In this document: positions 1 through 64,000 of the stretch, one piece after another | Layout: each line of letters opens with the position of its first letter | How positions within the stretch are numbered: position 1 is the stretch's first letter | Source of the DNA: Burkholderiales bacterium | GTDB lineage: Bacteria; Pseudomonadota; Gammaproteobacteria; Burkholderiales; JABEVD01 | Assembly: GCA_019753155.1 (NCBI GenBank) | Contig: JAIELG010000016.1 | Location: forward strand, 124,001-188,000 | Length of the DNA: 64,000 bases | Direction: 5' to 3' | The notes under the pieces: model-generated | Seen by the model: only the letters and a program-made list of their open reading frames with translations | Databases searched by the model: none | Told to the model about the DNA's origin: nothing | Position numbers and translations under genes: made by a program

Positions 1-504
1 GATGCCGGGGAGGACGACCATGTTGATTTTTATCATCTCGAATCCGGCATTCCTGGCCGCTTCGATGCCGGCGGAAATCTGCACGAATGCATCTCTCCCG
101 GTCATTTTCTCGATGAGCTTTGCATCGAGAGCATCCAGGCTGATGTTGATGCGGTCGATTCCCGCAGCTTTCAGGTTTGCGGCTTGCTGCTCAAGTTGGG
201 TTGCATTGGTGCTGAGCGAGAGATCCTCGATTGCCGGGATGGATGAGAGGCGCGCAGCGAGACCGGGCAGGTTTTTCCTCAACAGGGGCTCGCCCCCGGT
301 CAGCCTGATCCTTTTCACGCCGAGCTTCACGAAGATCCTGGAAAGCCTTTCGATTTCGTCGAAACTCAGCCAGTTTTGCGGCTCTTCGTAGTCCGAATGG
401 ACTTTGGGCAGGCAATAGCTGCACCTCAGGTCGCAGCGGTCGGTGACCGAAAGCCTGAGATATTCGATCTTCCGCCCGAAGGGATCTGTCAATTGTTTGC
501 CCAA
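1..504 (-). CDS. moaA: GTP 3',8-cyclase MoaA, N-terminal part (cut by window edge)
   Basis: Radical SAM enzyme that converts GTP to 3',8-cyclo-GTP, the first step of molybdenum cofactor synthesis in the cytoplasm. About 168 residues are present and the reading frame is still open at base 1. The radical SAM cluster motif C-x3-C-x2-C (CDLRCSYC) is at residues 24-31 and is followed by the GGEPLLR motif that binds SAM. No ATG precedes the conserved region in frame. The TTG at 502-504, behind a weak GGAAAG, is my choice because it gives the usual MoaA N-terminal length. It is divergent from mobB across a short region with a ModE-like palindrome. Identity is certain, the start is not. Confidence 0.9.
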   Translation of the reverse strand, partial: MGKQLTDPFGRKIEYLRLSVTDRCDLRCSYCLPKVHSDYEEPQNWLSFDEIERLSRIFVKLGVKRIRLTGGEPLLRKNLPGLAARLSSIPAIEDLSLSTNATQLEQQAANLKAAGIDRINISLDALDAKLIEKMTGRDAFVQISAGIEAARNAGFEMIKINMVVLPGI

Positions 505-519
505 GTCTTTTCTTTCCGC

Positions 520-541
520 GTTATATTTGCAAAAATATAAC
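520..541. promoter_or_regulatory. ModE-box-like palindrome between moaA and mobB
   Basis: Perfect inverted repeat with arms GTTATATTT and AAATATAAC around a 4-nt centre. Read with its flank it is CGTTATAT, 7 nt, ATATAAC, which closely resembles the known ModE operator (CGTTATAT half-sites with 6-8 nt between). It lies 15 bp from the moaA start and 29 bp from the mobB start, where it could control both directions. A modE-like gene lies 2.4 kb away in the same cluster. The site is seen in the sequence; its role is inferred. Confidence 0.6.
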
Positions 542-570
542 ACTTATGATGCCGGAAAATAAAGTACGCG

Positions 571-1068
571 ATGAAAATATTCGGATTTGCAGGATATTCT
601 GGAAGCGGCAAGACGACGCTGATCGAAAAGCTGATTCCCATTTTCGCGAACGAAGGGTTCGAGGTTTCGCTCATCAAGCATGCCCACCATTATTTCGATA
701 TCGATCAGCCCGGAAAGGATTCCTGGCGGCACAGAAAGGCAGGGGCGGGCGAAGTGCTCGTAGCCTCGGGCAGGCGATGGGCAGTGATACACGAACTTTC
801 GGGAAAAGCCGAACCCTCCCTCGAAGATCACCTCAAACGCCTTTCTCCATGCGATTTCGTTTTCGTGGAAGGATACAGGCATGAGCACATACCCAAGCTC
901 GAAATTCACCGCAAGGCTGCCATGAGTCCCTTGCTCTTTCCGGAAGATCCCCATATCGTTGGAATCGCCAGCGATGTTCTGCTCGAGACGGCGTTGCCCC
1001 AGATCGATCTGGACAGGGCCGATTTGATCGCAGCCTTTATAAAAAAATATTTTGGAATATATTCATGA
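571..1068 (+). CDS. mobB: Molybdopterin-guanine dinucleotide biosynthesis adapter MobB
   Basis: GTP-binding accessory protein that assists MobA in attaching GMP to molybdopterin. The 165-residue product starts with a P-loop (GYSGSGKTT, residues 8-16) and has the MobB pattern IKHAHH-x4-D near residue 40. Length is typical of stand-alone MobB. The stop codon overlaps the moeA start (ATGA at 1065-1068), so the two are translationally coupled. It is the first gene of the rightward mobB-moeA-moaD-moaE run behind the ModE-like palindrome. Confidence 0.93.
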   Translation: MKIFGFAGYSGSGKTTLIEKLIPIFANEGFEVSLIKHAHHYFDIDQPGKDSWRHRKAGAGEVLVASGRRWAVIHELSGKAEPSLEDHLKRLSPCDFVFVEGYRHEHIPKLEIHRKAAMSPLLFPEDPHIVGIASDVLLETALPQIDLDRADLIAAFIKKYFGIYS

Positions 1069-2255
1069 CCGTCATATCACCGCTTGAAGCGCTCGATCTC
1101 CTCATATCCAGGGCCAGTCCGGTTGCGCAGATCGAAAGAGCCGAAACCGAAAGCGCGCTCGGCAGGATACTGGCCGAAGAGCTTCTTTCTCCATGCGATG
1201 TCCCGCCATGCGACAACAGCGCGATGGATGGTTTCGCTATTTCCGTCGAGGGTTGCGGCGAAGAACCCTTGCCGATTTCCCAGCGCATTCCTGCCGGGAT
1301 TCGTCCCCTGCCACTTGCCCCTGGAACCGCCGCACGAATCTTCACCGGTGCGCCTATCCCGCTTGGGGCGGATGCGGTCGTCATGCAGGAGGATTGCATC
1401 TTCGACGAAGAAAAAGTGAAAATAGGCCGAAAGCCCAAGCTCAGGAGCAATATCAGGAGGCGCGGAGAGGATATCGCAAAAGGGAGCGTATTTCTGCATG
1501 GCGGAATGAAGCTGCGCCCCCAGGAACTGGCATTGATTTCTTCCGTCGGGATTGCCAGCATTCGACTCTACAGGAAGCTTCGCGTTGCCATCTTTTTCAC
1601 GGGGAATGAAATCGTCATGCCGGGAACCCCGCTCGGCCCCGGCCAGATTTACAATTCGAACCGCTTCAGCCTGATCGGACTTCTGGACGCGCTCCATTGC
1701 GAAATCCACGATCTCGGCATCGTGCCCGATGATGTCGAATCGACTGTTTCCGCGCTCGAAGAGGCCTGCAGGAATGCGGATCTCGTCCTGACATGCGGTG
1801 GCGTTTCGGTTGGGGAGGAAGATCATGTCAGAGTCGCCGTGGAGAAAATCGGCTGCATCGAAATGTGGGGCGTTGCGATCAAGCCCGGAAAGCCATTTGC
1901 TTTCGGGGAGGTTTTCGGGATTCCTTTCATCGGCCTTCCGGGAAACCCGGTATCGGCATTCCAGATGTTCTGCCTGTTCGCGAGGCCATTCATCCTGCGT
2001 TCTCAGGGCGCGCTTAAATGGCAGCCGCAGGCTTTTATGGTGAAAGCCGATTTCGACTGGGAAGCCGGGAAAAGGGCCGAATGGTTGAGAGCGAAGCTCG
2101 ACGGGGAATCCCGTGCCAGGATATATTCCAGCCAGGGTTCCGCTATGCTTACATCGCTTGTCTGGGCAGACGGGCTCGTGGAAGTCCCCCCCGGGGTCTG
2201 TGTCCAGAGGGGCGAGATGGTTCGTTTCACGCCATTTTCAGAATTGTTCATTTGA
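1065..2255 (+). CDS. moeA: Molybdopterin molybdenumtransferase MoeA
   Basis: Inserts molybdate into adenylylated molybdopterin, the metal insertion step of cofactor synthesis. The 396-residue length is close to the usual 400-410. Visible family motifs are DNSAMDG (about residue 50), PxGADAVV near residue 105, the MPT-binding TCGGVSVGEEDH segment near residue 240 and GLPGNPVS near residue 290. It overlaps mobB by 4 bp and ends one base before moaD, so it belongs to the same transcript. Nothing is missing or unusual. Confidence 0.96.
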   Translation: MTVISPLEALDLLISRASPVAQIERAETESALGRILAEELLSPCDVPPCDNSAMDGFAISVEGCGEEPLPISQRIPAGIRPLPLAPGTAARIFTGAPIPLGADAVVMQEDCIFDEEKVKIGRKPKLRSNIRRRGEDIAKGSVFLHGGMKLRPQELALISSVGIASIRLYRKLRVAIFFTGNEIVMPGTPLGPGQIYNSNRFSLIGLLDALHCEIHDLGIVPDDVESTVSALEEACRNADLVLTCGGVSVGEEDHVRVAVEKIGCIEMWGVAIKPGKPFAFGEVFGIPFIGLPGNPVSAFQMFCLFARPFILRSQGALKWQPQAFMVKADFDWEAGKRAEWLRAKLDGESRARIYSSQGSAMLTSLVWADGLVEVPPGVCVQRGEMVRFTPFSELFI

Positions 2256-2256
2256 T

Positions 2257-2499
2257 ATGAGAATCCTTTATTTTGCGAGACTTCGCGAAGCATTCGGCGC
2301 CTACGAGGACATCATGCTGCCGCAAGGCGTCACGGATGCGGGAGGGCTGGTTGCGCTGCTCGAAGCCAGGGGTGGGAAGTGGCATGACGAACTTGCCAAG
2401 CCTTTCAGGCTTGCGGTCAACCGGCAAATGGCGGGACTCGATGCCGCAGTGAACAATGGCGATGAAGTTGCCATTTTCCCCCCTGTTACCGGAGGATGA
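2257..2499 (+). CDS. moaD: Molybdopterin synthase small (sulfur carrier) subunit MoaD
   Basis: Ubiquitin-like sulfur carrier of molybdopterin synthase. The 80-residue protein begins MRILYFARLRE and ends in PPVTGG; the C-terminal Gly-Gly is what gets adenylylated and thiocarboxylated. An in-frame start exists further upstream inside moeA, but the ATG one base after the moeA stop gives the normal MoaD length. No dedicated moeB is in this window, so the activating enzyme must be encoded elsewhere. Confidence 0.94.
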   Translation: MRILYFARLREAFGAYEDIMLPQGVTDAGGLVALLEARGGKWHDELAKPFRLAVNRQMAGLDAAVNNGDEVAIFPPVTGG

Positions 2500-2500
2500 T

Positions 2501-2953
2501 ATGGAAGCGAGGGTGCAGCAGGAAGATTTTGACCTGGGAATCGAGGTGGCGAAAATCAGGGGGCGATTTTCCGGTATCGGCGCCATTGCGAGCTTTGTCG
2601 GGTTCGTGCGTGACTTCAGCGAGGGTCGTAAGGTGAGCGGAATGATGCTGGAACATTATCCGGGGATGGCGGAAATTGCGCTTCATGCCATTCTGGACGA
2701 GGCGCGGGAGAAATGGGGCATACTGGATGCCACCATCGTCCATCGGGTGGGGCGTCTCGCAGTATCGGAGCAGATCGTCCTCGTCCTGGCTGCTTCGCCC
2801 CACAGGATGGAGGCCTTCAAGGCAGTCGAGTTCATCATCGATCTCCTGAAAACGCAAGCGCCGTTCTGGAAGAAGGAAACGACAACAGAAGGGGATCAAT
2901 GGGTCGAAGCGAAGTCTTCAGACGGCCTCGCGGCTTCACGCTGGGTCGAGTGA
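2501..2953 (+). CDS. moaE: Molybdopterin synthase catalytic subunit MoaE
   Basis: Catalytic subunit that transfers MoaD sulfur onto cyclic pyranopterin monophosphate. The 150-residue length equals that of E. coli MoaE. Family motifs are GAIASFVGFVRD near residue 30, the LEHYPGMAE segment near 55 and the lysine-rich active segment APFWKKE near 125. The ATG at 2501 follows a strong GGAGGA embedded in the end of moaD, which favours it over an upstream in-frame start. The 3' end overlaps the convergent modE-like gene by 18 bp. Confidence 0.95.
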   Translation: MEARVQQEDFDLGIEVAKIRGRFSGIGAIASFVGFVRDFSEGRKVSGMMLEHYPGMAEIALHAILDEAREKWGILDATIVHRVGRLAVSEQIVLVLAASPHRMEAFKAVEFIIDLLKTQAPFWKKETTTEGDQWVEAKSSDGLAASRWVE

Positions 2954-3283
2954 ATCCTTGATCGCTTCGCTCGTTCTGGATAGAAATTCCATATGATCTG
3001 TTTCGATTTTCCTGTAAAGAGATATGAGACGCCTGGCTTCTTCGGTGAGCTTCGATCCGCCTCCCCCTTTCCCGCCCGATGTGCGTTCGACGAGTGGGAA
3101 GCCCGAATTCCTGTTCATCGCATCGACCGCATCCCAGGCCGATTTGTAGCTCATTTTCATGATCCTGGCGGCTTCTGCGATCGACCCTGTTTCGTCGATA
3201 TGCTGCAGAAGTTCGATTCTTCCATGTCCCAGAAAATTCCTGCCGTTTTTCGTCAGCCAGATGCGGCCATGCACTGCTGTCAA
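2936..3283 (-). CDS. modE: ModE-like molybdate regulator, DNA-binding domain only
   Basis: LysR-type winged-helix regulator related to the N-terminal half of ModE. The helix-turn-helix SIAEAARIMKMSYKSAWDAV and the wing RTSGGKGGGGSKLT match ModE closely. The protein ends after about 115 residues and has no C-terminal molybdate-binding (TOBE) domains, so how it would sense molybdate is unclear. I prefer the TTG at 3281-3283 because AAGGAG stands 8 nt upstream and this clears moaC; an ATG at 3319 is the longer alternative. It probably acts on the palindrome between moaA and mobB (inference). Confidence 0.85.
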   Translation of the reverse strand: MTAVHGRIWLTKNGRNFLGHGRIELLQHIDETGSIAEAARIMKMSYKSAWDAVDAMNRNSGFPLVERTSGGKGGGGSKLTEEARRLISLYRKIETDHMEFLSRTSEAIKDSLDPA

Positions 3284-3354
3284 TTTGATTTCTCCTTGAA
3301 CCCTGACGTAATATGCCATTCGATATCGCGCAGGTCAACGACAGGGAAAGCTGG

Positions 3355-3825
3355 ATGAAAGGATTGACGCATTTCGATTCCAGAGGAGACGCGCATATGG
3401 TCGACGTTTCCGGGAAAGGCGAAACCCGGCGTATCGCGATTGCGGAGGGGCGCATCGGGATGAAGCTCGAAACGCTGGGAATCGTCAAAAGCGGAAGCGG
3501 AGAAAAAGGGGACGTGCTCGCCGTTTCGCGCATCGCCGGAATCATGGCTGCCAAGCGCACATCCGAATTGATTCCGCTCTGCCATCCCCTCGCCCTTACA
3601 AAAGTCGCAGTGGAATTCGAATTCGAGGAGACTGCAATCCTGTGCAGGGCGCGGACCGAGACGGTGGGGCGGACCGGGGTGGAGATGGAAGCCCTGACAG
3701 CCGCCAGCATTGCGCTCCTCACGATATATGACATGTGCAAGGCTGTGGATAGGGGGATGACTATCTCCGGCATCAGGCTGATCGAGAAACAGGGAGGCGC
3801 TTCCGGAAACTGGCATGCAGAATGA
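3355..3825 (+). CDS. moaC: Cyclic pyranopterin monophosphate synthase MoaC
   Basis: Converts 3',8-cyclo-GTP (the MoaA product) to cyclic pyranopterin monophosphate. With the ATG at 3355 the protein has 156 residues and begins [19 protein letters not shown], matching the normal MoaC start; GGAAAG precedes it. A longer start at 3313 would run into the divergent modE-like gene. Conserved LIPLCHPL and [23 protein letters not shown]-type segments are intact. The 3' end overlaps mobA by 11 bp. Confidence 0.95.
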
Positions 3826-4396
3826 ATGCGTCACTGCAGCCATCCTCGCAGGGGGGCGCGCAAGCCGCATGGGCGGGAGCGACAAGGGGCTGCTTCTGCT
3901 CGAAGGCGTTTCCCTTGCCGGGAGGGTGGTCAAACGGATTGCGCCATGCGTCGATGAAATCCTCATTACGGCGAACCGCAACCTGGAATTTTATTCCGGT
4001 TTCGGCCTGCCGGTATTCTCTGACGAGGGCTGCGGCCCGCTTTCAGGACTGCGTCAGGCGATGCGCTTTGCAAGTTGTCCGCTGATCCTGACCCTGCCTT
4101 GCGACACGCCTTTTTTTCCTGAAAATCTGGTTGAAAATCTCCGTGCCGGACTGCTGAGAGCCGGAGCGCAGATCGCGATTCCCGAATCGGCAGGAAAAAC
4201 CCATCATGCGATCATGCTTTGCCGCAATGAACTCTTTTCCGATCTCGATGAATTCCTGGAAAAGGGCGGGCGCAAGGTGCGTGACTGGCAGGAAAGATAT
4301 CGACATGTCATGGTGCCTTTTCCCGAACCGAATGCATTTTTCAACATCAATACGCAGGAGGATTTGAAGCGCGCCAAATCTATTTTTTCGGCCTGA
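3815..4396 (+). CDS. mobA: Molybdenum cofactor guanylyltransferase MobA
   Basis: Transfers GMP from GTP to Mo-molybdopterin, giving the bis-MGD cofactor of DMSO-reductase-family enzymes. The 193-residue product has the nucleotidyltransferase signature [17 protein letters not shown] at residues 11-27 and the metal-binding LPCDTPF near residue 95. It overlaps moaC by 11 bp and converges on mogA with a 17 bp overlap. Together with mobB it implies that the host uses bis-MGD enzymes. Confidence 0.94.
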
Positions 4397-4907
4397 AAGC
4401 GCTGATCGCCTCAAGCTTGGTTTCGATGTAGGGCCCTCCGATGAGGTCGATGCAGTAGGGTATGGCAGGGAAAATGCCGTCCAGCGTTTCCTTGATGGCT
4501 TTGGGCTGACCGGGGAGGTTCAGGATCAAGGCGTTCTTTCTGATGACCCCGACCTGGCGCGAGAGGATGGCGGTAGGTACGTATTTCAGGCTGATTTGGC
4601 GCATCTGTTCGCCGAATCCGTCGAGCACCCTGTCGGCAACGGCAAGTGTCGCATCAGGCGTCACGTCGCGCGGCGCGGGTCCGGTGCCTCCTGTTGTCAG
4701 AACGAGCGCGCAGCCCTGTATGTCGATGAGTTCGACGAGCGTGCGTTCTATCAGGTCGCGTTCGTCGGGAATCAGCCTGGAAATCCCGGTCCATCGGGTC
4801 GCCAGCGCATTATCCAGCCAGGTCTTCAGCGCCGGAATGCCCTTGTCCTCGTAAACCCCGCTGGAGGCGCGGTCGCTGATGCTGATTAGCCCTATCCTGA
4901 TTTCCAT
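4380..4907 (-). CDS. mogA: Molybdopterin adenylyltransferase MogA
   Basis: Adenylylates molybdopterin before MoeA inserts molybdenum. The ATG at 4905-4907 gives 175 residues starting MEIRIGLISISDRAS, the usual MogA N-terminus; an in-frame upstream start adds 12 unconserved residues. The family motif TTGGTGPAPRDVTPDAT is intact near residue 75. A MoaB-type assignment is possible because the two families are alike, but the SDRASSGVYEDKG start and the length favour MogA. Confidence 0.9.
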   Translation of the reverse strand: MEIRIGLISISDRASSGVYEDKGIPALKTWLDNALATRWTGISRLIPDERDLIERTLVELIDIQGCALVLTTGGTGPAPRDVTPDATLAVADRVLDGFGEQMRQISLKYVPTAILSRQVGVIRKNALILNLPGQPKAIKETLDGIFPAIPYCIDLIGGPYIETKLEAISAFRPKK

Positions 4908-4957
4908 GCGCTGCCTGAAAGAATGAAAATCGGATTCTAGCATGCGTTTCTCGTCTG

Positions 4958-5413
4958 TTATGGGATAAGTAAACGCAGGGGAATCATGCCGGATACGGAA
5001 AATCCGTGGCGCTGGTAGAAGCGGATCGCATCGATGTTTGTCCTATCCGTGAGCAGGGTAATGCGCGCGCAGCCTGATGCTTGCGCCTTGGCGATTGCGG
5101 CTTCCAGCAGCCTCGATCCGATTTTGCCGCCGCGCTTTCCGGGTCTCACGATCATGTCTTCCAGGAGGGCAACCTGCCCGCCGCAAGCTGTGCTGACGGT
5201 GTAGAGCAGGTTTACCATGCCCACGATTTCCGTCCCTTCCCTGAATACGAGGATCGTCCCGGTGTCGGGTTGGCTGATGATTTTCCTGAGTCCTTCGGAT
5301 TGCTTCTCCCGGTCAGGTTTGAAATCCTCTTCCTGCTTGAACAGAATCGCGAGAAGCTCGCACAGGAGGGGAATGTCCTCGTGCGTGGCTGCCTCTATTT
5401 TTTCGAGGGGCAT
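4958..5413 (-). CDS. GNAT-family N-acetyltransferase
   Basis: Single-domain GNAT acetyltransferase of 151 residues; the substrate cannot be told from sequence. The acetyl-CoA loop is RPGKRGGKIGSRLLEAA (about residues 90-106; R/Q-x-x-G-x-G/A pattern) and the C-terminal DAIRFYQRHGF motif is typical. It follows mogA in the same direction after 50 bp but shows no functional link with cofactor synthesis. The 200 bp upstream (5414-5613) hold only AT-rich sequence and a GCAGG/CCTGC hairpin, nothing I can assign. Confidence 0.85.
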   Translation of the reverse strand: MPLEKIEAATHEDIPLLCELLAILFKQEEDFKPDREKQSEGLRKIISQPDTGTILVFREGTEIVGMVNLLYTVSTACGGQVALLEDMIVRPGKRGGKIGSRLLEAAIAKAQASGCARITLLTDRTNIDAIRFYQRHGFSVSGMIPLRLLIP

Positions 5414-5613
5414 GGGGATAGGTGTTCCTCTTATGATGATTTCGATTTTATTGTCTCCCCGGATAGTCTATCATCCTTAAGAATCGGAGAGGCAGGTGAA
5501 AGCGCCCTGCTTCAAATCTCTTTAGGATGGTTTATGCGTCGATCCAGCGACTTTATCTCCTGCCAAGGTGGGAATTTCCGCCGTTTTTCCCCAACCAGCT
5601 TCCGCAATTATCC

Positions 5614-7302
5614 ATGCGAGAAGGCCTGAAAATCCGTTTTCTGCTTTTCGCAGTTGCACTTCTCATTTCCGTGCCTGCGCGAGCCGTATCGATGGGGGAG
5701 AGCGGGATCAGCGATTTGCAGGGGCAGTTCTATCTGGCGGAAGGGGAGCGTTTCCCCGCGTCGACCACCGATCTGCTCGGCTGGCTTTCGAAGCTGCATG
5801 AAGTCGAAGGCGTGAGCCTGCTCGGCGGCAGCTACTGGTTCCGCGCCGAATTGCGAAACGATGCCGGCAATACGCAATGGGTGCTCGAACCCGACGACAG
5901 ATTGATCGACAGTGTGGAAGTTCGAGTTTACGGGCAGGGCGGGGACGTGCAGCGTTTCGTCACAGGTTACCGGGCGGAGCACGACTACATGCTGCACTCG
6001 GGCAAGGCCATAAGCCTGCCCCGAGGGTCGAGTGCAACGGTCCTGATTCATTTCGAAAGCCCCTACTATGCCTCGGTGCCGAAAGTGAATCTGTTCCCTG
6101 AACGCGCCTATCGGCATATCGTATTTTCCGACGATACGATGGCCCTCGCAGCTTTCGGGGCGCTCCTGACCCTTGCGTGCTACAACCTGTTCATTTACTG
6201 GATTACGCGTGACCGCACGCTTTTCTATTATGCCGCCTATATGATCGCCTATTTTTTCGGATGGGCGTTCACCTTCCAGCTTCCGGCGGAATTGTTCGGC
6301 TGGCACGATCTGCATCTGCACTATATCTGGTTTTTCCTGCTTCATGTGCTCAATACGCTGTTTTACATGGAGTTTCTGAAACTCAGGGTGAATTTTCCGC
6401 GCCTTGCGGCGATCAGCCGGATCAACATCGTGTTGCCGCTCGTCCTGCTGCCGAGCTGCTTCTTCGCCCTGCCTTATGCGCATCTCCTGGCGACGGCGGT
6501 CATCAGCCTGTGGCTGAGCATCGCCCTTGTATGCGGCATTGTGAGCCTTGCGAACGGTTTTCGTCCGGCGCGCTATTTCGTGCTGGCCTTCATTGCGCTT
6601 CTTGTTCCGGGAATCATTATCCTGCCTGCCAATCTGGGGCTGGTGCCGGAAATCGTGAGGAACTCCGAACTCTTCACCTTGCTGGGCGGCACTCTGGATG
6701 GAATCCTGCTGGCTTTCGGGGTGGCTGACAAAATCCGGGCGCTCGCAATCGAAAAGGAGCATGCCCTGCAGCGGTTGAGCAAAATGCTGGCATTGACCCG
6801 CACCGACCACCTGACGGGCATTGCAAACCGCCATGCTTTTGATCAGATTTTCAAGGAAAGCTTCCACTGTCCGGATTTTTCGGGCGATCCGGACCAATTG
6901 ATGCTGTTTCTCATCGACCTGGATGGCTTGAAGCGGGTCAACGACTGTCACGGGCATTCGCGGGGAGACGAACTGCTGCGCGTATTCGCCAAGTCTCTTG
7001 CCGGGCTGGAGTCGGGCAGCATTTCGGCGTTCCGGTTGGGGGGAGATGAATTCACCCTGCTTGCGCAAAAGCGCAACGAAGCCGAACTCGTCTCGGCCAT
7101 GGCGCGGTTCGAGGCGGATCTGCGCGAACAGGGATTCACCGAAACGGGAATAAGCTACGGCATAGCCTATGCGGGAGAGAGCACGTCGAGCGAAGACATG
7201 CTCATCATTGCCGATAGTCGCATGTACGACAACAAGGTCGCCAAGCGTCAGGCCAGGGCGACTGATGCATGGCTTGTGAGCCCGGTCCGGGATATTGCCT
7301 AG
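5614..7302 (+). CDS. Membrane diguanylate cyclase with 7TMR-DISM sensor
   Basis: Inner-membrane enzyme that would make cyclic di-GMP in response to a periplasmic signal. A signal peptide (residues 1-24, ending SVPARA) is followed by a 7TMR-DISM periplasmic domain to about residue 170, seven hydrophobic segments to about 390 and a GGDEF domain to the end. The active site is intact (RLGGDEF), as is the TDHLTGIANR start of the domain. No RxxD inhibitory site stands 5 residues before GGDEF. The ATG at 5614 is chosen because the signal peptide begins there; a frame start at 5527 would bury it. It ends 4 bp inside the convergent next gene. Confidence 0.9.
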   Translation: MREGLKIRFLLFAVALLISVPARAVSMGESGISDLQGQFYLAEGERFPASTTDLLGWLSKLHEVEGVSLLGGSYWFRAELRNDAGNTQWVLEPDDRLIDSVEVRVYGQGGDVQRFVTGYRAEHDYMLHSGKAISLPRGSSATVLIHFESPYYASVPKVNLFPERAYRHIVFSDDTMALAAFGALLTLACYNLFIYWITRDRTLFYYAAYMIAYFFGWAFTFQLPAELFGWHDLHLHYIWFFLLHVLNTLFYMEFLKLRVNFPRLAAISRINIVLPLVLLPSCFFALPYAHLLATAVISLWLSIALVCGIVSLANGFRPARYFVLAFIALLVPGIIILPANLGLVPEIVRNSELFTLLGGTLDGILLAFGVADKIRALAIEKEHALQRLSKMLALTRTDHLTGIANRHAFDQIFKESFHCPDFSGDPDQLMLFLIDLDGLKRVNDCHGHSRGDELLRVFAKSLAGLESGSISAFRLGGDEFTLLAQKRNEAELVSAMARFEADLREQGFTETGISYGIAYAGESTSSEDMLIIADSRMYDNKVAKRQARATDAWLVSPVRDIA

Positions 7303-10300
7303 AAATCGGTTTCTCCCTTGATGATTTCCGGGTAGCCCGAAATGGCGCGCGAAGTCTGCATGCCCGCCATCACGGCCGCCTCGACGCAACCTGCGTTCAA
7401 CCCGGTCCTGATCCAGTCTCCCGTCAAATAAAGGTTGGAAAACCCCGATCCGTCGGTTGCGATCCGGTATGCGGTGCTGCCCACTACCGACAGCACGTAA
7501 CGCTCGGACGGATCGACATTTGCCCGCCAGTACTGGCTGTCAAAGCGTGCGCGCCCGGCAGCCCCGGAGGAATCGACCAGCCAGTCCCATTTGAACGGCG
7601 ATCCGGCATCGGGCCACAGGGCCGTGATGTGGGTGTCGAGTTGATCGATCGCGCCCGCTTTTGCTTTTTCCGCGCATCGGGCAGGAAAAGCATAATCCGT
7701 CACAGGGGGAAAGTAATCGATCGGCATCGCACTGCACAGATAGGAAACGTTTTTGGGGGAAAGGGGCAAAGGCCAGTCTTCACGGCATAGCAACTGGTCC
7801 ATCGGCGCCCAGGTGTCATAGGGTTCGGTGAAGCCGCTCAACACCGGTTCCTGACCGTCCGGACGGTCGGTCCAGCCCATTTGCCCGAGATCCTGATTCA
7901 GCCAGACCTGGTAGGCTTGCGTTACCACGGTTTGTACTTTTTCTGTTGTATTCCTGAGGGCGAGACTCTGTTCGAGCAGCTTCGGGCAAAGCTGGGGCAC
8001 CCCGGCGATCGAGATGCCGAAAACGACGCGGTCGAAATCTATCCCCTTCTTCAGACTCAGTTGAGGCAAAGGCTTGTCGAAAGCGGCTTCGTAGAGCGCA
8101 GGCCAATTGCTCCAGTTGGATTCGAGGTTGACGTTTTGCGCCTTGAGTATTTCAGCTTCCTTTGGATCGATCTGGGAAAAATCAGGCGTGCTCGGCCAGC
8201 AGTCCAGTCCCTTTACGGAAACGAGTGGATCATATTCCCCTGAAACGAGATCGACTTGCCGGGTGAGCCTGATTTCGCCGACCGTCTCGCCTTCCGGCAA
8301 AAGCGCCTCGACTTTGTGGAAGAATTTGAATTTCACGCCTTTCGCCTTGAGCACCTGATAGAAGGGGGTGAAAATCGTATCGCCCATGCCGGCCTGCATC
8401 TTGTACATGATCGAGCCTTTGTAGCAGATGCCGATACGCATCATCGCGCGCAAAATGGTTCCCGCTTCCACGTTCGGCTTGCCGGCATCGCCCCCTTCAT
8501 AGGCGAATACCAGATCGTAGAATCCCCGGATGGGCGCGGAATTCACCGTGACGGGCACGTTTGCGCCATGCTTGGTCAGCCATGCCCTGAAGTCCATATC
8601 GTTGATTACATCGAAGCCGTTTTCGAATACCCCGTCTTCCAGCATGCCGAGCAGGACGGTTGCGCCCAGGTCCACGCAAATGTAAAGCCGCCTCAAGGCA
8701 TCGTTGGAGTCCAGCTTTTGCAGGATCTCATTCTCGAGCCAGGTTTTGATTGCCTTCATCGCCCCCGAGAGCAGGTCGCGATCGAAGCCGACTCCGGTCA
8801 TGGTGAAATCATGCAGGCACTTCGCTGCCTTGACGACATCGCTGCCAAGCTCGTCCACATCCTGTCCAAGCGCCTGTGCAAGCTTTCCTAGCCAGTCTTC
8901 ATGCCGGTCGGGCTGAGAAAGCCTTGCCGAGTCCGCGTCATCCAGATGTTGCGAGCTGATGTCGGAAAGCCATTTCCTGATCCAGCCCCACAACGCGACA
9001 GCAGCCTGCCACAGGGTGATGGCTTCGCTTCCGTCTCCGGGTTCGCCCGGAAGGACAGGAAAATCGAGTGGCCACATTTTCCAGATATCGTCGATATATT
9101 CGGAGAGCACGATGAAATCATGCGGCTTGAAGGCATCCTGCCATGTGGCAAGCGGGGCGCCCGGCGGACGACCGAGCGCCTCGTAGGCGCCCTTGATCGT
9201 GGCGAATGCGTTTTCGTAAAAACCGAACCATATGTGCAGGCCGTGTTCTTCGATGCGCTGTCCGTATTCGGCGTTGCGGCCGCTCGCTCCTTTTCCGCCC
9301 AGGCGCCAGCCCATCTGGTAGACCGTGATGTCGTATCTGTTTTGCCAGCCGCTCTGGCTGGTCAGGTAATATGCCGTCGTCATGGCGCCTACGCCGCTGC
9401 CCAGAATGGCGATTTTTTCGGGCTGAATCTGCGAGTTGTCCACGAGTTCTTCTCCAGGGGTGACGGTAAAATCGAAATAAAGATTGAAGGGCAGAATCAC
9501 CAGGGATTCCCCGAGCGGCAAGCCCAGAGTCTGGTCGAGCGGAAAGCTTGCATAAGGGTGCAGGGTGGCCTTGTAATCGTAACCGAGCAAGGCACCGCTG
9601 TGCAGGGCGTCCACATTTGCAGGGGCTGCGATGATCGCCTGATATACTGCTTTTTCTCCCGCAGAATCCGGAAACTGCTTGAGGAATATCTGGTCGGTGC
9701 GTGGACGGAAGAGGAGGGAGATCACTTCCTCGCAAGCGGCCAGATCCATGTTCAGGAAATCCGGCACGGATCTCAGCAGCTCGAAAGCTTGGGCGAGGAA
9801 ATCGAGAAAATCCTTCACAGGGTGGTGGGGATTGATTGTACTGACCGCATCGATTTCCAGTAGCGGATGCATGGCTATTTTCGTGTCCGGCGAAAACGGC
9901 TGGAACCCCCGTGCCGATACGGTGCAGCGCAACGGATCCGCCCCAAGTTCGGGGATTTCATATTCGCATTGGTATTTCGGGTAGCCGAAGAGCTCGCGTC
10001 CGTTGATGAGCGCCATGCAGTCGTCGACGAAAATATGACAGGGATACCAGTAGATGTGGGAGAGCTTGCCTTTATCATCCATTTTCCCCACCATCACCCA
10101 GGCGACGATATCGACCTCGGTGATCCAGCCCTTGTCTCTGTCCACAGGCATCGTTGAACTCGCATGATTCACCCTCGTGAAGGTCATCATTACGTAGGAC
10201 GAGAGCGCCTTGAAGTTCATGCGCCCGGAAGCCACCCGATTGAGCGTCTCGTCGAGGGTGTTCTGCAGTTTCGAAAGATCGCCCTTGAGGAAAAAACCGT

Positions 10301-10382
10301 ACATGTTGGCTTGTCTCAATTGCAGCGGAGAATGCATCAGCGGCGATCCGCCCGCATAGATGTATTGCGGCCTTTGTGTCAT
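7299..10382 (-). CDS. Acetoacetate-decarboxylase-like domain fused to FAD-dependent oxidoreductase
   Basis: Two-domain protein of 1027 residues with no named family known to me. Residues 1-315 resemble acetoacetate decarboxylase, including an NGRELFGYPK segment (Lys136) where that family has its catalytic lysine; the second lysine of the usual pair is Tyr here. Residues 322-1027 form an FAD/NAD(P)-binding oxidoreductase like phytoene desaturases and amine oxidases: dinucleotide motif ILGSGVGAMTTAYYL (326-340), a GWRLGGKGASGRN loop, and the closing LTGDWIRTGLNAGCVEAAVMAG motif. No signal peptide. The ATG at 10380-10382 has GGGGGGAAG in front; a longer start at 10475 is possible. The substrate is unknown; beta-oxo acid or terpenoid chemistry is only a guess. 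Confidence 0.85.
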   Translation of the reverse strand: MTQRPQYIYAGGSPLMHSPLQLRQANMYGFFLKGDLSKLQNTLDETLNRVASGRMNFKALSSYVMMTFTRVNHASSTMPVDRDKGWITEVDIVAWVMVGKMDDKGKLSHIYWYPCHIFVDDCMALINGRELFGYPKYQCEYEIPELGADPLRCTVSARGFQPFSPDTKIAMHPLLEIDAVSTINPHHPVKDFLDFLAQAFELLRSVPDFLNMDLAACEEVISLLFRPRTDQIFLKQFPDSAGEKAVYQAIIAAPANVDALHSGALLGYDYKATLHPYASFPLDQTLGLPLGESLVILPFNLYFDFTVTPGEELVDNSQIQPEKIAILGSGVGAMTTAYYLTSQSGWQNRYDITVYQMGWRLGGKGASGRNAEYGQRIEEHGLHIWFGFYENAFATIKGAYEALGRPPGAPLATWQDAFKPHDFIVLSEYIDDIWKMWPLDFPVLPGEPGDGSEAITLWQAAVALWGWIRKWLSDISSQHLDDADSARLSQPDRHEDWLGKLAQALGQDVDELGSDVVKAAKCLHDFTMTGVGFDRDLLSGAMKAIKTWLENEILQKLDSNDALRRLYICVDLGATVLLGMLEDGVFENGFDVINDMDFRAWLTKHGANVPVTVNSAPIRGFYDLVFAYEGGDAGKPNVEAGTILRAMMRIGICYKGSIMYKMQAGMGDTIFTPFYQVLKAKGVKFKFFHKVEALLPEGETVGEIRLTRQVDLVSGEYDPLVSVKGLDCWPSTPDFSQIDPKEAEILKAQNVNLESNWSNWPALYEAAFDKPLPQLSLKKGIDFDRVVFGISIAGVPQLCPKLLEQSLALRNTTEKVQTVVTQAYQVWLNQDLGQMGWTDRPDGQEPVLSGFTEPYDTWAPMDQLLCREDWPLPLSPKNVSYLCSAMPIDYFPPVTDYAFPARCAEKAKAGAIDQLDTHITALWPDAGSPFKWDWLVDSSGAAGRARFDSQYWRANVDPSERYVLSVVGSTAYRIATDGSGFSNLYLTGDWIRTGLNAGCVEAAVMAGMQTSRAISGYPEIIKGETDF

Positions 10383-10539
10383 CTTCCCCCCGTATGATTT
10401 TTGGACTCGATTGGAGCGCTGCCAAGGATATACCGCAGCAAGTATAGGCCTGGTTTTATTACCGGGGTGTTTCAAGCTTGCCGTAAAATGGCCAAACCGC
10501 CACCTTGCCGGGGCGGGTCAGCCTTTCGGATCGATTTCT

Positions 10540-10857
10540 TCAGGAAGCCAGGTTTTTCCTGTCCGCCTTGCTCTTTTCATGCAGCCGGTAGACGACATCA
10601 TCCAGGCTTGCGAGCTTTCTTTCGGTCAATATGTCTGCAATCTCTTCCGAATTCAGATCGGTTGCGATCGAGATTTTTTTGAACGCATCTTCTGTTGCTC
10701 TCCTGAATTTCGTCATGTCGACTTCCTCGAGGATTTGCATCACCTCCCTGGAAGAAAGCGCCGTGGCTTTCGCGATCGAATCGATGGCGTCTTCCACCAC
10801 ATGGTGGAGTTGTTCAACGATGACATGCTCCGGAACCCATTGTTCAGTCGATAACAT
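10540..10857 (-). CDS. Hypothetical small helical protein
   Basis: Predicted soluble protein of 105 residues that I do not recognise. It is rich in Glu, Lys, Ala and Ile in helical patterns and has no signal peptide, membrane segment or cysteine pair. Two halves look alike: SSREVMQILEEVDMTKFRR and NSEEIADILTERKLASL both carry a S-x-E-x-x-x-I-L-x-E pattern, suggesting two copies of a helical unit. The ATG at 10855-10857 is supported by a near-perfect GGAGGTGAT 5 nt upstream, so the gene is probably well translated. It lies downstream of a hairpin and in the same direction as the fusion oxidoreductase, 157 bp ahead of it. Confidence 0.7.
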   Translation of the reverse strand: MLSTEQWVPEHVIVEQLHHVVEDAIDSIAKATALSSREVMQILEEVDMTKFRRATEDAFKKISIATDLNSEEIADILTERKLASLDDVVYRLHEKSKADRKNLAS

Positions 10858-10885
10858 GATAATCACCTCCATAGTATGATACCGA

Positions 10886-10905
10886 TACCGGAAAAATCTC
10901 CGGTA
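10886..10905. other. Short inverted repeat upstream of the small helical protein
   Basis: TACCGG and CCGGTA arms of 6 bp around an 8-nt loop. It lies 30 bp upstream of the start at 10857, where a 5' UTR hairpin or an operator would sit. There is no T-run after it in either direction, so it is not a clear terminator. Confidence 0.4.
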
Positions 10906-11021
10906 ATCAATCATAGTAAATCATGGCGGCAATGCAAATGATTCTTAACTATCGCAATGTGAGGCAGTCAACCGCTTTGTCCCGATACGGCTTATAATCA
11001 CGTTTTTCCAGATCAAGATCC

Positions 11022-12956
11022 ATGCCGCTCCCGACCATTTCAGACATCGAATCCGTGTTTTCGGAAAACGGACTGCTATCCGGAGCGATCGAAGGCTTTA
11101 GGGCGAGGCCGCAGCAGAGCGAAATGGCGGTAGCGATCCTCGATGCCATATCGAGGAACGGAGCGCTCGTCGTCGAGGCGGGAACGGGAACGGGGAAAAC
11201 CTTCGCCTATCTCGTCCCCGCGCTCCTTTCCGGGGGTAAGATCATCGTTTCGACGGGAACCAAGACGCTTCAGGATCAGCTCTATACCCGCGATATCCCG
11301 GCAATGCGGCAAGCGCTCGGCGTGAGTCTCGATATTGCCCTCCTCAAGGGGCGTGCCAACTATGTCTGTCATTATCATCTCGAACGGACTTCAAGGGAAG
11401 GGCGGCTGCCATCGAGAGAGAATGTCGCCTATCTGAAGCTCGTCGAGGGCTATGCGAGAAACACGAAAAGCGGCGACAAGGGGGAGCTTGTCGAAGTGCC
11501 CGAGGATGCATCGATCTGGCCTCTTGTGACCTCCACCCGCGAGAATTGCCTGGGTTCGGAATGCCCGAACCACAAGGAATGCTTCGTGATGGAGGCGAGG
11601 CGCTCGGCCATGCGGGCCGATCTCGTCGTGGTCAATCATCACCTTTTTTTCGCCGACGTGATGCTGAAGGATGAAGGCGTGGCGGAACTTCTCCCGGCCT
11701 GCAATACGGTGATATTCGACGAAGCTCATCAGCTTCCGGAAGTCGCCAGTCTTTTTCTGGGCGAATCGGTTGGAACCAGTCAGTTGATAGAACTCGCGCG
11801 CGATGCCAGACTCGAGGCGCAGATTTCTGCGAAGGATTTCGCGCCCCTTCCGCAAGGCGCCGACAAGCTCGAGAAAAGTGCTAGGGATCTCAGGCTTGCC
11901 GTGCTGGAAGCCGATTCGAGGCTTCCGGTATCCGCGCTGGATGCCGATTTTTTTGCGTCCCTGGCAAGCCTCCAGGGGGCGCTCGATGAATTTTCGAAAC
12001 TGCTCGAATTGCAGGCCGAGCGCAGCGAAGGCCTGGGAAATTGCAGGGATCGCGCAGTCGAACTCTCGCGCAGGATCAAAAACTGGAGAGAAGAAGAATC
12101 GGGCGATTTTATCCGCTGGGTGGAGGTCTTCAGCCAGGCGATGCAGCTCAATTCCACGCCCTTGTCCATCGCGGAGATGTTCGCCAGCCAGATCGAGGCA
12201 AGGCCGAGATCGTGGATATTCACTTCGGCAACCCTCGCGGTAGGGGGGGACTTTTCCCATTATCTCGGGCAGATGGGGCTTGCCGATGCGAAGTCGCTTT
12301 GCCTCGACAGTCCATTCGATTACCCGAATCAGGCGCTTCTTTACGTGCCGGAGTCGATGCCGGAACCCAATAGCCGGGACTATACGAAGGCAGTGGTCGA
12401 TGCGGCACTTCCCCTCATCAGGGCGAGCCGCGGGCGGGCATTTCTGCTCTTCACCAGCCTGAAGGCGATGCGTGCAGCGCATGGATTTCTCAAGGAAGCG
12501 TTCCTGGCGGAAAACCTGGATTTCCCCATACTGCTGCAGGGGGAAGGCGCGAAGAACGCCATGCTCGAGCGTTTCAGGCGTCTTGGCAATGCCGTTCTTC
12601 TGGGCAGCCAGTCTTTCTGGGAAGGCGTGGATGTGAGAGGGGAAGCGCTGTCTCTTGTCGTGATCGACAAGCTTCCCTTTGCGCCCCCGGACGACCCCGT
12701 GCTTGCGGCGAGGATAGAGCAGATCAACAGGCGGGGAGGGAATGCCTTCATGGAATACCAGTTGCCGCACGCGGTATTGACGCTCAAGCAGGGCGCCGGC
12801 AGGTTGATCAGGAGCGAGGCCGATCGCGGGGCGCTCATGATCTGCGACCCCAGGATCATCACGAAATCCTACGGCAGCAAAGTCTGGCGCAGCCTGCCGC
12901 CGATGAAGCGCACCCGGTTGCTGCAGGAAGCTGTCGAGTTTTTCGGGAAGGAATAA
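11022..12956 (+). CDS. yoaA: ATP-dependent DNA helicase, YoaA/DinG (XPD-like) family
   Basis: Iron-sulfur superfamily 2 helicase expected to unwind damaged or forked DNA with 5'-3' polarity. In 644 residues it shows the Walker A box AGTGTGKT (53-60), the DEAH box FDEAH near residue 238, four cysteines typical of the XPD iron-sulfur cluster (NYVC, then NCLGSEC and KEC near 180), and motif VI GAGRLIRS near 595. Length matches YoaA (about 636) better than DinG (about 715). It faces rimO tail-to-tail with a 4 bp gap. Confidence 0.92.
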   Translation: MPLPTISDIESVFSENGLLSGAIEGFRARPQQSEMAVAILDAISRNGALVVEAGTGTGKTFAYLVPALLSGGKIIVSTGTKTLQDQLYTRDIPAMRQALGVSLDIALLKGRANYVCHYHLERTSREGRLPSRENVAYLKLVEGYARNTKSGDKGELVEVPEDASIWPLVTSTRENCLGSECPNHKECFVMEARRSAMRADLVVVNHHLFFADVMLKDEGVAELLPACNTVIFDEAHQLPEVASLFLGESVGTSQLIELARDARLEAQISAKDFAPLPQGADKLEKSARDLRLAVLEADSRLPVSALDADFFASLASLQGALDEFSKLLELQAERSEGLGNCRDRAVELSRRIKNWREEESGDFIRWVEVFSQAMQLNSTPLSIAEMFASQIEARPRSWIFTSATLAVGGDFSHYLGQMGLADAKSLCLDSPFDYPNQALLYVPESMPEPNSRDYTKAVVDAALPLIRASRGRAFLLFTSLKAMRAAHGFLKEAFLAENLDFPILLQGEGAKNAMLERFRRLGNAVLLGSQSFWEGVDVRGEALSLVVIDKLPFAPPDDPVLAARIEQINRRGGNAFMEYQLPHAVLTLKQGAGRLIRSEADRGALMICDPRIITKSYGSKVWRSLPPMKRTRLLQEAVEFFGKE

Positions 12957-12960
12957 GGTT

Positions 12961-14268
12961 TCATTCAATTTCACCCCAAAGGTCGTGCTCGTCCGAATCG
13001 ACGATCTTGACTTTGGCGAATTCGCCGACTTTCGGCTCACCCATGATGTAAACCTGTCCGTCGATTTCGGGGGCGTCATGGATGCTTCTGCCGACAGCGC
13101 CGTCTTCGTCGACTTCCTCCACCAGAACCTGCATGGTCCTGCCGATCTTCTTGGCGAGTTTTCTCTCGCTGATTTCGGCTTGAATTTCCATGAGTCGTTC
13201 CACGCGCTCGAGCTTGATTTCCTTCGGAACGGGATCGGGAAGAGAATTCGCTTCAGCCCCTTCCACGGGAGAATAGGGGAAGCATCCCACGCGGTCGAGT
13301 TCGGCCTCATTCAGGAAGCCCAGCAGTTCCTCGAATTCAGCCTCGGTTTCGCCGGGAAAGCCCGTGATGAACGTGCTGCGGATCGCAAGATCGGGGCAGA
13401 TTTCGCGCCATTTCCTGGTCCGGTCGAGGTTGTTTTCGCTGTTTCCGGGACGCTTCATGAGCTTCAGTATCCTCGGATTCGAGTGCTGAAAAGGCACGTC
13501 GAGATAGGGCAAGATCATCCCTTCCGCCATCAAAGGGATCACTTCATCGACATGGGGATAGGGATAGACGTAATGCAGTCTCACCCAGGCGCCGAGGCCG
13601 CCCAGTTCCCGGGCAAGTTCCGTCATTCTCGTCCTGACTGGCCTGCCGTTCCGGAATCCAGTGCGATATTTCACGTCGACTCCGTATGCGCTTGTGTCCT
13701 GGGATATGACGAGAAGCTCCTTTACGCCGGACTCAACCAGGGTTTCGGCTTCCTTCATCACCTCCCCTATGGGGCGGCTGACGAGGTCTCCCCTCAGAGA
13801 GGGGATGATGCAGAAGGTGCAGCGGTGGTTGCAGCCTTCGGAAATCTTGAGGTAGGCGTAATGCCTCGGGGTGAGCCTGATTCCCTGGGGCGGGACGAGG
13901 TCGAGATAAGGGTCATGCGGACGGGGCAGGTGTTCGTGTATCGCCTGCATGACTTCTTCCAGGGCATGTGGACCGGTCACGGCGATCACTTCGGGATGCG
14001 CGTTCTTCACGATGTCGCCGCGTGCGCCCAGGCAACCCGTCACGATCACGCGTCCATTCTCGTTCAGGGCTTCTCCGATCGCATCCAGGGACTCTTCTAC
14101 CGCGCTGTCGATGAAGCCGCAGGTATTGACGACGATCATGTCGGCGCCCTGGTAATCCGGGGAAATGGCATAACCTTCCGCCCTCAGGCGGGATAGGATA
14201 TGTTCGGAGTCGACGAGCGCCTTGGGGCAACCCAGGGAAACCATGCCTATGCTTTTATTTCGTGACAT
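12961..14268 (-). CDS. rimO: Ribosomal protein S12 methylthiotransferase RimO
   Basis: Radical SAM enzyme that methylthiolates Asp89 of ribosomal protein S12. The 435-residue product has the UPF0004 domain with three cysteines (SLGCPK, NTCGF, TGCLG), the radical SAM motif C-x3-C-x2-C in [15 protein letters not shown] near residue 150, and a C-terminal TRAM domain from about 370. The IIPSLRG segment and [10 protein letters not shown] start distinguish RimO from MiaB. Convergent with yoaA. Confidence 0.96.
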
Positions 14269-14407
14269 GCGATGTGCCTGAATGGAAACATGGAATTATA
14301 CAGCCCTCTTGTGCGGAAGCCATCGATCATCCAGTGGACATTTACGCAACGATGCCCCGGTTCAGGGAAAGCGCTTGGCATGTGCGGGGCACTGCTGCAG
14401 AGGGCGG

Positions 14408-14596
14408 CTATTCCGATTTGCGTTTTTTCTGATAGTCGTCGTAACTCTCCCGCTTCGGGCAGTCCGCTGTCGGATTCTTATGGCATTGCGCCTGACCGAT
14501 GTCCTGCATTGCTTCGTAAGCGGAACGTTGCGCAGACTCCGTGCCGCAGCTTGGGAGGAATAGCGCCAGGGCTGCAAATACCATGATTCGATTCAC
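14408..14596 (-). CDS. Small putative lipoprotein
   Basis: Protein of 62 residues with a short hydrophobic start (MNRIMVFAALALFLPSCG). The cysteine after LFLPS is a plausible but imperfect lipobox. The mature part is hydrophilic, has two further cysteines (QCHKNPTADC) and ends in a basic stretch KKRKSE. Similar small conserved lipoproteins are seen in betaproteobacteria, without known function. It sits between rimO and the ZIP transporter on the same strand. Confidence 0.6.
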   Translation of the reverse strand: MNRIMVFAALALFLPSCGTESAQRSAYEAMQDIGQAQCHKNPTADCPKRESYDDYQKKRKSE

Positions 14597-14648
14597 CGCT
14601 TCTCCTTAGTCTGGATATTCGATTCCATGATGCTGCATAGGTTCATAA

Positions 14649-15404
14649 TCATTCCGCGAGTAGCCCGGCGATCAGGATGGAGCCGATTCCGAGCGAGATC
14701 AGGAAGACCTGTTGGATCGTGGCGTGGATTTCCGTGCGCTTGTGCAGGCCCGGGATCAGGTCCGCAACGGAGACGTAGATCATGCTGGATGCGGCAAGGG
14801 CGAGCAGGGAGGGGACGATGCCATGCATCGACTGCAGAATGGTATAGGCGAGCACACTGCCGATGAGGGTCGCTCCACTTGCACTCAGGTTGAAGAGGAT
14901 CGCCTGCCTTTTCGTATAGCCGGAATGCAGCAGGATCATGAAATCCCCCACTTCCTGTGGAATTTCGTGGGCGATGATGGCGATCGCGGTGACGATGCCC
15001 AGATGGATGTCGCTCATGAAAGCCGCCGCGATCAGGATGCCGTCCACAAAATTGTGGAAGGTGTTGCCTATCATGATCATGAGGCCGCTCCTGCCGTGGT
15101 CGTGGGATTCGTGCGCTTCGCAATCCTCCGCATGGCAGTGACGCCACAACACCAGTTTTTCCAGGATGAAAAAAAGCAGGATGCCGAAGAGTATAGTGGC
15201 CGTCATCATGCCCGGGTTTTTCGTCAGCCTGAAGGCCTCGGGCAGGATTTCGAGGAAGGCCGCTCCAAGCAGGGCGCCCACCGCATAGCTGACGAGCATG
15301 GGCAACCAAGCGGGGCGCAGGCTGAGCGCGAACGATCCGGCGAGGAGGAGACTCGCAAGGCCGCCCACTGTGCTCATCGTCACGATCCAGGAAAGGACTG
15401 ACAT
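14649..15404 (-). CDS. ZIP-family metal transporter
   Basis: Inner-membrane transporter for divalent metal ions, zinc or iron being the usual substrates. The 251-residue protein has about eight hydrophobic segments. A histidine- and acid-rich cytoplasmic loop (HCHAEDCEAHESHDHG, near residue 90) precedes the metal-binding helices GNTFHNFVDG and IAHEIPQEVGDF, which hold the ZIP signature His, Asn, Asp and Glu residues. No metal regulator gene is adjacent, so the exact metal cannot be named. Confidence 0.92.
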   Translation of the reverse strand: MSVLSWIVTMSTVGGLASLLLAGSFALSLRPAWLPMLVSYAVGALLGAAFLEILPEAFRLTKNPGMMTATILFGILLFFILEKLVLWRHCHAEDCEAHESHDHGRSGLMIMIGNTFHNFVDGILIAAAFMSDIHLGIVTAIAIIAHEIPQEVGDFMILLHSGYTKRQAILFNLSASGATLIGSVLAYTILQSMHGIVPSLLALAASSMIYVSVADLIPGLHKRTEIHATIQQVFLISLGIGSILIAGLLAE

Positions 15405-15425
15405 AATTTTACCGAAAATCCAAGA

Positions 15426-16130
15426 TTATAACCGATGATCCAGCCAGATGAACGATCCCATCCTTCCCGTTTTTCCGTCCCGCCTATGGGAAAAGAAGCG
15501 GGATGCATCCCGGTAAGTGCAGTAATTGCCGCCATGCACTCCGGATATGCCTGCTTTTTCGAGTTTCATGCGGGCAACGGCATACAGGTCGGCATGCCAC
15601 TTTCCATTCGCGCCTTTTCTGAAAGCGGCGCTTTCAGCCTCGAGGGCATCCAGCACTTCTTCTCCGACCTCGAATGCTTCCTGTCCTATGGCGGGGCCGA
15701 GGTAGGCGACAAGCGCATTTTCCCCCATCACGGGAACGGTTTTTTCGATGATGCCTGCGGCAAGTCCGCGCCAGCCGGCATGAAGGGCAGCCACGGTATT
15801 CCTCCCCGAGAGGAGGACGGGCAGGCAGTCGGCAGTCATGATTGCACAAACGACATTCGGCTGCCTTGTGAAAGCGCCGTCTGCATCGGAGGTTTCAGGT
15901 TCGTCCAGGTTAACGATGCGATTGCCGTGAATCTGGTTCAGCCATTTCGGTTCGTCGGGCAGAAAATTGCGAATCGCCCTCCTGTTTTGCGCGACATGAA
16001 GGGGATCATCGCCGACATGGCTGCCGAGATTGAGGCTGGAATAGGGGGGATGGCTCACGCCGCCCGTCCTCGTCGTGATCAGGCACCGGACATTCGACGG
16101 GGCGGGCCAATCCGGGACGATGAAATTCAT
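15426..16130 (-). CDS. pgeF: Peptidoglycan editing factor PgeF (YfiH family)
   Basis: YfiH/DUF152 protein. The family has been described as a purine nucleoside phosphorylase/oxidase and, in E. coli, as removing mis-incorporated L-serine from muropeptide precursors. In 234 residues the metal-site motifs are present: NQIHGN (His), TADCLPVLL (Cys) and ALHAGWRGL (His). The ATG at 16128-16130 overlaps the rluD stop as ATGA, so the two genes are translationally coupled; this pairing is conserved in many proteobacteria. Confidence 0.93.
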   Translation of the reverse strand: MNFIVPDWPAPSNVRCLITTRTGGVSHPPYSSLNLGSHVGDDPLHVAQNRRAIRNFLPDEPKWLNQIHGNRIVNLDEPETSDADGAFTRQPNVVCAIMTADCLPVLLSGRNTVAALHAGWRGLAAGIIEKTVPVMGENALVAYLGPAIGQEAFEVGEEVLDALEAESAAFRKGANGKWHADLYAVARMKLEKAGISGVHGGNYCTYRDASRFFSHRRDGKTGRMGSFIWLDHRL

Positions 16131-17095
16131 TCCAGTTTTTCCAGAAGCGCGGCAAGATCTTCCGGCAGATCGGACTCGAATTCCAGGAATTCCCCGCTTT
16201 CGGGGTGGGCGAAAGACAGGCGCTTCGCATGCAGCGCCTGTCTCGGGAAAGCGGCCAGCAGGACACTGTTTTCCGACTGTTTGGGTTTGTTGCCGTAAAC
16301 CGGATCGCCCACGATGGGGTGGCCGATATATTGCATATGCACCCTGATCTGGTGCGTCCTGCCGCTCTCGAGGGTGCATTCGAGCAGGGTGCATCCGCAG
16401 TGGGATTCGAGCACCCTGTAATGCGTTCTTGCAGGTTTCCCGCTTCCGACGACCGCCATTTTCGTGCGATGGGTCGGATGCCGCCCTATCGGCGCATCGA
16501 TCGTGCCGCCCCGTGCCACGATTCCGTGGACCAGCGCGAGATACTGGCGTTTCACGCTTCGCCCCTGCAGCTGCCTGACGAGACTGGTCTGGGATGGCAG
16601 CGTTTTCGCGACGACGAGCAGGCCGCTCGTTTCCTTGTCGAGGCGGTGAACGATTCCGGCTCTGGGGATGGCCGAAAGCTCGGGCGCATGGTGGAGCAGG
16701 GCGTTCAGCAGGGTGCCTTCCCAGTTCCCGCTTCCAGGATGCACGACGAGACCGGCGGGCTTGTCGATCACGATCAGGAAAGCGTCTTCGTAAAGGACGT
16801 TCAGCGCTATTTCCTGCGGCGCATATGCTGTTTCCAGCGGGTCGGGCTCCGCCTCAATGACGACAGATTCTCCTCCCCATACCTTTTGCCGGATATTGCA
16901 GGCTGCCCCGTCCAGCCATACCTTCTCATCCCTTATCCAGGATTGCAGGCGGCTTCTGGAATAATCCGGAGCAAGTTTGGCAAGCGCCTGATCGAGGCGT
17001 AGCCCCGCAAATTGCATGGGGACGACGAAATTGATTCCCTTAAGCGCCGGCGAGTTTGGGGTATAATCTTGGGGTTTTCCAACGGGATCTTTCAT
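16127..17095 (-). CDS. rluD: 23S rRNA pseudouridine synthase RluD
   Basis: Makes pseudouridines 1911, 1915 and 1917 in helix 69 of 23S rRNA. The product is 322 residues from the ATG at 17093-17095. It has an N-terminal S4 domain (about 25-85) and the catalytic motif GIVHRLDKETSGLLVVAK with the active aspartate near residue 150. GRTHQIRVHM closes the active site. Its start codon overlaps that of divergent bamD, so each promoter must lie within the other gene's 5' end or the start is further in (MQFAGLRLD at about 17017). Confidence 0.94.
   Translation of the reverse strand: MKDPVGKPQDYTPNSPALKGINFVVPMQFAGLRLDQALAKLAPDYSRSRLQSWIRDEKVWLDGAACNIRQKVWGGESVVIEAEPDPLETAYAPQEIALNVLYEDAFLIVIDKPAGLVVHPGSGNWEGTLLNALLHHAPELSAIPRAGIVHRLDKETSGLLVVAKTLPSQTSLVRQLQGRSVKRQYLALVHGIVARGGTIDAPIGRHPTHRTKMAVVGSGKPARTHYRVLESHCGCTLLECTLESGRTHQIRVHMQYIGHPIVGDPVYGNKPKQSENSVLLAAFPRQALHAKRLSFAHPESGEFLEFESDLPEDLAALLEKLE
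17062..17067 (+). promoter_or_regulatory. Possible -10 box for bamD
   Basis: TATAAT 27 bp upstream of the bamD ATG. No good -35 hexamer lies at 16-18 bp. The box falls inside the first codons of divergent rluD if rluD starts at 17095. Position and perfect hexamer support a bamD promoter, but only weakly. Confidence 0.35.
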
Positions 17096-17885
17096 GAGAC
17101 ATAGTTTAGCCTTAATTCTTGCCCTGATGCTAGCAGGCTGCGGACTTTTGCCGGAATACAAAGAGGAGTCGGTCGATGCCTGGTCGGTAAGCCGGCTTTA
17201 CGAAGAAGCGAAAGCTGAAATCGACAGCGGGAACTATGAAAAGGCCACGGAATATCTGGAGAAACTGGAGGCGCGTTTTCCCTATGGCAAATATGCGCAG
17301 CAGGCCCAGCTCGAACTCGCCTATGTCTATTACAAGAATAGCGATGCCGCTTCGGCGATAGCGGCAGCGGATCGCTACATCAAGTTCCACCCGAACAGTT
17401 CCGGGGTCGATTATGCATATTACTTGAAGGGCCTTGCCAATTTTATCGGCGAAACCGGGATTATTTCATCGCTTGTCGGCAAGGACGTGAGCGAACGCGA
17501 TCCGAAGCCCGGGATCGATTCCTTTGAAGCGTTCAAGGCGCTCGTGACGCGCTTCCCGGACAGCAAATATGCGCCCGATGCGCGGCTGCGCATGCAATAT
17601 CTCGCGAACGCGCTTGCCATGCACGAGATTCATGTCGCGGAATATTATTACAGACGGGGCGTCTACGTTGCTGCAATCAACCGGGCGCAGAAGGTGCTCG
17701 AAGAGTTTCCCAAAACCCCCGCCACGGAAAGAGCCCTTGTCGTCATGGCGCATTCCTACGACAAGCTTGGAATGGATGGCCTGCGCGACGATGCGAAGCG
17801 GGTGCTCGACAAAACCTATCCGCAGTGGAATGAGCCGGATGCAGCCTCGAAGGAAAAAACACCCTGGTGGCAGATCTGGAAGTAA
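17094..17885 (+). CDS. bamD: Outer membrane protein assembly factor BamD
   Basis: Lipoprotein of the BAM complex that folds beta-barrel proteins into the outer membrane. The 263-residue product starts with a lipoprotein signal ending in LMLAGC (Cys16), followed by tetratricopeptide-like repeats that are clear at residues 36-60 and 75-105 (ARFPYGKYAQQAQLELAYVYYK). Length is typical. It is divergent from rluD and ends one base before the convergent pat gene. The rluD-bamD divergent arrangement is common in proteobacteria. Confidence 0.95.
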   Translation: MRHSLALILALMLAGCGLLPEYKEESVDAWSVSRLYEEAKAEIDSGNYEKATEYLEKLEARFPYGKYAQQAQLELAYVYYKNSDAASAIAAADRYIKFHPNSSGVDYAYYLKGLANFIGETGIISSLVGKDVSERDPKPGIDSFEAFKALVTRFPDSKYAPDARLRMQYLANALAMHEIHVAEYYYRRGVYVAAINRAQKVLEEFPKTPATERALVVMAHSYDKLGMDGLRDDAKRVLDKTYPQWNEPDAASKEKTPWWQIWK

Positions 17886-20540
17886 TTACAGGTCTTTTGC
17901 GATCCGTCTGACCGAGAGTTCGGGCGTCGATTTCGAGGAGAATCCGAGCGCCGTCATGAGGTCGAGCATGGGCGTGTTGGCGGACAGCACATCTCCTTCC
18001 ATGCGCTTTACGCCTTTTTCCTTCGCGCTTTCCATGAGGTAGAACATGAGCTTTGCGCCGAGTCCCTTATGCTGCCAGTCGTCGGCTATGACGATCGCAA
18101 ATTCGCAAAGCTCGCCCGTGGCATCCACGATGTAGCGCGCGACACCGACTTCGATTTCCCTTCCCTTTTCGGTCGTCATGGCGATGAAAGCCATTTCCCT
18201 GTCGTAGTCGATCTGGGTGAACCTTGAGAGCATCTGCGGGGTAAGCTCGCTGATCGGGGTAAAAAAGCGCATGTAGCGCGTTTGTTCGGAAAGATTCTTG
18301 ACGAAATTCTGTTCGGCTTCGGCATCCTCCGGGCGGATCGGGCGAATTGTGACGATGGTCCCATCGCTGAGCAGCCATTCCCTCTCCAGTCTCGTGGGAT
18401 AGGGATAGATCGCCATATGTTCATAGGGTTCGCTGCTTGCGGGATAATCTATGATAATGCGCGCATCTACTGCGATTGCACCAATATCATCGATAATCAG
18501 CGGATTGATGTCCATTTCGCGCAGCCATGGAAGTTCGCAGATCATCTCCGAAATTCTGAGCAGCACATGTTCGAGGGCGACTCGATCTATCGGCGGCATC
18601 GCGCGGAATTGTCCCAGCATGGCTGAAATCCTGGTTCTCGAGATCAGGTCTTCGATCAGATGGTGATTGAGGGGGGGGAGCGCCAGGGCGACATCTCCCA
18701 GCGCTTCAACGGAGGTTCCGCCTGCGCCGAAGGAGATGACCGGGCCGAATACGGGGTCCGTCGTGACGCCCACCATTACTTCGCGTCTGTTCGGTCTGCT
18801 CAGCATAGGCTGTATTGAAATGCCCTCTATCCTCGCATCCGGTCTTGCCTTCGTCACGCTTTCCACGATTTCACGGTATGCGTTTGCCACTTCCTTCGCG
18901 TTCGAGATGTTCAGCCTGACGCCTCCTGAATCGGATTTGTGGGAGATATCCGGGGAGTGGATCTTCATTGCCAGGGGAAAGCCGATTTCAACTGCAAGCA
19001 GCAACGCTTCCGAAGGGGTTCTGGCGACGAATGTCTGGGATATGGGGATGCGGAAAGCGGCGAGGAGGGCTTTGGACTCGATTTCGTTGAGGACATGGCG
19101 CTTTTCCGCAAGAGCGGCTTCGATCAGGGTTCTCGCGCCTTCCACGTCAGGGGCGGTCTGTTCCGAGAGGGGGCCGGGAACCTGGAGCAGTAATTGCTGG
19201 TTCCTGTGGTAGTTTGCCAGATAGGAGAATGATTCGACCGCAGTCTCCGGGGATCTGAAGCTGGGCATTTTCTCGAGATCGAAAGCCCTTCTGCTCGATG
19301 CGACGCTCGCTTCACCCATCCAGCACATCAGCATCATTTTTTTCTGCCGCTTGGAAACCTTGATCATTGCATCGGCAACTTTTTCCGGTTCCGTCATCGC
19401 CTGCGGCGTGAGCATGACGAGCACGGTGTCGACGTTTGGGTCTTCCATGCAGATTTCCACGCCTTTTTCGAAGCGCTCTGTTGTGGCATCCCCGATGAGA
19501 TCCACTGGATTGCCGTGAGACCAGTTGTGGGGCAGGATGTCATCGAGTTTGCGTAGAGTTTCATCCGAAAGAGAGGCGAGCGCGATGTTGCAATCGGAAG
19601 CGCTGTCGGCTGCCATGACACCGGGGCCGCCTCCGTTGGTGACGATGGCGAGCCTGTCCCCTTTGGGTCGGTTAGGGGCGGAGAGGATTTTCGCGGCTGC
19701 GAAAAGCTGCGAATAGGTTTTGACCCTGACCGTTCCGGCGCGCCTCAATGCTGCGCTGAACACCGCATCCTTGCCGACTATCGAGCCGGTATGGGTGAGG
19801 GCGGCCTTGGAGCCGATCTCGTTGCGCCCGACTTTGAGCACGAGCACGGGTTTTGTCCTGGCTGCGGCGCGCAGCGCGCTGATGAATCGCCTTGCGGAGC
19901 GTATGCCTTCCACGTAGATCAGGATGCTCGACGTCTCCGGGTCCGCGAGGAGGAAATCGAGTATTTCGCCGAAATCGGTGTCGAGCGCATCTCCCATGGA
20001 AATCACGCTGGAAAATCCCACGTCGGTGGCTTTCGCCCAGTCGAGGATGGCCGTGCAGAGGGCACCGGACTGGGAAACCAGGGCAAGGTTCCCGGGTTTT
20101 GCCGCTGCCTTGCTGAACGTCGCATTGAGTCCTTTGGAGGGCCGCATCACGCCCAGGCAGTTCGGACCGACTATCCTGATTCCCCAGGATTTCGCGCGGG
20201 CGGCGATCTGCTCGGACTGGATGCTGTCCATCCCGGCGGTGATGATGACGACAATGCGCACGCCCTTTTTTCCGCATGAGTCGATCAGTTCCGGAATGCT
20301 TGGGGCCGGCGTGACGATGACGGCCATTTGGACCAGCCCTTCGATCGAATTGATGTCGGGGTAGGCGCGGATTCCCAGGACTTCTTCGCGCTTCGGATTG
20401 ACGGCATACAGGTTGCCCTTGAAATGGCTTTCGATCAGGTTGGAGAGCACCAGTCTTCCGACGGAACCTTCTCTTTCGCTTGCTCCGATCAGTGCAACGG
20501 ACTCGGGGGAGAATAGTGCATCAAGAGAGTGCATGGGCAT
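17886..20540 (-). CDS. Pat/PatZ-type protein lysine acetyltransferase (NDP-forming acyl-CoA synthetase-like plus GNAT)
   Basis: Large GNAT enzyme that in other bacteria acetylates lysines such as that of acetyl-CoA synthetase. In 884 residues it shows an N-terminal CoA-binding domain ([15 protein letters not shown]), succinyl-CoA-ligase-like domains to about 460, an ATP-grasp domain (about 470-690) and a GNAT domain (about 715-884) with [12 protein letters not shown] as the acetyl-CoA loop. The ATG at 20540 has GGAAAGG 9 nt upstream; a second ATG follows 6 bp later. Its first 20 bp overlap the end of copA, so translation is likely coupled. Ligase activity is usually lost in this family; I cannot tell here. 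Confidence 0.88.
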
Positions 20541-22887
20541 TGCGGCTAGCCTTTCCGGGTGGTTTCCATTTTCTGAGAAGCAGGGAGTTGCTGACAACCG
20601 AGACAGAACTCATCGCCATTGCGGCTCCGGCGACGACGGGGTTCAACATGCCCAGCGCTGCAAGCGGTATTCCGAGCACATTGTAGACGAATGCGAAGAA
20701 AAGATTTTGACGGATTTTTTTCAATGTCGCGCGGGAGAGCGCAATTGCATCCGCGACGCTTCCGAGATCGTTGCGCATCAGCGTGATGTCGGCTGCTTCG
20801 ATGGCGATGTCGGAACCGGACCCTATGGCGAAGCTCACATCCGATGCGGCAAGCGCGGGCGCATCGTTGATTCCGTCTCCGGCCATGGCGACGATTACGC
20901 CACGTTCTTTCAGCTTCGAAACCTCGATGGCCTTGTTCTGAGGCAGCACTTCAGCCAGGAATCGGTCTATTCCGGCCTGACGGGCAATGAATTTTGCCGT
21001 GGCGGCATTGTCTCCGGTCATCATGACGACTTCCACGCCCATGGCCTTGATGCGCGAAACGGCTTCCTTCGAAGTGGGGCGCAGTCTGTCGGCGATGACG
21101 AAGAGGCCAATCAGGGCGTTCTCGCGCGCGATGCCGACCACGGTCTTGTTTTCCGAATCGACCCCGGTCAGTTCGATGCCTTTTTCCGAAAGCAGGGCAG
21201 GGGAGCCGAGCCAGTATCTGGCGCCATCGATTACCGCAGTCACGCCCCCGCCTGGAATCGCCGAAAATTCGGATGAGTCCCTCGGGGATGCGCCCATGTC
21301 CTTGCCCTTTTCGATGACGGCGGATGCCAGAGGATGCTCAGAACCCTGCTCCAGCGCCATGGCGATGGACATCAGTTCCTGTTCGGGAAGGGAGAAGGCT
21401 TGAACTTCGGTCACGGAAGGCCTGCCTTCGGTGAGCGTTCCGGTTTTGTCGACGACGAGCGTTTTTATTTTTTCCGCATTCTCAAGCGCCTGTGCATTCC
21501 TGACGAGGATGCCGGCCTTTGCTCCCTGGCCGATGCCTACCATGATTGCAGTCGGAGTGGCGAGTCCCAGCGCGCAGGGGCAGGCGATGACGAGGACCGC
21601 TACTGCATTGACGAAGCCTGCAACCGGATTTCCGGAGAGCCACCAGAAGGTGAGCGTGAGCATGGCGATGGACACGACGGCAGGCACGAAAATGCCGGAA
21701 ATCCTGTCCGCGAGGTGCTGTATCGGCGCCTTGGAGCCTTGCGCTTCCTCGACGAGGCGGATGATTGCGGAGAGCCGGGTGTGTTCCCCCACGCTCTGCG
21801 CGCGGCACCTGAGCGAACCTCTATGGTTGAGGGTTGCGGCATAGACTTTGTCGCCCCCGTTTTTTTCCACCGGGATGCTCTCGCCGGTCAGCATGGATTC
21901 ATCGACTGCGGAAACGCCGCCGATCACAATCCCATCCACGGGTATGGTTTCTCCCGCCTTGACGAGGAAAATGTCGTCGATTTCGAGCATTGCGGCGTCC
22001 ATATCCATGATTTCGCCGTTCTTTTCGACATGGGCTGTTTTCGGCTGGAGCTTCACGAGTTCTTCTATCGCGCCCGAGGTTTTAAGCTTGGCTCTCGCTT
22101 CGAGTATTTTTCCCAGGAGGACGAGCGTGATGACTGCGGCTCCCGCTTCGAAATAGACATGCAGAGCGAGATCCGCAAACGTCACGATCGCGCTGAAGAA
22201 ATAGGCGACGCTGGTGCCGAGCGCGACCAGGACATCCATGTTCGCTCCGCCTCCTTTCAGGGAATGATATGCGCCGATATAAAATCGCCTGCCTGCCCAG
22301 AATTGGACCGGCGTTGCAAGGGCAAGCTGGAAAAAGCGTGGAATTTCGAGATGCGCCCCGAGCAGCATGGGGACCATCTGCAGGAGGAGCGGCAAGGTGA
22401 GGATGGCGGAAATCCAAAAAAGCCGGAGTTCCTTCCCGTAGGCGATTTCGCGTTCGATATTGCGCCGATCGGAGCCCGAGATTTCGCAAGCCTGATAGCC
22501 TGCTGTTCTGACTATGTCGATGAGTTTCCCGACCTCGACGGCGCCTTGCGTAAACCTCACCTGCGCTTTCTCGGAGGCGAAATTGACGCTGGCTTCGACT
22601 CCTTCGACCTCGTTCAGTTTTTTTTCTATGGTGGTCGCGCAGTTGGCGCAGTGCATCCCGGAAATCGCAAGGTTTACGGTTTTTTTCGGGACATTGAAGC
22701 CTGTCTTGAGCACGATATCGACGAGATTTCCGGGCGAAACCCTGTTCGGGTCGAACTCTACATACGCTTTTTCGTTTGCGAAATTGACGCTTGCGCTGAC
22801 GCCGTCGGCTTCATTCAGGGCCTTTTCGACCCTTCCCGCGCAATTCACGCAGTGCATGCCTTCTATCGGGATTTCGATTCTTTTCAT
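20521..22887 (-). CDS. copA: Copper-translocating P1B-type ATPase CopA
   Basis: Exports Cu(I) from the cytoplasm across the inner membrane. The 788-residue protein has two heavy-metal domains with GMHCVNC (Cys13, Cys16) and GMHCANC near residue 80, then eight membrane segments. The transport motif CPC is in VIACPCALG, the phosphorylation site in DKTGTLT, and the TGDN and [10 protein letters not shown] motifs are intact. CPC with two N-terminal HMA domains indicates copper. No CueR-type regulator or chaperone gene is next to it. The last 20 bp encode the start of the downstream acetyltransferase. Confidence 0.96.
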
Positions 22888-22942
22888 ATTCCGATATTAG
22901 CGCAGACGGCGCATGCTTTCCAAGCATGGTGGAGGGGGCAGT

Positions 22943-23272
22943 TCAGTGGCTCACCGATTTGGAGAAGGCGTTGAGCACAACCACGCCGACAGTGATCAGA
23001 CCTATGCCAACCAGTGCGGCGAGGTCGAGTCCCTGGCGATAGACAGCCCAGCCGATCAGGGATGTCAGGACGACTCCCGCGCCGGACCACACTGCGTAGG
23101 CGATCCCGATCGGGATGGTACGAAGCGTCAGGGACAGGAAGTAGAACGCGGAGCCGTAGCCGATCACGACGATCGCCGAGGGCAGCAGTTGGGTGAACCC
23201 GTTGGACGCTTTCAGTGCGGAGGTTGCTGCTACCTCCGACACGATGGCGATGACAAGATATATCCAGTTCAT
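22943..23272 (-). CDS. Small multidrug resistance (SMR) family transporter
   Basis: Four-helix inner-membrane antiporter of 109 residues, proton-coupled. The essential membrane glutamate is at residue 13 ([11 protein letters not shown]) and the [13 protein letters not shown] motif of helix 3 is present. It could be an EmrE/Qac drug exporter or a Gdx/SugE guanidinium exporter. No guanidine riboswitch sequence is recognisable upstream, though a structured stretch of unknown class lies 105-195 bp ahead. It is 55 bp upstream of copA on the same strand and might share its transcript. Confidence 0.9.
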
Positions 23273-23355
23273 GTGCTGTGCCCATGCATCGGAAGAAAAA
23301 GCTGGATGAAAACCGGCAATTTCTGTCGCCCAACAGTACTCTTGGGAACTGCTGA

Positions 23356-23361
23356 TATAAT
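23356..23361 (+). promoter_or_regulatory. TATAAT box preceding the candidate structured RNA
   Basis: A perfect -10 hexamer stands 17 bp upstream of the first stem of the candidate RNA at 23378-23469, with transcription expected near 23368. The -35 region (acagta) is poor. No rightward protein gene follows, which makes an RNA product the simplest reading if the box is used. Confidence 0.3.
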
Positions 23362-23377
23362 CTCCCCGGGTTCAATT

Positions 23378-23469
23378 GCCCCTTGGAGCGAAGGCCGTCC
23401 GCAGGACGGCTGGCTCGGAGAGCGCTGTTCATACCCGCTGCTTGCGGCGGGGTGCTTGATTCAAGGGGC
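23378..23469 (+). ncRNA. Candidate structured RNA, three-way junction, class unknown
   Basis: About 92 nt that fold on paper into a three-way junction. The closing stem is GCCCCTTG with CAAGGGGC (8 bp). Hairpin 1 has GCCGTCC/GGACGGC with a GCA loop, extended by GAGC/GCTC. Hairpin 2 has CCCGCTG/CGGCGGG with a CTTG loop. The stretch is intergenic between the SMR gene and the PEGA lipoprotein. Read rightward it follows a TATAAT; read leftward it would be the leader of the SMR gene. It lacks the SRP RNA GGAAG core and does not match a riboswitch I know. Structure is seen, transcription is not. Confidence 0.35.
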
Positions 23470-23473
23470 TAAG

Positions 23474-23504
23474 ATGTTATCCGATCAGAGATCGTTGATA
23501 ACAT
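23474..23504. terminator. Strong hairpin at the end of the PEGA lipoprotein gene
   Basis: ATGTTATC plus CGATC pair with GATCG plus GATAACAT around an AGA loop, 13 bp with a 2-nt bulge. It covers the last codons of the lipoprotein gene (stop at 23485) and 10 bp beyond. It is placed like a transcription end structure, but no T-run follows, so an intrinsic terminator is doubtful; it may protect the mRNA 3' end. Confidence 0.35.
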
Positions 23505-24027
23505 GCTCCCTGGCTTTTCTTGCTTCGTCGCTTGTAATGAGTCCCTTGTCGAGTAATTCCTTGATATGTTCGAGGCGCTGTTCAACGGTCTCCGAGAGGC
23601 GCGGCGCAGACCGGACTTCCTTGATTTCCCTGACTTCGCTTCCGCTACTTGCAGAGGGTGAAGAGGAGGCGCCGCATTCCAGTTTCGCCTTGAGTCCGAC
23701 ATCGAGAATTTTCGCGTTGACCGACTTGGTGTAATCGGAACAGCCTGCTTTTTTCAATGTCACCTGCCCGTACAGGGATTCCTTGTCCTTGGGATAGGTG
23801 TTGGGGAAAACCGCCCTCTGCCCGAGCTTCAACGGGGTTACTCCGACCTTTTCACCCATTACGTAGACATCCGCGCCTTCCGGGTCTGATTCTATCCTGA
23901 TCGGACTGTCCGAGGAGGACGAAAACATGTGACCGATGTCGCTGCCCACGCTGTCCACAGTGGAACAACCTGCTGCGAGTAAAAGGGGAAAAAGCGCGAG
24001 CGCCTTTCCGGAATGCTTCAAGAACAT
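23485..24027 (-). CDS. Lipoprotein with PEGA and SHOCT domains
   Basis: Envelope lipoprotein of 180 residues with a signal ending in LLLAAGC (Cys21). Residues about 42-75 form a PEGA-like beta domain (IRIESDPEGADVYVMGEKVGVTPLKL), found in surface and cell-wall-binding proteins. A Ser-rich linker (ASSSPSASSGS) leads to a C-terminal SHOCT helix pair (RLEHIKELLDKGLITSDEARKAREHVI), a short motif thought to mediate oligomerisation. The combination suggests a structural role in the envelope; no specific function is known. It ends in a strong hairpin. Confidence 0.8.
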   Translation of the reverse strand: MFLKHSGKALALFPLLLAAGCSTVDSVGSDIGHMFSSSSDSPIRIESDPEGADVYVMGEKVGVTPLKLGQRAVFPNTYPKDKESLYGQVTLKKAGCSDYTKSVNAKILDVGLKAKLECGASSSPSASSGSEVREIKEVRSAPRLSETVEQRLEHIKELLDKGLITSDEARKAREHVINDL

Positions 24028-24082
24028 GACTCCTCCATTGCAGGGCGAAAGCTTGGAGCGTATCGCGAACGGGCCGAAGGAG

Positions 24083-26662
24083 TCAAGTCTTCGCGAAGCT
24101 CATTTTCCCGGCCTGAAAATCCACGGTTATGGTGTCACGGGGAGCGAAGCGCCCTTCCAGAATTGCGCGCGAAAGCGGGTTCTCGATTGCCGATTGGATT
24201 TCGCGCTTTAATGGCCTTGCGCCGTAAACCGGGTCGAATCCGGCTTTTCCGATTTCCAGGAGCGCGGCATCCGTGACCTCGAGTTTCATCTCCATTTTTT
24301 CGAGGCGCGCTGCAAGGCCCGCGAGCTGGATTTTGGCGATCGAAGCGATATTGTTTTCGGAAAGGGCATGGAACACCACGACTTCGTCGATCCGATTGAC
24401 GAATTCCGGCCTGAAGTAGGTTTTTACCTCGGCAAGCACGGCGAGCTTGATCACTGCGTAGTCGTCCCCGGACATCGCCTGGATATTCTGGGAGCCGAGG
24501 TTGGAAGTCATCACGATGACGGTGTTCTTGAAGTCCACGGTTCTGCCCTGACCGTCCGTCATCCTGCCGTCGTCCAGAACCTGAAGCAGCACGTTGAAAA
24601 CATCCGGATGTGCTTTTTCGACTTCGTCGAGCAGGATCACGGAATAGGGTTTCCTTCTCACGAGTTCGGTGAGATAGCCGCCTTCTTCAAAGCCTACATA
24701 GCCGGGCGGGGCGCCGATGAGCCTGGCAACCGAATGTTTTTCCATGAATTCAGACATGTCGATGCGGATCAGGTGATCTTCCGAATCGAAAAGGAATTCC
24801 GCCAGGGTTTTGCACAGTTCCGTTTTTCCGACGCCTGTAGGCCCCAGGAAGAGGAAAGAGCCGTAGGGCCTGTTCGGGTCGGAAAGTCCCGCGCGCGAAC
24901 GCCTGATGGCATCCGCGACGAGCCTGACGGCTTCGTCCTGGCCCACCACGCGCTTGTGCAGATAGTCTTCCATGATCAGCAGTTTTTCGCGCTCGCCCTG
25001 CATCATTCTGGATACGGGGATGCCGGTTGCGCGGGAGACGACTTCGGCGATTTCCTCCGTCCCAACCTGTGTTCTCAAAAGCTTGTTGGGCTGTTGCGCT
25101 TCCCCGGCTTTTTCCGCAGCCTTGAGCTGCGCTTCCAGTTGCGGCAGTTTGCCATATTGCAATTCCGCCACGCGCTCGAGTTTGCCTTCACGCTGGAATT
25201 TGGCGATATCGACCTTCAGTTTATCGATCTCTTCCTTGATGTGCGCGCTCCCCTGAACCTTGGCTTTTTCGGCTTTCCATATTTGTTCGAGGTCGTTGTA
25301 TTCGCGCTCCAGCCGTTCAAGCTCCTCTTCGATGAGCTTGAAGCGCTTTCTGGATGCTTCATCCTTTTCCTTCCTGACCGCTTCGCGTTCGATCTTGAGC
25401 TGGATGACTCGCCTGTCCAGCTTGTCCATGACTTCGGGCTTGGAGTCGATTTCCATCTTGATGCGCGCTGCGGCTTCGTCGATGAGATCAATCGCCTTGT
25501 CCGGAAGAAACCTGTCCGTGATATAGCGATGGGAAAGCTCGGCGGCTGCGACGATGGCAGGGTCGGTGATATCCACCCCATGGTGCAATTCGTACCGCTC
25601 CTGCAATCCTCTCAGGATTGCGATGGTGTCCTCCACCGAGGGTTCATCGACCATGACTTTCTGGAAGCGGCGTTCGAGCGCGGCATCCTTTTCGATGTAT
25701 TTGCGGTATTCGTCAAGAGTGGTGGCGCCGACGCAGTGCAATTCCCCCCTTGCAAGGGAGGGTTTGAGCATGTTTCCGGCATCGATTGCGCCTTCGGCCT
25801 TGCCCGCGCCCACCATGGTATGGAGTTCGTCGATGAAGAGTATGATTTTTCCTTCATCCTGCGCCACTTCCTTGAGCACGGATTTCAGCCTTTCCTCGAA
25901 TTCACCGCGATATTTCGCTCCAGCCAGGAGGGCGGCCATGTCCATGGAAAGAATGCGTTTGTTCTTGAGTGAATCGGGGACTTCCCCATTCACGATGCGC
26001 TGCGCAAGGCCTTCGACGATGGCCGTTTTTCCAACGCCAGGCTCGCCGATGAGTACGGGATTGTTTTTCGTTCTTCTTTGCAGCACTTGGATCGTGCGGC
26101 GGATTTCGTCGTCCCGTCCGATCACGGGGTCGAGCTTGCCGGCCCGCGCCCGCTCAGTGAGGTCGAGCGTATATTTCTTGAGCGCTTCCCGTCCGGATTC
26201 CGCATCTGAGCTGCTGATGTTTTCCCCGCCTCTCAACGCCGAGATCGCATTTTCGAGATTTTCCCTTTTCAGCCCGTGCTGTTTCAGGATCTGGCCGGTC
26301 TCTCCCTTGTCCTGCGTCAGCGCGAGCAGGAAAAGTTCGGATGCGACATATTGGTCGCCGCGCTTTTGCGCTTCCTTTTCCGTCAGATTGAACAGATTGG
26401 CAAGGTCGCGCGAAATGGAGACTTCCCCGCCGTGGCCTTCCACCTTGGGAAGGCGGTCCAGGGCTTTCCTGAGACCATCCTTCAAAGGCTGGATATTGAC
26501 GCCGATGCGGGAAAAGAGGGCAGGGGTCGTGCCGTTCTGCTGTTCGATGAGGGCGAAGAGCAGATGCTGCGGCTCGATGTATGCGTGATCGAATCCGATG
26601 GCGATGCTTTGCGCATCGCTCAGGGCTTCCTGGAACAGCGTCGTGAATTTGTCCAATCGCAT
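24083..26662 (-). CDS. clpB: ATP-dependent disaggregase chaperone ClpB
   Basis: Hexameric AAA+ chaperone that rescues aggregated proteins together with DnaK. The ATG at 26660-26662 starts MRLDKFT, as in E. coli ClpB, with GAGGAG 5 nt upstream; a GTG six bases earlier is the alternative. The 859 residues contain the Clp N domain, Walker A GEPGVGKT, a long coiled-coil middle domain (about 400-525, [20 protein letters not shown]) and the second AAA domain with GPTGVGKT. The M domain and the absence of a ClpP loop separate it from ClpA. A sigma-32-like promoter lies upstream. Confidence 0.97.
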
Positions 26663-26692
26663 GATCACTCCTCAGTCTGTTGTATGTCATCC

Positions 26693-26720
26693 ATATGAGG
26701 ATGCATTCAGGAATTTCAAC
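26693..26720 (-). promoter_or_regulatory. Sigma-32-type heat-shock promoter of clpB
   Basis: On the minus strand GTTGAAA (26720-26714) is followed after 13 bp by CCTCATAT (26700-26693). The heat-shock consensus is CTTGAAA, 11-16 bp, CCCCATNT, so only two positions differ. Transcription would start near 26685, leaving a short leader of about 23 nt before clpB. Known ClpB regulation by sigma-32 supports the call. Confidence 0.65.
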
Positions 26721-26890
26721 TGCCGCCGCCTGCCCGGAATTCCCGCCTTTCGGGGGTTGCGGTTTAAATATTAGAAGATTATTATATAGCCATTAATGAG
26801 TTTGTCCGTAAGCGCGGTCATGCAGATTGCCTGTCCTATAATGGATGAGAGATTTGCTCTGGCATACCCTATTTATTATTTAAATTTTAA

Positions 26891-28177
<1,287 letters not shown>

Positions 28178-28208
28178 GCTGCCGTTTAGTCCTGTAACGA
28201 GAACGGAA

Positions 28209-28364
28209 ATGGAAAGGTACTGGCGCGAAATCGCCTTGGTGCTTGCCGTCAAGGCGCTCGTCCTTGCCCTCGTCTGGTATGCGTGGTTTTCGAGTCCAGA
28301 GGACAAGAGCCTGAGTGATGCCGGGGTCGCAGCCCGAATGCTTTCCCCCAATCCCAAATTTTGA
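28209..28364 (+). CDS. cydP: Cytochrome bd oxidase putative small subunit CydP
   Basis: Small membrane protein of 51 residues with one hydrophobic helix (EIALVLAVKALVLALVWYAWF) and a polar tail ending SPNPKF. Small proteins of this pattern directly upstream of cydA are annotated as CydP in betaproteobacteria. The stop is 12 bp before the cydA start. The ribosome binding site is weak (a GGA just ahead of the ATG). Role in assembly or stability of the oxidase is by analogy. Confidence 0.7.
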   Translation: MERYWREIALVLAVKALVLALVWYAWFSSPEDKSLSDAGVAARMLSPNPKF

Positions 28365-28376
28365 AGGAATCCAATC

Positions 28377-29924
28377 ATGGTGCCATCCGCTGAACTTGTC
28401 GATTTGTCGCGGCTGCAATTTGCGGCAACTGCCTTGTATCACTTCCTCTTCGTCCCGTTGACCCTGGGGCTTTCCTTTTTGCTTGTCATCATGGAGTCGG
28501 TTTACGTGATGACCGGAAAGGAAGTTTACCGCGACATGACGAGATTCTGGGGGAAGCTCTTCGGGATCAATTTCGCCCTTGGTGTGACGACTGGAATTAC
28601 GATGGAATTCCAGTTCGGCACGAACTGGGCCTATTATTCTCATTATGTTGGCGACATTTTCGGTGTCCCGCTCGCCATAGAGGGCTTGATGGCCTTCTTC
28701 CTCGAGTCGACCATGGTGGGACTCTTTTTCTTCGGTTGGGACAGGCTCTCGAAGGTCAAGCATCTCGTCGTGACCTTTCTCGTGGCGCTCGGATCGAACC
28801 TCTCCGCCCTTTGGATACTGATCGCCAACGGCTGGATGCAGAACCCGGTTGGGGCAGAGTTCAATTACCATACCATGCGCATGGAGATGACGAGCCTCAC
28901 CCAGCTTCTTTTCAATCCGGTCGCACAGGTGAAATTCGTCCATACAGTATCCGCGGGATACGTGACGGCATCGGTTTTCGTGCTGGGGATCAGCGCCTAT
29001 TACTTACTGAAAGGGCGTGACAAGGGGTTTGCCCTGCGTTCCATCGCGGTTGCCGCGGGGTTCGGTCTCGCATCCAGCCTCTCCGTCATCGTGCTGGGGG
29101 ACGAGTCCGGATATACGGCGGGGGAGGTGCAGCGCGTGAAGCTTGCCGCTATCGAAGCGGAATGGCATACGGTCGATGCGCCTGCCGCGATCACCGCTGT
29201 CGGTTTTCCGAACGAGGCGACGCAGAGCACCGATTATGCGATCAAGATCCCTTATCTTCTGGGCTTGATCGCGACGCGTTCGCTGGACGAAAAGATCACC
29301 GGGATTGCCGAGTTGAAGGCTGAAAACCAGGTGAAAATCCGCGATGGGATGATCGCCTATTCGGCTCTGGAAAAACTGAGATCCGGGGACAAGAGTCCGG
29401 GAACTCTGGCGCTTTTCGAAAAATCCAGGGAAGACCTGGGCTACGGTTTGCTGCTCAAAAAATACACCCCGAAAGTGGTCGATGCGACGGATGACGAGAT
29501 CAGGAAGGCGGCGGACGACACAATTCCAAGGGTTGCGCCGATGTTCTGGACATTCAGGGTCATGGTGGCCCTGGGATTCTGGTTCCTGATCCTCTTCGCC
29601 ACGGCGTTCTATTTCGTGGCAAAGCGCACCATCAGCGAACAAAGGACGCTCCTGAAACTTGCGCTCTACAGCATTCCGCTGCCCTGGATGGCGGCGGAAA
29701 TGGGCTGGTTCGTCGCCGAATACGGACGGCAGCCATGGACCATCAGCGGTATTCTGCCGACCAGCCTCAGCACGTCGAATCTCGCGCCATCCAGCGTTTA
29801 TTTCAGCCTCGCGGGATTCGTCGGTTTCTACAGCCTGTTGCTTGCCGCAGAACTTTTCCTGATGTTCAAGTACGCCAGGCTTGGGCCGCAAAGTCTGCAC
29901 AACGGCCGCTACGGCCAAGCTTAA
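28377..29924 (+). CDS. cydA: Cytochrome bd ubiquinol oxidase subunit I CydA
   Basis: Quinol-oxidising subunit of the bd-type terminal oxidase in the inner membrane; carries hemes b558, b595 and d. The 515-residue protein has the expected nine or so helices. Conserved elements are the N-terminal [17 protein letters not shown] segment with the heme ligand histidine, [16 protein letters not shown], the glutamates of [20 protein letters not shown] with a second heme histidine, and the C-terminal GRQPW motif. The Q-loop is of ordinary short-to-middle length. GAAGGA precedes the start. Confidence 0.96.
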
Positions 29925-29937
29925 GGAGGGAGGAATC

Positions 29938-31080
29938 ATGGTATTCGATTATGCGACACTCAAAGTCATCTGGTGGCTCTTCGTCGGCGTCCTGCTGATC
30001 GGTTTCGCGGTCACGGATGGTTTCGATCTCGGTGTAGGCGCGTTGCTTCCCTTCCTCGGCAAGAACGACGAGGAGCGGCGAGTGATCATCAATTCCGTGG
30101 GGGCAACCTGGGATGGGAATCAGGTTTGGTTCATTACCGCAGGAGGGGCGATTTTCGCAGCTTGGCCGCTCGTGTATGCGACTGCGTTCTCGGGTTTTTA
30201 CATCGCCCTGATATTGACCTTGTTCGCGCTTTTCTTCAGGCCTGTCGGTTTCGATTACCGCAGCAAGGTCGCGGATCCAAGATGGCGCTCGGCGTGGGAC
30301 TGGGGCCTGTTCGCAGGCGGGTTCGTACCCAGCCTCATTTTCGGGGTCGCTTTCGGGAATCTGTTGCAGGGTGTGCCGTTCAGCTACGATCCTGACATGC
30401 GCGTCACCTATAGCGGAACGTTCTGGGCGCTGCTCAATCCATTCGCGCTTCTGGTCGGGGTCGTGAGCCTCTCGATGCTGGTGATGCATGGGGCGGCCTA
30501 TCTCAGGATCAGGACGGAGGGCGTCATCGAAAAACGCGCTGTCCAGGCAGGGAAATATGCTGCGATCGTGCTCATCCTCTCCTTCGCTGCGGCAGGAGCA
30601 TGGATAATCAATGGGATGGAGGGATACAAAATCGTCTCCATGCTGTCCATGAACGTCCCGTCCACGCCGCTCGACAAGGCGGTCGAGAAATCGATGGGCG
30701 CGTGGCTTTCCAACTACGGCGCCTATCCCGTGCTCTGGCTTGCGCCGGCTCTTGGTTTCCTGGGGGCATTCCTTTCGATCGCGTTTTCATCGAGCGGTAG
30801 GGCGATCATGGCCTTCGTATCGAGTTCGGTGTCGCTCGCGGGTGTGATCCTGACTGCGGGAATCGCGATGTTCCCCTTCATCATGCCTTCGAGTTCCGAT
30901 CCGAGAAGCAGCCTGACGATATGGGATGCCGTATCCAGTCACGGGACGCTGCAGATCATGTTCTGGGTGGTCGTGTTTTTTCTCCCCATCATCCTCGCCT
31001 ATACATCGTGGGTTTACAGGGTGCTGAGAGGGAAAATCACGGTCGAAACCATCCGGGCGAACGAGCACAGCGTGTATTGA
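29938..31080 (+). CDS. cydB: Cytochrome bd ubiquinol oxidase subunit II CydB
   Basis: Second core subunit of cytochrome bd oxidase; holds the structural fold and no covalent heme. 380 residues with about eight membrane helices and the CydB motifs [36 protein letters not shown] (residues near 55-76) and [10 protein letters not shown]. The ATG at 29938 follows AAGGAGGGAGGA, a very strong site 13 bp after the cydA stop; an in-frame start at 29881 would lie inside cydA. Confidence 0.96.
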
Positions 31081-31091
31081 AAGGATAACTC

Positions 31092-31229
31092 ATGTGGTAT
31101 TTTTCTTGGATTCTTGGAGTGGGGTTGGCCATGGCTTTCGGCATTATCAACGTGCTCTGGCTCGAAGCCGAATATTTCTGCAAGGCCGATATCGAGGCTG
31201 CCAGGCATGGGGATGATCGGGTAGAATGA
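31092..31229 (+). CDS. cydX: Cytochrome bd oxidase small subunit CydX
   Basis: Single-helix protein of 45 residues that stabilises the heme site of the bd oxidase. It begins MWYFSWILGVGLAMAF, continues with GIINVLWLEAE and ends in a charged tail (RHGDDRVE). The N-terminal W-x-F-x-W-x-L-G pattern and the conserved Glu after the helix are diagnostic. It starts 11 bp after cydB behind AAGGA and is easily missed because of its size. Confidence 0.9.
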   Translation: MWYFSWILGVGLAMAFGIINVLWLEAEYFCKADIEAARHGDDRVE

Positions 31230-31249
31230 TGTTTTTTTGAGCCGGACCC

Positions 31250-32089
31250 ATGGATTTGCTCGAAGCAGTCGAACAGGATGTATGCAGGGCCTTCGACGAG
31301 GACATAGGGGGGGGTGATGTCACGGCGAGCCTGATTCCCGCTGACGCGCTTGCGCATGCCACGGTAGTGAGCCGGGAGGAAGCAATCCTATGCGGTTCTC
31401 CATGGTTCGAATCCTCGTTCAGGAAGCTCGATCCGGCAGTCGAGATTCTGTGGCATGCAGGCGAAGGGCATGAGATCCACCCCGATCAAACCCTCTGCAC
31501 GGTCCGTGGCAATGCAAGGGCGCTCCTTACGGCGGAGCGCTCCGCGCTCAATTTCCTGCAACTGCTCTCCGGCATCGCGACAAAAACACGGCGCTTCGTG
31601 AAGGCGGTGGAAGGCGCCCGCGCCGCCGTCATGGATACCCGCAAAACCCTCCCTGGACTCAGGTTTGCCCAGAAATACGCGGTGCGGGTGGGGGGGGGGC
31701 GGAACCAGAGAATGGGGCTATATGACGCGATCCTGATCAAGGAAAACCACATCATGGCCTGCGGCGGGGTGAAATCCGCGCTGAAAGCCGCTTCCGAAGT
31801 CCCCGGTGTTCCCGTTCAGATCGAAGTGGAGAATATGGGAGAGCTGGATGAGGCATTGAATGCCGGAGCGAAGCTCATCCTGCTCGACAATTTCGATGTC
31901 GAAGGCTTGAGCCGGGCTGTGAAATACACGGCGGGACGCGCGCTGCTCGAAGCCTCCGGCGGCATCACGCTGGAAAACGTGAGCGAAATCGCCCAGACCG
32001 GGGTCGACAGGATTTCCATAGGATCGCTCACCAAGGATATCGAGGCCATCGATCTCTCCATGCGCCTTCAGGTCACGTCCATTGCCTGA
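31250..32089 (+). CDS. nadC: Nicotinate-nucleotide pyrophosphorylase (carboxylating) NadC
   Basis: Makes nicotinate mononucleotide from quinolinate and PRPP in de novo NAD synthesis. 279 residues with the substrate-binding segments MDTRKTLPGLRFAQKYAV and RMGLYDAILIKENHI, IEVENMGELDEAL and the closing ISIGSLT motif. Length is typical. It starts 20 bp after cydX; a shared transcript with the oxidase operon is possible. No nadA or nadB is nearby. Confidence 0.95.
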   Translation: MDLLEAVEQDVCRAFDEDIGGGDVTASLIPADALAHATVVSREEAILCGSPWFESSFRKLDPAVEILWHAGEGHEIHPDQTLCTVRGNARALLTAERSALNFLQLLSGIATKTRRFVKAVEGARAAVMDTRKTLPGLRFAQKYAVRVGGGRNQRMGLYDAILIKENHIMACGGVKSALKAASEVPGVPVQIEVENMGELDEALNAGAKLILLDNFDVEGLSRAVKYTAGRALLEASGGITLENVSEIAQTGVDRISIGSLTKDIEAIDLSMRLQVTSIA

Positions 32090-32105
32090 TCATGGCGAAC
32101 CTCCC

Positions 32106-32155
32106 TTCCTCACGTGAGGAATGCTGAATATATCAATTTATTATCAACATGTTGA
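32106..32155. repeat. Two perfect palindromes downstream of nadC
   Basis: TTCCTCACGTGAGGAA (32106-32121) and TCAACATGTTGA (32144-32155) are each perfectly self-complementary. They lie in an AT-rich stretch between nadC and an uncertain ORF, with TATAAT just after the second (32157-32162). They could be operators or short hairpins; no T-run follows, so they are not clear terminators. Apart from these and the uncertain ORF, 32090-32498 holds nothing I recognise. Confidence 0.4.
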
Positions 32156-32210
32156 ATATAATGCATTGACAATTCAGCAACGCCATACTACCAAGTGAAT
32201 AAGATGTTAC

Positions 32211-32516
32211 ATGTTGGAGTGTGCAAAACAATTTGACGAAGCAGGGGAGCTTATTCCGCAAGCTGGAATTGTGGTCATGTCGATGGTCTTTTCGCTGGCC
32301 TCGTTTGCACAGGAAGGGCCTGCATCTTCGGTCGTAAACGTTTTCGAGGAAGCTGCATTCCAGAAGGCTGCGGTCAGGCTGAGTCCGGACGGTCGCAATC
32401 TGCTCGCGGCGGAACTCGACATGCCCCTCAGACAGTACAGGGAAGCCGTTCCCTTGCTGAAGTCGCTTGCCGAAAAGCATGCAGCCTTGCCGGAGACATC
32501 AATTTCCCGGCCATAG
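32211..32516 (+). CDS. Uncertain ORF, possible gene remnant
   Basis: Open frame of 101 codons that I do not recognise. Its second half (about residues 42-101) has helical, host-like composition, and a hydrophobic stretch at 20-33 precedes a possible cleavage at SFAQEG. It has no convincing ribosome binding site and its end overlaps the convergent toxin gene by 18 bp. It may be a fragment of an older periplasmic protein, a real small gene, or chance. Confidence 0.25.
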   Translation: MLECAKQFDEAGELIPQAGIVVMSMVFSLASFAQEGPASSVVNVFEEAAFQKAAVRLSPDGRNLLAAELDMPLRQYREAVPLLKSLAEKHAALPETSISRP

Positions 32517-32867
32517 GGACTGGAAATCGAACGAGAGTTGACGGTGATGTTTGATCGCCAGCAAATGAATGACTCCGGAGAATTGCGCATAAAGCACCAG
32601 ATAATCGGCGAACAGGTATTCGCGCAATTCACAGCCATGCAATTTCGATTGGAGGCGTTCAAGGGCATTTGCCGCTTCCACCGAATGCACAGGACGTTCA
32701 AGGAACGGCCGCCCCGCCGAAGGGAAGCGCTCGAGGTTGGGAATCAGGGTATGGAACAGATCATCCAGCAGGCGGTCATAGCCTTGAGGAAATTCTGCAG
32801 TGGCGAGATAGGTCTCGATGGCTTCGAGGTTTCGCTCGAAGTTTGCGGTCAGCTTGGCGGGGATCAC
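32499..32867 (-). CDS. ParE/RelE-superfamily toxin
   Basis: Probable type II toxin of 122 residues. The C-terminal part has the RelE/ParE fold pattern: REYLFADYLVLYAQFSGVIHLLAIKHHRQLSFD, in which the strand-turn-strand IHLLAIKHHRQ is typical. The N-terminal helices (NFERNLEAIETYLA) fit the family too. It follows the antitoxin gene after 10 bp in the same direction, the usual antitoxin-first order. Target (ribosome or gyrase) cannot be told. Confidence 0.75.
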   Translation of the reverse strand: MIPAKLTANFERNLEAIETYLATAEFPQGYDRLLDDLFHTLIPNLERFPSAGRPFLERPVHSVEAANALERLQSKLHGCELREYLFADYLVLYAQFSGVIHLLAIKHHRQLSFDFQSLWPGN

Positions 32868-32877
32868 CGGCTCGCGC

Positions 32878-33165
32878 TCAAGTGCGCTGTCTCTTGAGCT
32901 TCAGTATGGCTTGGCGCGCATCCTTCACCCTGCCGGCAGCCATGTCATCCAGGCCTTTTTCGATCTCGTCGACCAGCAACAGGTGTATGCGCTCGCGCTC
33001 CAACTGATGGTAATAATCGAGCCGTTCGGCGTCGATCAGGGCGACATAGCTCTCGCCGTTTTTTGTGATGATCTTTTCCGCCCCGGCTTTGACCTGTTCG
33101 GCCAATTCTGAAAAATTGGCTCTCGCCTGGGAAAAAGCCACCACGTCGCGTGCAGAAATCCCCAT
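32878..33165 (-). CDS. Phd/YefM-family antitoxin
   Basis: DNA-binding antitoxin of 95 residues that should neutralise the downstream ParE/RelE-like protein and repress the operon. The N-terminal SQARANFSELAEQVKAGAEKIITKNGESYVALIDAERLD is the classical Phd/YefM pattern (residues 12-50). The C-terminal half is helical and likely wraps the toxin. The palindrome CAATATATTG 28 bp upstream is a candidate operator. Confidence 0.85.
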   Translation of the reverse strand: MGISARDVVAFSQARANFSELAEQVKAGAEKIITKNGESYVALIDAERLDYYHQLERERIHLLLVDEIEKGLDDMAAGRVKDARQAILKLKRQRT

Positions 33166-33193
33166 GATGCCTCCTGTGTTGCAGAATAACGTG

Positions 33194-33203
33194 CAATATA
33201 TTG
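33194..33203. promoter_or_regulatory. Candidate autoregulatory operator of the toxin-antitoxin pair
   Basis: Perfect palindrome CAATATATTG flanked by TG on both sides, 28 bp upstream of the antitoxin start in an AT-rich promoter region. Phd/YefM antitoxins bind short AT-rich palindromes at this position. Confidence 0.4.
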
Positions 33204-33344
33204 TGCATTATATAGGCAGAAAGGCGGGTGATCAACGAAGGCGCGCATTTCCTTGAGATTTTGCGGGAAAAACACCTATCTCCATGCAGGGTTTAACATT
33301 TCGAAACAATGTATGATCCCGCTATATCGATAAAAAATGGGGGG

Positions 33345-33494
33345 ATGGCTGTGAAGCGCTGCCGGACGGTTTTATGGGCAACTTGCCTGTGCTGCATCGG
33401 TTCCGCCTGGGCGGACGAGGTGGACGACGCGATTGCGCTGTTGCGCTCCGGCAAGCCGGATGCGGCCTACCAGTCGCTTCTGCCGCTCTCGTAG
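33345..33494 (+). pseudogene. N-terminal remnant of a secreted tetratricopeptide-repeat protein
   Basis: Signal peptide (MAVKRCRTVLWATCLCCIGSAWA) followed by DEVDDAIALLRSGKPDAAYQSLLPL, the start of a TPR protein, and then an in-frame TAG at 33492-33494. In the next frame host-like sequence continues briefly (ALVESPRPGEAVGVQLIVRIFQ), which suggests a frameshift, after which thrC begins on the other strand. The gene has lost its body. The rest of 33166-33602 holds only the antitoxin promoter region and this remnant. Confidence 0.5.
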
Positions 33495-33602
33495 AATCCC
33501 CCCGACCAGGCGAAGCCGTCGGCGTGCAATTGATAGTCAGAATATTTCAGAGTTGGACCAATCATACACCGGATTTGGAAATCCGCCAGATAGTTCGGGC
33601 GC

Positions 33603-34724
33603 TTATTTTTCCATGTTGTCCAGTATGATCTTTTCGATCGAGTCGCGGGTCGCATCCACCGTGACGGGCCGCGTGCTCTGGGCGATCGCGGTATCCGGAT
33701 CCTTGAGGCCGTGGCCCGTCAAAGTGCAGACGATGGTCGAGCCTTCCGGGATTTTTCCACGCTCCAGATCCATCAGCACCCCTGCAAGCGAAGTGGCCGA
33801 AGCCGGTTCGCAGAAGATGCCTTCGCTTATGGCGAGCAGCTTCTGGACTTTCAGGATTTCGGAATCGGTGCATTCGTCGAACCATCCTCCCGACTCCTCC
33901 TTGACCTGCCAGGCCTGTTTCCAGGAAACGGGGTGGCCTATCCTGATCGCGGTTGCGACCGTCTCGGGATCGTCCACGAATGCGAGGCGCGAGAATGGTG
34001 CAGAGCCTGCCGCCTGGTAGCCCAGCATCTTCGGGCGCTTCGATGCAGCGACCGTCTTGTGGTAGGGACATTTTCCGTTGCAATGCACGCAGGCATGGGT
34101 TTCCAGGCAGAGGGATTCCGAATAGCCTATCCAGTGCGCCGTGATGTTGCCCGCGTTTCCCACGGGAAGCGCATGATAGTCGGGCGCATCCCCGAGTTCC
34201 TCGATGATTTCGAAGCTCGCTGTTTTCTGGCCCTGGAGCCGATAAGGATTCACGGAATTGACGATCGTCACCGGCGCGGTTTCCGCGACTTCCCGCACGA
34301 GGCGCATGCCGTCGTCGAAATTGCCCTTGATCTGTATGACCACCGACCCATGCATCATCGCCTGGGAGAGTTTTCCGAGCGCGATCTTGCCCTCCGGGAT
34401 CAGGACGAAGCTCGTGATTCCGGCACGGGAAGCGTAGGCTGCCGCGGAAGCCGATGTGTTTCCGGTGGAAGCGCAGATGATCGCTTTCGAACCCGCTTCC
34501 ACCGCCTTGGTGACCGCCATGGTCATGCCCCTGTCCTTGAAGGAGCCTGTCGGATTGAGTCCTTCGAATTTCACCAGGATACGCACATCGCGGCCGATTC
34601 TTTTGGGCAGGTTTTTGAGTTCGATGAGCGGGGTATTGCCTTCCCCGAGGGAGACGATCGGGGTGTCGGATCCTACCGGTAGGCGGTCCCTGTAGCGTTC
34701 GATGAGGCCGGTGTAATGGTTCAT
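33603..34724 (-). CDS. thrC: Threonine synthase ThrC with a cysteine-rich insertion
   Basis: PLP enzyme converting O-phosphohomoserine to threonine. The ATG at 34722-34724 lies two bases from the hom stop and gives 373 residues. PLP lysine is Lys63 in [20 protein letters not shown] and [14 protein letters not shown] are intact. An unusual segment at 206-222 contains Cys206, Cys212, Cys215, Cys219, His210 and His222, placed where other short threonine synthases have GY-x-E followed directly by RKPRMxGFQAAGAAP. This looks like a small metal site or redox element. It forms an operon with hom. Confidence 0.95.
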
Positions 34725-34725
34725 T

Positions 34726-36039
34726 TCAGTTCCTGTTGAGTTCTTCGAGACGGATTCTTTTGACGCGCCCTGAAATCGCAGGGAGCGCCTCGATTTTCGA
34801 GATCGCGCTGTCGATATGCTTCTCCAGCGTCCTGTGGGTGAGCATGATGATGTCGACCTGCTCCTCCCCTTCGTGAGGCTCCTTCTGCACCATGGCGTCG
34901 ATCGAGATGGCAAGATCGGCGAGGATGCGCGTCACATCCGCAAGCACCCCGGGCCTGTCGAATGCGCGCATCCTGAGGTAATAGGAAGTCTCGACTTCCG
35001 AGATTGGCAGGATTTCGACATCCGACATCGCATCGGGCTGGAATGCAAGATGGGGAACGCGATGCTCGGGGTCCGCCGTATGCATCCGCGTCACGTCGAC
35101 GAGATCGGCTACCACAGCGGAAGCTGTGGGTTCGGAACCTGCGCCCGCTCCGTAATACATGGTCGCGCCCACCGCGTCCCCTCGCACCAGGATCGCGTTC
35201 ATCACCCCTTCCACATTTGCGATCAGGCGTTTTGCGGGAATCAGGGTGGGGTGGACGCGAAGCTCGATCCCTTTTTCGACGCGCTTGGTGATGCCGAGGA
35301 GCTTGATCCTGTAGCCGAGTGCTTCCGCGTAGGCGATATCCTCGCGAGTCAGTTCCGATATGCCTTCCGTATAGGCTTTATCGAACTGGGTGGGGATACC
35401 GAAGGCGATCGATGCCATCAGGGTGAGCTTGTGCGCGGCATCGATTCCTTCGATGTCGAAAGTGGGGTCCGCTTCGGCATAGCCCAGCGCCTGTGCATCC
35501 TTCAGCGCATCCTCGAAGCTCGCGCCCTTCTCGCGCATTTCCGAGAGGATATAGTTGCTGGTGCCGTTGATGATGCCTGCGATCCATTCTATCCTGTTCG
35601 CGGTCAAGCCTTCGCGCAGCGCCTTGATGATGGGGATGCCCCCTGCGACCGCAGCTTCGAAGGCGACGATCACGCCGGCCTGTTGCGCGGCCTCGAAGAT
35701 TTCGTTGCCGTACAGGGCGAGCAATGCCTTGTTCGCTGTAACTACATGCTTGCCGTTTTTTATCGCAGCAAGTACGAGCTCCTTCGCAATGGTCGTGCCG
35801 CCTATGAGCTCGACCACGATGTCGATGTCCGGGCTTGCGACCACCCGGAATGCGTCATTCGTGACTTCCACATCCCCTGCGAGTTGCTTCGCCTTTTCGA
35901 TGTCGCGGTCGGCGATCATGCTTATCCTGATTTCGCGTCCCGCCCTGCGGGTGATTTCTTCCGCATTTCTCTCGAGCACTCTGAAGGTTCCGGAACCCAC
36001 GGTGCCGATTCCAAGAAGACCTACATTGATTGCTTTCAT
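34726..36039 (-). CDS. hom: Homoserine dehydrogenase
   Basis: Reduces aspartate semialdehyde to homoserine, the branch point to threonine and methionine. 437 residues: NAD(P)-binding [13 protein letters not shown] at the start, catalytic domain with [17 protein letters not shown] and [11 protein letters not shown], and a C-terminal ACT domain from about 350 ([22 protein letters not shown]) expected to confer threonine feedback. The stop is one base before thrC. No fused aspartokinase. Confidence 0.96.
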
Positions 36040-36069
36040 GTTTTATCCCGGCTTGTCTTTAGAATTGGA

Positions 36070-37296
36070 TCAGGCGAAATGGCGCTTGCGGTAATGATCC
36101 AGGAAACGCGCGATGCGCCCGGTCGCCTCCGTCAGATCATCGACGTTCGGCAAGAACACCACCCTGAAATGATCGGGTTCGATCCAGTTGAATCCCGTTC
36201 CCTGGACCACCAGCACTTTTTCCTTCTGCAGCAATTCCAGCACGAACTGCTGGTCGTCCGCGATCGGGTACATTTTAGGGTCCAGCTTCGGGAAAAGATA
36301 CATCGCAGCCTTGGGTTTGACGCAGCTCACCCCGGGAATGGAAGTCAGAAGCTCCCATGCCGCGTCCCTTTGCTTGCAGAGCCTGCCGCCAGGCGCCACC
36401 AGGTCGTTGATGCTCTGATATCCTCCAAGAGCGGTCTGTATGCCGTATTGCGCGGGGACATTGGCGCAAAGCCGCATGGAGGCGAGCATGGTGAGTCCCT
36501 CGATGTAATCGGCGGCGTGATGTTTTTCTCCGGAAATCACGAGCCATCCCGCCCGGTATCCGGCGGCGCGGTAATTCTTGGAAAGCCCGCAAAAAGTGAT
36601 GCAAAGCACGCCTTCCGCCAGGGATGCGATCGAGGTGTGGGAATTTCCGTCGTAGAGCACCTTGTCGTAGATTTCGTCGGAGTAGACGATGAGCTGATGG
36701 GTTCTTGCGATGTCGACGATTTCGCGCAGCAGCTCCACGGGATAAAGCGCCCCGGTCGGATTGTTGGGATTGATGAGGACGATGGCTCGCGTGTTGGGCG
36801 TGATTTTCCCCCGGATGTCGTCGCAGTCCGGAAGCCAGTCCGATTGCTCGTCGCAGACATAATGGACGGGAGTGCCGCCTGCGAGCGTCACGGCCGCAGT
36901 CCAGAGCGGATAGTCGGGGGACGGAATCAGCACTTCATCGCCGCTGTTCAAAAGGCCCTGCATCGCCATCACGATCAGTTCGGAAACCCCGTTCCCGATA
37001 TAAATGTCCTCGATCCGCACGTTCTGGATTTTCTTTTCCTGCGTGTAATGCATGATTGCCTTGCGCGCCGAGAAAAGACCGTTCGAGTCCGAATAGCCTG
37101 ATGCGTTGGGAAGATTGTGGATCACATCCACGATGATTTCTTCGGGCGCATCGAAACCGAACGGGGCGGGATTGCCGATATTGAGCTTGATGATGCGGTG
37201 CCCTTCCTCCTCCATCTGCTTTGCATGAGCCATGACAGGCCCCCTGATGTCGTAGCAGACATTGGAAAGTTTGGCTGATTTGAAAATCGGTTGCAT
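36070..37296 (-). CDS. alaA: Alanine-synthesising aminotransferase (AlaA/AlaC type)
   Basis: Class I PLP aminotransferase forming alanine from pyruvate and glutamate. From the ATG at 37294-37296 it has 408 residues. The PLP lysine lies in FCGLSKNYRAAGYRAGW near residue 240; NPNNPTGALYP and YSDEIYDKVLYDG are typical of AlaA. It is 30 bp upstream of hom on the same strand, an arrangement common in betaproteobacteria. An upstream in-frame start adds 13 unconserved residues. Confidence 0.9.
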   Translation of the reverse strand: MQPIFKSAKLSNVCYDIRGPVMAHAKQMEEEGHRIIKLNIGNPAPFGFDAPEEIIVDVIHNLPNASGYSDSNGLFSARKAIMHYTQEKKIQNVRIEDIYIGNGVSELIVMAMQGLLNSGDEVLIPSPDYPLWTAAVTLAGGTPVHYVCDEQSDWLPDCDDIRGKITPNTRAIVLINPNNPTGALYPVELLREIVDIARTHQLIVYSDEIYDKVLYDGNSHTSIASLAEGVLCITFCGLSKNYRAAGYRAGWLVISGEKHHAADYIEGLTMLASMRLCANVPAQYGIQTALGGYQSINDLVAPGGRLCKQRDAAWELLTSIPGVSCVKPKAAMYLFPKLDPKMYPIADDQQFVLELLQKEKVLVVQGTGFNWIEPDHFRVVFLPNVDDLTEATGRIARFLDHYRKRHFA

Positions 37297-37395
37297 TTGT
37301 CCGTCCACTTTCCCGCTTGGGCAGGATGCCCGCAAAAAGCTATAATCTTACCTGACAACATCAAGTGCTGCAAAGGCTGGAATCGGAGGTTCCCC

Positions 37396-37764
37396 ATGAA
37401 ACTGCACCAGGATAACCCTTCCACATTCAACCGCTTCACGGGCTATGGAGCGGGTTACGTGATGATCGACAGGACGCGCATCGAACACAGCCTGATCGTG
37501 CTTCCCGGTGAACCGGCGGGCGCGTGGCGGGTATCCGGTTTCGAGGCGCTTTGCGAGAACGATTTCGAACCGTTGGTGAATGCATCGCCCGAAATCGTGC
37601 TGCTCGGAACGGGGCAAACGCAGCGCTTTCCCCATCCGAAGTTGTTTCGCAATCTGTATGATGCGCGTATCGGTATCGAAGTCATGGATTGTGCCGCTGC
37701 CTGCCGCACCTACAATATCCTGATGGACGAAGGCAGGCGCGTGGCTGCTGCGCTCATACTGGGT

Positions 37765-37770
<6 letters not shown>
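37396..37770 (+). CDS. Mth938-like domain protein (DUF498)
   Basis: Small cytoplasmic protein of 124 residues related to Mth938/NDUFAF3, whose role in bacteria is unclear. Family features are the GYGAGYVMI start, EIVLLGTGQTQRFPHP near residue 65 and GIEVMDCAAACRTYNILMDEGRRVAAAL at the end. GGAGG stands 7 nt before the ATG. It overlaps the convergent HDAC-family gene by 6 bp. Confidence 0.88.
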
Positions 37771-38697
<927 letters not shown>

Positions 38698-38723
38698 GAT
38701 TCTATTTTAGCAGCCCGCTCGGC

Positions 38724-38729
38724 TATAAT
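38724..38729 (+). promoter_or_regulatory. Possible -10 box of the moxR operon
   Basis: TATAAT 10 bp before the moxR start at 38740, in the short divergent region with the HDAC-family gene. The spacing implies a leader of only a few nucleotides. No matching -35 hexamer. Confidence 0.3.
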
Positions 38730-38739
38730 TCGAATCAAT

Positions 38740-39642
38740 ATGTCCATCCAACCCATCATCGAGCAGGTCGCCTCCGTCGTTCTCGGCAAGGAAAGGCAGA
38801 TACGCCTCGCGCTTGCCGCCATGCTGGCTCGCGGGCACCTGCTTATCGAGGATCTGCCAGGGGTCGGGAAAACCACACTGGCCCATGCGATTTCGAGTTC
38901 CATGGGACTCGAATTCAGGCGGGTCCAGTTTACGAGCGACATGCTCCCGGCCGACATACTCGGGGTATCGATATTCGATCGGGAAACCGGGGATTTCAAA
39001 TTTCATCCTGGACCGATTTTCGCCAACCTGATTCTTGCCGATGAAATCAATCGCACCACGCCCAAAACGCAGAGTGCGCTTCTGGAGGCTATGGAAGAAG
39101 GGCAGGTGACTGTGGAAGGCGAAACGAGGCCGTTGCCCGAGCCGTTTTTTGTCATTGCCACGCAAAATCCGGTCGATCAGGTCGGCACCTTTCCGCTTCC
39201 GGAATCGCAACTCGATCGCTTCATGATGCGCATCCAGCTCGGTTATCCCGACCCTGAAGCGGAAAGATTGCTGCTTCAGGGCAGTTCGCGCAAGGAAATC
39301 ATCTCGCGCCTCTCGCCCCGCATGGAGCGGGCGGAATTGCATCTGTTGCAGGAGAAGGTGAGGCAAATTCGCGCTTCCAGCGCCTTGATCGATTACCTGC
39401 AGGCCATACTGAAGTACAGCCGCACGAATCCTGAATTCATGAACGGATTGAGTCCGCGAGCGGGACTCGCCCTGCTTGCCGCTTCCCGCGCCTGGGCTTA
39501 TCTGGCGGGGCGAGATATGGTTCTGCCCGAGGATGTCCAGGCCGTACTGGCGAGCGTCGTGGATCACCGCCTGGTCCCGGCGCAGGATTATGCCCGCATT
39601 TGCCCATCCGATATGCTGTTAAGCGAAGTGGCCGTTCCATGA
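38740..39642 (+). CDS. MoxR-family AAA+ ATPase
   Basis: AAA+ chaperone-like ATPase of 300 residues. Walker A is EDLPGVGKTT, Walker B LILADEINRT, and the MoxR insert and sensor segments (ATQNPVDQVGTFPLPESQLDRFM) are intact. The ATG at 38740 is chosen because the family starts at this point; the frame is open upstream through the HDAC-family gene. With the following DUF58 and TgpA genes it forms a conserved operon thought to act in metal or complex insertion and envelope stress. Confidence 0.93.
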   Translation: MSIQPIIEQVASVVLGKERQIRLALAAMLARGHLLIEDLPGVGKTTLAHAISSSMGLEFRRVQFTSDMLPADILGVSIFDRETGDFKFHPGPIFANLILADEINRTTPKTQSALLEAMEEGQVTVEGETRPLPEPFFVIATQNPVDQVGTFPLPESQLDRFMMRIQLGYPDPEAERLLLQGSSRKEIISRLSPRMERAELHLLQEKVRQIRASSALIDYLQAILKYSRTNPEFMNGLSPRAGLALLAASRAWAYLAGRDMVLPEDVQAVLASVVDHRLVPAQDYARICPSDMLLSEVAVP

Positions 39643-39646
39643 AGAA

Positions 39647-40567
39647 ATGAAGCTGCCCTTCAAATGGATGGTTCGCCGCGCGCCTCCTGAAAAAAGCGTC
39701 GTGCTGGATCAAAGGCGGATCTATATCCTGCCCACCAGACAGGGCATGCTGTTTGCGCTGATTCTATTCCTGATGCTGACAGGCTCCATCAATTACGGCT
39801 TGAGCCTGGGTTTCGCGCTCACTTTCCTGTTGGCGAGCATGTCCCTGGTTTCGATTTTTCATGCCTTTGCGAACCTGGCGCAGCTCAAGCTCGATGCGGG
39901 GAAGGCGGCTCCGGTTTTCGCGGGGGAGGATGCCCATTTCAGAGTGCATATCGAAAGCGGGGAGAAGGGAAGATACAGCATCGGTCTTCTCGCCGGGGGA
40001 CGCAAGACTTTCATCGATGTGGAGAAGGGGAGGACCGGCGTTGCGGAATTCTCCCTTCCGGCAAAAAAGCGTGGGTTGCTCAATCCAGGGCGTTTCACCC
40101 TGTTCACGCTTTATCCGCTCGGCCTGTTCCGCGCATGGTCCTACGTCGAATTGACCATGAACTGCCTCGTTTATCCATCTCCTTCGGCGCATTTTCCTCA
40201 TCCGTCCGGAAGCGATTCGAACATCGGCGGTACGCCTTTTTCGGGGCACGATGATTTTTCAGGATTGAGGGCATATCGTCCAGGCGACTCGCCCAGTCGC
40301 ATCGCCTGGAAAAGCCTTGCCAGGGAAAGGGGGGTGCAGGTCAAGGAATTCGACGAATTGAAGGGAGCGGGAGGTCTCTGGCTCGAATGGAGCAGTCTTG
40401 AAGGCGATGTGGAGGCCCGCCTGTCCAAACTTGCCGGAATGGCCTTGGATGCCCATTCAGAAGGCAGGTGTTTCGGGTTGCGCCTGCCCGGAAAGACGGT
40501 TCCTGTCGGGAGCGGGGAAGCGCAAAAGCTGCGCGTACTGGAAGCGCTCGCGCTTTTCGAGCCGTGA
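39647..40567 (+). CDS. DUF58 domain membrane protein
   Basis: Partner of MoxR ATPases. 306 residues with two membrane helices near residues 33-75 and a DUF58 domain with the motif HDDFSGLRAYRPGDSPSRIAWKSLARE near 205. It begins 4 bp after moxR. The family has a VWA-like fold; its molecular role is not settled. Followed 2 bp later by tgpA. Confidence 0.9.
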   Translation: MKLPFKWMVRRAPPEKSVVLDQRRIYILPTRQGMLFALILFLMLTGSINYGLSLGFALTFLLASMSLVSIFHAFANLAQLKLDAGKAAPVFAGEDAHFRVHIESGEKGRYSIGLLAGGRKTFIDVEKGRTGVAEFSLPAKKRGLLNPGRFTLFTLYPLGLFRAWSYVELTMNCLVYPSPSAHFPHPSGSDSNIGGTPFSGHDDFSGLRAYRPGDSPSRIAWKSLARERGVQVKEFDELKGAGGLWLEWSSLEGDVEARLSKLAGMALDAHSEGRCFGLRLPGKTVPVGSGEAQKLRVLEALALFEP

Positions 40568-40569
40568 CC

Positions 40570-42452
<1,883 letters not shown>

Positions 42453-42456
<4 letters not shown>

Positions 42457-44744
42457 TGCAGTCGTTTCATCCATCCCGGATTCTGCGGCCAGCTTTCCAT
42501 CCATTCCGGAATGTTCTCGCTTGGCATCGGTTTGGCAATGGCATAGCCCTGCGCGAGTTTGCAGCCCATTCGAATCAGCATCTTGCCTTGATTGGCCGAC
42601 TCCATGCCTTCCGCGATCACTCCACGGTTGAAAATTCTGGACATGCTGAGAATGCTCCGGATCAGTGCAAGATTGTCCTTGTTTTCGAGCATGTCGCTCA
42701 CGAAGCTCTGGTCTATCTTGAGCATGTCGACAGGCAGTTTCTTGATGTAGGAAAGCGAGGAATAACCCGTTCCGAAATCGTCGAGTGAAAGCTTGACCCC
42801 GATTTCCCGGCAGGAAACCAGGATTTGTTGCAGGAGATGGAAATCCGGCATCGCCGTAGTCTCGAGAATTTCGAGTTCTATCCGGTCAGGCGACACTTCG
42901 ATGTATTTGTCGAACAAGCGCCTGAGCATCCCGGTAAAATCCGGATCCTGGATCTGGCGTCCGGAAACGTTGATGCTGACATTGATTTCGAGTCCGTGAT
43001 TTTGCCAGGACTGCATCTGTCCCAGGACGGTTTCGATCACCCAGGTGCCGATTTCGACAATCAGTTTCGTGTCCTGGACGGCGGGCAGGAAGTCGCGGGG
43101 AAGGATCAGCATGCCAAGGTCGGGATCCTGCCAGCGAATCAATGCTTCGAGTCCCGCCACCTTTCCTGTTCTCAAATTGATTCTCGGCTGGTAGAACAGG
43201 CATAATTCTCCATTTTTCAGTGCGGATGAAATTCTCTTCTGGCGCTCGTGATTGCTGTTTTGCGCGATGGACATGCTTTGGTCGAAGAAATGGTAGCGGT
43301 TCCGCCCGGACTGCTTGGCATGATACATCGCCATATCGGCCTGTCTCAGGAGCATTTCGGGTTCGCTGTCGATTTCCGGGTAGAGCACGACGCCTATGCT
43401 CGACGAAATGGAAACCTGCATGCCATCCATGAAGAAGGGCGTATTGATCGTACCCATGATGCGGTCCAGGCAGCTTTTTACTTCGCTCCTGTCGGAAGCG
43501 CTCTGCAATACCACGAATTCGTCCCCTCCGATACGGGCGGTAGTGTCTTCGGCCCTGACCACCGCTTTCAGCCTGAAGGCGACTTCCTTCAACAGCATGT
43601 CGCCCACTGGATGCCCCAGGTTGTCGTTTACCGACTTGAATCCATCCAGGTCGAGGAACAGCACTGCAAGAATTTTCCCCTGCCTTTTTACGCTAGCCAT
43701 CGAATGCACCAGGCGGTCATGCAGCAAAACCCGATTGAGCAATCCGGTCAATGCATCGTGGCTTGCCTGCCACAACAGCGTATTATTGCCGGTGATGTCG
43801 TGAAATGCGACCACGGCGCCGACGACCTCTCCGGTCTTGTCCGATATCGGCGCTGCTGATTCGTCTATGCTGAATTCCGAACCATCCTTGCGGATCATGA
43901 GCAGATTGTTCCCTGACCTGACGATGCCGCTTTTGCGCAGTGCGAGCAGAGCCGGGTTTTCCGCAGTTTCCCGACTGTCTTCATGGAGGATTCTGAATAT
44001 GGAGGAAAGCGGGGCTCCTTCCGCTTTCTGGCGCTGCCATCCGGTAAGCTTTTCGGCTTCCGGGTTGAGATAATTGACAAAGCCGTACAAGTCGGTTGTG
44101 ATCACGCCATTGCTCAATGATTGCAACGTGGACAACCAGAGCTCTCTTTCCTGGTTATTCGTGATTTCCGCCGTTTTCGGCTGGGTGATGTCGCGGCAAA
44201 CGCATAACACCTGCCGTCTCGGATTGCCGGCGAGCGCGGTGCTGCCTTCGTACCACTGCCGTTCCCCGGAAAACTGCAGGGCATACTCGAAGCGTTCAGG
44301 GGTTCCGGTGTCGAATGTTTTTCGGACCGCTTCCAGAATCCTTTTGGCGCTATCCGGCGGCAAAGCTTCATGAAGATAATGCCCTTTCCATATGTTGCCA
44401 TGCATGTCCTGCCCGGTGGAGAGGATTTCGGTGCAGCGTCCGTTCCTGTCGAACAATGCCGCGGCAAATGGCAGCGACTCCATGACCGACTGCCACTGCG
44501 TGATTTTCCCCAGGTTGTCGTCCCCTTTGCGCTTCAACCTCAGGGTCAGCAGGAACGCGAAGATCGCGGCGCCGATCCAGAGGTTTTGCGCTTCGTAGGG
44601 TGAAGGGGAATCGAATGAATTGAAGGAAGTATTATAGAGCGTGGATGCGTAGAGCGGAATGGCGGACGAAAGCAGCGTGAGTCCGATTGCAATACCCGGC
44701 AGCAGAAACCTGATCATATCCGGCGCCCATCTCGAATGAAACAT
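42453..44744 (-). CDS. PAS-GGDEF-EAL cyclic di-GMP protein
   Basis: Membrane-anchored protein with both a diguanylate cyclase and a phosphodiesterase domain. 763 residues: two N-terminal helices (10-35, 53-70), PAS domains at about 80-190 and 200-320 (TTDLYGFVNYLNPEAEKLTGW), GGDEF at 325-490 and EAL at 505-755. The cyclase site (RIGGDEF) is intact, with an RAED inhibitory site 5 residues ahead. The EAL domain has GLEALIRW and DDFGTGYSSLSYI, so it too looks active. Which activity dominates cannot be told. Confidence 0.93.
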
Positions 44745-44811
44745 GATTCAAGATAGCTCATCCGGGGCAATATGCAACATCGCTGTCCGGGAACGGCGAT
44801 GCTGGAGCGAC

Positions 44812-47070
44812 TTATTCCACTTTTTCCGCTTCCATCGAGAAATGGAGCAGGATCCTGTCGTTTTCGTCCACATCCACTTCGACTTCTCCGCCGCCCGCCA
44901 ACCGGCCGAAAAGCAGTTCGTCGGCAAGCGCGCGCCGTATCGTATCCTGGATCAGTCTCGCCATGGGCCTTGCTCCCATCAGGGGATCGAACCCGTTTCT
45001 GGCGAGATAAGCCTTGAGCGCGGGGGTGAAAGCGATTTCCACCTTCTTGTCGTGCAATTGCTCTTCGAGCTGTATCAGGAGCTTGTCGACGACGCGCAGT
45101 ATGATCGCCTCGTCAAGCGCGGAGAATGAAACAATCGCATCCAGGCGGTTTCTGAATTCCGGGGTAAAGAGACGCTTGATTTCCGTCATTTCGTCCCCGG
45201 CCTCCTTTTTCTGCGAAAATCCGATCGGGGTTTTCGACAGGGCTTCGGCGCCTGCATTGGTCGTCATGATGATGATGACATTCCTGAAATCGGCCCTCCT
45301 GCCGTTGTTGTCGGTCAGAGTGCCATGGTCCATCACCTGCAGCAGAATGTTGAATATATCGGGGTGCGCTTTTTCGATTTCGTCGAGAAGCAGCACCGAG
45401 TAGGGATGTTTGGTAACCGCCTCGGTGAGGAGCCCGCCCTGTTCGAAACCGACATATCCGGGGGGGGCGCCGATGAGGCGTGAAACCGCATGGCGTTCCA
45501 TGTATTCGGACATGTCGAAGCGGATGAGCTCGATGCCGAGCGCGTAGGCGAGCTGCCGCGCAACTTCTGTTTTGCCGACGCCGGTGGGGCCCGAGAACAG
45601 GAAAGCGCCTATGGGTTTTTGCGGATTGCCAAGGCCGCTGCGCGCCATTTTGATCGCGGCTGAAAGCGTGTCTATCGCTTTTTCCTGTCCGAACACGACC
45701 GCCTTCAAATCCCGGTCGAGCATCTTGAGTGCGCTCCTGTCGTCGACGGAAATCTGGCGCGAAGGGATGCGCGCGATTTTCGCGATGATCTCCTCGATAT
45801 CCTGCTTGCCGATCACTTTTTTCTGTTTCGATTTGGGCAGAATGCGCTGAGCCGCTCCCGCTTCGTCCATCACGTCTATCGCCTTGTCCGGAAGATGGCG
45901 GTCGTTGATGTAGCGCGCGGACAATTCCACTGCGGTGGATAGGGCGGCAGAGCTGTACTTGACCTGATGATGGGCCTCGAAGCGTGATTTCAGGCCGCGC
46001 AGGATGGCGATCGTGTCGGCTATGCTGGGTTCTTCCACGTCGATTTTCTGGAACCTGCGCGACAGCGCGTGATCCTTCTCGAAGATGCCTCGGTATTCGA
46101 GATAGGTCGTGGCGCCGATACATTTGATCTGTCCGGAACTCAGCGCGGGCTTGAGAAGGTTCGATGCGTCGAGCGAGCCGCCGGAAGCCGCTCCAGCCCC
46201 GATCAGAGTGTGAATTTCATCGATGAACAGGATGCTGCTGGGGTGATCCGTAAGCTGCTTCAGGACCGCTTTGAGCCGCTGCTCGAAATCTCCCCGGTAT
46301 TTCGTTCCTGCAAGCAGCGCGCCCATGTCGAGCGAATAGACGCGGCTGTGTTTCAACAGATCGGGTACCTCGCCTTCGATGATCCTGCGCGCAAGCCCTT
46401 CTGCGATCGCGGTTTTCCCCACTCCGGCTTCCCCTACGAGCAGGGGGTTGTTCTTGCGTCTGCGGCAGAGCGTTTGTATCACCCTGTCGAGTTCCTGCGA
46501 TCTTCCGATGAGCGGGTCGATCTTTCCGGCAAGGGCCATGGCGTTCAGGTTTACCGTGAAATTCTCGAGGGCGCCTGTCGCCGACTGCTCATGCTCGCCT
46601 TCTGTTTCGGTTTCCCCCTTGGCCAACTGGGGCTGTCCGACCTTGCTGATGCCGTGCGAAATGTAATTCACGACATCCAGTCGGTTGATGCCTCGCTGGT
46701 GCAGGAAATGAACCGCATGGGAATCCTTTTCGCCGAAGATCGCGACCAGCACGTTCGCCCCAGTCACTTCCTTCTTTCCCGAAGACTGGACATGCAATAT
46801 GGCACGCTGGATGACGCGCTGGAATCCCAGCGTGGGCTGCGTGTCTATTTCCTCGGTACCGGACATGATGGGCGTATGGTCATGCAGGAATTCGTTCAGC
46901 GCATGGCGCAAATCCTCCATGTCGGCCCCACATGCGCGCAACACCTCGGCCGCAGCCGGATTATCCAGCATCGCGAGCAGGAGATGTTCCACCGTGATCA
47001 ATTCGTGGCGCTTTTGCCTTGCGTCGACAAAAGCCATGTGCAAGCTGACTTCAAGTTCCTGGGCAATCAT
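44812..47070 (-). CDS. clpA: ClpAP protease ATPase subunit ClpA
   Basis: AAA+ unfoldase that feeds substrates to ClpP. 752 residues with the Clp N domain (1-140), an acidic linker (KGETETEGEHEQ), AAA1 with GEAGVGKT, AAA2 with GPTGVGKT and the ClpP-docking loop as PIGFSQKKE (IGF instead of the E. coli IGL). There is no ClpB-type coiled-coil middle domain. It starts immediately after the clpS stop (0 bp gap), the usual clpS-clpA pair. No clpP in the window. Confidence 0.96.
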   Translation of the reverse strand: MIAQELEVSLHMAFVDARQKRHELITVEHLLLAMLDNPAAAEVLRACGADMEDLRHALNEFLHDHTPIMSGTEEIDTQPTLGFQRVIQRAILHVQSSGKKEVTGANVLVAIFGEKDSHAVHFLHQRGINRLDVVNYISHGISKVGQPQLAKGETETEGEHEQSATGALENFTVNLNAMALAGKIDPLIGRSQELDRVIQTLCRRRKNNPLLVGEAGVGKTAIAEGLARRIIEGEVPDLLKHSRVYSLDMGALLAGTKYRGDFEQRLKAVLKQLTDHPSSILFIDEIHTLIGAGAASGGSLDASNLLKPALSSGQIKCIGATTYLEYRGIFEKDHALSRRFQKIDVEEPSIADTIAILRGLKSRFEAHHQVKYSSAALSTAVELSARYINDRHLPDKAIDVMDEAGAAQRILPKSKQKKVIGKQDIEEIIAKIARIPSRQISVDDRSALKMLDRDLKAVVFGQEKAIDTLSAAIKMARSGLGNPQKPIGAFLFSGPTGVGKTEVARQLAYALGIELIRFDMSEYMERHAVSRLIGAPPGYVGFEQGGLLTEAVTKHPYSVLLLDEIEKAHPDIFNILLQVMDHGTLTDNNGRRADFRNVIIIMTTNAGAEALSKTPIGFSQKKEAGDEMTEIKRLFTPEFRNRLDAIVSFSALDEAIILRVVDKLLIQLEEQLHDKKVEIAFTPALKAYLARNGFDPLMGARPMARLIQDTIRRALADELLFGRLAGGGEVEVDVDENDRILLHFSMEAEKVE

Positions 47071-47373
47071 TTACATTTCCTCCATCACACACCGCAACGG
47101 ATGTTCGTTTTGCCTTGCGAAGGCCACGACCTGCTCCACCTTGGTTTCGGCGATATCCTTGGGATAAACGCCACATACCGCTTTACCTTCTCTATGCACT
47201 TTGAGCATGATTTGTGTCGCTTGTTCTCTGCTTTTCGAAAAAAATCGCTCCAGCACCACGACCACGAATTCCATTGGCGTGAAATCATCGTTCAGAAGCA
47301 ACACTTTAAACATGCCAGGCGGCTTCACGCCGAGTTTTTTCGGTTCGGCGACCGTTGTCTGATCAGCAGCCAT
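47071..47373 (-). CDS. clpS: ClpA adaptor protein ClpS
   Basis: N-degron adaptor that delivers proteins with destabilising N-termini to ClpAP. 100 residues with the family core [21 protein letters not shown], followed by [23 protein letters not shown] and the closing HPLRCVMEE. The Asn-Asp pair that contacts the N-degron is intact. Directly followed by clpA. Confidence 0.95.
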
Positions 47374-47446
47374 GATTCAATTCTAAACATTTCCTGCAAA
47401 ACATCAACCTTCCGGCAGACGGCATGAAAACATCGCCGCCCTCAGG

Positions 47447-47475
47447 TTGACCCTTGCCCCGAAATTTGCTATAGT
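47447..47475 (+). promoter_or_regulatory. Promoter of the tRNA-fMet gene
   Basis: TTGACC (47447-47452), a 17 bp spacer and TATAGT (47470-47475). The match to the sigma-70 consensus is 5 of 6 in each box with ideal spacing, and transcription would start a few bases before the tRNA. Confidence 0.7.
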
Positions 47476-47487
47476 TTCATTCTCTGG

Positions 47488-47564
47488 CGCGGGGTGGAGC
47501 AGTCTGGCAGCTCGTCGGGCTCATAACCCGAAGGTCACAGGTTCAAATCCTGTCCCCGCAACCA
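47488..47564 (+). tRNA. Initiator tRNA-fMet (CAT)
   Basis: 77 nt including encoded CCA. The CAT anticodon sits in a GGGCTCATAACCC anticodon arm with the three G:C pairs of initiators, and base 1 (C) faces A at position 72 so the end pair is open, the hallmark of tRNA-fMet. The T-arm GGTTCAAATCC is normal. Its 3' 50 bp serve as the attachment site of the elements downstream, and the gene stays intact. Confidence 0.97.
47515..47564 (+). repeat. Attachment site copy 1 (3' end of tRNA-fMet)
   Basis: The 50 bp from the anticodon arm to the CCA end recur perfectly at 55412-55461 and with two mismatches at 57677-57726, all in the same orientation. This copy is the functional tRNA end and marks the left junction of the integrated DNA. 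Confidence 0.9.
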
Positions 47565-47572
47565 ATAAAATC

Positions 47573-47610
47573 AACGGCTTGCATGATAAAACATGCGGGC
47601 CGTTTTGGTT
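47573..47610 (+). terminator. Intrinsic terminator after tRNA-fMet
   Basis: ACGGC and GCATG pair with CATGC and GCCGT around ATAAAA, followed by TTTTGG. It begins 8 bp past the tRNA end, already inside element 1, so the element supplies the terminator now ending the tRNA transcript. Confidence 0.65.
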
Positions 47611-47622
47611 TCTTGGGCTTCG

Positions 47623-47642
47623 TGTAACCCCGGTGTAACCCG
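47623..47642 (+). repeat. Left arm-type repeat pair of element 1
   Basis: Two TGTAACCC motifs 11 bp apart (TGTAACCCC, 2 nt, TGTAACCCG). The same pair with the same spacing occurs at 55266-55285 next to the integrase, 18 of 20 bases identical. These are likely binding sites of the integrase arm-binding domain. Confidence 0.55.
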
Positions 47643-47688
47643 GTTTGGGGAATGAAGGCGGGTTTCGACCAGCGTTATGCCGTAACGG

Positions 47689-47982
47689 TCAAGACAGCGC
47701 GTAGACGATTATCGCGGTGAACAGAATAATCCAGAAAAAAGGATGGGCAATCTGACCTGAAGGCTCGGGCTGCTTCCCGTCCTCAGGTTTGTGGGAATCG
47801 GTCAAGGTCTCGCTGTAGCTCATCCCGGTTCCAGGCAAGCCGATTGTGGTCTTGGTTTTGCCGTCCTTGAGGTTGACAGTCAATCCCTTGCCGCCTATGG
47901 ACGTTGAAACCCCGCTCTTGCTTAGATTGAGCCAGAGGCCGGGAATTATCTTGATGCGTCTTCGAAATCTGAATGAGCCCAT
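47689..47982 (-). CDS. DUF4236 domain protein with C-terminal membrane helix
   Basis: 97 residues from the ATG at 47980-47982. The N-terminal part is the DUF4236 pattern: FRFRRRIKIIPGLWLNLSKSG, then VSTSIGGKGLTVNLKDGKTKTTIGLPGTGMSY (residues about 20-60). A Pro/Glu-rich linker leads to a single C-terminal helix (PFFWIILFTAIIVYAL). DUF4236 proteins are common on mobile elements, function unknown. It is the last gene of element 1, separated from the operon by a 237 bp stretch (47983-48219) in which I see nothing. Confidence 0.75.
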   Translation of the reverse strand: MGSFRFRRRIKIIPGLWLNLSKSGVSTSIGGKGLTVNLKDGKTKTTIGLPGTGMSYSETLTDSHKPEDGKQPEPSGQIAHPFFWIILFTAIIVYALS

Positions 47983-48219
47983 GCGCCGATGATGCTCTTC
48001 GCATGAGGCACGGTCAAGAGTGAAGGTCATTTGTGATGGGTTCAGAAAGGGGTAATCTCCCGTTGCGCCATAACCTGAATTTTGTGGAAATAAAAATCTG
48101 TGTCGGCCCACGGTCTTGCCGGGATGCAGCCCCAAGGATTTTCATCATCCGGAATAGGCGCTTGAGCGGCAATTGCCGTTACGCGGTAACGAATTGTCAG
48201 CATAGGATCGTGCGGGCTT

Positions 48220-48447
48220 TCAAATATTATCCATCAGCCAGCGTGCCCGCCAAGCTCCCGGTGGGGTCGGTTCGCCTCGGGCCTGAGCATCAAACATCCA
48301 ACGAACTTTTTCTTCCGTGGTGTCGCCGGGTACTTCGGAAATATCGTAACCCGGTACACCATGAGGCCATTTCTCGCACGGATCAACTGGTGCCTTGCGC
48401 TTTGCAGCCGCTTCCAAGGCGGCAATGCGCTGCTCAAAATTTGCCAT
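48220..48447 (-). CDS. Hypothetical element protein
   Basis: 75 residues, unrecognised. It starts with a short helix (MANFEQRIAALEAAAKRK) and continues with a Trp-rich region ending RARWLMDNI. GGGGGAAAC directly precedes the ATG at 48445-48447, which overlaps the upstream gene by 14 bp. The FEQRIAALE start resembles the DRIARLE start of its neighbour, so both may use an N-terminal helix to pair up. Confidence 0.6.
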   Translation of the reverse strand: MANFEQRIAALEAAAKRKAPVDPCEKWPHGVPGYDISEVPGDTTEEKVRWMFDAQARGEPTPPGAWRARWLMDNI

Positions 48448-48640
48448 GTTTCCCCCACGGTGATTCGGCTCGAATCGCTGCCAGTTCCGCTTCATCGACA
48501 GGAATGTGCTCGCCATCAGGCCCATGGCGAAGTGCGCCGATGATGGAGCGGTCAACGTCAATAATCACATGAATAATGTCCGGCGGCTCGTGCATCGAGG
48601 TTCGAGATTCAAGGCGAGCAATTCTATCGGCAAGTTTCAC
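48434..48640 (-). CDS. Hypothetical element protein
   Basis: 68 residues, unrecognised. N-terminal helix MKLADRIARLESR, then a beta-rich segment (DIIHVIIDVDRSIIGALRHGPDGEHIPV) and a helical end. It overlaps the genes on both sides (4 bp upstream, 14 bp downstream), evidence that it is really translated as part of the operon. Confidence 0.6.
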   Translation of the reverse strand: MKLADRIARLESRTSMHEPPDIIHVIIDVDRSIIGALRHGPDGEHIPVDEAELAAIRAESPWGKHGKF

Positions 48641-48891
48641 GGTCTTCCCTCCAAAGTTTTAATTCGCATTTCAAGGTCGCCGATTTCGATCAGTTTTGCA
48701 ATTTGCGCCAAAATGAAAGCCAGCCTAGAAGCGTCAGCAGGATCGATGTTGCCATGCCGCGCATCACGATAAACACGGGCCAATTCTTTTCGGCAATCGT
48801 CAACGGATGACAGGTCCAAGCGGGGGGTAGGTATTGGGCGCAGCACAGTAACCGCGCCGCCTTCCGGCGAGTTGGGCGAGCGTTTTTTCAT
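48637..48891 (-). CDS. Hypothetical phage-type element protein
   Basis: 84 residues. The central region DDCRKELARVYRDARHGNIDPADASRLAFILAQIAKLIE (about 31-70) is a pattern seen in small prophage proteins located near replication or terminase genes; no function is established. ATGA-type overlaps of 4 bp join it to both neighbours. Confidence 0.65.
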   Translation of the reverse strand: MKKRSPNSPEGGAVTVLRPIPTPRLDLSSVDDCRKELARVYRDARHGNIDPADASRLAFILAQIAKLIEIGDLEMRIKTLEGRP

Positions 48892-49283
48892 GCAAGTGTC
48901 CTTAAAACATCATCGGCAGATCGAGCGACGAAAGCCAGCCCGCCGTGCCGTGTCACCAAGTCGAGGAAGTCGCACTGCTCGGGAGTCAGTCGCCCGCCTG
49001 GAGCCTTGACTTCGACAGCAAGAATGCGCCCACCCTTGAGTTGCCCGATGATGTCAGAACAGCCTCGGAAGCCGTACCTGATAAACCTGTCGTCCGTTTT
49101 GATCGCGCCCGAGTTCATGCGCTCGATCCAAGCGACGCGCGGATGATTCCGCAGTGCAGCCAAGACTGCCGCCAGGATCGCCGCTTCCGGTCGCGCATTT
49201 TTTTTGCGCTCGGTTTTTTTAGGGATTGGTTCGCCAGAATAAAAAGCCATCGCTGCTGCAATTTGTCGTTTCGTGGGGTTCAT
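48888..49283 (-). CDS. VRR-NUC domain nuclease
   Basis: Holliday-junction-resolvase-like PD-(D/E)xK nuclease of 131 residues. The active site reads GCSDIIGQLKGGRILAVEVKAPGGRLTPEQ: Asp at SDIIG, Glu and Lys at VEVK (residues about 82-105). A basic N-terminal tail (KKTERKKNARPE) could bind DNA. Stand-alone VRR-NUC proteins are typical of phages and phage satellites, where they resolve recombination or replication junctions. Overlaps both neighbours by 4 bp. Confidence 0.85.
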   Translation of the reverse strand: MNPTKRQIAAAMAFYSGEPIPKKTERKKNARPEAAILAAVLAALRNHPRVAWIERMNSGAIKTDDRFIRYGFRGCSDIIGQLKGGRILAVEVKAPGGRLTPEQCDFLDLVTRHGGLAFVARSADDVLRTLA

Positions 49284-49648
49284 GCCGCCTCCCGCCTGGA
49301 CTTGCCTTCTGCATCCTCGACGATCCGCTTGAACTGGTCGAGGTCGCCAGTAAGATCAGCAGGAGCCATCGAGCGCCGGGCTTTCAGCAGATTGTCGCGG
49401 TGTTCTTGGGAATGATGCTTCAGGTCGCAAAGGCGATTGATGAGGCTGTCGTATTCCGCGATAGCGTCAAGAATGCCGTCCATGGGGTCAGGCCCGAGAT
49501 AATCGAGGATTTCCTGTTTCCGGGATTTGATTGCAGGAAGGAATCGGTCGAGCGCTTCACCTGGGCCTTCAACGGTCAGTTTGTCGCCTTCCACTTCAAA
49601 AGTGATTCCCGCCCTGGTTGCCTCAAGAAGAAACTTGTCGATCTTCAT
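49280..49648 (-). CDS. Small protein with TubC-N-like docking fold
   Basis: 122 residues. Residues 1-52 (FLLEATRAGITFEVEGDKLTVEGPGEAL, then FLPAIKSRKQEILDYLG) resemble the small TubC N-terminal docking domain, also found in mobile-element proteins next to primase/helicase genes. The second half is helical and acidic. In this place it may dock onto the ATPase encoded just upstream (inference). Overlaps both neighbours by 4 bp. Confidence 0.65.
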   Translation of the reverse strand: MKIDKFLLEATRAGITFEVEGDKLTVEGPGEALDRFLPAIKSRKQEILDYLGPDPMDGILDAIAEYDSLINRLCDLKHHSQEHRDNLLKARRSMAPADLTGDLDQFKRIVEDAEGKSRREAA

Positions 49649-51255
49649 AGCGTGACGCTCCTTTTTCCGGCTGCGACTACTCCATATAAATTATTTTCAA
49701 TGTTCACAACGTTCACAACGTTCACAAATTCGCGCTCCGGCTCCGGGTCGTTGTGAACTTCGTGAACGTTGTGAACTTCGTTTGAAACTTTTCGAATGAT
49801 GATTGTGATCCCTTCGCGGGTCTTGCCTACTATCCGGGCCTCGATGCCGATGACTCGCAAAGCGGTGGATGCCCTGCGGACAGAATCAGCGAATCCTTTT
49901 GGAGATTTCGGAAACCGTTCTTCAGAGTCGGACTTGCATCGGGAAACCATTTCGAAGGCAGCCTTAACCGTCCCATCAAATCCCATCGGGTTTTGCTCGA
50001 TGAAGGACTGAATCGCCAGCGCAACGGGGGAAGCGTCCAGCGTGCGGTAGATCGACTGCCGCCGCATCTCCTCGTAATTGCCCATGAATTCGCCAGACTT
50101 CCGCCCAAGCGCAAAGAACACGGCTTCCCCGAGTAGTGCGAAATCGGCCATTCGTGGAAGTTTTTCAATGGTCACATTCGGAAGAATTTTCAGCGATTGA
50201 ACGAACAGGTCAAGAAGTCCGCCGAAGATTTCCGCCTTTGCGGACTCGAATCCTTCGGCCAGTTCAGCAGCGGTCTTGCGGGTGGATATGGTCGGCAGGT
50301 CGAAATGGATGAGCCTGTCCACCAAGTCTTGCGCCGTGGCATTCGCGGAAATCCCGTTGATGATGACCGGACGCTTGATCGTTATCGCGGTCTCTTCCGA
50401 GTTTGTGTACAAAGTCCTTCCCGCGTATCCGCCGCCAGTTGCCAAGACACAAAGCGCATCCTGCGTTTCAGGATGAAGAAACGAAACATTCTCGAAAGAC
50501 ACCAAATAATTGTTTGTCGCTCCGACGAACAAGTCATCCACAGTTTTCGGTCGTGCTCGAAGGTTGACTGCATTGGGGTCGATCAGCGATTTCAGATTCG
50601 TTTGAGTCGTGCTTTTTGCTGTACCCTGCCCCCCGGTCAATTCGGCAATGGGGAAAGGGGTATCCGCCCTGAAGCATTCGATCAGGAATGCCAGCATCAT
50701 TGGCCTGTCTGCGTGGTCGAGGTTGACGTAATCCCACAATTTCGTAAGATTGCCTGTCCTGCTCGGCATCGGCAGCGGTCGCATGTTGGCATTGCGCCAG
50801 AACCTAACAGCAGGATTTTTGACAATCTGCCAGCTCTGGGCGGTGACGTGGACGGCCTGCCATTTATCGTCGCACAGGTCGATCAGGTAGCCATCTGGAA
50901 CAGCCGCGCAGCGAAGAGCAACTGGGATCTCCTTGCCGTCATAGCGAGCCTTGCCGGATAGTGCCCGAATCGCATCCTTCAGAGCTGCATCGCTTGGGAT
51001 TTTTTCGAAATCGCGGAAGAATGCCGCACAAAGCCATTCCCGAAAACCTTTGGACTCAATTTTCCAGGTCTCGTCGTGGCTTCCAGCGTGAAAGGTGGCG
51101 TATCCGTCACCGTCAGCATTATGAAAAAGTTCAGCTTTCGCGGTGATGAACTCGACCAGTTCTCGGGCCATCGATCCCTTTTTCGGCTCGTCGGTCGCTT
51201 GGAGCGCTTCAAAAGCGGCCTGGGCTTCTGCGGATGCTGGTTCAAATTGACTCAT
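49645..51255 (-). CDS. Phage-type ATPase, probable replicative helicase
   Basis: 536 residues from the ATG at 51253-51255. A P-loop AELTGGQGTAKSTTQTNL lies near residue 205, an acidic Walker B-like strand follows near VSFENVSFL, and later PVIINGISANATAQDLVDRLIHFDLP resembles the sensor and arginine-finger region of AAA+/superfamily 3 ATPases. The N-terminal 170 residues have no zinc-finger or TOPRIM primase motif that I can see. Such ATPases serve replication in phage satellites. The C-terminus carries a repeat-like NEVHNVHEVHN and FVNVVNVVN stretch. Confidence 0.7.
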   Translation of the reverse strand: MSQFEPASAEAQAAFEALQATDEPKKGSMARELVEFITAKAELFHNADGDGYATFHAGSHDETWKIESKGFREWLCAAFFRDFEKIPSDAALKDAIRALSGKARYDGKEIPVALRCAAVPDGYLIDLCDDKWQAVHVTAQSWQIVKNPAVRFWRNANMRPLPMPSRTGNLTKLWDYVNLDHADRPMMLAFLIECFRADTPFPIAELTGGQGTAKSTTQTNLKSLIDPNAVNLRARPKTVDDLFVGATNNYLVSFENVSFLHPETQDALCVLATGGGYAGRTLYTNSEETAITIKRPVIINGISANATAQDLVDRLIHFDLPTISTRKTAAELAEGFESAKAEIFGGLLDLFVQSLKILPNVTIEKLPRMADFALLGEAVFFALGRKSGEFMGNYEEMRRQSIYRTLDASPVALAIQSFIEQNPMGFDGTVKAAFEMVSRCKSDSEERFPKSPKGFADSVRRASTALRVIGIEARIVGKTREGITIIIRKVSNEVHNVHEVHNDPEPEREFVNVVNVVNIENNLYGVVAAGKRSVTL

Positions 51256-51640
51256 GGGCGCTCCAATCCGCAGTTTTGAAGAATCTCGCCGAATATTTTC
51301 CGTTTTCGTCAGGGTCCAAGGGCCAAGCCTGAAGTCTTCGAGGATTTGCTTTAAGGATCGCTCTTGCCAGTGGAACCACAAGGTCAGCATCAGCCTGTTC
51401 GAAGCCAATCACAACGTCGAGGCCGACCAGCGCCGAAAAATCGTAATTTTTTGGATCGATAGCATGGTCGACAATGATTCGAGGAAATGCTTTCGCCAGA
51501 TTCCAGTCGAAAACTATATAAACCATTTGCTGCCGTGGCTGAAGACCGCGCTTTCGGGCTTCCAGGAGTTGACGGCCATATGCTGGGAGCCTTTTCGTGG
51601 CGGTCGGCATTGTGCCAAGATTGTCAGCGGGCGCAATCAT
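51242..51640 (-). CDS. Hypothetical element protein upstream of the ATPase
   Basis: 132 residues. The pattern LPAYGRQLLEARKRGLQPRQQMVYIVFDWNLAKAFPRIIVD, followed by YDFSALVGLDVVIGF and LARAILKANPRRLQAWPLD, is one I associate with conserved proteins encoded just ahead of element ATPases; no function is known. The start at 51640 overlaps the AlpA stop as ATGA and has GGGGGG upstream. Ends 14 bp inside the ATPase gene. Confidence 0.65.
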   Translation of the reverse strand: MIAPADNLGTMPTATKRLPAYGRQLLEARKRGLQPRQQMVYIVFDWNLAKAFPRIIVDHAIDPKNYDFSALVGLDVVIGFEQADADLVVPLARAILKANPRRLQAWPLDPDENGKYSARFFKTADWSAHESI

Positions 51641-51834
51641 TGTCCCCCCCTAAGCAGCGATTCGAGGTCTGATACTTTCCACGCCAAACGGCCATTGATG
51701 CGAATCGGGCGAATCGGCCCATTTTCGAGACAGGCCCATTTTCGCAAGGTTTGCGGACTACGATTTATGAATGGTGCGGCTTCACTCGTCGGCAGAACTG
51801 CCGGAAGGGTTGGGCGGTTTAATGTTGCTTTCAT
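51637..51834 (-). CDS. AlpA-type helix-turn-helix regulator/excisionase
   Basis: 65 residues with a MerR/AlpA-like winged helix: TSEAAPFINRSPQTLRKWACLENGPIRPIRINGRLAWKVSDLESLL. Such proteins act as excision factors or as activators of the integrase in small islands. It is the first gene of the packed leftward operon, so it probably controls replication or excision. The upstream 106 bp (51835-51940) would hold the operon promoter. Confidence 0.8.
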   Translation of the reverse strand: MKATLNRPTLPAVLPTSEAAPFINRSPQTLRKWACLENGPIRPIRINGRLAWKVSDLESLLRGGQ

Positions 51835-51940
51835 GCCTGAAATCCTCTTTTGTATTGATGAGGATTTCCATTAAATACTTGTTTCTATGAGTGTTGTATT
51901 GGTGCGGGTCGTGGCGGTTTGTCGGGGTTTTTGAAGGGTC

Positions 51941-53041
51941 TTAGCGGGTCTTTGTGGGCTCTTTTTTTCGGTTCAATCGTTTCAGAAAATTTCTCTTTGA
52001 AATAAAACTTGCTCCGTTTGCATCCATGTATTTAACTCCGTTTTCGTAAACAAAGCCAAGTAATGGGGCGGGGCGTGTTTCATCTTCCAATTTGGCCAGA
52101 TTGACAAAAGCAGCCCAAATGCTTTGATTATCGTTCGGGTTTTCAGCATCTTTCTCGGCGCGCTCGATTACCGCGCTCAGGATGTTTGTTTTTTCATTAT
52201 TGGTTCTGTTCGTTTTGATTTTCGGTAGGGGACCTCTCGCTTCTGATAATGTTTCGGCCTTCCCGCCCTCTGGCTCGGGTTGTTTTGCCGCCAGCCCTTC
52301 AAGCTGGCTCGGTATTATCCAGCCTTTCCCTTTCGCCCATTCGATCCAGGCAGCAGGAGCGACATGTTCGGGCAGCTTACCGCAAGCCTGCTCCCTCAAG
52401 GCGGCCTGGATTTTCTTGTCAAGCTCGGCGCGAATATCTGGATTTCTCGGACTCGTGCCAGGTTCGTAGAGCATTAGAAGGGAAACTGCTTCTTCTGGTT
52501 TCCAGAATGGCAAGCCAAGCCAGTGCGCCCAGTCGATATTTTTTCCGTCATTGGCGGCCAGCTCAATTATCTTGTCACGATTCTGACCTACCGCGTGAAA
52601 GGCCAATAATTGAAGGTCATCGCCTGAAATAACCACCATTGAAAGGGTAATTGGAAAGGGTTGCTCTTTCGGCTCCACAAAAACATACCGCCCCGCTTCC
52701 CCGTTCCTATCTTCCGGCCTCCTTGCAATATTGGCGTCTGTTTCGCCGCATCCCAAAAGTTCGGCAACATGAACGGGGAACAGTGGGATTTTCTGCCAAG
52801 GCAGGTAATGCTGAAAGACAAAGGGATTGGCTGGGGTTCCTATTTCATCGTCCCATTTGTAAAGGGCGAACTGTGTGTTTTTTGGGGGCGCTGCCTTTAG
52901 ACATGTTGACGGTGGATTCTCTGGAAAGGCTTGATAGGTTTTCAGTGTGACATCCAAAACGGCCCTTTCAGTCCATTTTTGGCCAGTTTGCTCAGTCAGG
53001 TAATCGGCGGCCTCTTGTAAGGTGTTCCATGATAAAAGCAT
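51941..53041 (-). CDS. Unrecognised element protein, possibly DNA-interacting
   Basis: 366 residues from the ATG at 53039-53041 (AAGG 6 nt upstream). The N-terminus LLSWNTLQEAADYLTEQTGQKWTERAVLDV looks like a MerR-type helix-turn-helix that reads column- or element-type sites. A middle segment (AAWIEWAKGKGW) and a low-complexity acidic linker (KQPEPEGGKAETLSEARG) follow. The C-terminal part NILSAVIERAEKDAENPNDNQSIWAAFVNLA resembles the end of other element proteins with unknown roles. I cannot assign a function; it is the largest unknown in element 1. Confidence 0.7.
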   Translation of the reverse strand: MLLSWNTLQEAADYLTEQTGQKWTERAVLDVTLKTYQAFPENPPSTCLKAAPPKNTQFALYKWDDEIGTPANPFVFQHYLPWQKIPLFPVHVAELLGCGETDANIARRPEDRNGEAGRYVFVEPKEQPFPITLSMVVISGDDLQLLAFHAVGQNRDKIIELAANDGKNIDWAHWLGLPFWKPEEAVSLLMLYEPGTSPRNPDIRAELDKKIQAALREQACGKLPEHVAPAAWIEWAKGKGWIIPSQLEGLAAKQPEPEGGKAETLSEARGPLPKIKTNRTNNEKTNILSAVIERAEKDAENPNDNQSIWAAFVNLAKLEDETRPAPLLGFVYENGVKYMDANGASFISKRNFLKRLNRKKEPTKTR

Positions 53042-53138
53042 GCGCATCCTTCTTTGCGTCCCTCGAAATAAGGGCACCAGTCAGGCAGGCGAAGGTTTCC
53101 CGCTTTTCGCCCCGTCGGGCTAGGCTGGCGCTTAATCG

Positions 53139-53582
53139 TCAGGCGGCCATGCGCCAGCCTTCGGCGGTTTCCTGGAATACTTGCTTTGCTTCCTCTTCCA
53201 TGCGGTCTATGTCGTTCCACCGGGCAATCAGTTCCGCCACCTTGGTTTTGCCGTCAGCATGTTCCAGATAAATCAGGCGCAGCATCCTTTCGGCTGCCAC
53301 GGTCGGGCGGCGTTTGCTTCGTTCCCAAAGGGAAATGGTTTGTTCATCGACTCCAAGACAGTCGGCCAGGCGCTTTTGCGACATGCCCATTTCCACCCGG
53401 AGAAAACGGATTTCCGCCCCGGACAATCGCTTGCGGTAATTCACCAGATGGCGCGCTATGGAATGATGCAGCCCGTCTATATTGTCGATTTCCAGGCACT
53501 TGCCGTGCCCTTCGATTTCCTCATAGCGGTAGCCGTTCGCCAGCCAGATATTGCGCAGCCCGCAATCGTCATATTTCAGCAT
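53139..53582 (-). CDS. XRE-family HTH protein, probable antitoxin
   Basis: 147 residues from the ATG at 53580-53582 with GAAGGA in front. A helix-turn-helix (IRFLRVEMGMSQKRLADCLGVDEQTISLWERSKRRP) covers about residues 58-93. The N-terminal 50 residues (KYDDCGLRNIWLANGYRYEE) resemble the N-terminal part of MqsA-like antitoxins, without a clear two-pair zinc ribbon. It follows the DUF4258 gene after 5 bp, so the two are read as a toxin-antitoxin pair with toxin first. Confidence 0.75.
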   Translation of the reverse strand: MLKYDDCGLRNIWLANGYRYEEIEGHGKCLEIDNIDGLHHSIARHLVNYRKRLSGAEIRFLRVEMGMSQKRLADCLGVDEQTISLWERSKRRPTVAAERMLRLIYLEHADGKTKVAELIARWNDIDRMEEEAKQVFQETAEGWRMAA

Positions 53583-53587
53583 TTCCT

Positions 53588-53905
53588 TCACTCCCCGAAT
53601 ACCGTTGCAATGATTACCCATTCGCCATTTTCATTCAGTTTGAATACCGCCCCTACCGTCACGCGCAGCCCGGCATGTTGCCAACTGACATTGCAGCGCC
53701 AATCCCCGCGAATATCCTGATGCAATGGCTCGCTGATGGTCCCATGCCCCAAGGTTTCCAGCACTTGCCGGCGGCCAATCTTGCGCTGGCGCATTCGCAA
53801 TTCGGCATGTTGGGAAAACAGCAATCGCCGCTTTCCCTGTGCGGCCTCCTTGAGCCATTGCCGGGCCTGTGGTTCGGTCGGCTTAAAAGGCTTGGCGTTT
53901 TTCAT
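53588..53905 (-). CDS. DUF4258 protein, probable toxin
   Basis: 105 residues. The DUF4258 pattern is clear: LLFSQHAELRMRQRKIGRRQVLETLGHGTI (residues 29-58), then WRCNVSWQHAGLRVTVGAVFKLNENGEWVIIATVF. DUF4258 is a RelE/BrnT-like fold and often pairs with an XRE protein in type II toxin-antitoxin units. It lies between the integrase and the XRE gene, where it may stabilise the element. Confidence 0.75.
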   Translation of the reverse strand: MKNAKPFKPTEPQARQWLKEAAQGKRRLLFSQHAELRMRQRKIGRRQVLETLGHGTISEPLHQDIRGDWRCNVSWQHAGLRVTVGAVFKLNENGEWVIIATVFGE

Positions 53906-53942
53906 GATAATACATTGTATGGGTATACATGGAAGATTTCAA

Positions 53943-55247
53943 TCATTTCGACACCACCCGAAGGCCCGGCGTCGCCTGCTTGGGGTCGAATTTGATTTCG
54001 GCCTGTTCCAGAATCCACGCCTCGTACTTGCCATGCCACACGGCCAAGAGTTCAAGGGGGCGGTTGATGTAATGCTTTTCGGCTGTGGCATTCGGGGCAT
54101 GGCCCATGATTTGCGCTACCACCCCGCGCGGCATTTCCACCCATTCGGCAAGGCTGGCGAAAGTGCGGCGCAGCCCGTGCAAGGTCACATGCTTAAGCCC
54201 GGCAACGGATAGAGCGCGATTGTGGGGAATGCGCGGCTCGGCAATCTTGCCATCGGCAGCGGTCGGACTACTGAAAACCCATTCGTTGCGGCGCGGCAGC
54301 ATCGAAAGCAGACTCGACAGGTAGGGGGTGAGCGGGATTTTTCTTCCTTCATCGGCCACCTTGTCTTTTACCCATAGCGAGCCCCATTTGAAATCGACAT
54401 CTTCCCATTTCAGCCCGGCCAATTCTTCGCGGCGGGCACCCGTCAGCAGCAAGCCTTGCAGATAGGCGCTGATTACCGGGTTACTCAATCCGCGCACGGC
54501 GGCAAACCATGCCGGAAGATGAGCGCGTTCCATCACGTCGAATTTCTTGCTTTTCCGGCTCGGCACCTCGGCGCGAAGGTCCTTGTTTTCCACGGCTTTA
54601 GCGTTGATGATGGCGGCATATTCGGGGCGGGAATCGCACCAGCGCCAGAAGGCGCGGAAAAGCTCGAATCCCTGCCGGGCATTGTTGGCGCGGGTTTCCG
54701 CTTCCTTCGTTTGCCATGCCGTCAGCGCGTCGGCGTCAATGTCGGCCAGGCGCTTTTGCAGCAGGGGATAAAGCACCCCTTGCACCGTCCCCCCCTTGCC
54801 GCGCTTCTTCGGTTCGCCGCCAGCTTGGGACAAATTCAGATGGTCGGCCATGTGGCGGGCTCCCCAGCGCCTTTCGTGATGCGCGAGATATGCGTCCCAT
54901 GCTTCGAATGACAGTGCATCCTTTTGCTTGGCGTGGACTCTTGCGGCTTCCCTCGATGCGGTTTCATCCGCTTTTATCTGGCGCGGGTCCTTATTGGCGT
55001 CAATCAGCACTTTCAGGCGGCGGGCTTCGGTTTGCGCGGCGGTAATGGTCCACGTCCTGGGGTCGCCTATAGTGATGCGTATCGCATTGCCGTCAAGCTT
55101 GACCTGGAATATGTAGGACTTGGCACCGGCAGCAGTCACCCGCAGCCCCAAGCCCGGCGAAACGGAATCCCATAGGAAACTTTGCGCCTTCCCTGATTCG
55201 CACTCGAAGCCTTCAACCCTTCCAGCCGTGAATTTCACCTTTGCCAT
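53943..55247 (-). CDS. Site-specific tyrosine integrase of element 1
   Basis: 434-residue phage-type integrase that should recombine the tRNA-fMet 3' end. N-terminal arm-binding domain (DUF4102-like, LRVTAAGAKSYIFQVKLDGNAIRITIG) at 1-110, SAM-like core-binding domain to about 225, catalytic domain after that with Arg in TGARREEL, HGLRRTFASL, GHA and the nucleophile Tyr in EKHYINRP. All catalytic residues are present. Its start lies 164 bp from attachment copy 2, with the arm-type repeats between. Confidence 0.93.
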   Translation of the reverse strand: MAKVKFTAGRVEGFECESGKAQSFLWDSVSPGLGLRVTAAGAKSYIFQVKLDGNAIRITIGDPRTWTITAAQTEARRLKVLIDANKDPRQIKADETASREAARVHAKQKDALSFEAWDAYLAHHERRWGARHMADHLNLSQAGGEPKKRGKGGTVQGVLYPLLQKRLADIDADALTAWQTKEAETRANNARQGFELFRAFWRWCDSRPEYAAIINAKAVENKDLRAEVPSRKSKKFDVMERAHLPAWFAAVRGLSNPVISAYLQGLLLTGARREELAGLKWEDVDFKWGSLWVKDKVADEGRKIPLTPYLSSLLSMLPRRNEWVFSSPTAADGKIAEPRIPHNRALSVAGLKHVTLHGLRRTFASLAEWVEMPRGVVAQIMGHAPNATAEKHYINRPLELLAVWHGKYEAWILEQAEIKFDPKQATPGLRVVSK

Positions 55248-55265
55248 GTTGCCCCTCGGTTTTCA

Positions 55266-55285
55266 TGTAACCCCCATGTAACCCG
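55266..55285 (+). repeat. Right arm-type repeat pair of element 1
   Basis: TGTAACCCC, 2 nt, TGTAACCCG directly upstream of the integrase gene, repeating the pair at 47623-47642 in the same orientation and with the same 11 bp step. A further direct repeat AAATGCCATATT occurs at about 55344 and 55398 between this pair and the attachment site. Confidence 0.55.
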
Positions 55286-55411
55286 ATTATAGCAATATTT
55301 GGGAATGTCGGGGAATATTCAAAACTTGCTTGCCTTTCGTTAAATGCCATATTATCAGTAAGATATGTGCATTACGGGAATAGCGGTCAACGCCTGGAAA
55401 TGCCATATTGT

Positions 55412-55461
55412 TCGGGCTCATAACCCGAAGGTCACAGGTTCAAATCCTGTCCCCGCAACCA
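55412..55461 (+). repeat. Attachment site copy 2, junction of the two elements
   Basis: Perfect 50 bp copy of the tRNA-fMet 3' end (anticodon arm to CCA). The 5' half of the tRNA is missing here, so this is not a tRNA gene. It ends element 1 and begins element 2. Confidence 0.9.
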
Positions 55462-55534
55462 TTCAAACACCTGAATTTCATTTTATTTCCATGACTGTTT
55501 TATCTTTCGCAAACAGTCTATCCTTGTCGTAAAA

Positions 55535-55553
55535 TGTCGTAACCGTTACGACA
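55535..55553. repeat. Palindrome TGTCGTAAC/GTTACGACA
   Basis: Nine-base arms around a single C. A partial copy (GTTACGACAAAA) lies at about 57597 next to the recombinase fragment, so both ends of element 2 carry this motif. It may be a recombinase or relaxase recognition site. Confidence 0.4.
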
Positions 55554-55722
55554 AAATTACGGCACGACTTTGATATATCATCATTTCAAGCAGCCTGGCT
55601 TTGGGCCACTCCCCGCGCTCGACTTTGGCGAGGGTGACAGCACCGACCAACACCTTGCGGCGCGTGTCCTCGCTGCGCTCGCGTTTGTTTTCTATAGCCC
55701 GCTTGCGGGCCTCGATCTTGAA
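55546..55722 (-). pseudogene. C-terminal fragment of a mobilization-type accessory protein
   Basis: The frame read leftward from about 55722 gives FKIEARKRAIENKRERSEDTR then RKVLVGAVTLAKVERGEWPKARLLEMM, followed by YQSRAVILS and a stop. The pattern of a basic helix, DTRRKVLVGA and ERGEWP resembles TraD/MobC-like relaxosome accessory proteins. There is no start codon in frame, the upstream part does not continue it, and the usual C-terminal tail is replaced. Homology is from memory of the family pattern only. Confidence 0.35.
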
Positions 55723-55954
55723 AAGGCCGAGCGCGAGCGGGAACGAGCCGCAGCTGCAAGGGCGACCTCTGCCCCACGGGAGGAACGGAATCCCGAAATG
55801 TCGAAAAAGCAGGAACCCGAGATCGACGGGATGGATTTCGAGCTATAGGCGGCTGATGAGCCGCCGTAGCGACTCCCGGGCTGCGGCTGAGGTCTGCCTC
55901 CGGGAATCCCGGGGTTATTCAGTCACTCGCGAAAGTGTCGAAAAACTTTACACT

Positions 55955-55990
55955 CGTAACGCCTCGTAACGCCTCGTAACGCCTCGTCCT
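55955..55990 (+). repeat. Tandem 10-bp repeat CGTAACGCCT
   Basis: Three exact copies in a row, followed by a degenerate fourth (CGTCCTGTAACG). It lies between the mobilization fragment and the PEP-CTERM promoter. Iterated short repeats of this kind can be binding sites (iterons) or replication slippage. Confidence 0.6.
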
Positions 55991-56029
55991 GTAACGTATT
56001 AATGGTATAAAAATTTCCATGAAAATAAA

Positions 56030-56045
56030 TGGCATAATCCTTGCT
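56030..56045 (+). promoter_or_regulatory. Sigma-54-type promoter of the PEP-CTERM gene
   Basis: TGGCA, 6 nt, TTGCT matches the -24/-12 consensus TGGCAC-N5-TTGCA with the GG and GC doublets correctly spaced. Transcription would start near 56057 and leave a 65-nt leader containing a CCCGC/GCGGG hairpin (56063-56074). Sigma-54 control of PEP-CTERM genes through PrsK/PrsR is known from other bacteria. Confidence 0.6.
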
Positions 56046-56122
56046 TTCTATAGTAATGGGGATCCCGCAAGCGGGGAACGGGGAGATTCAGGAATCGAAC
56101 AATATTTTCGAAGGGGGGCGGA

Positions 56123-56851
56123 ATGAAACATCCATTCGAGGTTGTGGTATGGTTGGGCGGGTTGTTGAGCGCGAATCTGGCGCAGGCCAGCCTGGTATCG
56201 GCGGGTGCGGGCCTGGTGTACGACAATGTGGCGAATGTCACCTGGAGTTCCGACGCCAATCTTTTCGGCACGATGGTGGCATCGAACCCGAATCTGGTGA
56301 ACCAGATCATTGCCGCGTCGCCGACAATTACTGACAGCTTGGGAGTCCATAGCGTAGTCGCAGGCGATTTCAACACGGGTGGTGTTGCAGATTGGTACGG
56401 TGCATTGGCCTTCGCGAAATATCTCAACAGCATCCATTATCTGGGCAAAAACGCCTGGATGTTGCCGACCACCTACGATCAGACCTGTTACTACAGTTAC
56501 AACTGCACCAACAGCATGCTGGGAGAGCTGTTCTACACCGGTCTGGGCGGCGTGGCGGGTCAATACATCACCACCACTCACAATGCCAGCTACAACCTGT
56601 TCGCGAATATCCAGAACAACTATTACTGGTCCGGTACGGAGTACGCGGCGATTCCTGCCTACACGTTGTCCTTCAATACCTCAAACGGCTACCAGACCCC
56701 GTTCAACAAGGCCAACGGCTACGGACTCAACGCCTATTCGTGGGCCGTGCTTCCCGGCAATGCCGCCGTGCCAGAGCCCGCGGGATTGGCCTTGTTCGGC
56801 ATCGGGCTTGTCGGGTTGATGGCGGGGCGGCGGCGTCCAAGCTTCGGGTGA
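56123..56851 (+). CDS. PEP-CTERM sorting domain protein
   Basis: Exported protein of 242 residues. Signal peptide (residues 1-22, ending LAQA), a DUF1566-like domain (GLVYDNVANVTWSSDANLF and later KNAWMLPT, near 30-115) and the C-terminal sorting signal VPEPAGLALFGIGLVGLMAGRRRPS: VPEP, a hydrophobic helix and an Arg cluster. Exosortase would cleave it and place it on the surface or in the exopolysaccharide matrix. No exosortase gene is in the window. Start behind AAGGGGGG. Notable as cargo of an element remnant. Confidence 0.88.
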   Translation: MKHPFEVVVWLGGLLSANLAQASLVSAGAGLVYDNVANVTWSSDANLFGTMVASNPNLVNQIIAASPTITDSLGVHSVVAGDFNTGGVADWYGALAFAKYLNSIHYLGKNAWMLPTTYDQTCYYSYNCTNSMLGELFYTGLGGVAGQYITTTHNASYNLFANIQNNYYWSGTEYAAIPAYTLSFNTSNGYQTPFNKANGYGLNAYSWAVLPGNAAVPEPAGLALFGIGLVGLMAGRRRPSFG

Positions 56852-56857
56852 TTGGAC

Positions 56858-56905
56858 CCTTCGGCAGGCTCAGGGCAGGTTCCTTCGGCAGGCTCAGGAC
56901 AGGTT
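56858..56905. repeat. Two tandem 24-bp repeats (CCTTCGGCAGGCTCAGG type)
   Basis: Two adjacent copies differing at one base, followed by the first few bases of a third. The CTTCGGCAGGCTCAGGaCAGG core resembles a short intergenic repeat that is scattered in many proteobacterial genomes. It begins 7 bp after the PEP-CTERM stop. Confidence 0.65.
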
Positions 56906-56938
56906 CCTTTTCGGGGGTGCAGGGGGCGTGGATATGTT

Positions 56939-57445
56939 TCAGGCGGCGTGCTCTGGCATGGCCGCTTCGCGCAGGGCGGTATTCATCAAAGTTTGATAAC
57001 CTGTCCCTTCAGCAACCGCGCCCAAGCCGCCATACGCTTCAGCCCGTGGTTGGCGCATTGCCTGGCGTGCCGCGTTAGCCAGGAACCCTGAGCGAGTTTC
57101 GCCATGAGCGCTGGCATATTCGTCGATCTTCGCCAACAACAAACGCGGTAACGTGATGTTGAGCTTTTCAGCCGGGCCGAAGTACCGTTCTACAGGCGCT
57201 TCCACCACCGCCCATATCGATCCCGCAAAATCGGGATCGACTTGATGCTCTGTCAAGGTCTTGGCGACAGGGATATCTCCACCATCCTCGATCACTGTTT
57301 CGCACCACAGATCAATCGCTTCACGGGCGTTGTCCACGGCCTTATCCAAGGTGTCCCCAGCCGAAAAGCATCCGGGTAGATCAGGTACAACCACTCCGAA
57401 TGAGGTGGTTTCTGTGCCGGGCTCAATAGCCATAATGAATTTCAT
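56939..57445 (-). CDS. hicB: HicB-family antitoxin without visible HicA
   Basis: 168 residues. The N-terminal HicB domain is FGVVVPDLPGCFSAGDTLDKAVDNAREAIDLW (residues 16-47). A ribbon-helix-helix-like DNA-binding region follows (LNITLPRLLLAKIDEYASAHGETRSGFLANAAR, near 95-127). AAAAGGAGGTTTT is a strong binding site. HicA would be expected directly upstream or downstream, but upstream is a recombinase fragment and downstream only repeats, so it is an orphan unless HicA is elsewhere. Confidence 0.85.
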   Translation of the reverse strand: MKFIMAIEPGTETTSFGVVVPDLPGCFSAGDTLDKAVDNAREAIDLWCETVIEDGGDIPVAKTLTEHQVDPDFAGSIWAVVEAPVERYFGPAEKLNITLPRLLLAKIDEYASAHGETRSGFLANAARQAMRQPRAEAYGGLGAVAEGTGYQTLMNTALREAAMPEHAA

Positions 57446-57458
57446 GAAAACCTCCTTT

Positions 57459-57581
57459 TAGCATCTGCAAAGTTTTGTGCCCGGTGATGCTCGCCACTTC
57501 CATCATGTCGAACTTGCCGGACTCGAACAACCTGGATGTGGCTTCGTGCCGTAGATCATGCAGGCGTAGATTCAGCAGAAA
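57459..57581 (-). pseudogene. Fragment of a tyrosine recombinase
   Basis: About 41 residues with the box II region of integrases: LRLHDLRHEATSRLFESGKF then MMEVASITGHKTLQML, giving H-x-x-R and GH motifs. The Arg I region and the Tyr nucleophile are missing. Homology stops where the hicB ribosome binding site begins (the last codons turn into GGAGGTTTTCATG). It is the remnant of the integrase of element 2, cut by the hicB joint. Confidence 0.75.
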
Positions 57582-57676
57582 AACTTTTTTGCCCCTCGTT
57601 ACGACAAAAATCCATCCAGGCAACTATGCATCAAGCCAGAAGCCGCGTAAATGCTTATTCTATGGGAATTATGGAT

Positions 57677-57726
57677 TCAGGCTCATAACCCGAAGGTCAC
57701 AGGTTCAAATCCTGTTCCCGCAACCA
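57677..57726 (+). repeat. Attachment site copy 3 (right end)
   Basis: 50 bp copy of the tRNA-fMet 3' end with two mismatches (an A in the anticodon stem and a T in the acceptor stem region). It lies 38 bp before the nfi stop, so chromosomal backbone resumes here. Confidence 0.85.
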
Positions 57727-57763
57727 TCACAGGGTATCTGGCCCGGTTCGAAAGACCGTGCTT

Positions 57764-58438
57764 TCAGCCTTCCGAGGTTTCGCGTTTCGTCGAGGCCAGG
57801 CGGTGCGCCCACCGGGTCGTTTCCGGGAGCCGGTATTTCGTGACTGCGGCCATCACGCAGGAGATGGCCGTTTCGAGATCGATTTTGTGCCCGATGGAAA
57901 TGTAGACCGGCTTGACGCCCCGTCTTGTTCTCAGCACTGCGCCGACGGTTTCGCCTTTGTGGGTCAATGGTGTCCAGGCGCCTTTTTCATTGGCGACTTC
58001 CCCGTGCGATCCGATCAGGCGTGTTTTGGCGACACCGATCGAAGCAATTCCCGTGACGACCCCGATATGGCAGGCGATGCCGAAGCCCCTGGGGTGGGCG
58101 ATTCCCTGCCCGTCGCACAGGATGAGATCGGGGGGCGTAGCGAGTTTTTCCAGGGCGGCGAGCACCGCAGGCATTTCCCGGAAGGAAAGCAATCCGGGAA
58201 TGTAGGGGAAGGTGGCAGGGGCGCGGGATATGGCGTATTCTTCCAGTTTGAGGCTGGGGAAATTCAGAACCGCCGCTGCGGCAAATGCTGCGCCGTTTTC
58301 GAAGCCGACATCCACGCCTGCAACATGACTGACTTTGCCAAGCTCATTGGAACGGACGACCTTGCTTTTCAAAGTGTTCTGGATATCTATCGCTTCCTGC
58401 GGGGAAAGCTCCCAAGTATGAATTTGCTGAAATTTCAT
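57764..58438 (-). CDS. nfi: Endonuclease V (deoxyinosine 3' endonuclease)
   Basis: Repair nuclease that nicks DNA near deoxyinosine. 224 residues with VAGVDVGF (catalytic Asp), the signature FPYIPGLLSFREMPAVL near residue 80, LILCDGQGIAHPRGFGIA with the second Asp and HIGV, and CVMAAVTKYRLPETTRWAHRL at the end. It is the first backbone gene to the right of the elements and is divergent from the L,D-transpeptidase gene. Confidence 0.95.
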   Translation of the reverse strand: MKFQQIHTWELSPQEAIDIQNTLKSKVVRSNELGKVSHVAGVDVGFENGAAFAAAAVLNFPSLKLEEYAISRAPATFPYIPGLLSFREMPAVLAALEKLATPPDLILCDGQGIAHPRGFGIACHIGVVTGIASIGVAKTRLIGSHGEVANEKGAWTPLTHKGETVGAVLRTRRGVKPVYISIGHKIDLETAISCVMAAVTKYRLPETTRWAHRLASTKRETSEG

Positions 58439-58452
58439 GCCGGAATTCTAGC

Positions 58453-59319
58453 ATGCCCATAATCCTTTTCATCTGGATGGCCCTGTTTTACACCTGTGCA
58501 TCGGCGGAGAGCGGCATGTTGTCGGGGAGCGAATTCGAATACAAGGTGGCGCCCGGCGATTACCTCATCAAGATCGGAGCGAGATTCGGCATCTCCGCCA
58601 AGACGATCGCCCGGAAAAACGGTATCGGGTATGACGACATCCTGTTTCCCGGAAAGCGCCTGAAACTGGACAATCGCCATATCGTGCCCGAAGGCTTGTC
58701 GGACGGGATATTGATCAACCTGCCGCAAGGCATGCTTTTTTTCTTCAGTGAAGGCAAGTTTCAGGCAGCCTATCCGGTCGGCCTCGGCAAGCCGTCATGG
58801 GCGACGCCGGAGAGCGACTTCAAGGTGGTGAACCTCCAGGAGAACAAGGCATGGATCGTCCCGAAATCCATACAGCAGGAAATGCAGCGCGAAGGCAAGG
58901 CCGTCCTGACAAAGGTGCCTCCCGGCCCGGACAATCCTCTAGGCAAACACTGGATCGGACTCAGCATCAATGGTTACGGCATACATGGCACGATCGCGCC
59001 CGCCAGCGTGTATCATTTTCAAAGCCATGGCTGCATAAGAATGCAGGAAGAGGATATTGCCGCGCTTTTTCCAAGGGTGAAGACAGGGATGAAAGGCAGG
59101 ATCGTATATGTTCCGCTATTGCTCGCGGTAACGGGAAGTGGGAGAATCTTCATCGAGTCCCATCCGGACATTTACAAAAGAAAATTCGAATATCTTAAAA
59201 CCGCCCATGAACTCGCCGGGCCTCTGGGTGCCAGGGTGAACTGGGAACTTGCCGAAGAAGCCATCGCCAGAAGCGATGGCGCGGCGCAGGATGTGACACT
59301 GGAGGAGGGAAAGCCTTGA
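58453..59319 (+). CDS. LysM and YkuD L,D-transpeptidase
   Basis: Periplasmic cell-wall enzyme forming 3-3 cross-links or attaching protein to peptidoglycan. 288 residues: signal peptide (1-18), LysM domain 27-72 (YKVAPGDYLIKIGARFGISAKTIARKNG) and YkuD domain about 86-215 with the active site HGTIAPASVYHFQSHGCIRM (His, Cys). It overlaps the YcbK-like gene by 4 bp (ATGA), so the two are produced together. Confidence 0.92.
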   Translation: MPIILFIWMALFYTCASAESGMLSGSEFEYKVAPGDYLIKIGARFGISAKTIARKNGIGYDDILFPGKRLKLDNRHIVPEGLSDGILINLPQGMLFFFSEGKFQAAYPVGLGKPSWATPESDFKVVNLQENKAWIVPKSIQQEMQREGKAVLTKVPPGPDNPLGKHWIGLSINGYGIHGTIAPASVYHFQSHGCIRMQEEDIAALFPRVKTGMKGRIVYVPLLLAVTGSGRIFIESHPDIYKRKFEYLKTAHELAGPLGARVNWELAEEAIARSDGAAQDVTLEEGKP

Positions 59320-59846
59320 TGAGGCGGCGTCGTTTTTTGAAACTGGGGGTGGCCGGGCTGCTCTCTATGGCTGCAGGAAGAACGCTTGCTGCGATGCCGG
59401 ACAGGACGCTCTCGCTTTATAATATCCATACCGGAGAGCAGCTTAACACGACATATTGGGCGGATGGGGTCTACGTCGCCGCGTCGCTTGACGAGATCAA
59501 CCATGTCCTGCGCGACTATCGAACCAATGAGACCATGAATATGGACAGCCGTTTGCTCGATCTCCTCCATGCCGTCAGATCGATGCTCGGCGGATCGCTT
59601 CCCTTTCACGTCATTTCGGGCTACCGCTCTGCCGCCACCAATGCTTATCTTGCTGAGACAAGCAGCGGCGTCGCCAGAAAAAGCCTGCACATGAAGGGGC
59701 AGGCTGCGGATATTTTTCTTCCCGGGAGCGATCTGCCCAGCCTTCGCCGGGCTGCTCTGGATCTGAATCTGGGCGGCGTGGGCTATTATCCCCGCTCGAA
59801 TTTCGTCCATGTCGATGTGGGCAGGGTCCGCGCCTGGCAAGGCTGA
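59316..59846 (+). CDS. YcbK/MepK-like Tat-exported peptidase (DUF882)
   Basis: Zinc peptidase of the M15/DUF882 family expected to cut peptidoglycan cross-links. 176 residues. The N-terminus MRRRRFLKLGVAGLLSMAAG is a twin-arginine signal (RRRFLK). Metal site residues are in SGYRSAATNAYL, SLHMKGQAADIFL (His, Asp) and NFVHVDVG (His). Coupling to an L,D-transpeptidase fits the known MepK activity on 3-3 cross-links in E. coli: one makes them, the other opens them. Confidence 0.9.
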   Translation: MMRRRRFLKLGVAGLLSMAAGRTLAAMPDRTLSLYNIHTGEQLNTTYWADGVYVAASLDEINHVLRDYRTNETMNMDSRLLDLLHAVRSMLGGSLPFHVISGYRSAATNAYLAETSSGVARKSLHMKGQAADIFLPGSDLPSLRRAALDLNLGGVGYYPRSNFVHVDVGRVRAWQG

Positions 59847-59884
59847 TCTTGTCCATGGGGCGTTAATTATGGTGGGCGATCGTA

Positions 59885-61801
59885 ATGTCGAGAACATTGC
59901 TGTTCCTGTTTTTCGTTTTTCAGGTTGTTCTTTCCCGCGCGGAGGGCATCACGGAGGAGGACTTTCTTTCCGAAATGCCTGTCGTCCTTTCAGCTTCCAG
60001 ACTCAATCAGCCGCTTGACGAGGCGCCATCCGCAGTGACGGTCATCGGCCGGGAAACGATACGCGCATCAGGCTACAGGCAGATCGCCGACCTGTTCAGG
60101 CTGGTTCCGGGTTTTTACGTGAGCTATTTCAACGGACATCATCCAGTAGTCAGTTACCATGGCATGTCGGACCAGTATTCCAGGAGGATGCAGGTTCTGG
60201 TCGACGGGAGATCTATCTATATGCCGCCTACCGGCAGCGTGGACTGGAGCAGCCTGCCGATCACCGTAGACGATATCGAGCGCATCGAGGTGGTAAGGGG
60301 CGCGAGCGCAGCATCTCATGGTGCCAATTCGTTTCTGGGCGTGATCAGCATCACTACCCGCAATCCGGCATTGGAATATGGTGTTGCAGGTTCGCTGACG
60401 GGTGGGGCGAACGGGACGGGAGACGGATTTTTTCGCTATGGCGGGAAATCGGATAATCTCGATTACAGGTTTGCCCTGGGTTATCGTTCGGACAACGGCT
60501 TTGCCAAGGTGAACGACAGCAATCGCATCAACCTTGTGAATCTGAGCGCCGATTATGATATGACCCCGTCCGATTTGTTGCAGATCAGGTTGGGGGATGC
60601 TCACGGACAGCAGGGTTTGGGGGACCCGGGCAATACGGGCACGGTGAATCCGTCCGATCCGCCGAGGAATTCCATGGTCACCAACGAGTTCGAGTCGGTG
60701 CACTGGGTGAGAAGCCGGGATGCGGGAAACGATATTTCCGTCCTGTTCTATCATAATTATCAGCGCCTTTCCGATGCGTATCTGACGCTTCCAGGTCTTG
60801 TCCCGGGAGGGGTGGTTTTTCCGGTGGATGCGGGCATCACAGGCAGGCGCTATCATCTCGAATACCAGCAGTCTTACAGCATGAGTCCGACATTCAGAAA
60901 TTTGTGGGGCGGGTCGGTGAGGCTCGACGAATCGTTCGCGCCGCTTTACATGAAGGGGCACCTGGAAGAGCCGAGCCAGAGTGTTTTTTGGCACGGGGAG
61001 TGGCGGGTTGTGCCTAAGCTCGTCGTCAATGTCGGAGCGATGCTCGAGCGCAATGATTATATCGGGAAGGATGTCTCCCCTCAGGTCGCTCTCAATTACC
61101 ACCTGAGCCGCAGCAATACGGTACGCATGAGTTTTTCGAAGGCCGTGCGCGCTCCCGCCATGTTCGAGCAGAAGGGCGATCTGGTGTATGTGCTGGGCAA
61201 AATTGTGGTGCCCAGGTTTTACGGTCCCGGAAATTTGCGCCCGGAAAAAGTGCGTTCCAGGGACATCGGGTATATCGGCGATTTTTTCGATTCCGCAATC
61301 GTGCTCGATGCGAGGCTGTACCAGGATCATTTCGATGACCTGATTGCGACTTCGGCCACGCCTTTCCCGAGGACTTTCGGCAATTTCGGCGCAGCCGACG
61401 AGAAGGGGGTGGAAATCCAGCTGAAGTGGAAACCCGCCGAGGCGTCACAGATTACGGCCAATTTATCCCATTCAAACATTTCCGGAAATTTCGTGGAAAG
61501 CTATAACCAGTCTGTGCCGAAAAACAATCTGACCCTGTTCGCCATGCACCGCTTTTCTTCGGTTTTGGATGCGAGTTGCGTCTATACCCGGCAAGGCGAT
61601 GTCAGGGCTCTTGGGGACGGTCAACTCGTCAACGGGTTCAGCCGATTCGATTTCAGGCTTGCCCGGTCTTTTCATGTCGAGCGCAAACGCGCCGAAGTCG
61701 CCCTGGTTGTGCAGAATCTTCTGAATACACCCTATTCCGAATTCAGAACCCTGAATGTTTCCGATCGGCAAGTGTATCTGACGTTGAATTTTGGCATGTA
61801 A
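59885..61801 (+). CDS. TonB-dependent outer membrane receptor
   Basis: Outer membrane transporter of 638 residues. A signal peptide (1-19) precedes a plug domain (about 45-165) with PSAVTVIGRETIRASG and IERIEVVRGASAASHGANSFLGVISITTR; the barrel ends in YLTLNFGM, one residue past the usual terminal aromatic. The ligand is unknown: no TonB, siderophore or B12 genes are nearby. It starts an operon with a binding protein 3 bp downstream and a diguanylate cyclase, which points to ligand sensing rather than bulk uptake. Confidence 0.93.
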   Translation: MSRTLLFLFFVFQVVLSRAEGITEEDFLSEMPVVLSASRLNQPLDEAPSAVTVIGRETIRASGYRQIADLFRLVPGFYVSYFNGHHPVVSYHGMSDQYSRRMQVLVDGRSIYMPPTGSVDWSSLPITVDDIERIEVVRGASAASHGANSFLGVISITTRNPALEYGVAGSLTGGANGTGDGFFRYGGKSDNLDYRFALGYRSDNGFAKVNDSNRINLVNLSADYDMTPSDLLQIRLGDAHGQQGLGDPGNTGTVNPSDPPRNSMVTNEFESVHWVRSRDAGNDISVLFYHNYQRLSDAYLTLPGLVPGGVVFPVDAGITGRRYHLEYQQSYSMSPTFRNLWGGSVRLDESFAPLYMKGHLEEPSQSVFWHGEWRVVPKLVVNVGAMLERNDYIGKDVSPQVALNYHLSRSNTVRMSFSKAVRAPAMFEQKGDLVYVLGKIVVPRFYGPGNLRPEKVRSRDIGYIGDFFDSAIVLDARLYQDHFDDLIATSATPFPRTFGNFGAADEKGVEIQLKWKPAEASQITANLSHSNISGNFVESYNQSVPKNNLTLFAMHRFSSVLDASCVYTRQGDVRALGDGQLVNGFSRFDFRLARSFHVERKRAEVALVVQNLLNTPYSEFRTLNVSDRQVYLTLNFGM

Positions 61802-61804
61802 ACC

Positions 61805-62707
61805 TTGAAAGCCATACTGATCAAATGCGTGCTTGCATGGTGCCTGGTCTGGGCAACCCCGGGTTCTTGCACGCCCCTGAACGTGATCTTTCTGACTGGA
61901 CGGGATGATTCCATTCCGGGTGAACTGCTCTTCAGGATCAAAAAGGAAATAGAAGGCCGCGCTTCCGTGAATGTCTCGAACATGCGCTTCGACGGAATGT
62001 TCCGTTCCAATGAAATCGTCATCGCTTTCGGGGTCAATGGAGCCAGGCTTGCCGCTGCACTCGATCCGCGCATTCCGGTATTGAGCATTTTCGTTCCCGA
62101 AAAAGCATTCAGCGAGATCGGGCGAGCGCGCAGGACATTTTCCGCAATTTATATCGATCAGCCACTGGAGCGGCAAATGCATCTCATCCGACTGGCTTTT
62201 CCGCAAAGGCGGCATGTCGGGGTTCTGCTCGGACCGGGTTCGCAGGGGCAGCTCTCATCCATTCGAGCGGCGGCTTCAGATAATGAACTCGAGTTGGCGT
62301 TCGGGATGTTTTCATCCCAGTCGGAATTGTTTTCATCGTTCGATAAGATTTTGAAGGAAAGCGATGTCATTCTCGCAGTTCCGGACCCGCTTGTATTCAA
62401 CAGCGGCACGATCTCGGGAATTCTTTTGACCGCCTATCGGCGACATGTACCCCTGGTGGGATTTTCCCCTTCTTACGTTAAAGCCGGTTCGCTTGTTGCA
62501 CTGTATTCGACAGTCGAGCAAATCGGCTGGCAGGTGTCCGAGGCGATTGCGAAATTCTCAAGCACGGGTGCGTTGCCTGTGCCCGGATATCCCGCCTATT
62601 TCACAGTCGGCGTCAACAGGTATGTGGCGCGATCGATGGAGATCGAGGTTCAGGACGAGGCGACTATAGAAGAAAAGTTGATCCACATGGAGGGACGCCA
62701 TGAATAA
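61805..62707 (+). CDS. Periplasmic ABC-type substrate-binding protein (PF04392-like)
   Basis: 300 residues with a signal peptide (1-22). The two-lobe pattern of the uncharacterised ABC substrate-binding family is visible: VIAFGVNGARLAAALDPRIPVLSIFVP near residue 75, RRHVGVLLGPGSQGQLSSIRAA near 138 and GILLTAYRRHVPLVGFSPSYVKAGSLVALYSTVEQIGWQ near 205-245. No permease or ATPase gene accompanies it, so it may present a ligand to the cyclase downstream. The start is TTG, 3 bp after the receptor stop, and the end overlaps the cyclase by 8 bp, so expression depends on the operon. Confidence 0.8.
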   Translation: MKAILIKCVLAWCLVWATPGSCTPLNVIFLTGRDDSIPGELLFRIKKEIEGRASVNVSNMRFDGMFRSNEIVIAFGVNGARLAAALDPRIPVLSIFVPEKAFSEIGRARRTFSAIYIDQPLERQMHLIRLAFPQRRHVGVLLGPGSQGQLSSIRAAASDNELELAFGMFSSQSELFSSFDKILKESDVILAVPDPLVFNSGTISGILLTAYRRHVPLVGFSPSYVKAGSLVALYSTVEQIGWQVSEAIAKFSSTGALPVPGYPAYFTVGVNRYVARSMEIEVQDEATIEEKLIHMEGRHE

Positions 62708-63956
62708 ATGGGGAATCAGGAAGCGGATTCTGTTTCTGGCATGGACTCCGAGCTTCTCGATCGCGGTGCTGCTGGTATTGTATTTCACTGCAACCCGTTT
62801 CGATGCCCTGGAAGAGTCGCTTGGCAACCGGGGTGCATCCATAGCGAGGCAACTTGCTCCCGCCAGCGAATACGGCGTGTTTTCCGGCAACAGCGAGATG
62901 CTGCAGAAGATAGCCGATTCGATTCTCGGAGAACCTGATGTCAGGTCGGTCGAGATCAGCGACAATGCCGGAAATATTTTGGCTCAGTCGGAAAATTCGA
63001 AATTCCCCGCCGATCATGTGATCGAATTCGAGGAGGAAATAATGAAGAGCCAAACCCAGCTCGATGATTTCTTTCGGAGCGGTAAGGAAATGAGCAAAAG
63101 GACGGTGATTGGCAAGGTCAAGGTGAAGATGTCGAGACTGTCCCTGATCCAGAAAAAGAAAAGCCTGATGTTCGATGCACTGGGCATCGGGCTCATGGGC
63201 CTTTTGGGCGGGGGGCTGCTTGCGATCCGCATCAGCCGCAGCGTTACCGTCCCCATATTGAGGCTGGCCGATACCGTGGAAAAGCTCGGAAAAGGGGCGC
63301 TCGATACGGTGGTCGAGGTTGACTCGGGCGGTGAGCTTGGCGTGCTCGAAAGCGGGGTGAGTGCGATGGCCTCGAAGCTCAAGTCGATGCTGGACCAACG
63401 CGAGAGCTACAGCCATGGCCTTGAGGAGGAGGTCAGGAAAAGGACGGAGGAACTGGAACTGCTCGCCGTTACTGACGAGCTTACGGGGCTTTACAATCGC
63501 AGGTACCTGAATCGCTCCATGCAGGAAGAGCTGTCCAGATGCCTGCGCTATGGGACGGATTTGTCCGTTTGCCTTATGGATGTCGACCATTTCAAGAAAA
63601 TCAACGACCATTTTGGCCATCAGGCGGGGGACGATGTATTGATATCGCTTTCGAATCTGCTGGAATCGAGTATGCGCGATACCGATATCGTGGGGCGGTA
63701 CGGCGGGGAAGAATTCGCGATAGTGATGCCCAATACTTCGCTCGAAGAAGCGCTTCTGGTTGCGGACAAGATCAGGATTTTCATCCAGAAAATAGTCGTT
63801 CTGGATGGAAGGGAGCGGCAGGTGACAGTCAGCATCGGCGTCGTGGGGTGCATCGAGTCCCAGGTCAAATCCCTGGACGAATTGATCAGCAAGGCCGACC
63901 GCGCGCTCTATGGCGCCAAGGATTCCGGCAGGAACTGCGTGGTCGCTGCCCTGTGA
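62700..63956 (+). CDS. Membrane diguanylate cyclase (sensor-HAMP-GGEEF)
   Basis: 418 residues. Helices at 10-29 and about 157-180 enclose a periplasmic sensor domain of about 125 residues (with ASIARQLAPASEYGVFSGN, a CHASE8-like start). HAMP (about 178-232) and a coiled coil (YSHGLEEEVRKRTEELELLA) lead to the cyclase domain with RYGGEEFAIVMP. The RDTD inhibitory site lies 5 residues before GGEEF, so product feedback is expected. It is translationally coupled to the binding protein, which I infer to be its ligand donor. Confidence 0.93.
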   Translation: MNKWGIRKRILFLAWTPSFSIAVLLVLYFTATRFDALEESLGNRGASIARQLAPASEYGVFSGNSEMLQKIADSILGEPDVRSVEISDNAGNILAQSENSKFPADHVIEFEEEIMKSQTQLDDFFRSGKEMSKRTVIGKVKVKMSRLSLIQKKKSLMFDALGIGLMGLLGGGLLAIRISRSVTVPILRLADTVEKLGKGALDTVVEVDSGGELGVLESGVSAMASKLKSMLDQRESYSHGLEEEVRKRTEELELLAVTDELTGLYNRRYLNRSMQEELSRCLRYGTDLSVCLMDVDHFKKINDHFGHQAGDDVLISLSNLLESSMRDTDIVGRYGGEEFAIVMPNTSLEEALLVADKIRIFIQKIVVLDGRERQVTVSIGVVGCIESQVKSLDELISKADRALYGAKDSGRNCVVAAL

Positions 63957-64000
63957 TTATGGCTGAAAACGCTTGCCACGGTTTTTATAAGCGTATAGAA

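Follow-up and report, generated by a model that had tools for sequence, protein, structure and literature searches.

Why should a gene for an ABC-type periplasmic substrate-binding protein lie between the genes for a TonB-dependent receptor and a diguanylate cyclase, with no transporter genes beside it? This question is raised by a locus near the end of a 64,000-nucleotide stretch (the window) of a Burkholderiales bacterium genome. A first-pass annotation had described the trio as a receptor, a binding protein with a TTG start and a HAMP-GGEEF cyclase, and these open reading frames were confirmed from their coordinates, as were the 3-bp gap at the receptor-binding protein junction and the 8-bp overlap at the binding protein-cyclase junction (Table 1). 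Two parts of that description required amendment: two co-directional upstream genes, for an L,D-transpeptidase and an M15/DUF882 peptidase, had been omitted from the operon, and a recognisable periplasmic sCache_4 domain had been overlooked in the cyclase, whose HAMP-GGEEF assignment stood. The M15/DUF882 peptidase gene ends 38 bp ahead of the receptor gene, and both upstream genes are probably in one transcript with the trio. A conserved operon of the trio with these peptidoglycan genes was rejected because the linkage is confined to the genus, and a sigma-70 promoter scan gave no signal clearly above that of shuffled sequences.

Table 1. Features of the locus in window coordinates.
Feature	Position	Strand	Remarks
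LysM + YkuD L,D-transpeptidase	58453..59319	+	probable first gene of operon; genus-restricted linkage
M15-type peptidase (DUF882)	59316..59846	+	TTG start; overlaps L,D-transpeptidase gene; genus-restricted linkage
TonB-dependent outer-membrane receptor	59885..61801	+	638 aa; Plug PF07715 E 1.8e-21, beta-barrel PF00593 E 1.6e-28
PF04392 (ABC_sub_bind) periplasmic substrate-binding protein	61805..62707	+	300 aa; TTG start; PF04392 E 9.2e-11
Predicted inner-membrane diguanylate cyclase, TM - sCache_4 - TM - HAMP - GGEEF	62700..63956	+	418 aa; Pfam scan, translation
sCache_4 (PF09984) match in cyclase	62793..63002	+	E 1.4e-12; profile positions 2-73 of 145

The contig stops 137 bp beyond the window end. 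In a genome of the same genus (G008), a 16S rRNA gene begins 237 bp 3' of the cyclase gene, and the final 63 bp of the window contig align to the rRNA leader of that genome; to judge by this alignment, the downstream neighbour of the trio is an rRNA operon. No ABC permease or ATPase adjoining the cassette was found in the window or the G008 context, and a permease just past the window was ruled out by the rRNA operon. The whole genome holds four BPD_transp_2 permease genes, present elsewhere as two pairs, neither of which adjoins a PF04392 gene. The initial claim that the locus is missing an ABC permease and ATPase was thus borne out.

The window receptor consists of Plug and barrel only, and a TonB-box-like motif (MPVVLSASR) is close to its N terminus. 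Signalling of the FecA sigma type was rejected, as the Pfam scan detected neither an STN signalling domain in the receptor nor FecI/FecR among the adjacent window genes. The top NCBIfam model for the receptor was NF053590, the OmpS/TOL_0244 family, at 209 bits versus a cut-off of 645, and the receptors of relatives score 159–222 bits on the same model. Membership of that family was rejected because the score is far below the cut-off and the true members that were scanned carry YfiR instead; the window receptor appears to be a distant relative. The third gene product is predicted to be a diguanylate cyclase with an intact active-site motif: it matched HAMP and the GGDEF domain (PF00990, E 1.6e-47), its GGEEF is intact in the translation, and an RxxD product-inhibition site (RDTD) is present 5 residues upstream. 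Its AF2 model has a pLDDT of 83.6, and the DgcN/YfiN model covers residues 24–407 (E 1.4e-43), at 149 bits versus an equivalog cut-off of 325. The sCache_4 profile is matched by only half in the window cyclase; this domain is likely the docking domain for the binding protein.

The binding protein scores 41.9 bits on PF04392, passing the curated cut-off of 25.9 bits, and has a signal-peptide-like N terminus. Its AF2 model has a pLDDT of 88, and its best PDB fold matches were VC_1101, SP1069 and CD0873, with LuxP also among the fold matches. It has both domains of a complete binding protein, and the motifs of the cleft region are conserved, which suggests a ligand; its conserved columns yielded the signature D118-Q-P-x-x-R123 plus P193-D-P-x-x-x-N199. 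For an amino-acid pocket, we compared by alignment the Asp-Asn motif of VC_1101 and its selectivity positions Ala246 and Tyr262. The Asp is kept (D194), the Asn is replaced by Pro with a 2-residue insertion, and the selectivity positions hold Ser221 for Ala and Val237 for Tyr, so that the binding pocket differs from those of the aromatic-amino-acid transport proteins of PF04392. This altered pocket, a score of 28 bits versus a cut-off of 390 on the TrpX model, and the missing adjacent permease and ATPase all speak against a TrpXYZ-type importer subunit. Pocket-region motifs are fairly constant across the family, which would fit one common ligand class better than many specialised ligands. The known receptor relatives hint, by analogy and weakly, at hydrophobic organic compounds as candidate ligands; genome content was no guide in this respect, a single ring-hydroxylating oxygenase gene being uninformative.

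The receptor/binding protein/cyclase trio is a widely conserved cassette. The 2.66-Mb window genome encodes three proteins each of PF04392 and sCache_4, and every one of them belongs to an adjacent PF04392/sCache_4 pair, a linkage far beyond chance. Comparison of the coordinates of PF04392 and sCache_4 profile matches in 60 relatives revealed that 19 of 22 sCache_4 matches are directly 3' of a PF04392 gene (18/19 among those above the cut-off) and three are unpaired; in the E. coli control, the sCache_4 family is present and a PF04392 match is absent. The first-pass annotation had proposed a search for this gene order without a permease, and the order receptor, binding protein, sensor was found in 13 loci at the order level, in 22 of 29 at the class level, and also in further families, at least one other class and two Massilia plasmids. 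Neither of the two findings that this annotation had named as refuting its reading, a permease/ATPase pair just beyond the window or unlinked genes in relatives, was thus borne out. A search of genome contigs with a single protein found matches only in Marinobacterium. Pairs of binding protein and sensor without an adjacent receptor occur in the window genome (C5) and at some class-level loci, indicating that the receptor is not obligatory. An identical 4-bp overlap of the binding protein and sensor genes recurs in nine of the 12 loci measured, favouring co-translation, and the distances of the receptor, the binding protein and the sensor N-terminus correlate (r 0.65–0.75, with no species-tree correction).

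Related bacteria connect this front end to different signalling enzymes: the receptor, binding protein and sCache_4 domain are joined to GGDEF, GGDEF-EAL or hybrid histidine kinase outputs. The output types changed nine times by parsimony on the binding protein tree, some of these changes falling within the window genus, and the output is a histidine kinase in many relatives and GGDEF in the window. The claim that the binding protein signals rather than transports is therefore supported by comparison, though not proven, since its partner is nearly always a signalling protein and outputs swap behind a constant front end. Receptors of the OmpS/TOL_0244 family, the nearest named family to the window receptor (TOL_0244 being from Thalassolituus), likewise head a parallel cassette, in which the periplasmic protein is YfiR (DUF4154) and the HAMP sensor carries CHASE8, in place of PF04392 and sCache_4. 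The periplasmic protein and receiver domain therefore swap together, YfiR with CHASE8 and PF04392 with sCache_4. OmpS of Alcanivorax dieselolei was reported to be essential for alkane detection (PMC6304351).

Several characterised systems have a similar arrangement. LuxP-LuxQ, in which a binding protein signals through the periplasmic part of a membrane-bound sensor, resembles the signalling proposed for the window trio, but has a different binding protein family, a kinase output and, to our knowledge, no receptor gene. NspS is a polyamine binder of another binding protein type, and we know of no dedicated TonB-dependent receptor for NspS-MbaA. In arrangement only, the window trio is like NspS-MbaA of Vibrio cholerae, where the genes overlap and NspS, a binding protein, regulates a GGDEF-EAL enzyme from the periplasm (PMC8967002), in that a binding protein gene without a permease is beside the gene for a GGDEF protein. 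In YfiBNR (TpbB), an outer-membrane component and a periplasmic protein accompany a cyclase that combines a periplasmic sensor domain with HAMP and GGDEF (PMC4655355), all shared in kind with the window trio, which has instead a two-domain binding protein for YfiR, a TonB-dependent receptor for the YfiB lipoprotein and sCache_4 for CHASE8. The closest reported instance, matched by annotation and size alone, is PahS-PahP-PahK of Cycloclasticus sp. P1 (Q91_0827/0826/0825), whose consecutive tags, as in the window, denote a receptor (687 aa), a binding protein (318 aa) and a sensor, here a histidine kinase (771 aa; PMC8547461, Table 1). These sizes agree with those of the histidine-kinase cassettes of relatives, whereas the window output is a GGDEF cyclase. 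Transposon mutants of PahS, PahP and PahK were each recovered in a screen for no growth on PAHs, as was GacA (PahR) (PMC8547461).

By analogy with these systems, the best explanation of the trio would be a binding protein-gated variant of YfiBNR, NspS-MbaA and LuxPQ signalling. We consider it probable, from the sequence features above, that the trio acts as a chemical sensor spanning three compartments, in which the receptor imports a ligand that the binding protein captures, switching the cyclase via its periplasmic domain. TonB energy would let the receptor carry a scarce ligand into the periplasm, where the PF04392 protein would close around it and dock on the cyclase, at sCache_4, rather than on a permease. 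The signal would then run via HAMP to the GGEEF domain, altering c-di-GMP in either direction, with the I-site capping output. Counting against this reading are the pairs that have no adjacent receptor, the half-length sCache_4 match and the constancy of the pocket-region motifs.

An importer encoded elsewhere might instead be fed by the binding protein, the cyclase being merely co-transcribed, as the family comprises transporter subunits and such proteins are able to serve permeases in trans. This is extremely unlikely given that the cassettes examined have no neighbouring permease, that the two permease pairs of the genome are remote from PF04392 genes, and that the binding protein travels with a sensor and not a permease. 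Moreover, the transporter-type PF04392 proteins of the 60 relatives are a separate, far higher-scoring set: none of the 22 strongest matches is paired with sCache_4, and at the one locus with context (G015) a strong match is accompanied by permease-like and ABC-ATPase genes. Very improbable too is that sCache_4 itself senses a small molecule, as proposed for other cache sensors, with the receptor and binding protein a separate scavenging unit. The E. coli control and the three unpaired matches in relatives do show that sCache_4 exists without the binding protein, yet nearly all sCache_4 proteins of this lineage are paired with one, and such a unit would have no permease to receive the ligand.

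A less remote alternative, which we nevertheless regard as unlikely, is that the binding protein is a cyclase-bound repressor that is pulled off by the occupancy or mechanical state of the receptor, making the trigger the receptor or envelope and not a soluble cleft ligand. YfiR inhibits YfiN and bridges it to an outer-membrane partner (PMC4655355), the entire cyclase matches the DgcN/YfiN model, though below its cut-off, and YfiR is present in the parallel cassettes of the receptor relatives. An envelope theme would also suit the upstream peptidoglycan genes, but their linkage is genus-only, a profile search found no YfiR-type protein (PF13689) in the window genome, and a two-domain protein with conserved cleft motifs suggests a ligand.

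The sensing of an outside chemical is thus the most likely function of the conserved cassette, as predicted from sequence. Among the open-access papers searched, we found none that treats the receptor/PF04392/sCache_4 cassette as a class. On balance we favour a split of PF04392 into an importer class and a sensor class, the latter (with DQPxxR and near-obligate sCache_4) being a large family of receptor-fed switches for cyclase, cyclase-phosphodiesterase or kinase outputs, parallel to YfiR/CHASE8 and representing a general modular architecture by which Pseudomonadota would sense from outer membrane to cytoplasm, so far seen as isolated cases. If true, a TonB-dependent receptor would here serve a sensor and not metabolism, an ABC-type binding protein would have been repurposed as a switch, and many genes that now carry the label "ABC transporter substrate-binding protein" or "hypothetical protein" might be reclassified as signalling subunits. 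Reports of alkane and PAH sensing would be tied to a single, directly testable architecture, and, with its swappable outputs, the front end would be a handy module in the search for external signals governing biofilm or motility via c-di-GMP.

The receptor, PF04392 binding protein and cyclase genes, all three of which were found where the first-pass annotation had placed them, form a real and conserved trio. No STN domain was detected in the receptor in our Pfam scan, and its closest named family is OmpS/TOL_0244, which it matched at 209 bits against a family cut-off of 645. The binding protein has a signal-peptide-like N terminus, and the final 8 bases of its gene cover the ATG of the cyclase gene. 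The sCache_4 domain of the cyclase, which had gone unnamed in the earlier annotation, is the key to the case.

Features of the window, and of PF04392 loci in its genome (G000) and in relatives (other G numbers; C, contigs; L, regions retrieved around matches)
Feature	Coordinates	Strand	Details
Weak tRNA match and int-alpA RNA	53061-53130, 55391-55458		near recombinase-like gene
Tyrosine-recombinase-like gene	53943-55247	minus
Small exported protein	56123-56851		terminal VPEP...GLMAGRRR, PEP-CTERM-like sorting signal
HicB-like antitoxin-type ORF	56939-57445	minus
tRNA 3' half-like sequence	57655-57726		CAU anticodon, CCA end
Cell-wall enzyme gene	58453-59319	as trio
Cell-wall enzyme gene	59316-59846	as trio	ends 38 bp 5' of trio
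TonB-dependent receptor	59885-61801		Plug and beta-barrel (Pfam)
Binding protein			300 residues; TTG start 3 bases past receptor stop; PF04392 at 41.9 bits (cut-off 25.9)
Cyclase			418 residues; ATG start; sCache_4, HAMP, intact GGEEF domain with RxxD site
Second pair	L041:8939-14671 (G000:C5)		binding protein, then 982-aa sCache_4-HAMP-GAF hybrid histidine kinase
Third pair	L052:4988-10880 (G000:C10)		388-aa binding protein and 829-aa sCache_4 (weak)-HAMP-PAS-GGDEF-EAL protein
Tandem arrays, three to five PF04392 genes without sCache_4 pairing	G031:C8:51318-56077; G010:C10:3104-6115

The two upstream cell-wall enzyme genes may share one transcript with the trio, and keep their place beside it in just two genomes, both of the window's genus. 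The recombinase-like gene, weak tRNA match and int-alpA RNA (53061-55458) likely mark the border or the remains of an integrated island that lies immediately upstream of the trio, and the tRNA-like sequence at 57655-57726, for which there was no Rfam call at gathering level, is possibly a duplicate of the attachment site. The sorting signal of the small exported protein suggests an exosortase in the host.

Matches to the binding protein were found in 18 of 60 relatives, and in the regions retrieved around them the order receptor, binding protein, sensor is kept in 13 loci, the window among them; in one exception (genome G050) the receptor is placed after the sensor. A class-level check of 29 further binding proteins identified a sensor directly 3' of 27, a receptor directly 5' of 23 and both for 22, bearing out the proposal that the three genes are linked in relatives, and the arrangement recurs in loci of further families and in a second class of the phylum. 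The overlap between the binding protein and sensor genes is exactly 4 bp in nine of the 12 loci measured. Distances for the receptor, the binding protein and the N terminus of the sensor correlate (r 0.65–0.75), but as values uncorrected for the species tree they carry little weight. The cassette is also present on two mobilizable Massilia plasmids, beside transfer/conjugation genes and with its binding protein annotated as hypothetical, where it may serve as an environmental sensor carried by the plasmid; genes for a response regulator and a CPBP-family protease lie 5' of these cassettes.

The first-pass annotation had proposed that the binding protein signals rather than transports, the alternative being that an ABC permease lies just beyond the window. 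The window spans positions 124001-188000 of a contig ending at 188137, and the terminal 63 bp of that contig align with the sequence preceding the 16S rRNA gene in G008, a genome of the same genus, in which that gene starts 237 bp past the cyclase; 16S rRNA was likewise found downstream of the cyclase in G004. An rRNA repeat is thus the best explanation for the contig ending here, and no permease follows. Two pairs of BPD_transp_2 permeases do occur elsewhere in the window genome, on contigs C8 and C2, neither near any PF04392 gene. Their neighbors were identified from translations, and by these the C8 pair adjoins what appears to be a binding protein of its own together with two ATPases and amidases. 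Each of the three PF04392 genes in this genome is instead directly 5' of one of its three sCache_4 genes; the C5 pair is followed by an additional kinase-like gene and has no adjoining receptor, whereas the C10 pair has a TonB-dependent receptor divergently upstream. By coordinate comparison across the 60 relatives, with the window genome's three included, 19 of 22 sCache_4 matches are directly behind a PF04392 match on the same strand, as are 18 of the 19 sCache_4 matches that score above the cut-off. None of the 22 strongest PF04392 matches (>120 bits) in these relatives was paired with sCache_4, and one of them, in G015, shares its locus with a permease-like gene and an ABC ATPase, as expected of a transporter. 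The PF04392 family thus divides, by partner, into transporter-like and sensor proteins, and with a sensor partner in these loci and no permease following, signaling is the more likely role for the window's binding protein.

The third gene is constant at its start, which encodes one kind of periplasmic domain followed by HAMP, and varies at its output end. The output is GGDEF in the window, G003 and G028 (Pfam) and in G004 and G008 (profile); GGDEF-EAL in G036 and G024 (Pfam) and in G052, G057, G005 and G040 (motif); and a hybrid histidine kinase in G022, G050, G032, Marinobacterium and most class-level loci. Nine changes of output are needed on the binding-protein tree, although well-supported branches alone force only two per type and the exact number is uncertain; within the window's own genus, two sister genomes (support 100) differ as GGDEF versus GGDEF-EAL. 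A constant front end with changing outputs is the look of a sensor module.

A parallel cassette was found behind true OmpS/TOL_0244 receptors: in most cases the next gene has ~180–220 codons and the one after it encodes a HAMP sensor. Four middle proteins scanned from loci of this type (three just below the family cut-off and one, L110, above it) were YfiR (DUF4154), and three scanned sensors had CHASE8. These scans indicate that YfiR pairs with CHASE8 and PF04392 with sCache_4, each behind a related receptor, and the fact that periplasmic protein and receiver domain switch together is the strongest argument from sequence that they would be in contact. OmpS is reported to be essential for alkane detection (PMC6304351), and YfiR is described as a YfiN inhibitor that is sequestered at the outer membrane (PMC4655355).

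The AlphaFold model of the binding protein is good (pLDDT 88). In fold it most resembles the three PF04392 proteins of solved structure, VC_1101, SP1069 and CD0873, whose ligands are Phe, Trp and Tyr; LuxP is lower in the list. Alignment of the pocket revealed that a conserved Asp is retained, the next Asn is replaced by Pro with a two-residue insertion, a selectivity Ala has become a near-invariant Ser, and a selectivity Tyr is mostly Pro across the set and Val in the window. The core sensor set has the motif DQPxxR (D in 45, P in 49 and R in 48 of 49 proteins), with a subsequent Asn in 46 of 49. These changed residues suggest that the ligand is probably not an ordinary aromatic amino acid.

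In gene order and size, with the proteins compared by annotation only, the nearest system in the literature is PahS-PahP-PahK of Cycloclasticus, for which mutants in each gene came from a screen for lost growth on PAHs (PMC8547461). In addition, NspS-MbaA is a precedent for control of a GGDEF-EAL enzyme by a binding protein (PMC8967002). The trio most likely senses a chemical and reports through c-di-GMP, and is a new variation on a known type of signaling, belonging to a wider module family that has apparently not been described as such in the open-access papers searched.
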